48,216 nucleotides of DNA from Guyparkeria sp. SCN-R1 (GTDB lineage: Bacteria > Pseudomonadota > Gammaproteobacteria > Halothiobacillales > Halothiobacillaceae): assembly GCF_003932495.1 (NCBI RefSeq), contig NZ_QZMT01000015.1, positions 1 to 48,216 on the forward strand, given 5' to 3'. A program made the position numbers and the translations under genes. The notes under the pieces are model-generated. The model did no database searches. It was not told where the DNA came from and saw only the letters and a program-made list of their open reading frames with translations. This document shows positions 1 to 48,216 of the stretch, piece by piece. Numbering within the stretch: position 1 is the first letter of the stretch; each line of letters opens with the position of its first letter.

Positions 1-55
1 CCATAAGAAAACCCCTGTCAGTTGGATGGGTGTCCAACTTTCAGGGGTCACTTCA
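1..55 (-). mobile_element. Left-hand copy of an IS3-type insertion sequence end (partial)
   Basis: Identical over exactly 55 bp to the reverse complement of the right end of the window (48162-48216); identity stops at base 56. Read on the minus strand the element begins TGAAGTGACCCCTGAAAG, with the 5'-TG terminus usual for IS3-family elements. It has a fold-back stem at 12-47 and ends at an AGGGG ribosome site and an ATG (4-2), the likely orfA start. The rest of the element lies outside the window. The family call is an inference from the termini; no transposase is present here. Confidence 0.75.
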
Positions 56-75
56 CCAGCCGGGGGATTTTTTTG
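56..75 (-). terminator. Rising half of an intrinsic terminator, interrupted by the IS
   Basis: Downstream of the dehydrogenase gene, the minus strand reads AAAAAAATCCCCCGGCTGG and then enters the IS end. An A-tract followed by a C-rich arm is the first half of a bidirectional terminator. The falling arm and T-tract are not present before the IS, so the insertion appears to lie in or near the hairpin loop. The missing half is inferred. Confidence 0.5.
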
Positions 76-114
76 TGCGTCACGATCGACCGGGAACGCC
101 CCGGCTGCGCCACG

Positions 115-1158
115 CTAGCCGTCGAACCCGGCCAGGGTGAGCTTGCCGATCACGTGCCCACCCTCCAGCGCCCGGTGCGCGGCACGCAGGTTGTCGACGT
201 TGATCGGACCCAACACCTCGTGCCGCGTGGTCCGCAGGCGCCCCGCCTCGAGCAGGCGCGCCACCGTGTCGAGGATCTCGCCCTGCCGCCCCTTGTCCGG
301 GGTGTCGAACCGCGGGCGGGTGAACATGTACTCCCAGAAGAACCCGACGCTCTTGTCGCGCAGTTCGTGGAACGGCAGCGGCGTCTTGTTGCCGATGATG
401 CTGGCCAGCCGGCCCTGCGGGGCGACCAGTTTCGCCATCGCGGGGTAATGTCGGTCGAGGTCGTTGAAACAGGCGATCGCCGGGATCGACTCGATGCCCC
501 GCTCGGCCAGCTGCGCCGGGAGATCGCCGAAATGGTCCACCACCTCATCGGCGCCCAGATCGAGGCACCACTGGCGCGACTCGGGCCGCGAGGCGGTGGC
601 GATCACCTTGAGCCCGGCCACGTGGGCCAGCTGGATCGCCATCGAGCCCACCCCGCCGGCACCGTTGATCAGCAGCACGGGGGGGCCGGCATCCTCGCCG
701 TCGGGCGACAACCCGAGCCGGTCGAACAGGGTTTCCCAGGCGGTGAGTGCGGTCAGCGGCAGGGCCGCGGCGTCGGCCGGCTCGGTGCCACGCGGGGCGT
801 GACCGACGATCGCCTCGTCGACCAGCTGGAATTCGGCGTTGCTGCCCGGCCGGCCGATATCGCCGGCGTAGAACACCACGTCGCCGGGACGAAAGCGCGT
901 GACCTTGGCACCCACCGCATCGACCACGCCGCAGGCATCGAAACCCAGCACGCGCGGGGCCGGATCGGCCCGGTTGTCGGGGTGATCCGGATCGGGGTGA
1001 CGCGGTGCGCGCACCTTGGTGTCCACCGGGTTGACCGACACGGCCTCGACCGCCACCCGCAGGTCCGTCGGTCCCGGTTCGGGCACCGCCAGCTCGTATG
1101 CCTCGAACGCCTGCTCGTGGTCGATGGGCAGGTGCCGGTTGAATCCGATCGCCTTCAT
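115..1158 (-). CDS. Zinc-free MDR-family alcohol dehydrogenase / quinone oxidoreductase
   Basis: A 347-aa medium-chain dehydrogenase/reductase, cytosolic, expected to use NAD(P)H. The N-terminal half is the GroES-like fold (PRVLGFDACGVVDAVG near residues 68-83, then GDVVFYAG). The Rossmann fold carries LLINGAGGVGSMAIQLA, the nucleotide-binding glycine motif, near residues 165-180. Zinc-site cysteines are not evident, as in the zinc-binding-dehydrogenase-like quinone reductase subgroup. I chose the ATG at 1158 because a GGAGA site sits seven bases upstream; a GTG one codon earlier is also open. It is the last gene of a minus-strand run yrbG-methyltransferase-dehydrogenase, with 26 bp to the gene before it. 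The substrate is unknown. Confidence 0.85.
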   Translation of the reverse strand: MKAIGFNRHLPIDHEQAFEAYELAVPEPGPTDLRVAVEAVSVNPVDTKVRAPRHPDPDHPDNRADPAPRVLGFDACGVVDAVGAKVTRFRPGDVVFYAGDIGRPGSNAEFQLVDEAIVGHAPRGTEPADAAALPLTALTAWETLFDRLGLSPDGEDAGPPVLLINGAGGVGSMAIQLAHVAGLKVIATASRPESRQWCLDLGADEVVDHFGDLPAQLAERGIESIPAIACFNDLDRHYPAMAKLVAPQGRLASIIGNKTPLPFHELRDKSVGFFWEYMFTRPRFDTPDKGRQGEILDTVARLLEAGRLRTTRHEVLGPINVDNLRAAHRALEGGHVIGKLTLAGFDG

Positions 1159-1187
1159 CACGCTCTCTCCTTCACGGTGTCAGTGGG

Positions 1188-1853
1188 TCAGCCGGGCTTC
1201 TCGAACACCGCCACCGGCGCGGCGATCTCCACCACCCGCCAGCCGTAGGTTGCCGCCAACCACTCGAAGGTCCGGGCGCGAAAGAAGATCACGTGGGTGG
1301 GATCACGCCAGTAGTGCCAGTTCGAAAAGCGCGCGGCCTCCGGGGCAAACCCCGTCTGGACGATCAACCAACCGCCTGATCGCAGCAAGCGGACGATCCG
1401 GTCGAATACCGCCCGTGGCCGATGCAGGTGCTCGACCGTTTCGGTACAGGTGACCAGGTCGTAGGCCGACGCGCGCAGCAGGGCCTCGTCCGGGGCGAAC
1501 AAGGGATCGTAGCCCACCATCGCCGCACCCGCCTCCCGAGCCACCGCGATCAGCGCCGAATCCGGGCCGCAGCCGAAATCCAATGCCGCCACGCCCGGGC
1601 CAAGCCGGGCGGTCATCCGCTCGATGCTCGGTGCAAGGAAGCGCCGGTAGCCCGGGTCATCGGCGCGATTCTCGTGCAGCTGGTAATGCGCCTGCTCGGC
1701 CGCCCGGTCGGGCCAGGCACTCGGGTCACGCACCACCAGCTCGCAGCGGGGGCACTCGACGAAGGCGAGTGCCCGCCCGGTGGCCTTCCTGCCGGTCGTC
1801 ACGGTCGCGAAGGGCGATAACCGGGCCTCGCAGAGCGGACAGGCCTCACGCAT
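1188..1853 (-). CDS. Class I SAM-dependent methyltransferase with N-terminal zinc ribbon
   Basis: A 221-aa protein. The N-terminus has paired CxxC motifs (Cys5/Cys8 and Cys34/Cys37) typical of a small zinc ribbon. Next comes a SAM-binding fold with motif I VAALDFGCGPDSALIAVA near residues 88-105 and a post-motif Asp in GYDPLF. The later DLVTCTETVEHLHRPRAVF stretch matches the region of the methyltransf-11/UbiG-like group. Its ATG lies one base after the yrbG stop codon, so the two are almost certainly co-transcribed and perhaps translationally coupled. The substrate cannot be told from sequence; zinc-ribbon methyltransferases of this type modify small molecules, sugars or RNA. Confidence 0.8.
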   Translation of the reverse strand: MREACPLCEARLSPFATVTTGRKATGRALAFVECPRCELVVRDPSAWPDRAAEQAHYQLHENRADDPGYRRFLAPSIERMTARLGPGVAALDFGCGPDSALIAVAREAGAAMVGYDPLFAPDEALLRASAYDLVTCTETVEHLHRPRAVFDRIVRLLRSGGWLIVQTGFAPEAARFSNWHYWRDPTHVIFFRARTFEWLAATYGWRVVEIAAPVAVFEKPG

Positions 1854-1854
1854 G

Positions 1855-2832
1855 TCAGGCGGCGAAGGTCGTGCTCAGCAGGTAGGCGGTATAGGCGACG
1901 AAGGCGACCAGCAACACGCTGCCCTCCAGCCGGTTGATCCGGCCCGGGCCGCGGAAGCCGTAGGCGAACAAGAACAGCGCCAGGGTGAGCACGCCCATCA
2001 CCAGCATGTCGCGCGTGAACACCTCGGGCTCGGCGACCATCGGGTGAATCACGCCGGCCAGACCCACCACGCCCAAGGTGTTGAACAGGTTCGAGCCGAT
2101 GACGTTGCCCAGCGCCATGTCGTGCTCGCCCTTGCGGATCGCGGCGATCGAGGAGGCCAGCTCGGGCAGGGAGGTGCCGATCGCCACCACCGTCAGGCCG
2201 ATGACCAGGTCCGAGACGCCGAAGAACTGCGCGATGTCCACCGCGCCCCACACCAGCAACCGGGAACTGGCCACCAGCAGCAACAGGCCGATCGCCACCC
2301 AGATCAGCGCCTTCTTCAGCGGCATGGGGTGGGCGACCAGCTCCTGCTCGACCTCGCCGCCCAGGGCATCCACCTGCCCGCGACGCCCCTGGTAGATGTT
2401 CCAGCCAAGCAGGGCGACCAGCAGCACGAGCAGCACCGCGCCTTCGACGCGGGTCACCTCGCCGTCGTAGACCTGCAAGGCGGCGACGGCCGTGACCGCC
2501 AGCAGGATCGGCATCTCGCGACGGATCACCTGCGAATGCACCGCGATCGGCGCGATCACCGCCGTCAGGCCGAGGATCAGCGCGATATTGGCGATGTTCG
2601 AGCCGTAGGCGTTGCCCAACGCGATGCCGGGACTGCCGTCCAACGAGGCCATGACCGACACCACCAGTTCCGGCGCCGAGGTGCCGAACCCCATGATCAC
2701 CATGCCGATCAGCAACGGCGACATGCCCAGGTGCTTAGCGGTCGCCGCCGCGCCGTCGACAAATCGATCCGCGCTCCAGACAAGCAACACCAGCCCCGCC
2801 AGGACTGCCAACACAGGCATCAACATCGCCAT
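1855..2832 (-). CDS. yrbG: Calcium/sodium antiporter, YrbG/CaCA family
   Basis: A 325-aa inner-membrane protein made of two homologous halves, each with several hydrophobic helices. The two alpha-repeat signatures are clear: GFGTSAPELVVS in the first half and AIGTSLPELASS in the second. Both carry the conserved acidic residue of the cation-binding site of Na+/Ca2+ exchangers. Length fits the bacterial YrbG family. A GAGGAA site abuts the first ATG (2832); the ATG two codons in has better spacing and may be the true start. It leads the minus-strand operon with the methyltransferase and dehydrogenase. It is divergent from tonB, with about 240 bp between them. Confidence 0.9.
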   Translation of the reverse strand: MAMLMPVLAVLAGLVLLVWSADRFVDGAAATAKHLGMSPLLIGMVIMGFGTSAPELVVSVMASLDGSPGIALGNAYGSNIANIALILGLTAVIAPIAVHSQVIRREMPILLAVTAVAALQVYDGEVTRVEGAVLLVLLVALLGWNIYQGRRGQVDALGGEVEQELVAHPMPLKKALIWVAIGLLLLVASSRLLVWGAVDIAQFFGVSDLVIGLTVVAIGTSLPELASSIAAIRKGEHDMALGNVIGSNLFNTLGVVGLAGVIHPMVAEPEVFTRDMLVMGVLTLALFLFAYGFRGPGRINRLEGSVLLVAFVAYTAYLLSTTFAA

Positions 2833-2863
2833 TTCCTCGTTTCGAATCGTTCGGTGGTCGTTT

Positions 2864-2935
2864 AGGGAAACTCTGCACGAATGCCATACCGCTCTGCATG
2901 CCCTGCGGGGCCTGGCATTCGTGCAGAGTTTCCCT
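2864..2935. repeat. Perfect 23-bp inverted repeat with 26-nt loop
   Basis: The left arm 2864-2886 (starting AGGGAAACTCTGCACGAA) and right arm 2913-2935 (ending GTGCAGAGTTTCCCT) are exact reverse complements. The loop holds a smaller GCCC/GGGC stem. It lies in the divergent yrbG/tonB intergenic region. There is no T-tract after either arm, so it is not a typical terminator. It could be a regulator-binding palindrome, a transcript hairpin or a miniature mobile element. Confidence 0.9.
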
Positions 2936-2994
2936 GGGGCGGCACTTTACTGCAGAACGCCCACCGGGGTGATGGCGAGCCACGCCACCCACCC

Positions 2995-3013
2995 TATGTT
3001 GCGAATCATTCCG
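2995..3013 (+). promoter_or_regulatory. Candidate Fur box upstream of tonB
   Basis: The 19 bases here match the classic Fur consensus at 11 positions by eye, with the half-site AATCATT exact. The site is about 60 bp before the tonB start, where an iron-responsive operator would be expected. It is a moderate match; regulation is inferred. Confidence 0.4.
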
Positions 3014-3072
3014 GTTTGCATCCGCCTTCGCGATTCAATACGCTGCCCGCTCCATTACGTCGTCGAGTCACC

Positions 3073-3975
<903 letters not shown>

Positions 3976-4013
3976 TATCCTTTTCGCGATTGCGAACGGT
4001 TTGCATTTCGTTT

Positions 4014-4032
4014 TATCTTGATTATCATGCCG
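4014..4032 (+). promoter_or_regulatory. Candidate Fur box between tonB and exbB
   Basis: The stretch TATCTTGATTATCATGC matches the Fur consensus at about 11 of 19 positions, with GATTATCAT nearly perfect. It lies 40 bp before the chosen exbB start and may give exbBD-hemP a second iron-regulated promoter. Inferred only. Confidence 0.45.
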
Positions 4033-4071
4033 CTGGTTAGCCAGCTATCGAACCAACCCGGGGCTTGTCCG

Positions 4072-4806
4072 ATGGATCTCTTTCTTGTCTTCGACCACGG
4101 CGACGGCGTCCTTGTCGGGGTGTTCCTCACCCTGCTGATCATGTCGCTGGCCACCTGGGCGGTCGCCGCCGCCAAGCTGTTCGCCCTGATCCGGCGTCGA
4201 CGCACGACGCGCGACAGCATGGACGCCATCGCGCGCAGCCACCGGGCAGCCGAGCTCGAGCCCCGCCTCGCCGGCCGCGACGACCCCACCGCCGCCCTCG
4301 CCCGGGCCGGGCTGCAAGCGGTGCGCGATTATCGTGGCCCGCTCGACGGCGATGCCCAGGCCCGCCAACGCCTCGACGAGGCCCTGATCCGCGGCATCCG
4401 CCAGGCGCTCGACCGACAGGAAACCCGCCTGCAGGCCGGCCAGCTGCTGTTCGCCACGGTCGGTTCGCTCGCCCCATTCGTCGGCCTGTTCGGCACGGTC
4501 TGGGGCATCTACGGCGCCCTGATCGACCTGTCCTCGGCCAAGAGCGTGTCGATGGGCCTGGTCGCCGGCCCGCTGGGCGAGGCGCTGGTCGCCACCGCCG
4601 CGGGCCTGGCCGCGGCGATCCCGGCGGTGCTGTTCTTCAACCTGTTCAACCGCAGCCATCGGCTCTACCGCCAGACGCTGGATGCCGCGGCCCATGACGT
4701 GCACTCGCTGCTGATGAACGACCCGGACCTGGCCACGTGGGCAGCGCCCCGTCGCCAATCGTTCGCGCAACCAGCGACGTCCGCCAGCCGGCCGGCGGAG
4801 GTCTGA
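4072..4806 (+). CDS. exbB: ExbB/TolQ-family proton channel subunit
   Basis: A 244-aa inner-membrane protein of the MotA/TolQ/ExbB family that forms the proton channel energising TonB. It has a first membrane helix near residues 12-35, a long cytoplasmic loop rich in Arg and Glu, and two more helices: LFATVGSLAPFVGLFGTVWG, and GPLGEALVATAAGLAAAIPA further on. The GLFGTVWGI and ATAAGLAAAIPA motifs are hallmarks. I chose 4072 because the encoded N-terminus (MDLFLVFDHGDGV) fits the family and because a candidate Fur box overlaps the upstream in-frame ATGs. It sits between tonB and exbD, with three bases to exbD. Confidence 0.92.
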   Translation: MDLFLVFDHGDGVLVGVFLTLLIMSLATWAVAAAKLFALIRRRRTTRDSMDAIARSHRAAELEPRLAGRDDPTAALARAGLQAVRDYRGPLDGDAQARQRLDEALIRGIRQALDRQETRLQAGQLLFATVGSLAPFVGLFGTVWGIYGALIDLSSAKSVSMGLVAGPLGEALVATAAGLAAAIPAVLFFNLFNRSHRLYRQTLDAAAHDVHSLLMNDPDLATWAAPRRQSFAQPATSASRPAEV

Positions 4807-4809
4807 GCC

Positions 4810-5223
4810 ATGGCATTCGGTCGACTCGACGATCACGACGAGCCGATGGCGGAGATGAATGTCATCCCGCTGGTCGACGTGATGCTGGTGCTGCTGGTGG
4901 TGTTCATCGTCGCCGCGCCGGTGATCACCCACTCGGTGACGCTCGATCTGCCCAAGGCCAGCAGCGAACGCCAGGACGAGGACCCCGAGTCGGTCACCCT
5001 CTCGCTCGACGGCCAAGGCCAGCTCTACCTCGACGACCAGCCCGTCTCGCAGGACCGGCTCAAAAGCGTGCTGATCCAGGCCCGCCGCGACAACGACGAG
5101 CTGGTCGTCTACCTGCGCGCCGACGAGTCCGTGCCCTACCGACTGGTTGCCCGCGCGATGGCCTCGGTAAAGACCGCCGGCATCGAACGCCTGGGTTTCG
5201 TCTCGGAACCGGAAACGCCATGA
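4810..5223 (+). CDS. exbD: ExbD/TolR-family biopolymer transport protein
   Basis: A 137-aa protein with one N-terminal membrane helix containing the essential proton-carrying Asp23 in MNVIPLVDVMLVLLVVF, then a periplasmic domain. Together with ExbB it powers TonB. The start is fixed by a GGAGG site inside the end of exbB. Its stop codon overlaps the hemP start (ATGA), which points to translational coupling. Length and motif order are normal for the family. Confidence 0.93.
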   Translation: MAFGRLDDHDEPMAEMNVIPLVDVMLVLLVVFIVAAPVITHSVTLDLPKASSERQDEDPESVTLSLDGQGQLYLDDQPVSQDRLKSVLIQARRDNDELVVYLRADESVPYRLVARAMASVKTAGIERLGFVSEPETP

Positions 5224-5402
5224 GCAAGCCCAGCAACCAGGACAAACCCAAGGCGACGGGCGCCGAACGGATCGGAGCGCAAGGCCACTGCATCGAAAGC
5301 CGCGAGCTGATCTCGCGCGACGGCCAATGCTGGATCTGCCACGACGGCCAGCGCTATCAACTGCGAGTCACCGCCGCCAACAAGCTGATTCTCACCAAGT
5401 AA
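5220..5402 (+). CDS. hemP: Hemin uptake protein HemP family
   Basis: A 60-aa basic, soluble protein. The C-terminal sequence YQLRVTAANKLILTK is the HemP family signature. Small HemP proteins sit next to heme or siderophore uptake genes, are Fur-regulated, and in some bacteria act as activators of the heme uptake genes. The residues between the start and the signature include two cysteines (CW..C), which could be incidental. The start codon overlaps the exbD stop. The next gene is the outer-membrane receptor, so heme is one possible substrate of that receptor, although the receptor itself looks more catecholate-like. Confidence 0.8.
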   Translation: MSKPSNQDKPKATGAERIGAQGHCIESRELISRDGQCWICHDGQRYQLRVTAANKLILTK

Positions 5403-5489
5403 CCAGACACCCCGAACGCAAGCCAGCCAGACGCCATCGGCGTCGAGCCAGCCAGCGGAATGCCCTGAAACTCGATGGAGGAGCCTTCC

Positions 5490-7661
5490 ATGTCCACTCG
5501 ACGCCCACGTTCCACGCCATTCCGACGTCACCTGCTTGCCGCCAGCATCCTTGCCGGCAGCACACCGGCCCTTGCCGACGAACCCACCACCGCCGTCACC
5601 GCCGCGCCGGCGCAATCCCTTTCCACGGTCGTCGTCACGGCCGCCGGCTTCGAGCAGGACAAGACGCAGGCACCGGCGTCCATTTCGGTAATCACGCGCG
5701 ATGAACTGGAACGCAAGGATGCCAACTCCATCGCCGAGATCGTCGACGACATCGAGGGCGTCGACGTGGGCGGTTCACCCGGCAAGACCGGTGGCAAGGA
5801 GATCCGCATGCGGGGCCTGCCGGCCGACTACACCCTGATCCTGATCGACGGGCGCCGACAGAACGTCGCCGGCAATGTCACGCCCAACGGCTTCAATTCC
5901 ACGCAGACCAGCTTCCTGCCGCCACCATCGGCGATCGAACGCATCGAGGTCATCCGTGGGCCCATGTCGACGCTGTACGGCTCGGACGCCATGGGCGGCG
6001 TGATCAACATCATCACCCGCAAGGTACCGGACGAGTGGACGCATTCGCTGACCGTCGACGGGACGCTCAACGAGGACAGCGACTACGGCAACGACCGGGC
6101 GATCAGCCTGTATTCCGCTGGTCCCGTGGTCAAAGACAAGGTGGGGGCACAGTTCCGGGCACGCGTGTACAAGCGCGACGAATCCGACCTCGAGTTTCTG
6201 GGTCGAAACGGTGATGTCCTGGCCGTCGACCAGCGCGGCCCCAGCCCGGTCGAGGCCGACATCTACAGCGTGGGCGGCAAGCTCTCGTTCACCCCAACCG
6301 ACGACCAGGAATTCTGGATCGACGCCGAGTCGGCACGGCAGAAATACGACAACAGCGAAGGCCAACTCGGCACGCTCGGTGCGCGGGGCTACGGCCCCGA
6401 GCAACGCTACCTGCGCGACCAGGTTGCCGTGGGACATGACGGCCGCGTGGGGCCGGGCGACTGGATTTCCAGCCTGATGGTCAACCGCACCGAGACCGAG
6501 GGACGCCTCATCCCGCCGGGCACGCCCGGCAAGGTGGGCGGCGCGGATCGCGAATTGACCACCGAGAACATCGTGCTCGACACGAAATACACCCTGCCGC
6601 TCGGCGACCACAGCCTGACCGTGGGCGGCCAGTGGTGGGATGCCTCGATGACTGACGGCGTGGCCAGCGACGAGTTCGAACAGACCACCTGGGCGCTGTT
6701 CGCCGAGGACGAGTGGTTCCTCCGCGACGACCTCGCCCTGACACTCGGGGCGCGCTACGACCAGCACGACGCCTTTGGCGGCCAGCTCAGTCCGCGCGCC
6801 TACCTCGTCTACAACGCAACCGACGAATGGACCGTCAAGGGCGGTGTCTCGCGCGGCTACAAGACACCGGGTCTCGAGGCGCTTGCCGATGGCATCGTCG
6901 GCTTTTCCGGTCAAGGCACCATCCCGCTGATCGGCAACCCGGACCTCGAGCCCGAGAAAAGCACCTCGGCCGAACTCGCCTTCCTCTACGAAGGTGACAA
7001 CGGTGTCTCGGCCGGCGCGACGCTCTTCTACAACGAGTTCACCGACAAGATCGCCGCCGGGCCGGACATCCCCAACTGCGGCTACGCCGCCGATCCGAAC
7101 CGCCCGGGCTGCATCAGCTACGGCGACTTCCCCGACCTGGAATTCTATGGTCGTGACATCAATATCGACGAGGCCTGGACCCGCGGCATCGAGTTGACCG
7201 GGCGCTTGCCGATCGGCGAGGACTGGAGCCTATCGGCCAACTACACCTACACCGACAGCGAGCAGGAAACCGGCTCCATGGCCGGCGAACCGCTGACCGA
7301 CACACCCGAGCACATGGCCAACCTGCGTCTTGCCTGGGCGGCCACCGAGAAACTCGACACCTGGATCGCCGCCCACTACGAGAGCGAGCGCTACCGCGAT
7401 CGCGAACGGGTACGCGGCCAGCCTTCCTACGACGACCTGGGCGACTTCAAGGCGTTCACCCTGGTCAACCTCGGCGGCAGCTACCGGCTCACCCCCAACG
7501 TGACGCTCAATGCCACGGTCTACAACTTGTTCGACAAGGACATGCTCGACTACCGCTACGCCGGCTTCACCAACCGCGACGGCGACGACGTCTACGGCAA
7601 CACCTACGCCAACCCCGACCAGGGGCGGCGCCTGTGGCTGTCGATCAACACTCGGTTCTGA
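5490..7661 (+). CDS. TonB-dependent outer-membrane receptor, FepA/CirA-like
   Basis: A 723-aa receptor. The signal peptide is about residues 1-30 with a likely ALA-DE cleavage. A TonB box candidate, STVVVTA, follows. The plug domain contains IRMRGLPADYTLILIDG and IERIEVIRGPMSTLYGSDA with GGVINIITRK. A 22-strand barrel ends in a terminal Phe (WLSINTRF), needed for outer-membrane assembly. The plug resembles catecholate siderophore/colicin I receptors; the neighbouring hemP suggests heme as an alternative. The start at 5490 is set by a GGAGG site; an in-frame ATG 15 bases upstream overlaps that site and is rejected. It is the last gene of the tonB cluster. Confidence 0.9.
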   Translation: MSTRRPRSTPFRRHLLAASILAGSTPALADEPTTAVTAAPAQSLSTVVVTAAGFEQDKTQAPASISVITRDELERKDANSIAEIVDDIEGVDVGGSPGKTGGKEIRMRGLPADYTLILIDGRRQNVAGNVTPNGFNSTQTSFLPPPSAIERIEVIRGPMSTLYGSDAMGGVINIITRKVPDEWTHSLTVDGTLNEDSDYGNDRAISLYSAGPVVKDKVGAQFRARVYKRDESDLEFLGRNGDVLAVDQRGPSPVEADIYSVGGKLSFTPTDDQEFWIDAESARQKYDNSEGQLGTLGARGYGPEQRYLRDQVAVGHDGRVGPGDWISSLMVNRTETEGRLIPPGTPGKVGGADRELTTENIVLDTKYTLPLGDHSLTVGGQWWDASMTDGVASDEFEQTTWALFAEDEWFLRDDLALTLGARYDQHDAFGGQLSPRAYLVYNATDEWTVKGGVSRGYKTPGLEALADGIVGFSGQGTIPLIGNPDLEPEKSTSAELAFLYEGDNGVSAGATLFYNEFTDKIAAGPDIPNCGYAADPNRPGCISYGDFPDLEFYGRDINIDEAWTRGIELTGRLPIGEDWSLSANYTYTDSEQETGSMAGEPLTDTPEHMANLRLAWAATEKLDTWIAAHYESERYRDRERVRGQPSYDDLGDFKAFTLVNLGGSYRLTPNVTLNATVYNLFDKDMLDYRYAGFTNRDGDDVYGNTYANPDQGRRLWLSINTRF

Positions 7662-7697
7662 ACCGGCTCACTCGAGCTGTCGACACCCCGCTGAGTG

Positions 7698-7796
7698 CAG
7701 GGTGTTTTCGTTGGACACTATCGCTTCATCGTCGACGATGGCTTTGAAGGAGTCGATGCCCGCACCGTGATGGTCGGGGCGCAGTTCGACTTCTGA
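7698..7796 (+). pseudogene. C-terminal relic of an outer-membrane porin
   Basis: One frame encodes about 32 residues ending RTVMVGAQFDF and a stop. The alternating hydrophobic pattern, the preceding GHYRFIVDDGFEG turn and the terminal Phe are what the last two strands of a gammaproteobacterial porin look like. There is no start, and a stop codon lies just upstream in frame, so only the tail of a lost gene survives. It is followed by an intact terminator, probably the original porin terminator, which now serves the receptor operon. Confidence 0.6.
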
Positions 7797-7820
7797 CCGA
7801 TCAACTTCTCCGAAAAACAC

Positions 7821-7854
7821 AACCCCGGCAAGGTCTCCCTTGCCGGGGTTTTTT
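7821..7854. terminator. Strong bidirectional intrinsic terminator
   Basis: A 13-bp perfect stem (AACCCCGGCAAGG with its complement), a TCTC tetraloop and a run of six T (7849-7854). Upstream A-rich sequence lets it work on the minus strand too. It separates the convergent receptor operon and the ADP-ribosylglycohydrolase-like gene. Confidence 0.95.
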
Positions 7855-7883
7855 GGTTCATCGCCCGTCGGCGTGAACAGCCA

Positions 7884-8978
7884 TCACGGAAGCGCGGCGG
7901 CGGCCACCGCCGAGGCCACTTGCTCCGCCCGCTGCTGCAACTCGCCGGCGTTCTCCAATCCGTCGATAAACCGCTGGGGGATGCCGCTGAGCCCCACCTG
8001 AGCCCCCGTAAGCGCACCGGTCAGCATCGCCCGAGCCATGTTCTGGCCACCGCCATTGACCGCGTGCAATACCGCCGCCTCGAAATCGTCGGCAAATCGT
8101 GCCGAGAGGTAGTAGGCAGCCGGAAGCTGGTGATAAATGGCGCACGGCATGCCGTACACCAGGGAAACCTTCCAGGGTGGCTCAATGCGCACCCCGGGAT
8201 CGGCAGCCGCTGCGGCGATGAACGACGGTGTCAGCAGCGCATCGGGCGAGGCAAAACGGCCTGCCCGGGGCGGGTCCGGTTGCCCCGGCCGGGGCGGCTG
8301 AAGATCATCGCTGGTGACGGCATGAAACGGCAACTCACCGCTTTTCACCAAAGCCATCAGCTTGTCGGAGATTCCCGTATCCAGGCGTTGCCCCTGGACC
8401 AGCTGGGCCAGCAACGCACCGTACGCCACGGTCATGGAGACCACCGTTTCGTCCACCTGCGTCAGTGCGGTGTTATCCGCAATGGCTGCCGCCAGTTTCT
8501 TGGGCTCGAATGCATGGCGCACGGCAATGGCAAGTGTACGTTCAATGGCTTCGGTGGTGTCGGCGTGGCCACCGACTTCACCCCAGGGCAAGCCGTGCTC
8601 GACACGTTTTCGCCAGGCATCGCGGATGGATTGACTGGTGTAACCGCCGGGACCAGCGGCCGGGGTGCCATCAAGCATTGGGAAGAGGTCATCATCCAGC
8701 CGCCGGCAGAAATCCCCTTCGTCGTAACCATTCGACTCCACCAGCGAACGCAGCATCAAGTCGAGGATGATCCCCGCCTGGGAGAGCTGGCCGGCCTTGA
8801 GGCCCTCGTGGTATCGACCGGGCTTGGGGTCGGTGTAATCGTCGATCCAGTCGCCGTAATCCCGACGCAACTCGTCGAGGTTGTAGTACCAGTGCGGCCC
8901 CAGCCCCAGGGCATCGCCGATGAAGGCCCCCATGATCGCGCCGGCGACCCGGTCTTTTATAACTTCGCGATTGGTCAT
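7884..8978 (-). CDS. ADP-ribosylglycohydrolase-like protein with altered metal motif
   Basis: A 364-aa all-helical protein of the ADP-ribosylglycohydrolase (DraG/crystallin J1) family. The N-terminal motif GAIMGAFIGDALGLG and the GGHADTTEA segment in mid-protein fit the family. The second metal-binding motif, normally GGDxDT, is replaced by NGGGQNMARA (residues 308-317), so two Asp ligands are missing. This may be a subfamily with another substrate or a non-hydrolase. The start at 8978 is supported by a GGAGG site five bases upstream; the open frame continues 75 bases further without such a site. No partner ADP-ribosyltransferase is visible nearby. Confidence 0.75.
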   Translation of the reverse strand: MTNREVIKDRVAGAIMGAFIGDALGLGPHWYYNLDELRRDYGDWIDDYTDPKPGRYHEGLKAGQLSQAGIILDLMLRSLVESNGYDEGDFCRRLDDDLFPMLDGTPAAGPGGYTSQSIRDAWRKRVEHGLPWGEVGGHADTTEAIERTLAIAVRHAFEPKKLAAAIADNTALTQVDETVVSMTVAYGALLAQLVQGQRLDTGISDKLMALVKSGELPFHAVTSDDLQPPRPGQPDPPRAGRFASPDALLTPSFIAAAAADPGVRIEPPWKVSLVYGMPCAIYHQLPAAYYLSARFADDFEAAVLHAVNGGGQNMARAMLTGALTGAQVGLSGIPQRFIDGLENAGELQQRAEQVASAVAAAALP

Positions 8979-9133
8979 GGGGCCTCCGACGGTGGTTCGG
9001 TGAAGACGTCTCCGGTTATCGGTTACAAGCGTAGTCGCCACTCGAGTGGGCATCCATCACCGGGTGAGAGTCTTTTCGCACGCCTGTTGCGCGGAGTGGC
9101 CTTGAGTCATCGCCGTGCCCGGCGCGCGAGGGC

Positions 9134-9345
9134 CTTTTCTTGCTTGTCCAAGAAAAGACCCGAAAAGAAGGACACCCCACGGCTTGGCCCTTCGGGCCTT
9201 CGAGGCCGGACAAAGTCCGGCCTCGAAGCCTCACGACCGACGGCTGTCTCGGGGCCGGCTCGACGCGACGTCGTGTCGCGCTGAGCCTCGGAGCGACGTC
9301 CCTGTCGCTCCGACCCCGGCCACCCGCCGGCCGTGAGGCAAGCCG
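9134..9345 (+). repeat. Diverged inverted repeat element, copy A
   Basis: This begins with a TTTCTTG...CAAGAAA hairpin. It matches the reverse complement of 9498-9685 along most of its length, sharing the exact 16-mer CGACGCGACGTCGTGT (9261-9276). The spacing of blocks is the same but bases differ, so the copies are old. No convincing gene lies within. Confidence 0.75.
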
Positions 9346-9497
9346 TCAGGGGGCGGGAACCTTCGTTTGCCGCCGTGCCGGCACACGCAAAAAGTAATCT
9401 GCCTTTACCGAAACGCGCCAGCGGCGCGTGCCCAACCATAAGCCGCACCAAGCAAATGATTCATGGCACCGAGTTATCTGGCTCGACTGTCCCCTTC

Positions 9498-9685
9498 GCC
9501 CTTGCCGAGCGGCCGGGGTGCCGCAGGGTCGGGGCGGCATGGACGCCGCCCCGAGGTTCGCCGCTACACGACGTCGCGTCGAACCGACCCGACCGCGACA
9601 CCCCGGACGGGAGGGAAGCCCGTAGGGCCAAGGCGAGGGGTGCCCTTCTGTTTGGGCACTTTCTCTTGGGCAAGCAAGAGAAAGT
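9498..9685 (-). repeat. Diverged inverted repeat element, copy B
   Basis: Inverted partner of 9134-9345. It ends (on plus) with the stem ACTTTCTCTTG / CAAGAGAAAGT and shares the 16-mer at 9566-9581. The roughly 150 bp between the two copies (9346-9497) shows no coding signal. The pair fills most of the gene-free stretch 8979-9784. Confidence 0.75.
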
Positions 9686-9759
9686 GCCTCGCACGCCTGC
9701 CAATGCGGTTTGGCAATCAGCACTTGCGTTGAAGGCGTGCGAAATCATAGAAGCCTCTT

Positions 9760-9780
9760 AAAGGGTTCTGACCCCTTTTT
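9760..9780 (+). repeat. Short dispersed repeat GGTTCTGACCCCTTT, copy 1
   Basis: AAAGGGTTCTGACCCCTTT at 9760-9778 is itself a near-palindrome and is followed by two more T. Copies recur at 10171 in the same orientation and at 12677 inverted, all within the accessory island. Confidence 0.7.
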
Positions 9781-9784
9781 CTGG

Positions 9785-10162
9785 GATGCCCGGCTGACGG
9801 AGAACGCCTTGGCCCATGCCTGGCAACAACGGGGGCGCCCTGGCAACGTGATGTTCCACTCCGACCAGGGCGTGCAGTACGCCGCAGCCTCTTATTCCAA
9901 GGCCCTGTCACGGTTTGGCATCGAACCCAGCATGAGCCGCCGGGGCAACTGCTGGGACAATGCGCCGATGGAGCGACTCTTCCGCAGCTTCAAGAGCGAG
10001 TGGATGCCACGCGGTGGCTACGATTCGATCACCGCGGCCCGAAGAGACGCCGGGGCATACCTGATGGGCTACTACGATTCGGTCCGCCCGCACCAGTATC
10101 TGGAAGGCAAGACGCCGGCGGAAGCCGAGAAATCACTCAACCAACTGTCCAAGATTGCTTGA
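9785..10162 (+). pseudogene. Truncated IS3-family transposase (OrfB C-terminal half)
   Basis: About 125 codons of a DDE integrase (rve) domain survive. HSDQGVQYA holds the second catalytic Asp, and DNAPMERLFRSFKSEW holds the final Glu. The tail RPHQYLEGKTPAEAEKSLNQ is typical of OrfB. The first catalytic Asp, the helix-turn-helix OrfA and both terminal inverted repeats are absent, so it cannot be active. The reading frame is otherwise intact to the stop at 10162. Its 3' flank does not match the IS end found at the window borders, so it seems to be a different element. Confidence 0.85.
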
Positions 10163-10170
10163 CCACTACA

Positions 10171-10187
10171 GGTTCTGACCCCTTTCC
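10171..10187 (+). repeat. Short dispersed repeat GGTTCTGACCCCTTT, copy 2
   Basis: GGTTCTGACCCCTTTCC lies nine bases after the transposase relic and 23 bases before the end of the AT-rich nuclease gene. With copy 3 (12677-12692, inverted) it brackets that gene. Confidence 0.7.
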
Positions 10188-10209
10188 GGGCATAGTTGGA
10201 GAAAGATCC

Positions 10210-12381
10210 TTACTTTAAGCAGCACTTCTTGTATTTTTCCCCACTTCCGCACGGGCATTTTTCATTACGCCCTATCTTTCTCGATTTTTTAGTTACTGTT
10301 TTAAAATTGACCTTATTTTTTCCTTTCAACGACTGCGGTTTGGGGAGATCTTTAGTCAACTCATCCATTTCAATTGACTGCTCCCATCTGAAATGCTTGT
10401 TAACCCCAAACCTCAATCTCTCGGTTTTTGAGCCAAGGCATATACCAAACCATTGGTCAGCCTTCTGCTCATACTTTCTAAGCTCACAATGACGATCCAA
10501 CCGATTGGCTGCTTCGGCGTCTAAGTCTTCATTACAGTGAATAGTAAGCCCCGATCTTCCCTCGCTTATAGCGAGCGTTAAATCATGATGTTTACCATCT
10601 TTTCGCCCCAGCTTTACCAGCTCAGATATTCCGTCATTAATAATTTCGATTGTGCCACCACTAAGAGTCAACAGCATAAAGCCGAAATCTACAGTGGCTG
10701 GATGATCACGTAACTCAATATCCTTAACCAATCTTTCAAAGTGCGTTCCTTCGTACTTTGTTAATATTCCATCTGGAGTTGCAGCGCCAGGAACGCCATC
10801 CCGTCTGGCTAGCATTGCAAGATCTAAGTCAGCGCAAACATCATCGCCCAACTGCATCATAGTATATTCGCCATCCATCCAAAGATTCTGTTTTAGATGG
10901 TATGACAATATCGTCAGCTCATGCGTGCATAATATTTTATCACCATACATTGTCCTTCTATTTACGTAACTCAAGAAATGCAAAGGGGACTGCAGCATCT
11001 CTGTGGCGACATCCAAGAAAAAGACGTCCATCACAAAAGCCGGCTTGATCACTTCAGTTGGATTTTGCTCTAAGAATTGCCTGGCTTGAAACGACAAAGC
11101 TGGATAATGATCAGACACCACACAGAAAGGATAAATCTCCTTGAAGTCTCTGGTAATGGCTATTTCATTACCGCTCTCATCAACTATTTTGTAGCTACTG
11201 TTGGTTAATAAATTTGAGCATGACAAGGCTTGATCATATGCATCTTGAACAGCCTTTTTAAAGTCATCCTTTAGAGAAAGGTCATTCCCTTTACGAGCGG
11301 CGATGGTCAGTTTCTTTGACTTTGCTTGCAATACTATTGCTCTGTTTGCAAACACTACAAGCACATCTATTTCGCCTGCCGTATTACCCCTTTCGTCGAG
11401 AACATAAACGTTTTGAAAAACCCGCCTTTCTCCGAAAACACGCTTAAGTCTTGTGCTCGAAAAATCTTCGGTGAATTCGCCTCTATGGCGCATCGCAATG
11501 CTTCTATATGCGGCATCCGAATTGAACCAGAAAAACGGGGTTTCGTATAACGCTTCAACCAAACTGTAATTTTGGAACAAAAGGTACTTGTCGTCTTGAA
11601 TCTTTATGATTGGATAGGCGTTTATCGGATTAAAGTCACCTAAGGACGTGAAGTCTTCCTGCCCGACTGGCGACACAAACGACTCAACAACCTCTTTAGC
11701 AACCTCAACATCTAATTCGCACCTACCGGCTATTTCTTCTAAAGAAAACGCATAGGCTTCAAGGAAACTCCATTCATTTGGGTGCTTTTTAATTAGGCCG
11801 ACAAGAACATCATTGAGCTTATCATTTTGCAGAACCTGAATAGACGCCACGACAGAAAGTGCTTGCTCGAGAGAGTAGCCTTTATTTTCAACCAGCCATT
11901 CGTTATCGTTTCTATACTTATCCTTCGATAGATCTCTATATTGAAAGTGATATGCTGATTCGCCCCCATAAAAAATTGATTCTCTTAACACAGCGCCAGA
12001 ATTGAAAGGATTAAAGTTATCATCCCCAATTTTACTTGGGTCGAATATGTCTTCGAGTGGCGGCATCATGGAGCGATGCAATTCCTGAAGCAGGGATTCA
12101 GTCTTGCCAAGATATTCCTGCATCATCTTTGGAGAAGGCAAGGTTTCATCTATATCTATTTTACATGCCAGCCCAATTAGAGTAGATATTTCTGTTCTTA
12201 CCAATCGCTCCATTGAAAATTGCTGCAAAACATCTTCGGGCTTTACTTCATCGGCATATCTGATGGTGTTATCTCTAAAGCAGAAATAGGCGATTACATG
12301 AATATATCCTGGAGAGTGACAAAGGTCTTCTAGTTCTTTAAAAACGTCGCTTTCTTTTCTGGCTACTTTATTTTCCAGCAT
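10210..12381 (-). CDS. NERD/Mrr-like nuclease domain protein with C-terminal SEC-C motif
   Basis: A 723-aa protein I do not recognise as a named family. Residues 1-290 are mostly helical. Residues 300-440 look like a PD-(D/E)XK fold: Glu302 in RGEFTEDF, GEIDVLVV with Asp339, the strand AIVLQAKSK with Gln352 and Lys354 (the QxK variant seen in Mrr enzymes), then a helix with QDAYDQALSCSNLL as in NERD domains. The C-terminus (703-722) is a SEC-C zinc motif with CPCGS and KKCC. The gene is strikingly AT-rich with A/T-ending codons, unlike its GC-rich neighbours, so recent transfer is likely. A GGAGA site precedes the ATG. DNA or RNA cleavage, perhaps in phage defence, is inferred. Confidence 0.7.
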   Translation of the reverse strand: MLENKVARKESDVFKELEDLCHSPGYIHVIAYFCFRDNTIRYADEVKPEDVLQQFSMERLVRTEISTLIGLACKIDIDETLPSPKMMQEYLGKTESLLQELHRSMMPPLEDIFDPSKIGDDNFNPFNSGAVLRESIFYGGESAYHFQYRDLSKDKYRNDNEWLVENKGYSLEQALSVVASIQVLQNDKLNDVLVGLIKKHPNEWSFLEAYAFSLEEIAGRCELDVEVAKEVVESFVSPVGQEDFTSLGDFNPINAYPIIKIQDDKYLLFQNYSLVEALYETPFFWFNSDAAYRSIAMRHRGEFTEDFSSTRLKRVFGERRVFQNVYVLDERGNTAGEIDVLVVFANRAIVLQAKSKKLTIAARKGNDLSLKDDFKKAVQDAYDQALSCSNLLTNSSYKIVDESGNEIAITRDFKEIYPFCVVSDHYPALSFQARQFLEQNPTEVIKPAFVMDVFFLDVATEMLQSPLHFLSYVNRRTMYGDKILCTHELTILSYHLKQNLWMDGEYTMMQLGDDVCADLDLAMLARRDGVPGAATPDGILTKYEGTHFERLVKDIELRDHPATVDFGFMLLTLSGGTIEIINDGISELVKLGRKDGKHHDLTLAISEGRSGLTIHCNEDLDAEAANRLDRHCELRKYEQKADQWFGICLGSKTERLRFGVNKHFRWEQSIEMDELTKDLPKPQSLKGKNKVNFKTVTKKSRKIGRNEKCPCGSGEKYKKCCLK

Positions 12382-12429
12382 CCACTACTCTCCAGATTGA
12401 ATTTCCTAGCTATAAATGGACGACCTAAG

Positions 12430-12576
12430 CGCCGCATAAATTCCGGGATTGGCTCGTCCCACCGCCGAATGATGCACACAGTCAGTGACTTGCAACCAGG
12501 AGGAAGAAATTCGTTGGGACTGTTATGCGGCGATTACGCATGATATTGCCTTATGCGGCGGTTCCACGGCATAAGG
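12430..12576. repeat. Cluster of TTATGCGGCG motifs
   Basis: TTATGCGGCG occurs at 12523-12532 and 12551-12560 as direct repeats, with an inverted copy CGCCGCATAA at 12430-12439. CCTTATGC (12549-12556) also pairs with GCATAAGG (12569-12576). The cluster occupies the gene-free 12382-12721 stretch upstream of the nuclease gene. Such arrays can be recombinase or regulator binding sites; no recombinase gene is present here. Confidence 0.6.
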
Positions 12577-12582
12577 GGCACC

Positions 12583-12610
12583 GTGCCATACGGTTTCCTG
12601 CGTATGGCAC
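12583..12610. repeat. Perfect 10-bp hairpin
   Basis: GTGCCATACG (12583-12592) and CGTATGGCAC (12601-12610) are exact reverse complements around an eight-base loop. No T-tract follows. It lies next to the TTATGCGGCG cluster. Confidence 0.85.
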
Positions 12611-12676
12611 GTCTGAAAGCCTGGGGGCGGCTGATCGTCCCTGATGGGCTCATGGGGCGGCATCCACGCCATATAG

Positions 12677-12692
12677 AAAAGGGGTCAGATCC
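12677..12692 (-). repeat. Short dispersed repeat, copy 3 (inverted)
   Basis: AAAAGGGGTCAGATCC is the reverse complement of the copies at 9760 and 10171, with one base changed. It marks the edge where sequence returns to the GC-rich core, 29 bases before the end of phzF. Confidence 0.65.
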
Positions 12693-12721
12693 ATTTTCCG
12701 CGTTTTCCGAGATTTGGGGAA

Positions 12722-13501
12722 TCAGAGCGCAACCTCCGCCACCATCACCGTCACCGCCCCACCAGCCAACCGCACCCGATCACCCACCACTTCACAACCG
12801 AGATTGCCACCCCGCCTGGAAACCTGCCTGGCGGACAATCTCTCCTTACCCAGCCGATCGGCCCAATACGGCGCAAGCTGACAATGCGCCGAGCCGGTGA
12901 CCGGGTCTTCCGGGATACCGAGCTTCGGTGCGAAGAACCGACTGACGAAGTCCACCTCGTCACCCGGCGCGGTCACGATCACGCCGCGTCGGTCGAGCTG
13001 GCCGAGCAGGGCCTGGTCGGGTGACAGGGTGCGGATGGTCGCCTCGGAATCGAACACGACCACGTAGTCGTCACCGGCGAGCACCTCGAGCGGCTGCGCG
13101 CCGAGCCCGCGAACCAGCAGATCGGGAATGTCCCGAGGTGTCGGTGGGCAGGCCGGGAAATCCAGTTGCAGGGCCTCGCCTGCCCGTCTCACGAACAACG
13201 GGCCGCTGCGGCTGTCGAAGGTGATCACCGGTTCGTCGTGGCCGATCGACTCGAAGATGACGTGGGCGGCGGCGAGCGTGGCGTGCCCGCAAAGGTCGAC
13301 TTCCCGGGTGGGGGTGAACCAGCGCAGGTCGAAGCCGTTCTCGGTGGGGACGAAGAAGGCCGTCTCGGAGAGGTTGTTCTCTTCGGCGATGGCCTGGAGC
13401 AGGTCATCGTCGAGCCAGCGCTCGAGCGGGCACACGGCGGCCGGGTTGCCTTCGAAGGCGCGCGTGGCAAAGGCATCGACCTGGTATTGCGTCAGTTTCA
13501 T
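12722..13501 (-). CDS. PhzF-family isomerase/epimerase-like protein
   Basis: A 259-aa protein of the PhzF/diaminopimelate-epimerase fold, slightly short for the family. It has the N-terminal DAFATRAFEGNPAAVCPL motif, the catalytic Glu46 in NLSETAFFV, the RWFTPTREVDLCGHATLAAAH block, and the C-terminal half motif GIPEDPVTGSAHCQLAPYW. PhzF itself isomerises a phenazine precursor, but no other phenazine genes are here. Most genomic homologues (YddE type) have unknown cytosolic substrates. It stands alone, is on the minus strand, and ends at the boundary of the accessory island. Confidence 0.88.
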   Translation of the reverse strand: MKLTQYQVDAFATRAFEGNPAAVCPLERWLDDDLLQAIAEENNLSETAFFVPTENGFDLRWFTPTREVDLCGHATLAAAHVIFESIGHDEPVITFDSRSGPLFVRRAGEALQLDFPACPPTPRDIPDLLVRGLGAQPLEVLAGDDYVVVFDSEATIRTLSPDQALLGQLDRRGVIVTAPGDEVDFVSRFFAPKLGIPEDPVTGSAHCQLAPYWADRLGKERLSARQVSRRGGNLGCEVVGDRVRLAGGAVTVMVAEVAL

Positions 13502-13628
13502 TGGCGATCTTCTCGGTGATATTCCTCGACAACGTCAATGCCGATGGTAACCGGCCGAAACGGCCCAAACAGCAGCGCCCCTATTCGACAGGGTTGATCG
13601 ATGCCGGGCCGGATCGGCATGACCGGCC

Positions 13629-13665
13629 CGGAAAACAAAACACCCCGACACGTCTGCCGGGGTGT
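13629..13665 (-). terminator. Intrinsic terminator of the cytochrome b561-yceI operon
   Basis: On the minus strand, ACACCCCG and CGGGGTGT form an eight-bp stem (arms 13658-13665 and 13640-13647) followed by TTTTGTTTTCC. It is placed 41 bp after the yceI stop. Confidence 0.85.
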
Positions 13666-13705
13666 GGAGCAATGGGCGGGCCGGACGGACCCGCAAGGTA
13701 TCGGC

Positions 13706-14296
13706 TTACTGGCGAACACCCTCCACCGAGAGCGTCACTTCGGCCGTGGTCGCCGCCGGCCCCAGGTCGTAGTCGATACCGAAGTCCTTGAGCGTCAGCG
13801 TGGTGGTGCCGTGGAAACCGGCACGGTAGCCGCCCCAGGGGTCCTCGCCCTCGCCGACCTTCTCGGCCTCGATCTCGATCTCCTTGGTCACGCCGCGCAT
13901 GGTCAGATCGCCGGTGATGACGAAGCCGTCGTCGGTCGACTCGATGCCGGTGCTCTTGAAGGTGGCTTCGGGGTATTCCTTCACGTGGAAGAAGTCGGCC
14001 TCGCGCAGGTGCTTGTCGCGCTCGGCGTGGTTGGAATCGAGGCTGGCCATGTCGATGGTCACGTCGACGCTGGCATCCTCGATGGCGCCGTCCTCGTACT
14101 CGAAGCTGCCCTCGAAGTCGTTGAAGCGGCCGTACAGCCAGGAAAAGCCGAGGTGGTTGATACGCCACTCGACAAAGGCGTGCTGCCCCTCGGTGTCGAT
14201 GACGTACTCGGCCGCCTGGGCGGTGATGGGAAGCGCCGAGACGGGCGCGGCGATGGCGCCGGCCAGCAGGGCGGCGGAAAGGCGTCGGGTAATCAT
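13706..14296 (-). CDS. YceI-family periplasmic protein
   Basis: A 196-aa exported protein with a signal peptide of about 28 residues ending near AQAAEY. The mature part is the YceI lipocalin-like beta barrel: YVIDTEGQHAFVEWRINHLGFSWLYGRF at the start, HLREADFFHVKEYPEATFKST and GDLTMRGVTKEI in the middle, GFHGTTTLTLKDFGIDY near the end. Family members bind long isoprenoid chains in the periplasm. A strong GAAGGAG site precedes the ATG. It follows the cytochrome b561 gene by 31 bp, a pairing often seen, and shares its terminator. The function is known only at the level of lipid binding. Confidence 0.92.
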   Translation of the reverse strand: MITRRLSAALLAGAIAAPVSALPITAQAAEYVIDTEGQHAFVEWRINHLGFSWLYGRFNDFEGSFEYEDGAIEDASVDVTIDMASLDSNHAERDKHLREADFFHVKEYPEATFKSTGIESTDDGFVITGDLTMRGVTKEIEIEAEKVGEGEDPWGGYRAGFHGTTTLTLKDFGIDYDLGPAATTAEVTLSVEGVRQ

Positions 14297-14327
14297 GGGT
14301 CGTCTCCTTCTTATAGGTCGGTTGGTT

Positions 14328-14882
14328 TCAGCGCCGGGACGCGGCGGGCCGGAGCATCCGGCGCAGGGTGTCGTCCCGGTCGAACACGTGGTGTTTGAAG
14401 GCCGCCAGCGCGTGCAGCACGGCCAGGCCGATCACGGTCCAGGCCAGCCAGCGATGCACGTCCCCGGCAATGTCTTCCTGGTCAGGCAGGTCGCTGATGG
14501 TGGCGGGCACCGAGAACAGGCCGAACACGTCGATCGAGCTGCCGTCGGCCGTGGAAATCAGGTAACCGGCGGTCATCAGGGCGAACAGCAGCAGGTAGAG
14601 CGCGCCGTGCACCAGACTGGCGATCCGCCGTTCCCACGGCTTGCCAAGCGGACGCGGGGACGGGTTGAGCCACCGCCAGAGCAAGCGCGCGGTCATCACC
14701 AGGAACAGCAGCACGCCGGTCGCCTTGTGGATCGCCGGCGCCTGGCGATACCAGGGGTCGTAATAGGTCAGCTCCACCATCCACCAGCCCAGCGCGAACA
14801 TGCCGATCACGGCCACGGCCACCAGCCAGTGAAAGCCGATGGCCACGAGACCGTATCCCGTTTCCCTGTTGCGCCACTGCAT
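14328..14882 (-). CDS. Cytochrome b561-family membrane protein (CybB-like)
   Basis: A 184-aa inner-membrane diheme cytochrome with four hydrophobic helices. Histidines that could hold heme occur in IGFHWLVAV (helix 1), AIHKATGVLL (helix 2) and the DVHRWLAWTVIGLAVLHALAA region (helix 4). Family members move electrons between quinol and periplasmic acceptors such as superoxide. A GGGAGGG site sits six bases before the ATG. It is the first gene of the two-gene operon with yceI. It is divergent from a LysR-type gene, which probably controls it. Confidence 0.88.
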   Translation of the reverse strand: MQWRNRETGYGLVAIGFHWLVAVAVIGMFALGWWMVELTYYDPWYRQAPAIHKATGVLLFLVMTARLLWRWLNPSPRPLGKPWERRIASLVHGALYLLLFALMTAGYLISTADGSSIDVFGLFSVPATISDLPDQEDIAGDVHRWLAWTVIGLAVLHALAAFKHHVFDRDDTLRRMLRPAASRR

Positions 14883-15016
14883 CGATGCCCTCCCCTGTTA
14901 CGTCGCCGGCCCTATCGCGGCGGCCTCCGATTCCAGAGAGAGCATGGCCGTTGCGCGGGTGTTTTTAAATCACTAATCTCGAAAAACACTGTTGCTGAAA
15001 AGAGAACGATATGTGG

Positions 15017-15152
15017 GCACCTCGAAAAACCGTCATGAGCCGCCCGAGTGCAAGGAGCCGCGGAGCGAGCGACGAGACATATCAACAAGATAGGCGAGAA
15101 GCGAGTGAGCACGCGACGCTGCAATCGGGCGGCGCAATAGGTTTTTGAGGGG
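15017..15152. repeat. Imperfect inverted repeat element upstream of lysR gene
   Basis: CCTCGAAAAACC at the left pairs with GGTTTTTGAGG at the right with one bulge. Further in, GCCGCCCGAGTGCA pairs with TGCAATCGGGCGGC with one mismatch. The centre is Arg/Glu-coding-like GAGCGAGCGACGAG sequence without dyad. It looks like a non-coding intergenic mobile repeat, lying between the divergent cytochrome b561 and LysR genes. Confidence 0.7.
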
Positions 15153-15154
15153 CC

Positions 15155-16096
15155 ATGGACCGATTCACGGCCCTGGCCACCTTCACCTGCGTGGCGGATA
15201 CCGGCTCGATCAGCGCGGCGGCCGATCGGATGGGCATCGCCAAGTCGGCCGTCAGCCGACGGCTGCGGGAGCTGGAAAACCATCTCGGCGTGGAGCTGGT
15301 GCATCGCACCACCCGGCACCTGGCGCTGACCCCGTCGGGCGAGGATTTCTACCATCGCGCCACCCGCCTGCTCGCCGATCTCGACGAGGCCGAGGAGGCG
15401 GTCACCCGCGAACATGGCGAGCTCTCCGGCGTGCTGCGCATCGCCGCACCGCTCTCGTTCGGCCTGATGCACCTGCAGCCGGCGATTACCGCGTTCATGA
15501 ACATCCATCCCGGGGTGAGCTTCGACCTCAACCTGGACGACGACGAGGTCGACCTGATCGCCGACGGTTACGACCTCGGGATCCGACTGGCCAGTCTGCC
15601 GGACTCCACCCTGATGGCCCGCCGGCTCGCCCCGATCCGTAACCTCGCCGTCGCCAGCCCGGACTACCTCGCTCGTTTCGGCACGCCGCACCACCCCGCA
15701 GATCTCGCCGATCACGACTGCCTGATCTACAGCAACGTCCCGGAAACACGCGTCTGGGGCTACACCGACAGCCAGGGGCGCTGGCAGCCGGTGCATGGCC
15801 GGCGGCGGCTGCGGGTGAACAACGGCGATTTCCTGCGCGAGGCGGCGATACGTGGCGCGGGCATCGTGATCGAACCGACCTTCCTGCTGCATCGCGCGGT
15901 CGCCGAGGGCCGGCTGGTGCCCATCCTCACCGACGTGCCCTGGCCGGAGATAGGCGCCTACGCGGTCTACCCGCAGACCCGTCACCTCTCGGCACGGGTA
16001 CGGGCCTTCATCGACTTTCTGGCCCAGCGTTTCGCCGGCGAACCCTACTGGGATCACCACCTGCCGATCGCGGGCAAGGCGCCGCCTTCGCCCTGA
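15155..16096 (+). CDS. LysR-family transcriptional regulator
   Basis: A 313-aa LysR regulator. The N-terminal winged helix-turn-helix spans about residues 1-60 (MDRFTALATFTCVADTGSISAAADRMGIAKSAVSRRLRELE). An effector-binding domain follows from about residue 90. The sequence is closest in style to the large CrgA/AaeR-like LysR subgroup, whose members often govern small redox operons. The ATG is preceded by GAGGGG within the intergenic repeat element. It is divergent from the cytochrome b561-yceI operon, the most likely target. The ligand cannot be told. Confidence 0.9.
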   Translation: MDRFTALATFTCVADTGSISAAADRMGIAKSAVSRRLRELENHLGVELVHRTTRHLALTPSGEDFYHRATRLLADLDEAEEAVTREHGELSGVLRIAAPLSFGLMHLQPAITAFMNIHPGVSFDLNLDDDEVDLIADGYDLGIRLASLPDSTLMARRLAPIRNLAVASPDYLARFGTPHHPADLADHDCLIYSNVPETRVWGYTDSQGRWQPVHGRRRLRVNNGDFLREAAIRGAGIVIEPTFLLHRAVAEGRLVPILTDVPWPEIGAYAVYPQTRHLSARVRAFIDFLAQRFAGEPYWDHHLPIAGKAPPSP

Positions 16097-16202
16097 TCCC
16101 ATCGGCGGCAAGCCGCCCATGCCGGGCGATGCCCGCCGAGACGGGCCACAACTCCCGCGCCAATCCCGAGAGCCAAACTCAGATACCAATCGAAGTTGGA
16201 CT

Positions 16203-16221
16203 AGGAATGATTCTCATTTGA
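16203..16221 (+). promoter_or_regulatory. Fur box overlapping the fbpA -35 element
   Basis: AATGATTCTCATT is a good match to both halves of the Fur palindrome. It overlaps the TTGACA hexamer of the promoter, so bound Fur-Fe would block RNA polymerase. The downstream genes encode a ferric iron transporter, which supports the call. Confidence 0.75.
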
Positions 16222-16246
16222 CAGCCGAAAAAAGCTTGGCTATCGT
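16218..16246 (+). promoter_or_regulatory. Sigma70 promoter of fbpABC
   Basis: A perfect -35 TTGACA (16218-16223), a 17-bp spacer and a -10 TATCGT (16241-16246) stand 66 bp before the fbpA start. The -35 overlaps the Fur box. Confidence 0.7.
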
Positions 16247-16311
16247 GGCCTCGCTTTCGATCGAAAAATCAGCCAAACCGCCTTTCAGACAAGAGCCAAG
16301 AGGTCTCGATC

Positions 16312-17373
16312 ATGTCCCGACTTTTCCCGTTGGCCGCCCTGGCCCTCGCCACCGCCGGACTCGGCCTTGCCGGTTGCAGCGACAACGCCGAGCAGGGTGG
16401 CGACACCACCGCCGACCAGGGCGCGACCACCCTGAACGTCTACTCCGCACGCAAGGAAGACCTGATCGCGCCGCTGCTGGATCGTTTCACCGACGAGACC
16501 GGCATCGAGGTGCAGTTGCTGACCGCCGATGCCGGCGCCCTGCTCTCCCGACTGGAAAGCGAAGGCCGCAACACCCCGGCCGACGTGCTGATCACCGTCG
16601 ATGCCGGCAACTTGCAGCGCGCCAAGGAAGCCGGCGTGTTCCAGGCAATCGAGTCCGACTCGCTGGCCGACCGCATCCCGTCCAACCTGCGTGACGTCGA
16701 CAACCAGTGGTTCGGTCTGTCGCAGCGCGCCCGCGTGATCTTCACCCACAAGGAGAACGTCGAGGAAGGCGCGATCACCAGCTACGCCGATCTCGCCGAC
16801 CCGAAATTCAAGGGCAAGATCTGCATCCGCTCCTCGGACAACGTCTACAACCAGTCGCTGGTCGCCTCGATGATCGCCGAGCATGGCGAAGAGTGGACCG
16901 AGGAATGGGCCAAGGGCCTGGTCGAGAACATGGCGCGCAAGCCGCAGGGCGGCGATCGTGACCAGATCCGCGCCGTGGCCGCCGGCGAATGCGACATCGC
17001 CGTGGCGAATACCTATTACTATGGCGCCATGCAGAATGGCAGCGACACCGACCGCGACGCCGCCGACGCCGTACGACTCGTCTGGCCGAACCAGGGCGAT
17101 CGTGGCGCGCACGTGAATGTATCCGGCGCCGGCATGGTCGCGGCGAGCGACAAGGCGCAAGCGGTCACGCAGCTGCTCGAGTTCCTGACCACCAACGAAT
17201 CACAGGAGTGGTATGCCCAGGTGAACAACGAGTTCCCGGTCCGGCCGGGCGTGCCGGCCGCCGAGACACTGGCCCAGTGGGGCGAGTTCAAGGCCGACGA
17301 GCTCAACTTGTCCACCCTGGGTGAGCTCAACCCGGCCGCCGTGAAACTCATGGACCGGGCTGGATGGCAGTAA
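16312..17373 (+). CDS. fbpA: Ferric iron ABC transporter substrate-binding lipoprotein
   Basis: A 353-aa FbpA/FutA-type binding protein. The leader ends in the lipobox LAGC, so Cys21 should be lipidated and the protein anchored. Mature sequence begins with an acidic linker, then TTLNVYSARKEDLIAPLLDRF, the usual first strand of the family. The double tyrosine in VANTYYYGAM provides the iron-phenolate ligands. It captures Fe3+ in the periplasm for FbpB/FbpC. A Fur-type promoter lies upstream. Its stop overlaps the start of the permease gene by ten bases, so the three transport genes are one operon. Confidence 0.93.
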   Translation: MSRLFPLAALALATAGLGLAGCSDNAEQGGDTTADQGATTLNVYSARKEDLIAPLLDRFTDETGIEVQLLTADAGALLSRLESEGRNTPADVLITVDAGNLQRAKEAGVFQAIESDSLADRIPSNLRDVDNQWFGLSQRARVIFTHKENVEEGAITSYADLADPKFKGKICIRSSDNVYNQSLVASMIAEHGEEWTEEWAKGLVENMARKPQGGDRDQIRAVAAGECDIAVANTYYYGAMQNGSDTDRDAADAVRLVWPNQGDRGAHVNVSGAGMVAASDKAQAVTQLLEFLTTNESQEWYAQVNNEFPVRPGVPAAETLAQWGEFKADELNLSTLGELNPAAVKLMDRAGWQ

Positions 17374-19088
17374 GCCAGGACCCACAGCCCCACGTCCTGA
17401 TCGACAAGCCGGCCGTCCCGACAGGGGCGGGCGGCTTGTCTGCGTGGAAGGGGGGCATGATTCTGATCACCGCGCTGCTGGCCGTGCCGCTCGCGGTGAT
17501 CGTCGCGTCCGTGTTCTGGCCGGACAAGGCGACCTGGTCGCACCTGGCCGACACGGTGCTTGCCGACTACGTCATCAATTCCGCCCTGCTGGCGATTGGT
17601 GTCGGGTTCGGCACCTTCATTCTCGGCACCGGCACGGCCTGGCTGTTGTCGGTGTGCGAATTCCCGGGCCGGCGCATCTTCGAGTGGGCACTGCTGCTGC
17701 CGCTCGCGATGCCGGCCTACATCATCGCCTATACCTACACCGGCCTGCTCGACGTCGCCGGGCCGGTGCAATCGGGCCTGCGGGCGCTGACCGGCTGGTC
17801 GGTGGGCGACTACCCGTTCCCGGAAATCCGCTCGCTGGGCGGGGCCATCGTGATGCTCACGCTGGTGCTCTACCCCTACGTCTACATGCTCACCCGGGCG
17901 GCCTTTCTCGAGCAGTCCTCCAGCGCGCTGAACGTCGCCCGCTCGCTGGGGCTGGGGCCGTGGGCGATGTTCCGGCGGGTCGCCCTGCCGTTGGCGCGGC
18001 CGTCGATCGTCGCCGGCCTGTCGCTGGCGATCATGGAGACGCTGGCCGACTACGGCACGGTGCAGTACTTCGGCATCCCGACGCTGACCACCGGCATCTT
18101 CCGCACCTGGTTCGGCCTGGACGATGCCATCGCCGCGGCGCAACTCTCGGCCTTGCTGCTGACGTTCATCTTCACGGTGATCATCATCGAGCGGCTTTCC
18201 CGGCGACAGGCCCGCTACCACCATCACGGCAACTGGCAGGCCCGGCCGTCGTTCAAGCTGCGCCGTGGGCCGGCGACACTGGCGTTCATCGCCTGCGCCC
18301 TGCCGCTGGCGCTGGGCTTTCTGGTGCCGTCGGCCCAGTTGCTGGCCTGGAGCCTGGAGGTGGCCCCCACCCGGGACCTGGGCGAGTTCGCGGTGCTGGT
18401 ATCCCGCTCGGTGGGCCTGGCCGGGCTGACCGCCATCCTGGCGTTGCTGCTGGCGCTGTTCCTCGCCTACGGCCACCGCCTGATGCCCGGGCGGCTCACC
18501 TTCACCATCAACCGCATCGCCGGCATGGGCTATGCCCTGCCCGGCACGGTGATCGCCGTGGGCGTGATCATCCCGTTCGCCGCCTTCGACAACACACTCG
18601 ATGCCTGGCTGCGCGAGCAGTTCGGCGTCTCCAGCGGGCTGCTGCTCTCGGGCACGGTCGCCGCGCTGGTGTTCGCCTACCTGGTGCGCTTTCTCGCCGT
18701 GAGCCTCAACACGGTGGAAGCGGGCCTCGGGCGCATCCGCCCGAGCATGGACGATGCCGCCCGCTCGATGGGCGCGAACGCCGGGCGCACGCTGTGGCGG
18801 GTGCATATCCCGCTGATTCGTGGCAGTCTTCTCACCGCCGCGTTACTGGTGTTCGTCGACGTGCTCAAGGAGCTGCCGGCGACACTGGTCCTGCGACCAT
18901 TCGACTTCAACACGCTGGCGGTCAGGGCGTTCGAACTGGCCTCCGACGAGCGACTGCGCGATGCCGCGCTGCCGGCCCTGGCCATCGTGGCCGCGGGCCT
19001 GATCCCGGTGATCCTGGTGAGTCGCTCGATCACCCGCGCGAGAGGACATGAAGGCAACATTTCCAGCCGTGACCCGATCGATGAATAA
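17364..19088 (+). CDS. fbpB: Ferric iron ABC transporter permease (fused two-domain)
   Basis: A 574-aa inner-membrane protein with about twelve helices, a duplication of the binding-protein-dependent permease domain, as is normal for FbpB/SfuB. Each half has an EAA-type cytoplasmic loop: LNVARSLGLGPWAMFRRVALPLARP in the first and DDAARSMGANAGRTLWRVHIPLI in the second, which dock with the ATPase FbpC. The ATG at 17364 overlaps the end of fbpA. The short hydrophilic N-terminus before the first helix (about residues 30-50) is usual. A 27-bp gap leads to fbpC. Confidence 0.92.
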   Translation: MAVSQDPQPHVLIDKPAVPTGAGGLSAWKGGMILITALLAVPLAVIVASVFWPDKATWSHLADTVLADYVINSALLAIGVGFGTFILGTGTAWLLSVCEFPGRRIFEWALLLPLAMPAYIIAYTYTGLLDVAGPVQSGLRALTGWSVGDYPFPEIRSLGGAIVMLTLVLYPYVYMLTRAAFLEQSSSALNVARSLGLGPWAMFRRVALPLARPSIVAGLSLAIMETLADYGTVQYFGIPTLTTGIFRTWFGLDDAIAAAQLSALLLTFIFTVIIIERLSRRQARYHHHGNWQARPSFKLRRGPATLAFIACALPLALGFLVPSAQLLAWSLEVAPTRDLGEFAVLVSRSVGLAGLTAILALLLALFLAYGHRLMPGRLTFTINRIAGMGYALPGTVIAVGVIIPFAAFDNTLDAWLREQFGVSSGLLLSGTVAALVFAYLVRFLAVSLNTVEAGLGRIRPSMDDAARSMGANAGRTLWRVHIPLIRGSLLTAALLVFVDVLKELPATLVLRPFDFNTLAVRAFELASDERLRDAALPALAIVAAGLIPVILVSRSITRARGHEGNISSRDPIDE

Positions 19089-19115
19089 GCCGGCGGCCTC
19101 CCGTGGAGCTCACTC

Positions 19116-20195
19116 ATGAGTGAACGGCTTAGCCTGGTGGACCTGACCGTCCGTTTTGGTCGCACCACGGCCGTCGAGGGCGTCAACCTCAAGCTGCCGA
19201 CCGGCGTGATTGGCTGCCTGCTGGGGCCGTCCGGCTGCGGCAAGACCTCGATCCTGCGCACGGTAGCCGGCTTCGAATCGCCCAGCGCCGGCGTGGTCCG
19301 CCTGCACGGCGACACGGTGGCCGGCGCCGGCTGGGGCCACCCGCCCGAGCAACGCCGGGTGGGCATGATCTTCCAGGACCTGGCGCTGTTCCCGCACCTG
19401 ACCGTGGCCGACAACATCGGCTTCGGCCTGCCGAAAAAACCGGCCGAGAACCGGCAGAAACGCATCGACGAACTGCTGGACCTCGTCGGCCTGCCGGGCA
19501 TGGGCAAGCGCTATCCGCACCACATGTCCGGCGGGCAACAGCAGCGCGTGGCGATCGCCCGTGCGCTCGCACCGAAGCCCGAGATCCTGCTGCTCGACGA
19601 GCCGTTTTCCAGTCTCGACGTCGAACTGCGCGAAACCCTGCCGCGCGAGCTGCGCGACATCCTGCGCGAGGCGGAGACCACCGCCCTGCTGGTCACCCAC
19701 GATCAGACCGAGGCCTTCGCCATGGCCGACATCGTCGGCGTCATGCAGGCCGGGCGCCTGCACCAGTGGGACACCGCCTACAATCTTTATCATCGGCCCG
19801 AGACGCCGTTCGTCGCCGATTTTATCGGCCAGGGCACGCGCATCGCCGGCACCATGGTCGGGCCGGGGCGGGTCAAGACCGAACTGGGGCTGCTCGAGGG
19901 CCAGGTCTCGCACGAATACCCGCCGGGCACCGAGGTCGACGTACTGGTCCGTCCCGATGACGTGATCATCGATGCCGATGGGCCCGGGGTGGCGGAGATC
20001 GAGGAACGCGTCTTTCGCGGCGCGGACTTCCTCTACACCCTCGCCCTGCCGGGGGGGACGCGACTGTTGAGCCTGGCGCCGAGTCACGATCACTACGCCC
20101 CGGACGTGCGGGTCAACCTGCGCCCGGCGTTCACCCACCTGGTGCTGTTTCCGCGCGGAGGCGCTTCCCGCCATGCCGATTCGGATGAGGACTAA
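19116..20195 (+). CDS. fbpC: Ferric iron ABC transporter ATP-binding protein
   Basis: A 359-aa ABC ATPase with Walker A GPSGCGKTS (about 35-43), Q-loop in VGMIFQDLALFPHLTV, signature MSGGQQQRVAIARAL, Walker B ILLLDEPFSSLD and switch His in LLVTHDQTEAF. The extra C-terminal region after about residue 240 is the OB-like regulatory domain of the CUT1/FbpC group. A GGAG site in front of the ATG sets the start. The last 23 bases overlap the next gene. Confidence 0.93.
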   Translation: MSERLSLVDLTVRFGRTTAVEGVNLKLPTGVIGCLLGPSGCGKTSILRTVAGFESPSAGVVRLHGDTVAGAGWGHPPEQRRVGMIFQDLALFPHLTVADNIGFGLPKKPAENRQKRIDELLDLVGLPGMGKRYPHHMSGGQQQRVAIARALAPKPEILLLDEPFSSLDVELRETLPRELRDILREAETTALLVTHDQTEAFAMADIVGVMQAGRLHQWDTAYNLYHRPETPFVADFIGQGTRIAGTMVGPGRVKTELGLLEGQVSHEYPPGTEVDVLVRPDDVIIDADGPGVAEIEERVFRGADFLYTLALPGGTRLLSLAPSHDHYAPDVRVNLRPAFTHLVLFPRGGASRHADSDED

Positions 20196-21036
20196 GAACG
20201 GCCCGGCACTGGCCGGCCTGACCTGGCTTGCCGGTCTCTGGGCCGCCCCCGGCCTGACGGCCACGCCCCTGTTCGACGCCCACCTGCACTACAACGCCGA
20301 ACAGCGGGCCGCCATCGACCCGCAGACCATCCTCGAGACACTCGAGGCCAGCGGCATCGAACACGCCGTGGTCACCAGCCGACCACCCGAGAATGCCCGC
20401 CTGCTCGCCGAACTGGCCCCCGATCGCATCGTGCCATTCTTGGGCGTCTATCGCGCCAAGGCCGACAAGGAAAACTGGATGCATCGCCCGGATCTTCCCG
20501 CCCGGGTAGAGACCTGGCTGGACGAGGGCGACTACCGGGGCATCGGCGAGTTGCACATCTTCGGCGAGGACCGCGATAGCCCAACATTAAAGCGCCTGGT
20601 GGAGATCGCCGCCGAGCGCGAACTGGTGATGATGATCCACGGTGATCTGGCCATCATCGATCGCGTCTTCGAGATCGCCCCGCATGTCGACGTGCTCTGG
20701 GCGCACCTGGGCGAGACGCCCGACCCGACCATCCTGCGCGCCGCCCTCTCTCGTCACCCCGAACACCTGTTCATCGACACGTCGGTACGCGACGAGCGCT
20801 TCCTGGATAACGACGGCCAGTTGTTGCCCGAATGGCGCGCCCTGTTCGTCGACCACCCCAACCGCTTCGTCGTCGGGGTGGATACCTACAGCCTGACGCG
20901 CTGGCAGCGCTTCGACGAGGCCGCCGAGACCATCCGCCAATGGCTGGATCAGTTGCCCGACTCGGTCGCCCGGCGACTGGCCCGCGAGAACGCCCGCGAA
21001 CTGCTGCTCGACCCGCTGCTGTTGGGCAATCCGTAA
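20173..21036 (+). CDS. Exported amidohydrolase-superfamily protein
   Basis: A 287-aa TIM-barrel metal hydrolase with an apparent signal peptide (cleavage near residue 30, after TAT or LTA). Metal-site features include FDAHLHYN at the first strand, GELHIFGE, MMIHGDL, WAHLG and the late Asp in VVGVDTYSLTRW. This is the amidohydrolase-2/TatD-like layout. It overlaps fbpC by 23 bases, so it is translationally coupled to the iron transporter. A role in freeing iron from an organic ligand in the periplasm would fit, but that is a guess. Alternative start: the ATG at 20185. Confidence 0.75.
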   Translation: MPIRMRTKNGPALAGLTWLAGLWAAPGLTATPLFDAHLHYNAEQRAAIDPQTILETLEASGIEHAVVTSRPPENARLLAELAPDRIVPFLGVYRAKADKENWMHRPDLPARVETWLDEGDYRGIGELHIFGEDRDSPTLKRLVEIAAERELVMMIHGDLAIIDRVFEIAPHVDVLWAHLGETPDPTILRAALSRHPEHLFIDTSVRDERFLDNDGQLLPEWRALFVDHPNRFVVGVDTYSLTRWQRFDEAAETIRQWLDQLPDSVARRLARENARELLLDPLLLGNP

Positions 21037-21191
21037 GGCTGGACCGAAGCGGTCCAGGGCACCCTGGCGCACTGGACTTACCCACCGGGTTGGCCCATTC
21101 TTGAACTGGCGCAATCGGCGGCCCGTGTGGGCCGCCGCGTTGATTGCAACGACCACCCACCGCGAACCACGCCAGGGACATCCCCGACGAC

Positions 21192-24100
21192 ATGACGTCG
21201 CGAGATCATCAGTCCGACACCCCTCGACGCCGCCGGTGGTTCTCGCCCTTGGCGCTGGCGATCTCCTACGTCGTCTATGCCGGCCTGTGGATCCTCGCCT
21301 CCGACTGGCTGCTGGGGCTGTTCGTGCCAGCCGAGCAACTCGCCCGGGTGGGATTGTTCAAGGGCCTGGCCTTTGTCGCCGTCACCGGCTTGATTCTCTA
21401 CTTGCTGCTGCGCTGGCTGATGCCGGCTCGACCTGCGTCCCCAACGAGTGACACGGTCACGCAGATCCCGCGACGCAGTCGCAGCGGGCCACTGATCGTC
21501 TTTGTCGCCAACCTGCTGATTGTCGCCATCGTGACAGCGGGCACCTATCTCTACCGCGCGCCCGTGGCGATCGAATCGGCCCAATCCCGGCTGGCCGATA
21601 TCGCCGCGCTGCGCGCGGATTTCATCGATGCCTGGCTCGAGGAACGCGCCAGCGATGCACTGGTTCTGCAATCATCGGGGACATTGCAAGAGGCAATCCG
21701 CCTGCTGGCCGAGTCACCGACCGATGGCCCCGAAACCGAGATGGCCCGCCAGCAGGTCATCGGCCGCTTCGAGGCCCTGCGCGCCGCCTACGACTACGAG
21801 GGTGCCGCTCTGCTCGATGCGAGCGGCACCACCCCGCTGATCAACCGCGGCGTGACTCGCTGGCCGGACAAACTGGTCCAGGCCGTGGATCTCACCAATG
21901 ACGGCCGGATCGTCGAACTCTCACCCAACCTGCATACCGACCGACACGCCCATATCGACTGGCTGGTGCCGATCGGCGGCGACGAAACGATCGCGCAGGT
22001 GCTGCTGCGCGCCGATGTGCCAGCCATTCCCGTCGGGATGGCACATAACGCCACGACCACGCACCTGGCACGCGCCCAGGACGAGACCGTGCTGCTGCTC
22101 GACGATACTGCCCGGCGGTCCGCCGACGACCCCTGGCCCAACCTGCCCTGGGAGCAAAGCGGCCTGCGGCCAAGGGATTTCACCGCCGATGCCCCGCCCC
22201 GCGCGATCGACGGCAGCAATGTCGACGGAGAACCCGTGGTCGGTGCCGTTCACCCGATCCCGGGACGAGAATGGGCGGTCGTGGCCACCCAGACACGCTC
22301 CAACGTACTGCAGCCACTGCACCAGACGCTGTGGCTACTCGCGGTAGTCGCCTTCTTCCTGCTGGCGATCATGGCCGTGATCCTCGCCCTGCTGTGGCAC
22401 CGCACGCGCGAGAGCGACACCCTGCGCTGGACGGCGCGCAGCGCCGAGCAGGACCGATTGCTGCGCGTGTTCTACGACATGCCGTTCTTCGGCATGGCGA
22501 TCAGCTCCCCGGCCAACCGTCGCATTACCGATGCCAATCCGCGGCTGGCCGAGATGCTGGGGCGCCCGGGCGAGTCGCTGGTCGGCAAGAGCTGGGACGA
22601 GTTGCTGGGCGATGCCCTGCACGGTGACGAACACCGCGCCATGCAGGACCTCATCGACGGTCAGGTCGATCACTGCACCCAGGAATTCAGCCTAAAGCGC
22701 CCGGACGGCACGACCGCCCACCTGCGTTTCGACACCCGCCTGACGCGCTCGGAGGATGGCCGGGCCGAACGGCTGGTCTCGATCGCCGAGGACGTCACCC
22801 GCGAGCGCGAGGCCTACCACGCCCTGGAACACCAGAAGGACCTCTACGACCTGCTCTCGCAGACCAACCAGGCGATCACCCGCTGCCGTACGGCCGACGA
22901 ACTGTTCGAGACGGCCTGCCGCGTGGCCGTCGAGCACGGGCACCTCGCCTTTGCCTGGATCGGGCTGATCGACTCGGAAACCGGATCGGTCGACCCCGTG
23001 GTGCAATTCGGCGACCAGACCGGCTACATCGAGAAACTCGAGGTCAGCATCCACCCGCACGAGCCGGCCGGCCAGGGGCCGGTGGGCCGGGCGATCCGCG
23101 CCGACGAACTGGTCGTGGTGAACCACTTCCAGACGACACTAGCGACGGGCATCTGGCACCAGCAGGCCATCGAAGCGGGCGTCGATGCCGTGGTGTCGTT
23201 CCCGATCCACCGGGGCGGCGAGATCATCGGCGCCATGGCCTTGTACGCCGAGGTCAGCGATTTCTTCGACGACGCGATCTGCCGCACCGTCGAGGAGCTG
23301 GCGACCGACATCTCGTTCGCGCTGGATTATTTCGACCGCCTCGAGGACCTCGAGCGCGCCCGCGAGGCCGTCCAGGCCAGCCCCGCCGTGCTGTTCCGCT
23401 GGTTGCCGGAGGACGGCTGGCCGACGGCCTTCGTCTCGAGCAACATCGAGCGTTGGGGCTACTCGGCCGAGGAGTGGCAGGAACGGCAATTCCCGTTTGC
23501 CGAGATCATCCACCCCGACGACCAGGCGATGGTCGCCAGCGGTTTCGAAGAAAAGGTCGACAGCGGCGAGACGCAATACCACCAGGAATACCGCGTGCGC
23601 ATGGCCGACGGCGAATACCGCTGGGTCGAGGAAGTCACCTTGGTGCGCCGCGACGCCGAGGGCGCGCCGCTGTGGTACGACGGCGTGGTCACCGATATCC
23701 ACGACCGGCACGAGGTCGAACAACACGAGCGGCTGATGGCCAAGGTGATCGAGAACACCCGCGAGGGCGTGTTGATCACCGACCGAGACCAGGTGATCCT
23801 CGAGATCAACCCGGCCTTCACCGACCTCACCGGGTACAGCGCCGAGGACGTGATCGGCCAGACGCCCGATCTGCTCGCCTCGGGACAGCACGACCGGGAC
23901 TTCTACGACCGCATGTGGGAGGAGCTGGAACGCGACGGCCACTGGCAGGGCGAAATCTGGAACCGGCGCAAGAACGGCGAGACCTTCCCCGAGATCCTGA
24001 GCATCAGCACGGTCACCGACCGCGAGCACAACATCACGCACTACGTCGGGCTGTTCGTCGACATCACCCGGCAGAAGGAGAACGAGTCCAAGCTCGATTT

Positions 24101-25391
24101 CCTCGCCCATCACGACCCGCTCACCGGCCTGCCCAACCGCCTGCTGATGATGGCCCGCCTCGAGCAGTTGATCGACGTGGCGCGCCGCGAGCACGGTCAC
24201 CTCGCGGTGCTCATGGTCGACCTCGACCGCTTCAAGGACGTCAACGACAGCCTCGGCCACGCCGTCGGCGACCAGCTTTTGATCAAGGTGAGCGAGCGAC
24301 TACGCGACCGGTTCGGCGAGGCCGACACCATCGCCCGGCTGGGCGGCGACGAATTCGCCCTGGCCGTCGCCGGCATCGACTCGGCCGCCGAGGTGGGCGA
24401 ACTGGCCGACCAGGTGATCAACGCGCTGGGCGAGCCCTGGGAACTGACCAAGGGCCAGCAGGTACGCGTGCTCGCCTCGGTGGGCATCTCCCTCTTCCCC
24501 GACAACGCCGCCTCGCCCCTGGGCCTGATCCAGCAGGCCGACACGGCACTCTACCGGGCCAAGGACGAGGGCCGGGGCACGTTCCGCTTCTTCTCCGACG
24601 AGATGACCGACGCGGCGCGCGATCGCGTCGCCCTCGAGCTGCAACTGCGCCAGGCGATCGACAACGACGAACTGCGGCTGGTGTTCCAGCCCCAGACTCG
24701 CGTCGACGATCACGGCCTGCATGGCGCCGAGGTGCTGGTACGCTGGCAGCACCCCACCGACGGGCTGATCTCCCCCGACCGTTTCATCCCGGTGGCCGAG
24801 ACCACCGGCCTGATCTGGCCACTGGGTGAATGGGTGCTGCGCGAGGCCTGCCGCCAGGGCAAGGCCTGGCTCGATGCCGGACACGAGTTCGGGCGTCTGG
24901 CGGTCAACCTCTCGCCGCACCAGTTGCGCCACGGCGAGGTCGACCGGCTGGTCAAGCGGGTGCTCGAGGACACCGGCTTCCCGGCCGACCGGCTGGAACT
25001 GGAACTGACCGAGAGCGCGATCGTCCGGCGCGAGTCCGAGGCCCGCGACCTGCTCGATCGCCTGCGGGCGCTAGGCGTGCACGTCGCCCTCGACGACTTC
25101 GGCACCGGCTATTCGTCGCTGGGCCAGCTGCGCGAGTTCGCCATCGACGTGCTCAAGATCGACAAGCGCTTCATCGACCTGATCGACGAGCCCAGTGACC
25201 GCGGACAGATCGCGCGGGTGATCATCGATCTGGGCCACACGCTTGGGCTCAAGGTGCTCGCCGAAGGCGTCGAGCGCGAGGGCCAGCTCGACTTCCTGCG
25301 CCAGTACCACTGCGACATCTACCAGGGCTACCTCGAAAGCCACCCGCTACCGGCCGACGAGTTCGTCCAGCGTTACCTCGCCTCACGCTGA
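21192..25391 (+). CDS. Membrane PAS/GAF sensor with GGDEF and EAL domains
   Basis: A 1399-aa c-di-GMP signalling protein. Three helices lie in the first 115 residues. A periplasmic sensor region follows (about 113-375), then a helix (about 377-400) leading into PAS (about 425-540), GAF (555-700), two PAS (745-850, 855-975), GGDEF (about 980-1140) and EAL (1155-1390). The cyclase motif GGDEF (1051-1055) is intact. The phosphodiesterase motif is EVL rather than EAL (1180-1182), but the rest of the site ([17 protein letters not shown]) is present, so activity is likely. I start at the ATG at 21192 rather than the TTG at 21144. No regulatory partner is adjacent. Confidence 0.88.
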   Translation: MTSRDHQSDTPRRRRWFSPLALAISYVVYAGLWILASDWLLGLFVPAEQLARVGLFKGLAFVAVTGLILYLLLRWLMPARPASPTSDTVTQIPRRSRSGPLIVFVANLLIVAIVTAGTYLYRAPVAIESAQSRLADIAALRADFIDAWLEERASDALVLQSSGTLQEAIRLLAESPTDGPETEMARQQVIGRFEALRAAYDYEGAALLDASGTTPLINRGVTRWPDKLVQAVDLTNDGRIVELSPNLHTDRHAHIDWLVPIGGDETIAQVLLRADVPAIPVGMAHNATTTHLARAQDETVLLLDDTARRSADDPWPNLPWEQSGLRPRDFTADAPPRAIDGSNVDGEPVVGAVHPIPGREWAVVATQTRSNVLQPLHQTLWLLAVVAFFLLAIMAVILALLWHRTRESDTLRWTARSAEQDRLLRVFYDMPFFGMAISSPANRRITDANPRLAEMLGRPGESLVGKSWDELLGDALHGDEHRAMQDLIDGQVDHCTQEFSLKRPDGTTAHLRFDTRLTRSEDGRAERLVSIAEDVTREREAYHALEHQKDLYDLLSQTNQAITRCRTADELFETACRVAVEHGHLAFAWIGLIDSETGSVDPVVQFGDQTGYIEKLEVSIHPHEPAGQGPVGRAIRADELVVVNHFQTTLATGIWHQQAIEAGVDAVVSFPIHRGGEIIGAMALYAEVSDFFDDAICRTVEELATDISFALDYFDRLEDLERAREAVQASPAVLFRWLPEDGWPTAFVSSNIERWGYSAEEWQERQFPFAEIIHPDDQAMVASGFEEKVDSGETQYHQEYRVRMADGEYRWVEEVTLVRRDAEGAPLWYDGVVTDIHDRHEVEQHERLMAKVIENTREGVLITDRDQVILEINPAFTDLTGYSAEDVIGQTPDLLASGQHDRDFYDRMWEELERDGHWQGEIWNRRKNGETFPEILSISTVTDREHNITHYVGLFVDITRQKENESKLDFLAHHDPLTGLPNRLLMMARLEQLIDVARREHGHLAVLMVDLDRFKDVNDSLGHAVGDQLLIKVSERLRDRFGEADTIARLGGDEFALAVAGIDSAAEVGELADQVINALGEPWELTKGQQVRVLASVGISLFPDNAASPLGLIQQADTALYRAKDEGRGTFRFFSDEMTDAARDRVALELQLRQAIDNDELRLVFQPQTRVDDHGLHGAEVLVRWQHPTDGLISPDRFIPVAETTGLIWPLGEWVLREACRQGKAWLDAGHEFGRLAVNLSPHQLRHGEVDRLVKRVLEDTGFPADRLELELTESAIVRRESEARDLLDRLRALGVHVALDDFGTGYSSLGQLREFAIDVLKIDKRFIDLIDEPSDRGQIARVIIDLGHTLGLKVLAEGVEREGQLDFLRQYHCDIYQGYLESHPLPADEFVQRYLASR

Positions 25392-25454
25392 CCCGCGCCT
25401 AGGTCAGACGCATGTCGCGGCCATCCGGTGGATGCCCATCAGTCAGCGAACCGA

Positions 25455-27329
25455 CTACCTGACGGGTTTCTGCCGGTACATATCGGCATCGGCCGCGCGC
25501 ATCAGGGCCTCCGCCGCGCGGCCGTCCTCGGGGCAGCAGGCCATACCGATCGATACGCTGATCCGGGCCTCGCCCTCGTCCAACGCGTAAGGCCGCCCGA
25601 TCTCCTCGCGCAGCTTGCCGACCACCACGCGCGCCTCGGGCCGGCTGGCGTGACTGATCATCACCACGAATTCGTCACCGGACAGGCGCGCCACGCTGTC
25701 CGCACCGCGCACCTGTTGCCCCAGGCGCTCGGCCACCTGCTGCAGGAGTTGATCGCCGGCGGCGTGACCGAGGGTGTCGTTGACCGCCTTGAAGCCGTTG
25801 AGATCGAGATACAGCAGGCAGAATCCGATCCCGCCGTACCGGTGAAACTCGCTGGACGCCAACGCCAGCCGGTCGAGGAACAAGCGACGGTTGGGCAACT
25901 GGGTCAGGGCATCGTGGGTGGCCGCCCACTCGAGCGCATTCTCCGCCTGCTTGCGTGCCGTGATGTCGATGATCAGGATCAGCACGCTGTTCTCCGACAG
26001 TGGCGAGCAGCGGCCCTCGTAGTAATGGCGGATGCCGTCAAAATCGAGGTGATACTGGTACGTCTGCACCTTGCCGCTCGACAAGGTGCGATCGATCACC
26101 GACTGAGTGAGATCGGCCAGCGCTGGAGGCATCACCTCCCTGACCGTCTGCCCCAGAAACACCTCGGGCTCGACCAGCAAGGGAATGCCGTCACCCGGCT
26201 CGAAATCGAGGATGAGTCCCTCGGCATCCATGGTGAACAGCAGGTCGGGCATCGCCTCGATGATCGCGGCATTGCGGCGATGGCTCTCGGCGAGCCGCCG
26301 CTCGCTCTCGGCGACCTGACTCAGTGCCGTGGCGCGACGGGCGAACAGCCAGCCGACCAGCAGCAGCAACAGGCCCGAGACTACCGCCCAGATCAGCAGG
26401 CGCCAGTAATGATCGCTGGCGTTGTCGGCCAGCCGCGTCTCCAGCACCGTGAGGTCCTCGGCGGCGACCACGTTCAGCGGCCAGCCTTCGGGCTGCGCGA
26501 GGGAATATTGATAATCATGGCCGTCCGATCGCCCGGCAAACCGCCCCGCTTGCGGCGGCAAGGCATCGCCCGCCTGCAGCCAGTGGGCCAGCGACTCCGC
26601 CGACAGGCCGTGCTCTGCCAGGTTGAGCAGCAACTGCCCCTGCCGATGGGCGACCAGCGACACGAGGCGCTCGCCGGCGGTCACCCGATCGAGCAGCGCG
26701 GCGAGCGCGGCGAGATCGACATACGCCACCAGCACGCCGTGGAAGGCCCCGGTCTCGTCACGAAGTGCGCGACTGATCGCCATCAGGCGGGTGTCGCCGA
26801 CGCCGATCGGCTGCGAGAGAAACACCTCGTCACCGGCTTGCCGACCGGGCGCTTGGAGATGGGCGCGAAAAAAAGAGGCCTGGGCCGGATCGATCATCAC
26901 ATCGTTCCCGCGGCGTGTGGCCAGCGGCTCACCCGCCTTGTCCAGCCACCACAGGTCACGCACCAGGGCGTTGGCATCGAGGGAGGATTCGATCGTCCGG
27001 GCCTGCTGCGAGACGGGCTCGCCCAGTCGCTGGACGAGGCGTTCGCCAATCACCCGCAGGTCCCGATCGATGGCATCGAGCTCGCTCTCGATCAGGGTGG
27101 ACTGCATCAGTGCCACCAGCCGCGTGCGCTGCTCGACCTGTTCATTGGCATGACGTTCGTAGCGCTCGATGGCCTGCAGGCTCGACCAGGCCAGAACCGA
27201 GAGGATCAGCACCCAGATCGCCAACAGCAGCAAGCCGATCCGATGCGCAGGCCACGCGGCTTGACGTGAAGGGACGTCCGTCGATGACGGCGCGACGGCA
27301 TCACCGCAGGACGTTGACGATGTGCTCAT
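25455..27329 (-). CDS. Membrane-bound diguanylate cyclase (sensor, PAS, GGDEF)
   Basis: A 624-aa cyclase. A first membrane helix lies near residues 28-48 (GLLLLAIWVLILSVLAWSSL), then a large periplasmic Cache-like sensor, a second helix (about 335-355), PAS (about 385-470) and GGDEF (about 475-620). The active site reads SGDEF (550-554), a common, usually active variant. The ATG at 27329 overlaps the stop of the small upstream gene (ATGA), so the two are co-translated. It converges on the 1399-aa c-di-GMP protein with 63 bp between them; neither an EAL nor a phosphodiesterase domain is present here. Confidence 0.87.
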   Translation of the reverse strand: MSTSSTSCGDAVAPSSTDVPSRQAAWPAHRIGLLLLAIWVLILSVLAWSSLQAIERYERHANEQVEQRTRLVALMQSTLIESELDAIDRDLRVIGERLVQRLGEPVSQQARTIESSLDANALVRDLWWLDKAGEPLATRRGNDVMIDPAQASFFRAHLQAPGRQAGDEVFLSQPIGVGDTRLMAISRALRDETGAFHGVLVAYVDLAALAALLDRVTAGERLVSLVAHRQGQLLLNLAEHGLSAESLAHWLQAGDALPPQAGRFAGRSDGHDYQYSLAQPEGWPLNVVAAEDLTVLETRLADNASDHYWRLLIWAVVSGLLLLLVGWLFARRATALSQVAESERRLAESHRRNAAIIEAMPDLLFTMDAEGLILDFEPGDGIPLLVEPEVFLGQTVREVMPPALADLTQSVIDRTLSSGKVQTYQYHLDFDGIRHYYEGRCSPLSENSVLILIIDITARKQAENALEWAATHDALTQLPNRRLFLDRLALASSEFHRYGGIGFCLLYLDLNGFKAVNDTLGHAAGDQLLQQVAERLGQQVRGADSVARLSGDEFVVMISHASRPEARVVVGKLREEIGRPYALDEGEARISVSIGMACCPEDGRAAEALMRAADADMYRQKPVR

Positions 27330-27673
27330 CCATCGGATTCCAGCAGCCGCACCTGCGCCGCCCCGCCGGGACGGTCGATTGCGAATTCCACCTCGCAATA
27401 CTCCGGCTCGTCATTCATCGGGGTGGGATCGTTGGTGCAGGCGCAGCCGGCAACCACGCTGGTGAAGAACAGGCCCGCGTGAATGCGCACCTGTCCGGGA
27501 GTGATCTCGGTGCTGATCACCATCGCCGAGAGGGCATCACCCTTGGCGACGTTGCCGTGAGCCATGCCCTGCTGCAAAGGCAGGTCGTCCGGGGACAAGG
27601 CAGCGATCTCGGCCTTGAAGGTCGGTTCCAGCTCGCCCGGCTCGGCGCGGGCGGTTCGCGGTAGGTACAACAT
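27326..27673 (-). CDS. Small protein of unknown function, co-translated with a diguanylate cyclase
   Basis: A 115-aa soluble protein I do not recognise. It has a VAGCACTNDPTP motif near residues 75-85 and a further Cys in EPEYCEVEFAID, so a metal or disulfide site is possible. No signal peptide or membrane helix. It seems a single domain of alternating strands (ALSAMVISTEITPGQVRIHAGLFF). The start is set by a GGAG site six bases before the ATG. The stop overlaps the cyclase start, which suggests it modulates or senses for that enzyme, but the function is unproven. Confidence 0.75.
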   Translation of the reverse strand: MLYLPRTARAEPGELEPTFKAEIAALSPDDLPLQQGMAHGNVAKGDALSAMVISTEITPGQVRIHAGLFFTSVVAGCACTNDPTPMNDEPEYCEVEFAIDRPGGAAQVRLLESDG

Positions 27674-27958
27674 CGGCAACTCCTCGTGCCGGGAAAACAT
27701 CCCGATGTTGAGTCGACTGTAACGCATGCCGATGAACGCATGAAACCCGGCCATAGACTCACCAAGAGCGGCTCAAGCGAGAAGTGGATCGCTCGTGGAC
27801 TACCCGTTCGCGGTCTACGCAATCGGCACAACCGGCCAATCCGTTTTATGAGTAGGCGCTAAACCTCTGGCCATGCCGGCCGATAAGCCGATGCACCAAC
27901 ACCTTCCGCCCCACGCGGGCCGACCCACCAAAAGTCGTCCCGACACAGGAGACCCGTG

Positions 27959-29593
27959 ATGAAGAACCTGCCCATAGGCACCCGACTTGGCCTGGGTTTC
28001 GGCCTGCTCACCCTGTTAATCGTACTGATCGCGGGGGCGGTTTGGGCGCAGTACAGCCAGGTGCGTGAAGCACAGGCGCTCAACAAGCACAGCTACCTCG
28101 TGCTCGAGGAACTCGAGAGCCAGGTGCTGGCGCTGGTGAACATCGAAACGGGCCAGCGCGGCTATCTCGTGACCGGCGACGAGAGCTTTCTCGAGCCCTA
28201 CCACGACGGCAAGGAGGCCTTCCTGCGCCGCAATGACCGCCTCGAGGAGATGACCGCGGACAACCCGCAGCAGCTGGAACGCCTGGCCGAACTGGAAAAG
28301 CGTTACCACAGCTGGATGGACAACTACATGCAACCGGCGGTCGATCTGCGCCGCGAGGCGGGCAATATCTCACTGGAGGTGCGTCGCCAGGCCCAACAGC
28401 TGATGACCGAGGCCAAGACCGACATGGACGCCATGCGCGAGCTCGATCACGCGATGATCGACGAGGAGCGCGCCCTGCTCGAGGAACGTGAGGCCACCCT
28501 ACAAACGGTCGATGCCCGCATGAAGGGCGTATTGTTCTTCGGCAGCCTGATCGGCGTGCTGATCGCCATCCTCGCCGGCCTACTCATCACCCGCTCGGTG
28601 GTCCGCCCGATCCAGGAGGCCGTGGACATCGCCGATCACGTCGCCCAGGGCGACCTGACCATCGACCCGACCTCGGACGCCAAGGACGAGACCGGCCAGC
28701 TGATTCGGCGTCTCGGCGCCACCGTCAAGCGCCTGCGCGAGATGATGGGCGACATCTCCAACAGCTCCTCGCAACTGGCCGCGGCCACCGAGGAAATGTC
28801 GGCGGTCTCCGAGCAGACCAAGGGCGGGGCGGAGAAGCAGCGCGACGAGACCTCGCAGGTTGCCACCGCCATCACCCAGATGAGCAGCGCGGTCGAGGAA
28901 ATCGCGCGCAACATGCAAAGCGTGAACGACTCGGCCACCGAGACCGACGATCGGGCACGGGCCGGCATGGAGGCGATGGACGACAACATGCGCGCCATGC
29001 AGTCGCTCGCCGACGACATGCAGCGCGCCGGCGACGTCATCCGCGACGTAAACAAGCACAGCGACTCGATCGGCTCGGTGCTCGACGTGATCGGCGGGAT
29101 TGCCGATCAGACCAACCTGCTGGCACTGAACGCCGCGATCGAGGCGGCCCGCGCCGGCGAACAGGGTCGCGGCTTTGCCGTGGTGGCCGAGGAAGTGCGC
29201 AGCCTGGCCAATCGCACCCAGGATTCGATCGGCGAGATCGAGCAGATGATCGATAAGCTCCAGACCGGCGTACGCGAGGCCGTCGGCGTGATGGATCGCA
29301 GCAGCGAAAGCGCCCGCGACACGCTCGACCGCACCGGCCACACCCAGGGCCTGCTCGACGAAATCGCCCAGTCGGTGCGTCAGATCACCGATCTCTCCAC
29401 CCAGGTGGCCAGCGCGGTCGAGGAGCAGACCGCCGTGACCGAGGAGATCAATCGCAACGCCGTGAACATCGACCAGGTCTCCAACGAGTCGCTGGATGCC
29501 ATCGAGCAAATCAACACGGCCAGCGCCGATCTCGCCCGCCTGGCCGCCTCGCTCTCCGAGATGGTGGGGCAGTTCCGCCTAGAACGCGGCTGA
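27959..29593 (+). CDS. Methyl-accepting chemotaxis protein with CHASE3 sensor
   Basis: A 544-aa inner-membrane chemoreceptor. A first helix (about 11-30) is followed by a periplasmic CHASE3 domain containing [22 protein letters not shown] second helix (about 188-208) precedes HAMP and a long cytoplasmic coiled coil. The signalling tip has the invariant [30 protein letters not shown] stretch, here cited only in part as [20 protein letters not shown]. The ATG at 27959 has AGGAG seven bases upstream; a GTG one codon earlier is rejected. No che genes adjoin it. The final residues lack an obvious CheR-docking pentapeptide. Confidence 0.92.
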
Positions 29594-29614
29594 ATACCAC
29601 ACGTCGCAACCATA

Positions 29615-29638
29615 AAGGCCCCGCTCCGGCGGGGCCTT
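29615..29638. terminator. Intrinsic-type hairpin after the chemoreceptor gene
   Basis: AAGGCCCCGC and GCGGGGCCTT form a ten-bp stem with a TCCG loop. Only a short T-tract follows. It lies between two convergent genes. Confidence 0.85.
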
Positions 29639-29671
29639 CGTCGTTCATGCTCGCCTCGACCGGGCGGGTGG

Positions 29672-30172
29672 TCAGAACATGGTGACCGGGTGGTAACCCT
29701 GGGCCTGCCAGCCGATCATGGCGACGAAACCGTCACCGGTCAGCTCCAGTCCGTCGAACAGCGTGTCGTTGTCGACCCCGAACACCTCGGTGGCCACCGC
29801 GCACACTTCCAGACGCACGCCGAGCTCGGCCAGGCGCGCGACCTCGGACTCGATGCGCATCAGGGTCGCCGGGTCGGCGACATCCTCGTCCGCCTCGGTG
29901 GTCAGGAACTGGACCGTCGGGCCGATGAACACGATCACCAGATCCGGCTCCAGTCCCTGACGGACGAAATTGGCGTGCGTGCCGCGGATGATTTCCAGGT
30001 AGAACGCGGTTTTCTCGGCCTCGGTGAAGTCAATCTGGAAGACGCCCTTGGCCTCCTCCACCCCGGCCAGGGCCGCCGTGTCATCGTTGGGCTCGGCGGC
30101 ATGGGCCGACAGGGGCATCGCGATGGCCAGCACCACGGCGGCCATGAAGGATTGGATCGTGCGCTTGATCAT
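29672..30172 (-). CDS. Exported DsrE-family protein
   Basis: A 166-aa protein of the DsrE/DsrF-like fold, with an N-terminal signal peptide (IQSFMAAVVLAIAMPLSAHA-AE). The DsrE core includes the strand DLVIVFIGPTVQFL and VRLEVCAVATEVFGV with the conserved Cys. DsrE proteins normally act in the cytosol in sulfur relay; export to the periplasm is a recognised but less studied variant. The ATG at 30172 has GGAG seven bases upstream, and the open frame extends only a little before it. It is downstream of ubiA, with 112 bp between. Confidence 0.82.
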   Translation of the reverse strand: MIKRTIQSFMAAVVLAIAMPLSAHAAEPNDDTAALAGVEEAKGVFQIDFTEAEKTAFYLEIIRGTHANFVRQGLEPDLVIVFIGPTVQFLTTEADEDVADPATLMRIESEVARLAELGVRLEVCAVATEVFGVDNDTLFDGLELTGDGFVAMIGWQAQGYHPVTMF

Positions 30173-30284
30173 GGGAACACTCCGTTTCGCCTGAATGGGA
30201 ACGCCGGCTGGCCCGTGACGCGCCAACGGGTGTTTAGATAGCCAGCTATCGGAGTGTAACCGGGCCGTACCGGTGTTGCTTGAA

Positions 30285-31145
30285 TCAGAGGAATCCCGCG
30301 ATCAGCGCCAGCATGACGATCGCACCGAAGACGTTGTTGCGCCGGAAGGCGAGCACGCAGTCGTCCAGCTGCCGCGACCGGGCGGTGCGCAGGATCCAGA
30401 CGGCCGACACCGCAGCGATGGCGAGCCCCACGAAGTAACCGGCGGCGAGATTGACCATCCAGCCCACCCCCACCAGCCAGGCCAGCGTCCACAAGTAGGC
30501 CAAGGCCACGGCCGCCAGGTCGAACCGGCCGAACAGGATCGCCGAGGACTTGACCCCGATCTTCAGATCATCCGGCCGGTCGGCCATGGCATACAGGGTG
30601 TCGTAGGCGAGCGTCCAGCCGATGTTGGCCAGCAGGAGTAGCCAGGCAACCGGCGCCACCTCGCCGTGGTGGGCAGCGAAGGCCATCGGGATCGCCCAGC
30701 CGAAGGCCAGTCCCAGGTGCACCTGCGGCAAATGGTGAAAGCGCTTGCCGAAGGGATAGGTCGCCGCGAGGATCACCGCCACCACCGACAAGGCAATGGT
30801 GGTGGTATTCAGCTGCAGGACCAGCAGGAAAGAGATGCCCACCAGCACGGCGAACACGCCCAGCGCCTCGCGCGCGGTGATCCGCCCGGTTGCCAGCGGT
30901 CGTCCCTTGGTGCGCGTCACGTGGCCGTCGACGTGCCGGTCGGCAAAGTCGTTGATCGCGCAGCCCGCCGAACGCATGGCGATCACGCCCAGGGTGAAGA
31001 TCAGGAAGATGAACAGGTCCGGGCGACCCTCCCCGGCAACCCACAGGGCCCAGTAGGTGGGCCAGAGCAGCAGGAAGATACCCACCGGTCGATCCAGCCG
31101 GGTCAGGGCAAGATAGGCGCGGGTTTTCTCGGCGATCACGGACAC
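30285..31145 (-). CDS. ubiA: 4-hydroxybenzoate polyprenyltransferase UbiA
   Basis: A 286-aa inner-membrane prenyltransferase with eight or nine helices. It attaches the polyprenyl chain to 4-hydroxybenzoate, an early step of ubiquinone synthesis. The prenyl-diphosphate motif is AINDFADRHVDGHVTRTKGR, and the second acidic motif is YDTLYAMADRPDDLKIGVKS. Length is normal. The start is a GTG at 31145 with AGGTAA five bases upstream. No ubiC (chorismate lyase) is beside it; ubiJ and ubiB are elsewhere in this window. Confidence 0.94.
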   Translation of the reverse strand: MSVIAEKTRAYLALTRLDRPVGIFLLLWPTYWALWVAGEGRPDLFIFLIFTLGVIAMRSAGCAINDFADRHVDGHVTRTKGRPLATGRITAREALGVFAVLVGISFLLVLQLNTTTIALSVVAVILAATYPFGKRFHHLPQVHLGLAFGWAIPMAFAAHHGEVAPVAWLLLLANIGWTLAYDTLYAMADRPDDLKIGVKSSAILFGRFDLAAVALAYLWTLAWLVGVGWMVNLAAGYFVGLAIAAVSAVWILRTARSRQLDDCVLAFRRNNVFGAIVMLALIAGFL

Positions 31146-31310
31146 GGTGTTACCTGTGGCGGCTGTGTAGGTTCTGCTGGATATCGTCAGTCGTGGGCAG
31201 AAACGATATCAGACCCGGCAATGCCCACTTCGGGTTTCCCGCTCTGCCTGCGCTAGAATGCGCGCCAGAACACCAGCAAGCCATCGCCCGATCGAACCCG
31301 AGGTTTCCGC

Positions 31311-31841
31311 ATGATCCGCAATTTCCAGGCAAAGCTCCCGACCGTGGCCGAGGACTGCTGGGTCGATCCGACCGCCGTGGTGATCGGTGACGTGGTGCTG
31401 GAAGAAGGCGTCTCCATCTGGCCGAACGCGGTGCTGCGCGGCGACGTCCAGCAGATCCGGGCCGGTCGCCTGACCAACCTGCAGGACGGCGTCATCGTGC
31501 ACGTCAACCAGCCGTCGGCCGCTCATCCACAGGGCATGCCCTGCCGCATCGGCGAGGAAGTGACCGTGGGTCATCGCGCCATCCTGCACGCCTGCACCGT
31601 CGGCAACCGAGTGCTCGTCGGCATGGGCGCGATCGTGATGGACGACGTGGTGGTCGAGGACGAGGTGATCATCGCCGCGGGCAGCGTTGTCTCACCCGGC
31701 AAGGTGCTGGAAAGCGGCCACCTCTATGTCGGCGCCCCGGCACGCAAGGTCCGGCCGCTGACCGACGAGGAGCGCGAGCACCTTGCCGAATCGGCCCGCT
31801 TCTACCGGGAATTGGCGCAGGATCATCGCGCCAGCGGCTGA
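31311..31841 (+). CDS. Gamma-carbonic anhydrase family protein
   Basis: A 176-aa left-handed beta-helix protein made of hexapeptide repeats, as in YrdA/CaiE/PaaY. The three zinc-binding histidines are visible in GVIVHVNQ, VTVGHRAILHACTVG. The trimeric fold holds the metal between subunits; only some members show carbonic anhydrase activity. A GAGG site precedes the ATG. The gene is divergent from ubiA, with about 165 bp between, and converges with the metal-binding lipoprotein-like gene downstream. Confidence 0.9.
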   Translation: MIRNFQAKLPTVAEDCWVDPTAVVIGDVVLEEGVSIWPNAVLRGDVQQIRAGRLTNLQDGVIVHVNQPSAAHPQGMPCRIGEEVTVGHRAILHACTVGNRVLVGMGAIVMDDVVVEDEVIIAAGSVVSPGKVLESGHLYVGAPARKVRPLTDEEREHLAESARFYRELAQDHRASG

Positions 31842-31887
31842 TCGCCCCTCGGCACCGACAGGTGGTCGACCGCCGACCGGCCCCAAC

Positions 31888-32853
31888 CTACTCGGCCGGC
31901 GCCTCGCTTCCCGCCTCCGGCAGCGGCTTGAGCCCCAGGATAATCTCGCTGACATTCTCACGGAACAGGCCGATATAGGTGCCGGTGGGCAGGTTGCTAT
32001 CGCCCAGCCACAGGCCGGTCAATTCCGGCGCCATTCCGACGGACTCGGGAATCGCCGAACCGCGCTTGGCCTCGAGCCATTCCTCGATCGCCTCCTCGCC
32101 GGCCCCGGCAACCGTGAAGACGTTCGGCGTCTCGTTGCGCTCGATCAACTCGATGGCCTTCTCGCTCTGCTCCTCGTCGGTAACGTCCAGCAGTTCGAAG
32201 TGATACGCCTTGGCAAAATAGGCGAACACGTCGTTGTCGGTGACCAGTACCCGTTCGGAACGCGGCACGTCTTCCATCAGCCCCTCCGTCTCCCGCATCA
32301 GGGACTGGAGCTCGATATTGATCCGCAGGCGGTTGCCCTCGATCTCGCCGGCCACCGTCTCGAGACGCTCCTTCAACCGGATCGTCAGGTGATCCACCGA
32401 GTACTGCAGCAGCGAGGGGTCATGGTAGGTGTGCGGGTTGACGCCATCCTCGGTCTCGATCAGGCGGAAGTCGGGAATGCGATCGGTGAGCACGACCCGG
32501 TCGGTCTTCTCGCGGGCCTCGGCCGCCTGGATGAATTCCGGCATCAACCCCAGGCCCTGGTAGACGACGAGATCGGCCGACTCGATCCGCTCCCGATCGT
32601 CCTTGTCGAGCGAGTACGCCAGCGGCGATTCTTCGCCGTCGACCACGGCCTCGACCTCGACGAACGAACCGGCGATGTTATCGACCAGCTCGGCGGTGAA
32701 CGACGTATCAACCACCACTCGGAGGGGTTCGACGTCCCGGTCACCGCCGCCATATTGCAGCACCTCGTCCTGCGCCTGGACGCCGGGGACCAGGAAAACG
32801 ACGGCCAGCGACAGGGTCGCGACACGGGAAAGCCAACGGGTAAATATCTGCAC
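31888..32853 (-). CDS. Orphan TroA/ZnuA-type metal binding protein with changed ligands
   Basis: A 321-aa exported solute-binding protein of the zinc/manganese cluster 9 family. The signal peptide ends near VQA-QD. The fold motifs are present: ADLVVYQGLGL, NPHTYHDPSLLQ (His141) and FAYFAKAYHFE. The usual first ligand, His of the DPHxYEP motif, is replaced: the sequence reads ESPLAYSL (Leu78). The typical Glu ahead of YFAKAY is also not evident. Metal binding may be weak or specific to another ion. I prefer the GTG at 32853 with GAGG upstream; the ATG at 32895 lacks a ribosome site. No ATPase or permease gene adjoins. It is divergent from the MntR-like regulator. Confidence 0.75.
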   Translation of the reverse strand: MQIFTRWLSRVATLSLAVVFLVPGVQAQDEVLQYGGGDRDVEPLRVVVDTSFTAELVDNIAGSFVEVEAVVDGEESPLAYSLDKDDRERIESADLVVYQGLGLMPEFIQAAEAREKTDRVVLTDRIPDFRLIETEDGVNPHTYHDPSLLQYSVDHLTIRLKERLETVAGEIEGNRLRINIELQSLMRETEGLMEDVPRSERVLVTDNDVFAYFAKAYHFELLDVTDEEQSEKAIELIERNETPNVFTVAGAGEEAIEEWLEAKRGSAIPESVGMAPELTGLWLGDSNLPTGTYIGLFRENVSEIILGLKPLPEAGSEAPAE

Positions 32854-32993
32854 AACGGGCCTCGCGTGAGTGAAGCGTGGGTCAATATGAGTCATGTATC
32901 GGGGGCTGCGGATGGTAGAAAGCCGGGCCAGTCTCCGCAAGGACGGCTCGATACGACCATGCTAACGTAAGGCCTCCGAACTGAGGCGTAACC

Positions 32994-33665
32994 ATGGCGA
33001 GCACCGCGTACGAGGACTACCTGAAAGCGATCTTCAAGCTGGCCGAGCAGTCGCCGGAGCCGGCGGTGTCCACCTCGGCGATTGCCGACCGGCTGGGCAT
33101 CGCCCGCGCCTCGGTCACGGCCATGCTCAAGCGCCTGCACGCCGATGGGCTGATCCACTACGCCCGCTACCAGGGCGCGGCGCTCACCGATGCCGGCTGG
33201 ACCATCGCCGTCGACATGATCCGCCGCCACCGGGTGATCGAGACCTTTCTCGCCCAGGATCTCAAGCTGCCGCTGGCCGAGGTCGATGCCGAGGCGGAAA
33301 TCCTCGAGCATGCCTTTTCCAGCCGCCTGATCGATCGGTTGTGGGACCACCTCGGCCAGCCGGAGTTCGACCCGCACGGCGCGCCGATCCCGCGCCCCGA
33401 CGAGGCGCCGGTCGAACGTCGCCAGATGGTGGCCCTGGGGGATCTCGCCATCGACGAAGGCGCGACGGTTGTCCGGCTGGCCGCCGAGAACGCCGCCGAC
33501 CTGCGTCGCCTGACCCAGCTGGGGATCCTGCCCGGCCAGTTCGTGCGTCGTCGCGCCAGCCAGCCGGGTTCGGCCGACGTGGTGGTCACCATCGGTCGCC
33601 ACGAGCGCCCGCTCGCAGCGACGCTGGCCGAACGGGTCTGGACCATCCGCTCGGCCAGCGACTGA
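32994..33665 (+). CDS. DtxR/MntR-family metal-dependent regulator
   Basis: A 223-aa regulator: winged helix (about 1-65), dimerisation and metal-binding domain (about 70-140), and a C-terminal FeoA/SH3-like domain, giving the longer DtxR layout. Metal ligands include His near HRVIETFL and Glu-Glu-His in AEILEHAFS. Asp8 matches the MntR ligand, but position 11 is Lys where MntR has Glu and DtxR has Met. It should repress metal uptake genes when Mn or Fe is plentiful. It is divergent from the metal-binding protein gene with about 140 bp between, a likely target. Confidence 0.85.
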   Translation: MASTAYEDYLKAIFKLAEQSPEPAVSTSAIADRLGIARASVTAMLKRLHADGLIHYARYQGAALTDAGWTIAVDMIRRHRVIETFLAQDLKLPLAEVDAEAEILEHAFSSRLIDRLWDHLGQPEFDPHGAPIPRPDEAPVERRQMVALGDLAIDEGATVVRLAAENAADLRRLTQLGILPGQFVRRRASQPGSADVVVTIGRHERPLAATLAERVWTIRSASD

Positions 33666-33666
33666 C

Positions 33667-34794
33667 TCAGTCGAGGAAGCGCTGGCGCGAGGTGAGGAAG
33701 GTGTACTCCGAGCCCTCGGTCCAGCCGGCCACGTCGCGGCGGTAGTCGGTCAGAGACTCGAACACGCGCTTGGCGAACTCGTCCCCCTCGGTGATCTCGG
33801 CGAGCACCTCGTTGGACTTCTCGAACAGCGCCTCCATGATCTCGTCACTGAAGTAGCGCAGCTCGACACCGTGCTCCTCGGTAAGCGTCTTGAGCGCCCG
33901 GTTGTTGCGCGCGGTGAACTCGGACAGCATGTCCAGCGCCGCGCTCTTGATCGCGCCCTCGACGATCGCCTGCAGGTCCGCGGGCAATGCCTCGAAGGCC
34001 TCCTGGTTGATCAACGCCTCCATGGTTGCCGACGGCTCCTGCCAACCCGGCGCGTAGTAGTACTTGGCCGCTCGGTGGAAGCCGAAGGCGAGATCGTTGA
34101 ACGGCCCGACCCATTCGGCGGCATCGATGGTGCCGTCGTTGAGCGCCTGGAACAGCTCGCCGCCCGGGGTGTTGACGACCGACACGTCCAGCCGGCGCAG
34201 CACCTCGCCACCGATACCCGGCAGGCGCATCTTCAGCCCCTTGAAGTCCTCGACCGAGTCGATCGGCTTTCTAAACCAGCCGCCCATCTGCGGACCGGTG
34301 TTGCCGCCCGGACGCGGGATGATGCCGTGCGGGGCGTAGAGCTCTTCCCACAGCTCGATGCCTTCGCCGTGGTAAAGCCAACCGTTCATCTCGTCGGCCG
34401 TCAGACCGAACGGGAAGGCCGCGAAAAAGGCCGCCGCCGGCATCTTGCCCTGCCAGTAGTAGGCCGCGCCGTGACCCATCTGGGCGGTGCCCGCCTTGAC
34501 CGCGTCGAACACCTCCAACGCCGGGACGATCTCGCCGGCCCCGTAGACGTCGACCACCAGCCGGCCTCCCGACATATCGGTGATGTACTTGGCGATGTTG
34601 TTCGCACCGGTGCCCAGGCCGGGGAAGTTCTTCGGCCAGGTCGTGACCATCTTCCAGCGGATCGGGTCGGCCGGCGTCGGGCCGTTGGCGGTAACCGCAC
34701 CGGCCTGTTCGCCGGTCTCGCTGTTGCAGCCGGTCAGGGCAGTGGCGGCAATGCCGGCGGCACCGGCCCAGGTGAGAAACTCGCGCCGTTTCAT
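33667..34794 (-). CDS. TRAP transporter substrate-binding protein (Tat-exported)
   Basis: A 375-aa DctP/TakP-type binding protein. The leader has a twin-arginine motif (MKRREFLTW) and also a lipobox-like LTGC, so it may be exported folded and lipid-anchored. The mature domain has the TRAP fold with WVGPFNDLAFGFHRAAKYYY and PGWQEP, matching the 2-oxoacid/mannitol-type subgroup. The gene converges on mntR with one base between stops. No DctQ or DctM membrane subunit gene is within the window, so it is an orphan. The substrate is probably an organic acid, inferred from the subgroup. Confidence 0.88.
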   Translation of the reverse strand: MKRREFLTWAGAAGIAATALTGCNSETGEQAGAVTANGPTPADPIRWKMVTTWPKNFPGLGTGANNIAKYITDMSGGRLVVDVYGAGEIVPALEVFDAVKAGTAQMGHGAAYYWQGKMPAAAFFAAFPFGLTADEMNGWLYHGEGIELWEELYAPHGIIPRPGGNTGPQMGGWFRKPIDSVEDFKGLKMRLPGIGGEVLRRLDVSVVNTPGGELFQALNDGTIDAAEWVGPFNDLAFGFHRAAKYYYAPGWQEPSATMEALINQEAFEALPADLQAIVEGAIKSAALDMLSEFTARNNRALKTLTEEHGVELRYFSDEIMEALFEKSNEVLAEITEGDEFAKRVFESLTDYRRDVAGWTEGSEYTFLTSRQRFLD

Positions 34795-34914
34795 GGCAGG
34801 ACTCCTTGAAGGTTTCAAATTGTTCGGTGTGTGCGGAAAACGGGGGGCATGAGCCGGAAGCTCGAGACCTGAAGCTGGAAGAATAGACGTTTCGAGCTCC
34901 CCGCTTCTAGCTTC

Positions 34915-37119
34915 CTAGGCCGGTTGCAGGTTCGCATACGACAGGATCAGCCACTTCGCGCCGTGCTGGCCGAAGTTGACCTGTACCCGCGCCGAGGCGC
35001 CGGTGCCCTCGCAATCGAGGATGGTGCCCTCGCCGAATTTCGCGTGACGCACGTTCTGGCCGATCTCGAAGCCGGTCTCGTTCTGCTTGTGGGTGCGTGG
35101 ACCTGGCTCGCCCTCAGGTCGTCGGGCACCGAAGGCCTGCGCCGCGCGGGCCGCGCGCGGCCGAACCTCCTCGACGAGATCCGGCGGCAGCTCGCCGAGA
35201 AAGCGCGACGGCATGGGGAAGATCTGCTTGCCGTGCAGGCGACGCGACTCGGCGCAGGTGATGGTCAACTGCTGCTCGGCGCGGGTGATGCCCACGTAGC
35301 AGAGCCGGCGCTCTTCCTCCAGCCGCCCCGGCTCGTCGATCGACATCTGGTGCGGAAACAGCCCTTCCTCGACGCCGACCAGGAACACCTGCGGGAACTC
35401 GAGTCCCTTGGCTGCGTGCAGGGTCATCATCTGCACGCAGTCCTCCCACGCCGCACCCTGCGCCTCGCCGGCCTCGAGGCTCGCGTGGGCAAGGAAGGCC
35501 TCGAGCTCGCCCATCTCTTCAGCCGTGTCGCGATCCATGACAAAGCCACGCCCGGCGTTGACCAGCTCGTCGAGGTTCTCGATTTTCGCCTCGCCGCGCT
35601 CGCGGTCACGGTCCTTCTCGAACAGCGCGCGCAGGCCGCTCTTGTCGATGGTCTTCTCGATGCGCTCGCCCAGCTCGTCGCTGAGTGTCTGCTGGTCGAT
35701 CGCCTCGATCAGCGTCATGAACTGGCGCAGGGCGCCGGCCGCACGGGGAGAAAGCTGGTTCTCCGCCAGCAGGATCAGCGCGGCGTCCCACAGCGAGGCG
35801 CCCTGCTCGCGCGCCGCCTGGCGGATTTCATTGAGTGTCTTGTCGCCGATGCCGCGGGTGGGCCGGTTGACGATCCGGTCGAAGGAGGTGTCATCGTGGC
35901 GATTGGCAACCAGCTTCAAGTAGGCGAGCGCATCGCGGATCTCGGCACGTTCGAAAAAGCGCAGCCCGCCGTAGATGCGATACGGCATGCCCTCGCGGAT
36001 CAACGCCTCCTCGAGCAGGCGCGACTGGGCATTCGAGCGATACAGCACCGCGCAGTCGGCGCGGTCGTGGCCCTCGCGCACCGCGGTGGCGATCTGCTCG
36101 ACCACGAAGTTGGCCTCGTCCTGGTCGTTGAAGGCGCGGTAGAAGCGGATCGGCGCGCCGTGGTCACCCTCGGTCCAGAGGTTCTTGCCCAGCCTTCCGG
36201 CGTTTCTCGCGATGACGCTGTTGGCCGCCTCGAGGATGGTGCGCGTCGAGCGGTAATTCTGCTCGAGGCGAATCAGGTGCGTGTTGGGAAAGTCGCGCGA
36301 GAAGTGCTGGATGTGCTCGACCTTCGCGCCCCGCCAGCCGTAGATGGACTGGTCGTCGTCACCCACGGCGAAGATGCCGTTTTCCTCGCCCACCAGCAAT
36401 CGTGCCCAGGCGTACTGCAGGGCGTTGGTGTCCTGGAACTCGTCGATCAGCACCTGGCGAAAGCGCCGCTGGTAGTGCGCGCGCAGCGCATCGTTGCCGC
36501 GCAGCAGCTCGGTGGCGCGCAGCAGAAGCTCGGTGAAATCGACCAGGCCACTGCGTTCGCAGACGCGTTCGTAGGCCTTGTAGATCACGATCACCTGGTC
36601 GCGGATGGGGTCGTCACCCGGCACCACGTGGCGGGCGCGCAGACCCTCTTCCTTGAAGCCGTTGATCATCGAGGCGACCAGCCGCGGCGGGAAGCGATTC
36701 TCGTCGAGCTCCGCCTCGCGGATCAGGCGCTTGACCAGTCGCAGCTGGTCGTCCGAATCGATGATCTGGAAGCCCTCGGGCAGGCCCGCCTCGCGGGCGT
36801 GCTGACGCAGCAGGCGGTGCGACAGGCCATGGAAGGTGCCCACCCACATGCCGTCGACGCCGCGCGGGCCCAGCTCCTGCCCGTCGAGCAGCGCGCCCAA
36901 CCGCCCGCGCATCTCGCCGGCGGCCTTGTTGGTGAAGGTCACCGCCAGCAGCGAATACGGCGAGATGCCCTGCTCGGAGACCAGCCACGCCATGCGGTGG
37001 GTAAGCACGCGCGTCTTGCCCGAACCGGCACCGGCCAGCACCAGGGTGGCCAATGACGGGCTGGTCACCGCCTCGCGCTGGGCGGCGTTGAGGGGGTCGA
37101 GAATCGGATCTTGAAACAT
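34915..37119 (-). CDS. uvrD: DNA helicase II UvrD
   Basis: A 734-aa superfamily 1 3'-5' helicase for nucleotide excision and mismatch repair. Helicase motif I is LAGAGSGKTRVLTHRM, motif II IDEFQDTNALQY, motif III VGDDDQSIYGWRGA, motif V/VI MTLHAAKGLEFPQV and YVGITRAEQQL. The C-terminal RNA-polymerase-binding Tudor-like tail is present (FGEGTILDCEG). Length is normal. I start at the ATG at 37119; a GTG two codons earlier is also open. The sequence TACAAT six bases before the ATG could be a -10 box, which would leave almost no leader. Confidence 0.95.
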   Translation of the reverse strand: MFQDPILDPLNAAQREAVTSPSLATLVLAGAGSGKTRVLTHRMAWLVSEQGISPYSLLAVTFTNKAAGEMRGRLGALLDGQELGPRGVDGMWVGTFHGLSHRLLRQHAREAGLPEGFQIIDSDDQLRLVKRLIREAELDENRFPPRLVASMINGFKEEGLRARHVVPGDDPIRDQVIVIYKAYERVCERSGLVDFTELLLRATELLRGNDALRAHYQRRFRQVLIDEFQDTNALQYAWARLLVGEENGIFAVGDDDQSIYGWRGAKVEHIQHFSRDFPNTHLIRLEQNYRSTRTILEAANSVIARNAGRLGKNLWTEGDHGAPIRFYRAFNDQDEANFVVEQIATAVREGHDRADCAVLYRSNAQSRLLEEALIREGMPYRIYGGLRFFERAEIRDALAYLKLVANRHDDTSFDRIVNRPTRGIGDKTLNEIRQAAREQGASLWDAALILLAENQLSPRAAGALRQFMTLIEAIDQQTLSDELGERIEKTIDKSGLRALFEKDRDRERGEAKIENLDELVNAGRGFVMDRDTAEEMGELEAFLAHASLEAGEAQGAAWEDCVQMMTLHAAKGLEFPQVFLVGVEEGLFPHQMSIDEPGRLEEERRLCYVGITRAEQQLTITCAESRRLHGKQIFPMPSRFLGELPPDLVEEVRPRAARAAQAFGARRPEGEPGPRTHKQNETGFEIGQNVRHAKFGEGTILDCEGTGASARVQVNFGQHGAKWLILSYANLQPA

Positions 37120-37194
37120 CGCCACATTGTACCGGAACCGACCCGCAAACCGACCGCCCGAATGGGTTGTCCAACCCGCGCGCCAACGACCGCT

Positions 37195-38499
37195 CTACGG
37201 TCCGGTATCACCGCAGAAATACCGCTCGGTACCCAACCCGTCCATGGCGATGGCGATGCGTTCGATCCCCTGCCGGTAGGCCGCCGAACGCAGGGATTCC
37301 TCCTCGGTGACCGCCCGTTCGAAAACCAGATCGGCCTGTTCGGCAAGACGCTCGGACAGCCGCCGCTCGATCTCGTCTTCGGTCCAGTAGTCGCCCATCC
37401 GGTTCTGTACCCATTCCATGTGGCTGACGATCACCCCGCCACTGTTGGCGAGCACGTCGGGAATGACCGTCACGTCCCGCTCGGCCAACTTGACGTCGGC
37501 GGCGTTGTTGATCGGGCCGTTGGCGATTTCCAGGATCGTCGGCGCACGAATGGAATCGACGTTCTTCTCGGTGATGGCGTTTTCCAGGGCCGCGAGCACG
37601 AGCACATCGACGTCGAGCGCCAGCAGTTGCTCGTTGGTGAGCTTTTCCACCTCGACCTCCGCGCAGACGGACGCCTCGCAGTAGACCTGCCCCGAAAGCT
37701 CGGAGGACTGGTGCTTGCGCTCCCAGATCGGCAGCGGGTCCAGACCCTCCTCCCGGTAGATCGCGCCGCGCGAATCGCCAATGGCGACGACCCGGTAGCC
37801 GGCATCGTGCGCCAGGCGGGCAAAGTGAAAGCCCGCGTTGCCGAAGCCCTGCACCGCGACACGCGGGCGCTGATCGGCACGGCCGCGCCGGCGCTCCCAG
37901 ATATTGAGCACCTGCAGTGCGCCGCGACCGGTTGCCGCCGTGCGCCCCAGCGAACCACCGTGGCCGGGCGGCTTGCCGGTGATCACGCCACGGCGATGCT
38001 GACCGGCGGCCTGACGGTACTCGTCGGCCATCCAGCCCATGATGGTTTCGTTGGTGTTCACATCCGGCGCGGGGATGTCCCGATCCGGGCCGATCACGTC
38101 GAGCAGCGCCCGGATGTAGCCGCGCGAGAGGCGCTCGAGCTCCAGGCGCGAGAGCTGCTTCGGGTCGACGCAGATACCCCCTTTGGCCCCGCCGAACGGC
38201 AGGTCGACCACCGCGCACTTGACGGCCATCCAGAAGCTCAACGCGGCGACCTCGTCGCCGGTGACGTTGGGGTGGAAACGGATGCCGCCCTTGCCGGGCC
38301 CACGGGTGTTGTCGTAGAGCGAACGCCAGCCGGTGAAGACCTTGAGCGAACCGTCGTCCATGCGCAATGGAATCTCCACCTCGACCAGCCGATTGGGTTG
38401 CGACAACCGCCGTCGGGCGTCTTCCGAGATGCGTTCGTCGTCCATCAACGGCTTGAGGTGCACCAGCGCATCGGCCAGCAGTCCACCGGACTTCGTCAT
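37195..38499 (-). CDS. Glu/Leu/Phe/Val dehydrogenase (glutamate dehydrogenase type)
   Basis: A 434-aa NAD(P)-dependent amino-acid dehydrogenase, most like hexameric glutamate dehydrogenase. The substrate domain has [13 protein letters not shown] and [20 protein letters not shown] with the catalytic lysines, followed by [13 protein letters not shown] with the catalytic Asp. The Rossmann domain has [18 protein letters not shown]. It interconverts glutamate with 2-oxoglutarate and ammonia. A GGAGG site seven bases before the ATG fixes the start. It is downstream of the sensor GGDEF/EAL gene and upstream of uvrD, all on the minus strand. Confidence 0.92.
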
Positions 38500-38573
38500 G
38501 ATCGTTCCTCCATCGTCACGCGGCTGTTCCCGCCGGCCTTCGCCGAGGGGCCATCGCTCTGAGCGTAGCAGCG

Positions 38574-41468
38574 TTACTCGGCCAAGAGGCGGGCGAAGGC
38601 GGCAGGCGGCAGCGGCGGGCTGAAGAGATAACCCTGGTAGCTGTCGCAGCCGTTGGCGCGGAGGAAGCCCAGTTGCGCCTCGGTTTCGACACCCTCGGCG
38701 ATCACCGACAGGCGCAGCGCGTGCCCCATGGCGAGGATGGCACCGGCAATCTCGCGGTCATCGTTGTTGTCGGCCAGATCATCGATGAAGCGCTTGTCGA
38801 TCTTCAGGACATCGATGGGGAACTGGCGCAGGTAGGCCAGCGAGGAATACCCGGTGCCGAAATCGTCGATGGCCAGGTGCAACCCCAGCCGACGCAGGGC
38901 ACGCAGCAATCGGACGGAACGCTCCTGCTGATGCATCAGTGCGCTCTCGGTCAGCTCGAGCTCGAGCTGATCGGGTGGGTAGCCGGTCTCGTCGAGCGCC
39001 GCCCGGACCCGGTCGACCAGCGACTCATCGTGCAGCTGCCGCGCCGAGAGGTTCACCGCCAGCCTGGGGACCGGCAAGCCGGCATCGCGCCATTCGCTCC
39101 CCTGGCGGCAGGCCTCTCGCAGGACCCATTCACCCAGGGTGGCGATCATCCCGGTCTGTTCGGCCACCGGAATGAAGGCATCCGGCGGCACCAGCCCCCG
39201 TTCACCGTCCCGCCAGCGCACCAGCGCCTCGGCACCGATGATGCGGCCGCTGGCGATCTCGATCTGGGGTTGATAATGCAACTCGAGCTCACCGGCCTCG
39301 ATCGCTCGGCGCAGGCGGGTTTCCATCTCGATGCGGTGGCGGGCACTGGCCGTCAGGCTGTCGTCGAAGAAGCGGAACCCCCCGCGCCCCTCGGCCTTGG
39401 CGCGATAGACCGCCGCATCGGCCTGTTGCAGTAGTGCCTCGGGGCTACCGCCGAAATCCGGATAGCAGGTGATGCCGACACTCGCGCCCAGGCGCACCTC
39501 GCTGCCGTTGTCCAGTCGCCACGGTCGGCTGAGCACCTCAATGATCGTCTCGGCCAGGCCCGCAAGATCGGTTCGGCTGACGTTTTCCGCCAGCACCGCG
39601 AACTCGTCACCGCCCAGCCGGGCGAGGCAACGCCCCTCGAGCAGCGATTCCAACCGTTGGGCGGCCTGGCGCAACAGGGTGTCACCCACGTGGTGACCAT
39701 AACTGTCGTTGACGTCGCGGAAACGATCGAGATCGATCAGCAGCAGCCCCAGCGCCGCCACCTCGGCCGAAGCGACGCGATCACGCAGATGCGACAGGAG
39801 CAGCGCGCGGTTGGGCAGGTCGGTGAGCGCATCGTGGCGGGCGAGGAAATCCAGCCGCGCCTCGGTGGCCCGCAGCCGCGACATGTCGGTGAACAGGTGG
39901 ACCACGTGATCGCCCTCGCCGGCCGGCCCGACCACCCGGCTGATCGCGCGCAACTCGGGGAAGATCTCGCCGTTCTTGCGCCGGCTGGTCAACTCGCCCT
40001 GCCAGTGCCCGCTCGCCGCCAGTTCGTCTCGAATCGCTGACCAGGGACTCGTCGCGTGCTCGGCGTCCAGCAGGGTAACCGGCCGACCCAGCACCTCGTC
40101 CTCGGTGTAGCCGGTCAAGGACTGGAACGCCCGGTTGACCATCACGATCCGCTCGTCGGCATCGGTGATGATCACGCCCTCGAGCGTGTTTTCCAGTACC
40201 GCGGCCGCCTCGCGCTGGCGACGCTCGCCCTCGCGCTGCTCGGTGATGTCGGTGACCACCCCCTCGATCCGCTCGACCTGTCCGTGCTCGTCGCGGAAGA
40301 CGTGGGTGAGATCACCAACCCAGCGCGGGGTGCCATCGGCATGCAGGATGCGGTACTCCTGGCGGTAGGCGGTCGCCCCGGCGGCGAGGCGCTCTTCGAC
40401 CTCCGCGTCCACCCGTTCCATGTCGTCCGGGTGGACGATGTCGGCGAAGTGACGGCTGCCGTCGAGGAACTCCTCGGCCGTGTACCCCCAGCGCGAGACG
40501 TTGCCGGAGACGAACGCCACCGGCCAGCCAGGCCTTGGCAACCAACGGAACAGCACCACCGGGCTCGCCTCGATCACCTCGTGGGCCGTCTCCAGGGCAC
40601 GACGGGTTTCGGCAAGCCGCCGACCACGGATCGCCGACACCCGACGCAGTCGCCACACCACACCGAGGGCCGCAAGTAGCAGGAGCCCACCGATGGCAAT
40701 CAGCCACCCCACCCAGCCGGGCGCAGCCACCCGCGGACGCTCCCCCAACCAATGCTCGAGGATGTCGAAATAGACCGAGTCACCATCGCCCTGCCAACGC
40801 GCGAGATGCTGATCGATCGCGTCCAGCAACTCGGGATTGAGCCCCTGCCCGGTCGCAAAGAACAGCCGGGCCGGCTCCATGACCACCGGCGTGCGCTTGA
40901 GGCCATAGTCGGCGTGATAGCGACTGCCGAACAGGTGATTGACGAGTGCCACATCGGCTCGTTCGGCGGAGACGACCTCGAAGGCGGCATGAAAGTCCTC
41001 GACGAGCAGCGGCTCGAAGGCGATGCCGAACTCGTCGAACAAGGCATCGATCCGCGCCTGCTGGATCGATCCCTCCAGCAACGCGATGCGCCGCCCGGCC
41101 AGATCGAAGATCGAGTTCACCTCGAGGTCCGGGTGCCGATAGACCTGCGACCAACTGTGCAGGGCAGGCAGGGTGTGAAAGTCGAGTCGAGCCTCGCGCT
41201 CATCGCTTATGGCCACATCGGGCATCAAGTCGATTTCGCCGCGTTGGGTTCGGTCCAGGCACTCGGACCAGGCGCATTCCTCGAACGACAGGACCCACCC
41301 TTCCTCCGTCGCAATGCGTTCGATGAGCTCGACGAAAATGCCCGAAGGGTGGCCCTCGGCATCACGGAATACCTTCGGGTCGTTCTCATAAAGCCCGACC
41401 GTCACCTCGCGGGCCGACGCCGTGGTGGCCAGCAACGACAACGCCAGTGCCCAGGCCAATCTCCGCAT
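38574..41468 (-). CDS. Periplasmic solute-sensor GGDEF/EAL protein
   Basis: A 964-aa c-di-GMP protein. A signal peptide (ends near ASA) leads to a type-3 solute-binding (amino-acid-binding-like) periplasmic domain (about 20-255). A single helix (about 262-282) links to two PAS domains, then GGDEF and EAL. GGDEF is intact (619-623) and EAL is intact (747-749), with [12 protein letters not shown] and ALVRWR nearby. It should respond to a periplasmic small molecule. The ATG at 41468 is chosen because the signal peptide begins there; the upstream 57 bases of open frame lack one. It is the third c-di-GMP protein in the window. Confidence 0.9.
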
Positions 41469-41624
41469 GGCCCGGCCTAAGCCTTCGCAAAACAGTCGGT
41501 TAATTCCATAACCGGATAATGGCATGTCCTACCGCATTGCGGAACGACTGAATCGACGGCTCGGCCTGCATGGCCGGCGGGGCGTTCGTCAATCGGCGAC
41601 GACTGGGCGACGACTGGGGGAGAC

Positions 41625-41657
41625 AAAAAAAGGGCCAACCATCGCTGGCTGGCCCTT
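41625..41657 (-). terminator. ssrA intrinsic terminator
   Basis: On the minus strand AAGGGCCA pairs with TGGCCCTT, extended by CCA/TGG, followed by a run of T (seven, then GTC). It sits just after the tmRNA 3' end. Confidence 0.9.
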
Positions 41658-41669
41658 CTCGGCGGAGTT

Positions 41670-42031
<362 letters not shown>

Positions 42032-42040
42032 GGCTTGCTA

Positions 42041-42070
42041 CATGTATTGGGTCGTCACTCGAGATTTCAA
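42041..42070 (-). promoter_or_regulatory. Possible ssrA promoter
   Basis: On the minus strand TTGAAA (42070-42065) is spaced 17-18 bp from ATACAT/TACATG (42047-42041), just upstream of the tmRNA 5' end. The -10 match is weak. The remaining intergenic stretch up to 42581 shows no gene or strong signal. Confidence 0.35.
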
Positions 42071-42581
42071 GTCCCCGGCAACCGTCCGAGGACGTCAAAC
42101 CGGGTTCAGGATCTTCTGATGAATCAGACCCGAGCACGGGCGGGAAGTTCCGCATCGACGACCGTCGGCGCGGCCCATGCTCCGGACATCGCAGTCTAGG
42201 TCATTACCGCGCCGGGCACAAAACCAATGGCGCGCACCGCCCCTCACTCAACCCGACGATCGGATGCCTCACCGTCTGTCGAAAATGCGATCGAAAGTAT
42301 CGCGACGCCCGTATTTTTGGGCTCAGGGGAACCATGACGGAGACAGGGGGCACTAAGCAGTCATTGCTCGAACCTGTTCAACAGCTCCTTCCCGGAAGAT
42401 TAAGGCCGGGTTTCAACGCTGTCGGCGGACCTGCTCGTCCGACTTGAGGTGAACGCCGCGGATCCACGTGGGCACACCCGAACCTTCGGGGAAAGCAGTT
42501 TGCGTCCGATCCGGGGAGAGGCCATCGTGGCCCGCCGTGAGGGCGGCGGCCGCACAAACCATCAACCGCGAAGGAAAACTG

Positions 42582-43238
42582 ATGATGACCGACATGAGCG
42601 CGGCATTGAGCGAGCTGCCCGAACGGGTCGTCATGCAACCAGCGGACGCGCTATCGACACGGGTCGAGGTCTACCAGGTCAGGGATCGTCACCCCACGAT
42701 CGAGGAACAACAGATGGCGGCGGTCGGACCCACGGTATTCCGTCCGCTGCTCGGCGAGGCCGTTACCCAGCGTCGTATTTTCGCCGAGACAGTCGACTAC
42801 TCGCGCATTCTCTTTCTGCGTGCCGACGATTCGCTGGTCGGCCACCTGCAGTTCTACCTCGATGGCAAGGGGCCGCAGCGAGTGATCTGGTCACGCGTGC
42901 GGCGCGAGTTCGGCTGCCCCCACGGCGCACCACGTGCGCTGGGGGCAGAGGCCGTCATGCGCTGGATGGCGGCCCAAGGGCCTTATATCAGTCGGCTCAT
43001 CATTCGCCCGGAGTACCGCGGCAGGGGGTTCGGCAGCGTCCTGCTCGAAGCGGCGATCGATCATTTGCGCGAGCAAGGTGTGCGACAAGTCACGCTCGAT
43101 GCCTGGGCCAGCGAAAAGCACGTTCAGCGGTTCTACCGGCGGCATGGCTTCATCGCTTGCGAAGACCCGAGTCCGATCTGGCTGCTGTTCAATCGTGTCG
43201 GCGGTTCGGGCGTCACCTGGTATGTGAAAAGGCTCTAG
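42582..43238 (+). CDS. GNAT-family N-acetyltransferase
   Basis: A 218-aa acetyltransferase. The C-terminal half contains the GNAT acetyl-CoA loop IRPEYRGRGFGSVLLEAAIDHLREQGV, with the R/Q-x-x-G-x-G/A core visible as RGRGFG, and the typical RFYRRHGF strand near the end. The N-terminal 60 residues are less conserved. The start at 42582 follows GAAGGAA and is the first of two adjacent ATGs. The acceptor (small molecule or protein) is unknown. It stands alone between tmRNA and a tRNA gene. Confidence 0.85.
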   Translation: MMTDMSAALSELPERVVMQPADALSTRVEVYQVRDRHPTIEEQQMAAVGPTVFRPLLGEAVTQRRIFAETVDYSRILFLRADDSLVGHLQFYLDGKGPQRVIWSRVRREFGCPHGAPRALGAEAVMRWMAAQGPYISRLIIRPEYRGRGFGSVLLEAAIDHLREQGVRQVTLDAWASEKHVQRFYRRHGFIACEDPSPIWLLFNRVGGSGVTWYVKRL

Positions 43239-43246
43239 CGGGTCGT

Positions 43247-43271
43247 CCACGGGGGATATGTGTTCCCGTGG
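43247..43271. repeat. Hairpin after the acetyltransferase gene
   Basis: CCACGGG (43247-43253) and CCCGTGG (43265-43271) form a seven-bp stem. No T-tract follows, so a terminator role is doubtful. The stretch 43272-43449 shows no further feature. Confidence 0.6.
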
Positions 43272-43449
43272 TCGAGAATGCCTTCCACACGCCCGGTCAT
43301 GCCTCCGAATCGGAGACAGTCATAAAAAGTCGGGAAGCGTTAACGGCCCACCGGTCGGGCAATCCACCTTGCGGGGCCCGAGGGTGTACGTTGAGGGAGC
43401 AATCAGGAACAGCGTTGATTGCTGCCGCCCTGATTCCAGGCGAGGAAAC

Positions 43450-43525
43450 TGGTGCCGGAGATAGGAGTCGAACCTACGACCTTGGCATTACGAATGCCCT
43501 GCTCTACCAACTGAGCTACTCCGGC
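43450..43525 (-). tRNA. tRNA-Thr (CGT anticodon)
   Basis: A 76-nt tRNA on the minus strand with acceptor stem GCCGGAG/CTCCGGC, D-arm AGCTCAGTTGGTAGAGC, anticodon arm GGCATTCGTAATGCC (anticodon CGT, reading ACG) and T-arm with GTTCGACTC. CCA is encoded in the genome. It is read between the acetyltransferase and the CHAD gene. Confidence 0.96.
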
Positions 43526-43562
43526 GCGGGACCGGGCATTTTTGTCGTTTTCCCCTGGCTTG

Positions 43563-44507
43563 TCAATTCGCCGCCGGAGCGGCCTTTTCGAGCTCGCCGA
43601 TCAGGCGGTTACGGGCGGTATACAGCCGTTTCTCGGACGCCGGACGGCGTGCTTCCCAGTCACGCCACATCACCTCGAACTGGGCGTCCTGCCAGGCCGA
43701 CAGCCGGATGGTGTCGTCGCGCACGCCAGTGAAGGTCTGGCTCAAGGGTCTCGCCTGCTTACCCGGGCGGGCGAGAGGCGCGGGCAGCGCGTCAGTCAGC
43801 AACCAGCCGGCGTAATCGGCCAAGTGCGCACGGAAGACCACCAGATCGTGCAGGTCGCCCAGCCAGTCCTGGATGGTCTTGAGATCGGCGAGCATGGGCT
43901 CGACCACGGCAAAGGGCTCGTCCATGGGTTCGATCAGGTAGCGCAGATGCTTGACCTGGATGCGCGCGGCATGAAACCCCGAGCGACCCGCCGAAAGGTC
44001 ACGCTCGATGTGTTCGGTCATCATGGAGACCTGGCTCGCGAACCAGCGACCGAACGGAACGGTGCCCTTGCGTGCCCGCGGCTTGAGGCCGGGCTTGACG
44101 TCGAACGCCAGATCGCCGACCACCGGCTGACGTTCATCGGCTAGGCGACGTATCCGCGCCGCCACATCGGCACAGTCGGCATCCTTGGCGACCCGGTCGA
44201 GCAGTTCGAGCATCACCTCGTGATCGCGCATCGGGCTGCTCGAACGGGCCAGCGCCTTGAGTCGCCGCCGCGTTGACTTGCGCGTGCGCACGACGTCACG
44301 CGACAAACGCAACCAGACGCGCAGGCGCCGCAACTCGACCCGCAGGTCGTGCAGGGCCTCGGGGTCGTCGGCCGCCTCGAGGTAATGGGCCCAGGCACGA
44401 CGGAAGACGGCCTGCTGGGCGCGAATGAGCACGGCTGCGATCTCGCCGGCCGGCTGGGTGAGGAAATCGGCGTCCAGTTGCCGAGCGTGCTTCTTGGCCT
44501 GTCCCAT
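43563..44507 (-). CDS. CHAD-domain protein
   Basis: A 314-aa helical, Arg/His-rich protein of the CHAD family. Conserved features include DPEALHDLRVELRRLRVWLRL near the start and RIQVKHLRYLIEPMD in the middle. CHAD domains bind polyphosphate through basic, histidine-rich surfaces and often partner with CYTH/polyphosphate kinase genes; none adjoins here. The ATG at 44507 has GGAGG five bases upstream, so the longer upstream open frame is not used. It is divergent from pldA, with about 160 bp between. Confidence 0.9.
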   Translation of the reverse strand: MGQAKKHARQLDADFLTQPAGEIAAVLIRAQQAVFRRAWAHYLEAADDPEALHDLRVELRRLRVWLRLSRDVVRTRKSTRRRLKALARSSSPMRDHEVMLELLDRVAKDADCADVAARIRRLADERQPVVGDLAFDVKPGLKPRARKGTVPFGRWFASQVSMMTEHIERDLSAGRSGFHAARIQVKHLRYLIEPMDEPFAVVEPMLADLKTIQDWLGDLHDLVVFRAHLADYAGWLLTDALPAPLARPGKQARPLSQTFTGVRDDTIRLSAWQDAQFEVMWRDWEARRPASEKRLYTARNRLIGELEKAAPAAN

Positions 44508-44668
44508 GCTGCCCTCCGGGGTCCGCGGGGGAACTCCCGTCCATCCGGCAACTCTGAATGAGTCGCCGACGGGCCTTTCCCGGCACGGATTCGACATGCC
44601 GGTTCGGCGTTCCATTCGGTACCGTCTATCATGGCCCACCGGCCGCCATCCATCAAAGACTTGCCGCC

Positions 44669-45784
44669 ATGTCCCATTTCTTGTTCCGTCCCAACCACCT
44701 CCACCTGTCCGCTGCGCTGTCCGGACTCGCGCTGCTGGGCGTTCTGAGTCCGGCCACCGCCCAGACCGACACGCCCGACTGGTCGGCATGTGCCGCGATC
44801 GATGCCGACGCAAAGCGGTTGGCCTGCTTCGATCGACTGGCCTCCAGCGGCCCGGCAGCACTCGAGGACGATGCCACGCAGGCCGAAGAGCAGGGGCAGA
44901 CGACAAGCAACACCAGTACTGGACCGGTCGCCGCGTCGCAAGCGGAAGAGGATGAGTCCACCCCGATGATCAACGAATCCCAGCCGGTGGCCCTGGAGCG
45001 TCGACTCAAGTCGGAGCAGTCGGGTGAGCGCAATCCGTTCGTGATGCGCAGCTACAAGCCGAACTACATCATGCCGGCGACCTATACACCGACCGACCTG
45101 TCACGCGACGTCTACGACTTCGAGCCCCAGCACGCCGAGACCAAGTTCCAGCTGTCGTTCCAGTTCGACTGGTTCGAGGATCCATTCGGCCCCAACACCG
45201 CGCTGTATTTCGGCTACACCCAGCTCTCGCTCTGGCAGACCTACAACACCGAGTTTCTCGGCTCCGACGAGGACGCCTCCTCCCCGTTTCGCGAGACCAA
45301 CTACGAGCCCGAGGTGGGCGTGAGCTTCAACACGGATTTCTCGCTGGCCGGCCTGACCTTCAAGCGCTCCCGGCTATCGCTGATCCACACCTCCAACGGC
45401 CAGGGTGGTGAGCGTTCGCGCAGCTGGAACCGGCTCGCCGCGAGCACCTCCTTCGGTCGCGGCCATTTCGCCGGTCGCCTCCGCGGCTGGTATCACCTGC
45501 CCGAGGCGGGTGAGGAGCAAAACCCGGACATCACCGACTACATGGGATACGGCGACCTGATGCTGGCCTACAAGTGGAAAGACCAGACCATCGCGGCCAC
45601 CCTGCGCAACAACCTCGACTTCGCCAACAACAAAGGCGCCGTCCAGGTGGACTACAGCTTCCCGCTGTCGAAACGCGTCAAGGGCTATGTGCAATACTTC
45701 AATGGCTACGGGGAAAGCCTGATCGACTACAATCGCTCGGTCAGCCGTATCGGCTTGGGCATCGCCCTGACCGACTGGCTCTGA
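44669..45784 (+). CDS. pldA: Outer-membrane phospholipase A
   Basis: A 371-aa outer-membrane phospholipase (OmpLA). A signal peptide of about 31 residues is followed by an acidic, Gln/Ser-rich linker, longer than in E. coli, then a 12-strand barrel. The catalytic segment HTSNGQGGERSRSWNR has the His and Ser of the triad, and Asn in SWN; calcium-binding Ser lies in the same loop. It cleaves fatty acids from phospholipids that reach the outer leaflet. It precedes ubiJ by 25 bp, so pldA-ubiJ-ubiB probably share transcripts. The ATG at 44669 lacks a good ribosome site. Confidence 0.92.
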   Translation: MSHFLFRPNHLHLSAALSGLALLGVLSPATAQTDTPDWSACAAIDADAKRLACFDRLASSGPAALEDDATQAEEQGQTTSNTSTGPVAASQAEEDESTPMINESQPVALERRLKSEQSGERNPFVMRSYKPNYIMPATYTPTDLSRDVYDFEPQHAETKFQLSFQFDWFEDPFGPNTALYFGYTQLSLWQTYNTEFLGSDEDASSPFRETNYEPEVGVSFNTDFSLAGLTFKRSRLSLIHTSNGQGGERSRSWNRLAASTSFGRGHFAGRLRGWYHLPEAGEEQNPDITDYMGYGDLMLAYKWKDQTIAATLRNNLDFANNKGAVQVDYSFPLSKRVKGYVQYFNGYGESLIDYNRSVSRIGLGIALTDWL

Positions 45785-45809
45785 TCCATTCGTCACTGCC
45801 CGTGCCCCC

Positions 45810-46448
45810 ATGATTTCCACCGCCCTGCGTTTCAGCGCCGAAACCGTCATCAATCGACTAATTCAGCGCGACACGAACGCGCGCGCCCGACTGGCAGACC
45901 TGTCCGGCCTGGTGATCGCCGTCGAGATCGAACACCCCCATCTCACGATCACCGTCACGCCTACCACCAACGGGCTGATGTGGCGAGCCGCCGATGACCT
46001 GCCACCCGATGCCCGCATTCATACCAGCGGCCCGGCGTTGCTGGCCGTCCTGCAGCGCGAGCACGCCTCGGACTCGCTGTTTACCGGCGATCTCACCATC
46101 GAGGGCGACGAGCAGGCGGCCACCCGCTTCCTACGCGCCTTGAGCGAGCTCGATATTGACTGGGCCGACTGGCTGGCCGAAAAAGTCGGCGTCTCAGCCG
46201 CCGGGGTGGTCGAACAGGCGGCACAGCAAGCCCAACGAAACGCGGCTGAATGGCGCGAAACCCGCCGCATCGAACAGCATGACTACCTGGTGCACGAGGC
46301 CCGGATCATTGCCGATGACTTCGACCTGCCGGACTTTCTCGAGGGCGTGGACGAGACACGCGCGGCCGTCGAGCGGCTCGAGCGTCGCATCGAGCGCCTC
46401 GAGGCAGCCGCTGGCAACGCGCCCCGCAACAACCCCGAGGAGGCCTGA
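45810..46448 (+). CDS. ubiJ: Ubiquinone biosynthesis accessory factor UbiJ
   Basis: A 212-aa protein with an N-terminal SCP2-type lipid-binding domain (about 1-115) and a C-terminal charged coiled-coil tail (VERLERRIERLEAA). UbiJ, together with UbiK and UbiB, forms part of the Ubi complex for aerobic and anaerobic ubiquinone synthesis. The stop TGA shares one base with the ubiB ATG. ubiE, which often leads this operon in enterics, is absent; pldA occupies its place. Confidence 0.9.
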   Translation: MISTALRFSAETVINRLIQRDTNARARLADLSGLVIAVEIEHPHLTITVTPTTNGLMWRAADDLPPDARIHTSGPALLAVLQREHASDSLFTGDLTIEGDEQAATRFLRALSELDIDWADWLAEKVGVSAAGVVEQAAQQAQRNAAEWRETRRIEQHDYLVHEARIIADDFDLPDFLEGVDETRAAVERLERRIERLEAAAGNAPRNNPEEA

Positions 46449-48106
46449 TGCGACCCCGACTGCTCTGGCGCCTGGTGGTGATCCAGTTCGTGCTGCTGCG
46501 CCACGGCCTCGACGAGATCGTGCTGGCGCTCAAGATCTTCCGCCCAATCCGCTTCCTCAAGTTCGCGTCGCCCTGGTACTGGTTCTCGAACAACCGCCAG
46601 CGCACGCGCGGCGAACGGCTGGTCGCGGCACTCGAAGACCTCGGGCCGATCTTCGTCAAGTTCGGTCAGATGCTCTCCACCCGGCGCGACCTGCTGCCAC
46701 CGGATCTGGCCGAGGCCTTGTCCGCACTGCAGGATCGAGTCCGCCCCTTCCCCGCCGAGGTTGCCCGAGCGCGCATCGAGGCGGCACTCGGCGCCTCGGT
46801 CACCGAACACTTCGCCTGCTTCGAGGCCGAGCCGCTGGCCTCGGCGTCGATCGCCCAGGTGCATGCCGCCACGCTGGACGACGGCCAGGAGGTGATCGTC
46901 AAGATCACCCGGCCGGGCATTCATCGCCGCATCCGCAGCGATCTCGAGATCCTCTACACCGTGGCGCGACTGGCCGAACGCTACTGGTCGGAAGGCCCGC
47001 GCCTGCACCCGGTGGAAGTGGTCACCGAGTTCGACAAGACCCTGATGAACGAGCTCGACCTGCAGCGCGAGGCGGCCAACGCCGCCGAACTCAAGCGCCA
47101 GTTCGAGGGCTCGCCGATGCTCTACGTGCCGGCGGTCTACTGGGACTGGTGTCGCACCGACGTGCTGGTCCAGGAGCGTATCCACGGCATTCCGATCGCG
47201 CGCACGGACCTGCTACGCGCGGCGAACGTCAACATGCAGCGGCTGGCCGAACGCGGCGTGGAGGTGTTCTTCACCCAGGTGTTCAAGCACAACTTTTTCC
47301 ACGCCGACATGCACCCGGGCAACATCTTCGTTGACGCGAGCGACCCGGAGCAGCCGCGCTACATGGCGGTGGATTTCGGCATCGTCGGTTCGTTGATGCC
47401 CGAGGATCAGCGCTATCTCGCCGAGAACTTTCACGCCTTCTTCAACCGCGACTATCGCCGCGTGGCCGAGCTGCACGTCGAATCGGGCTGGGTGCCGAAC
47501 ACCACGCGGGTCGAGGAATTCGAGGCGGCGATCCGCACGGTCTGCGAGCCGATCTTCCAGAAGCCGCTGCGCGAGATCTCCTTCGGCCACTTCCTGCTGC
47601 GACTGTTCCAGGTCGCGCGCCAGTTCGACATGGAAGTCCAGCCGCAGCTGGTCCTGCTGCAGAAGACACTGCTGGCCATCGAGGGACTGGGCCGGGAGCT
47701 CTACCCGGACCTCGACCTCTGGCAGACCGCCAAGCCGTTCATCGAACGCTGGATGCGCGAGCGCATCGGCCCCAAGGCCTTTCTCGAGCGCTTCAAAGAC
47801 GAACTGCCCTATCTCAACCAGCACCTGTCCGAACTTCCGCGCCTGTCCATCCAGGCCATGCAGCAGGTCCATCGCCAGTCGGAGATCCTCGAAGGGCAAC
47901 GCCGCGAGCTGGTATCGCTCCGCCACGAGGCCCATCGTGATCGGGCCCGCAACCGCCTGACGCTCATCGGTGCGCTGTTGCTGGTGGTGTTCCTCGCCAC
48001 GCAGGGTGGACGCATCGAGCAGGAGGGCATCACGGCCTTGTCGTGGATCGGCTGGGCGGAACTCGTGGGTGCTGCCAGCTTTCTTTTCGCCGCCCTGCGT
48101 CGCTGA
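46448..48106 (+). CDS. ubiB: Ubiquinone biosynthesis protein UbiB (ABC1/ADCK kinase-like)
   Basis: A 552-aa atypical protein-kinase-like ATPase. The KxGQ signature is KFGQMLSTRRDLLP, the A-rich loop is ASASIAQVHAA, the catalytic loop is FFHADMHPGNIFV, and the metal Asp is in VDFGIVGSL. One or two C-terminal membrane helices anchor it to the inner membrane (about 500-550). It is coupled to ubiJ. About 55 bp after the stop codon the IS begins, after the rising arm of its terminator. Confidence 0.95.
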   Translation: MRPRLLWRLVVIQFVLLRHGLDEIVLALKIFRPIRFLKFASPWYWFSNNRQRTRGERLVAALEDLGPIFVKFGQMLSTRRDLLPPDLAEALSALQDRVRPFPAEVARARIEAALGASVTEHFACFEAEPLASASIAQVHAATLDDGQEVIVKITRPGIHRRIRSDLEILYTVARLAERYWSEGPRLHPVEVVTEFDKTLMNELDLQREAANAAELKRQFEGSPMLYVPAVYWDWCRTDVLVQERIHGIPIARTDLLRAANVNMQRLAERGVEVFFTQVFKHNFFHADMHPGNIFVDASDPEQPRYMAVDFGIVGSLMPEDQRYLAENFHAFFNRDYRRVAELHVESGWVPNTTRVEEFEAAIRTVCEPIFQKPLREISFGHFLLRLFQVARQFDMEVQPQLVLLQKTLLAIEGLGRELYPDLDLWQTAKPFIERWMRERIGPKAFLERFKDELPYLNQHLSELPRLSIQAMQQVHRQSEILEGQRRELVSLRHEAHRDRARNRLTLIGALLLVVFLATQGGRIEQEGITALSWIGWAELVGAASFLFAALRR

Positions 48107-48143
48107 CGAATCTGTAAATCGATCGGCTTTCCAGCCGCGCAAA

Positions 48144-48161
48144 CAAAAACCCCCGCAGTCA
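48144..48161 (+). terminator. Rising half of an intrinsic terminator after ubiB, interrupted by the IS
   Basis: AAAAACCCCCGCAGTCA stands 37 bases after the ubiB stop, then the IS begins. The falling arm and T-tract are missing. This mirrors the situation at the left end of the window. Confidence 0.5.
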
Positions 48162-48216
48162 TGAAGTGACCCCTGAAAGTTGGACACCCATCCAACTGAC
48201 AGGGGTTTTCTTATGG
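48162..48216 (+). mobile_element. Right-hand copy of the IS3-type insertion sequence end (partial)
   Basis: The last 55 bp equal the reverse complement of the first 55 bp. The fold-back stem is 48170-48205 (CCCCTG..AGTTGGA with TCCAACT..CAGGGG, six-base loop), followed by TTTTCTT. The falling arm contains AGGGG, and an ATG at 48213 has seven bases of spacing: the orfA start. Both IS copies face outwards with orfA downstream of a host gene in the sense direction. Confidence 0.75.

Follow-up and report, generated by a model that had tools for sequence, protein, structure and literature searches.

A mobile NERD/SEC-C nuclease gene from Guyparkeria sp. SCN-R1 with a probable role in antiviral defense

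Closest described systems

The anti-phage protein Upx is said to originate from Gao et al. 2020, and it is the best structural match of the protein described here, with 387 aligned residues that include parts outside the nuclease core. Unlike our 723-residue protein, Upx has 1,212 residues; the two share 8% identity (VIA-align), and no profile match between them was found. The CRISPR ancillary nucleases Can2, Card1, and Cdn1 have the PD-(D/E)XK core in common with it (Z 6.5–9.5), and Can2 adds a weak, nonsignificant profile match (E 0.18), whereas the family protein lacks a CARF domain by Pfam at E values up to 1. Matches to BspD6I and FokI extend from a winged-helix part into the nuclease core, but the FokI alignment is loose (rmsd 10.6) and the family has no conserved methyltransferase partner.

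NERD domains have been described in phage defense before. According to passages of PMC4365076, PglW is the NERD-containing kinase of the Streptomyces Pgl phage defense, and its NERD domain was suggested as a possible restricting activity. PglW thus resembles our protein in carrying a NERD domain within a phage-defense protein, but it is a kinase in a multigene system, and the family protein has neither a kinase domain nor a conserved partner. A NERD protein that is not known to belong to the NERD/SEC-C family is placed in a Vibrio phage-associated gene cluster by part of PMC12409351. Sections of Rousset et al. (PMC9122126) describe the psu-int slot of P4 as a hotspot of anti-phage systems and the gpA-gpQ region of P2-like phages, where old and tin reside, as a second one. 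Not all hotspot cargo was seen to defend in that work: when the canonical P4 genes and 18 further systems were cloned, protection against one or more of eight phages was recorded for seven. Relatives of our protein occupy these same slots, although neither NERD nor SEC-C appears in the main text of PMC9122126; both are likewise absent from the main text of PMC9519451. The literature covered, which excluded subscription papers and supplements, yielded no description of this NERD/SEC-C family. Searching PADLOC-DB 2.0.0 with the protein and five relatives returned no full-length match, only matches to the SEC-C tail and weak ones to the nuclease core.

We analyzed a 48,216-nucleotide stretch of Guyparkeria sp. 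SCN-R1 (contig NZ_QZMT01000015.1), hereafter the window. The NERD/SEC-C nuclease gene occupies 10210-12381 on the minus strand, from an ATG start to a TAA stop, as defined by the ORF call, Pfam, and family alignments; a preliminary description of this DNA had placed the 723-aa frame at exactly these coordinates, leaving its strand unstated. The AT-richness pointed out at the same time is evident, the whole gene having 41.5% GC versus a mean of 66.3% (sd 1.6, minimum 61.2) across 406 overlapping gene-length slices of the rest of the window. Six of six pairs formed by the window gene with L011, L012, and L013 gave a dN/dS of 0.10–0.14, from which we conclude that the ORF is a genuine gene and not a chance reading frame.

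Domain architecture, active site, and predicted fold

Pfam assigns residues 301–396 to NERD (PF08378, 24.9 bits against a gathering threshold of 22.1) and residues 705–722 to SEC-C (PF02810, 32.8 bits against 20.4). The core is filed under NERD because this match exceeds the Pfam cut-off. The earlier label "NERD/Mrr-like" is therefore kept in its first half, and its second half is loose: no Mrr family was among the Pfam matches at E values up to 1, a search in which HMMER filters drop weak matches. Three parts can be delimited, all on the minus strand. The N-terminal domain (residues 1–296; 11494-12381) is helical and, at about residues 144–285, winged-helix-like in the structure model, and we regard it as a putative sensor or DNA-binding region. 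The PD-(D/E)XK core (residues 300–480; 10942-11484) is defined by Pfam, the order of secondary-structure elements, and matches to Can2 and N.BspD6I. The SEC-C zinc motif found by Pfam (residues 705–723; 10213-10269) contains C709, C711, C720, and C721. Pfam, secondary-structure order, and structure matches agree with the original domain call of a NERD-type PD-(D/E)XK core plus SEC-C, and the residues quoted with it read as given (GEIDVLVV at 336–343 with D339, then Q352 and K354).

All 35 members, the window copy included, share the proposed active site E305, D339, Q352, and K354, which is kept down to 25–28% identity among family members. This 35-member set was obtained by removing 10 of 45 rows, namely three repeats (L131, equal to L002; L133 and L135, which nearly duplicate L132 and L134) and seven fragments shorter than 560 aa. 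Six N-terminal residues (E64, E134, Y138, Q147, D159, and W162) are also identical throughout. A dead enzyme was ruled out by the invariance of the four active-site residues together with the dN/dS values. The SEC-C cysteines C709, C711, and C720 are present in 31 of the 35 members, with gaps in the other four: the ORFs of L029 and L037 are truncated, and L002 and L036 end without the motif. The last two retain the nuclease site while lacking SEC-C, and the zinc motif seems dispensable or replaceable.

A full-length AlphaFold2 model (mean pLDDT 77.2, pTM 0.79) was built from a 14-row alignment. Its elements follow the helix-strand-strand-strand-helix-strand order of a PD-(D/E)XK core, with helices at residues 290–316 and 367–392 and strands at 321–328, 334–344, 347–352, and 415–422. 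The fold was also found by structure search: VIA-align with the full model gave N.BspD6I at Z 9.7 over 151 residues and Can2 at Z 9.5 over 128, followed by FokI (8.8, with the rmsd noted above), Cdn1 (8.3), McrBC (7.2), and NucC (6.2). The next entries after Upx align 128–162 residues, mostly in the nuclease core. The alignments with BspD6I (2p14, model residues 144–483) and FokI (2fok, 152–477) continue from the winged helix into the nuclease. A viral structure library contained no match to the family model at E 0.001 or below. The protein is very probably a metal-dependent nuclease.

Above these entries stands Upx (PDB 9wuf), which aligns with the full model at Z 11.7 over 387 residues. Foldseek also ranks Upx first for the full model, at E 5.6e-4, its only match at or below 0.001. 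When residues 1–296 were modeled alone (mean pLDDT 82.8), Upx again came first, with a VIA Z of 9.1 over 252 residues against 5.2 for the next entry; residues 144–285 weakly resemble winged-helix regulators, at Z 5.2 and below. These comparisons, together with the naming of Upx among anti-phage systems in parts of two papers, could mean that the family belongs to Upx as a compact, diverged branch with the same mode of action, which would be a special case of the explanation favored below. We hold this reading only tentatively. The Upx alignment has an rmsd of 4.6 at the low identity given above and a Foldseek TM-score of 0.23 by query length, and the two comparisons put the N-terminal part on different stretches, since alone it maps to Upx 762–1115 but the full-length alignment spans Upx 32–869. 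The Foldseek E value of the N-terminal model is 0.26, not significant by itself, and helical domains reach middling Z scores by chance, which bears on the N-terminal Z of 9.1. Because VIA re-orders the hits that Foldseek supplies, the four Upx comparisons are not independent tests. A sequence-profile link is also missing: profiles of 14 and 35 rows run against PDB sequences, a set whose inclusion of 9wuf is unconfirmed, returned no Upx chain at E values up to 10. Nor was a model named Upx among the PADLOC matches of the window protein and five relatives, PADLOC's possession of such a model being likewise unconfirmed.

Insertion site and spread of the family

The preliminary description placed the gene in an accessory island beside an IS relic, diverged repeats, and a cluster of short motifs. 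DNA alignment with the sister genome G002 ends its collinear stretch at window position 9778 and restarts at 12732, which delimits a 2,953-bp insertion (9779-12731) with one intact gene; "island" is too large a word for it. The flanking genes encode an ADP-ribosylglycohydrolase and a PhzF protein, 94% and 96% identical in G002, where they lie about 1.2 kb apart. The same spot in G002 holds 619 bases of other, unrelated cargo (G002:C7:64813-65431, L176), with about 52% GC and one 114-codon ORF that looks secreted by eye. From the alignment break and this alternative cargo we conclude that the site is a small cargo slot and not a large island.

The smaller features named with the island are present. 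A 150-aa ORF at 9710-10162 on the plus strand, mostly within the insertion, looks like an IS3-type transposase reduced to its C-terminal part; the name comes from reading the translation. Adjoining this relic-like ORF, imperfect long inverted repeats occupy 9151-9690, with pairs that include 9151-9197/9618-9664 and 9252-9316/9526-9590, and blocks similar to them recur at the sister locus of G002. The short motifs correspond to GGGTCAGA/TCTGACCC sites, of which the window has three (9767, 10174, and 12682). The first falls in the REP-like motif TTCTGACCCC at the left insertion boundary (9764-9781), a second motif copy lies just 3' of the stop codon of the gene (10171-10185), and an inverted copy is near the right boundary (12677-12699). 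A 13-base form, AAAAGGGGTCAGA, has nine copies in the genome of the window versus none for its reversed control. The TCTGACCC/GGGTCAGA motif brackets the window cargo, and one-mismatch versions, one per side, bracket the cargo of G002; the motif may guide the exchange of cargo at this swap slot.

The preliminary description had also suggested that such islands often carry antiviral nucleases. A defense island in the window was ruled out, as 34 other window ORFs include no convincing defense neighbor. Their best 25 of 41 PADLOC matches seemingly come down to a UvrD helicase of the housekeeping kind and a single mad3-like hit, and the best 25 of 46 Pfam matches are to ordinary genes. Elsewhere in the same genome, an AbiEi homolog is found at G000:C20:14204-14968 (E 1.6e-76).

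The family is sparse and widely scattered. A species-level genome collection held 16 loci, of which two, on separate contigs of one genome, are apparently halves of a single gene; the GC content of the gene is below that of its flanks in all 16. With a cut-off of E 1e-40, a family member is present in five of 398 and two of 369 sampled genomes, both counts including that of the window. Ten other genomes of the genus, four of them under 90% complete, yielded no full-length copy; the same-genus matches listed are short and C-terminal, and we take them for the SEC-C tails of proteins the size of SecA and of other proteins. Relatives span five phyla, and plasmids and prophages are among their carriers. 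In a maximum-likelihood tree built from 35 members, the Oligella copy (Betaproteobacteria) falls in one group with three copies from Gammaproteobacteria, the window copy among them (100/100). Two further groups mix phyla: Desulfoluna joins Flavobacteriales (100/99), and Richelia and Pontibacter join Nitrospinota (96/96). Some members come from metagenome bins, in which contamination is possible; the record titles mark Richelia, Desulfoluna, Pontibacter, and Oligella as isolates. A hand count with one row per gene gives 38 independent copies, of which five look broken (L021, L029, L037, L038, and L128); the count leaves aside 18 of 19 Agrobacterium plasmids, the distant or partial plasmid hits H31–H37, and six of seven E. 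coli genomes with an integrative element.

This distribution bears on whether the protein could be a chromosomal enzyme of DNA or RNA maintenance that spreads for reasons unrelated to invaders. Both domains do have nondefense homes, SEC-C in SecA and a NERD-like domain, according to part of PMC9040797, in the staphylococcal cell-morphology protein SmdA. A maintenance role is nevertheless highly improbable, given a single-gene insertion, a presence in about 1% of sampled genomes, the lack of a full-length copy in the same-genus genomes searched, incomplete ones among them, and the proportion of copies that look broken.

Plasmids are frequent carriers. Relatives occur in 37 plasmid records, 30 of which cover 80% or more; 22 are typed conjugative, and 19 are Agrobacterium plasmids near-equal in length and match. 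In E. coli, an integrative element near guaA (L134/L135) carries a relative 44.8% identical to the window protein, which adjoins a YecA-family protein and two DUF262 proteins in the two genomes viewed of seven with a matching tail; the neighborhood is possibly a multigene defense cluster. The YecA-family protein of L134 itself ends in a SEC-C-type tail. Such carriers would suit a nuclease of inter-element competition that excludes plasmids or rival elements rather than phages, even if about half of the plasmid records are Agrobacterium ones of similar length and match. We think this unlikely; plasmids commonly carry accessory genes of many kinds, and the P4 and P2 slots in which relatives sit are described as anti-phage reservoirs in sections of PMC9122126.

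Neighboring genes contribute less. An operon partner was ruled out, since no cluster recurs in more than two of 39 loci (397 ORFs within 7 kb). For the nearest ORFs (142 of the 144 chosen, window ORFs 9333-9758 and 7920-9281 being omitted from the PADLOC scan), the best 25 of 124 PADLOC matches include mad2, MkoA, Drt4, Drt6, and methyltransferase models, with at most three members each; SduA of Shedu neighbors the gene in L129. The Pfam scan of the nearest ORFs shows that many relatives adjoin ordinary genes, although homologs are not confined to housekeeping contexts. On nine plasmids, PADLOC gave 142 rows near the gene versus 52 half a plasmid away (71 ORFs each), but these rows count models rather than genes, several models match one gene, and, within the best 25 of each set, the distant control also contained Hhe and Kiwa; for these reasons we claim no local enrichment of defense genes. 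Twelve plasmid neighborhoods include a type I restriction system, an abortive-infection protein, AbiEii, HxsABC, and integrases, along with many ordinary genes, and no CRISPR genes were named in them. On Azonexus and Sphingomonas plasmids, huge uncharacterized ORFs of about 1,290–1,710 aa adjoin the gene (L030 14302-18780; L032 6837-11963 and 14695-18564).

Slots in satellites and prophages and the probable role

In E. coli GD33 and A20 (L132, L133), a P4-like satellite at ssrA has the gene between its psu and int genes. This P4-borne gene is present in two of 5,426 E. coli genomes. A psu-side query matched partially in 2,229 of these genomes, several rows being just 35–60 bases, and only the two genomes cover 80% or more of it, gene included. 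Seven of the best eight rows (of 2,234) lack the gene; they share P4/cos-side sequence up to query base 1337–1338, 81–82 bases before its start codon. A Salmonella plasmid (L038; CP053577, 11282-15304) carries a decayed P4, in which a psu fragment, a broken copy of the gene, and a broken integrase follow one another. Provirus L049 has Phage_GPA (E 1e-128) on one side of the gene and, on the other, Phage_portal (E 1.4e-17) followed by a terminase. The published hotspot positions are thus occupied by L132, L133, and the decayed L038 (P4) and by L049 (P2-type), and not by the window copy. Of the 80 viral-contig loci kept, three are full length and the rest are short C-terminal matches; further viral-contig searches yielded no relatives beyond these three, and the family has no match in 50,697 phage records. 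The gene stands immediately before terminase and portal genes in viral contig L048 and adjoins head and baseplate genes at the contig end in L047.

These positions also bear on whether the protein serves the element that carries it, in replication, recombination, or packaging, and not defense. Integrases are often close to the gene (Phage_integrase in nine of the 142 nearest ORFs, some being fragments of one gene). We consider such a service very unlikely, as the carriers are unrelated (plasmids, P4-like satellites, a P2-type prophage, an integrative element) and the seven gene-less E. coli rows share the P4/cos-side sequence and end before the place of the gene.

A single gene that moves between distant bacteria and sits in the defense slots of a phage and a phage satellite points to a probable role in bacterial antiviral defense. 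The P4 and P2 positions are a stronger argument than neighbor enrichment, though they comprise few lineages: one P2-type lineage, effectively one P4 lineage, and one decayed P4. The antiviral suggestion of the preliminary description gains good support from the slots, viral contigs, plasmids, and Upx match of the relatives, and it loses the island in the window. The computed basis consists of the fold, the invariant E/D/Q/K site, the solo arrangement, mobility, and the two published slots. We consider it likely that the NERD/SEC-C protein is a stand-alone, horizontally spread anti-phage PD-(D/E)XK nuclease. Its natural role is probably defense against phages or rival elements, and there is good reason to expect a self-contained effector, spreading as one gene, that acts against phage or mobile elements. 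The chances are about even that the family is an unrecorded one, separate from Upx, in which one polypeptide both senses and cuts by means of a helical and winged-helix sensor, an invariant NERD-type nuclease, and a detachable SEC-C zinc finger, and which is present in at least five phyla and on plasmids, P4 satellites, and P2-type and other prophages.

As an anti-phage nuclease, the protein would recognize invading nucleic acid or a phage product through its N-terminal and C-terminal parts, which would hold or release the nuclease; the released nuclease would then cut DNA. The zinc motif may aid binding or folding. Replicating or structurally unusual phage DNA would be the likeliest target, because the closest matches that span both the winged helix and the nuclease are DNA endonucleases (BspD6I and FokI); alternatively, the protein could act by suicide, cutting the DNA of its own host.

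If the family is anti-phage, a one-gene system that is widely traded would escape PADLOC 2.0.0, and perhaps other tools. The gene is small enough for a P4-like satellite, so that laboratory E. coli would allow direct tests of its activity, target, and trigger. Confirmation would assign a function to the combination of a NERD nuclease with a SEC-C zinc motif and would show whether a Upx-like architecture extends beyond one family. The protein would then work like the single-gene defense systems of these hotspots, and it may or may not be a branch of Upx.
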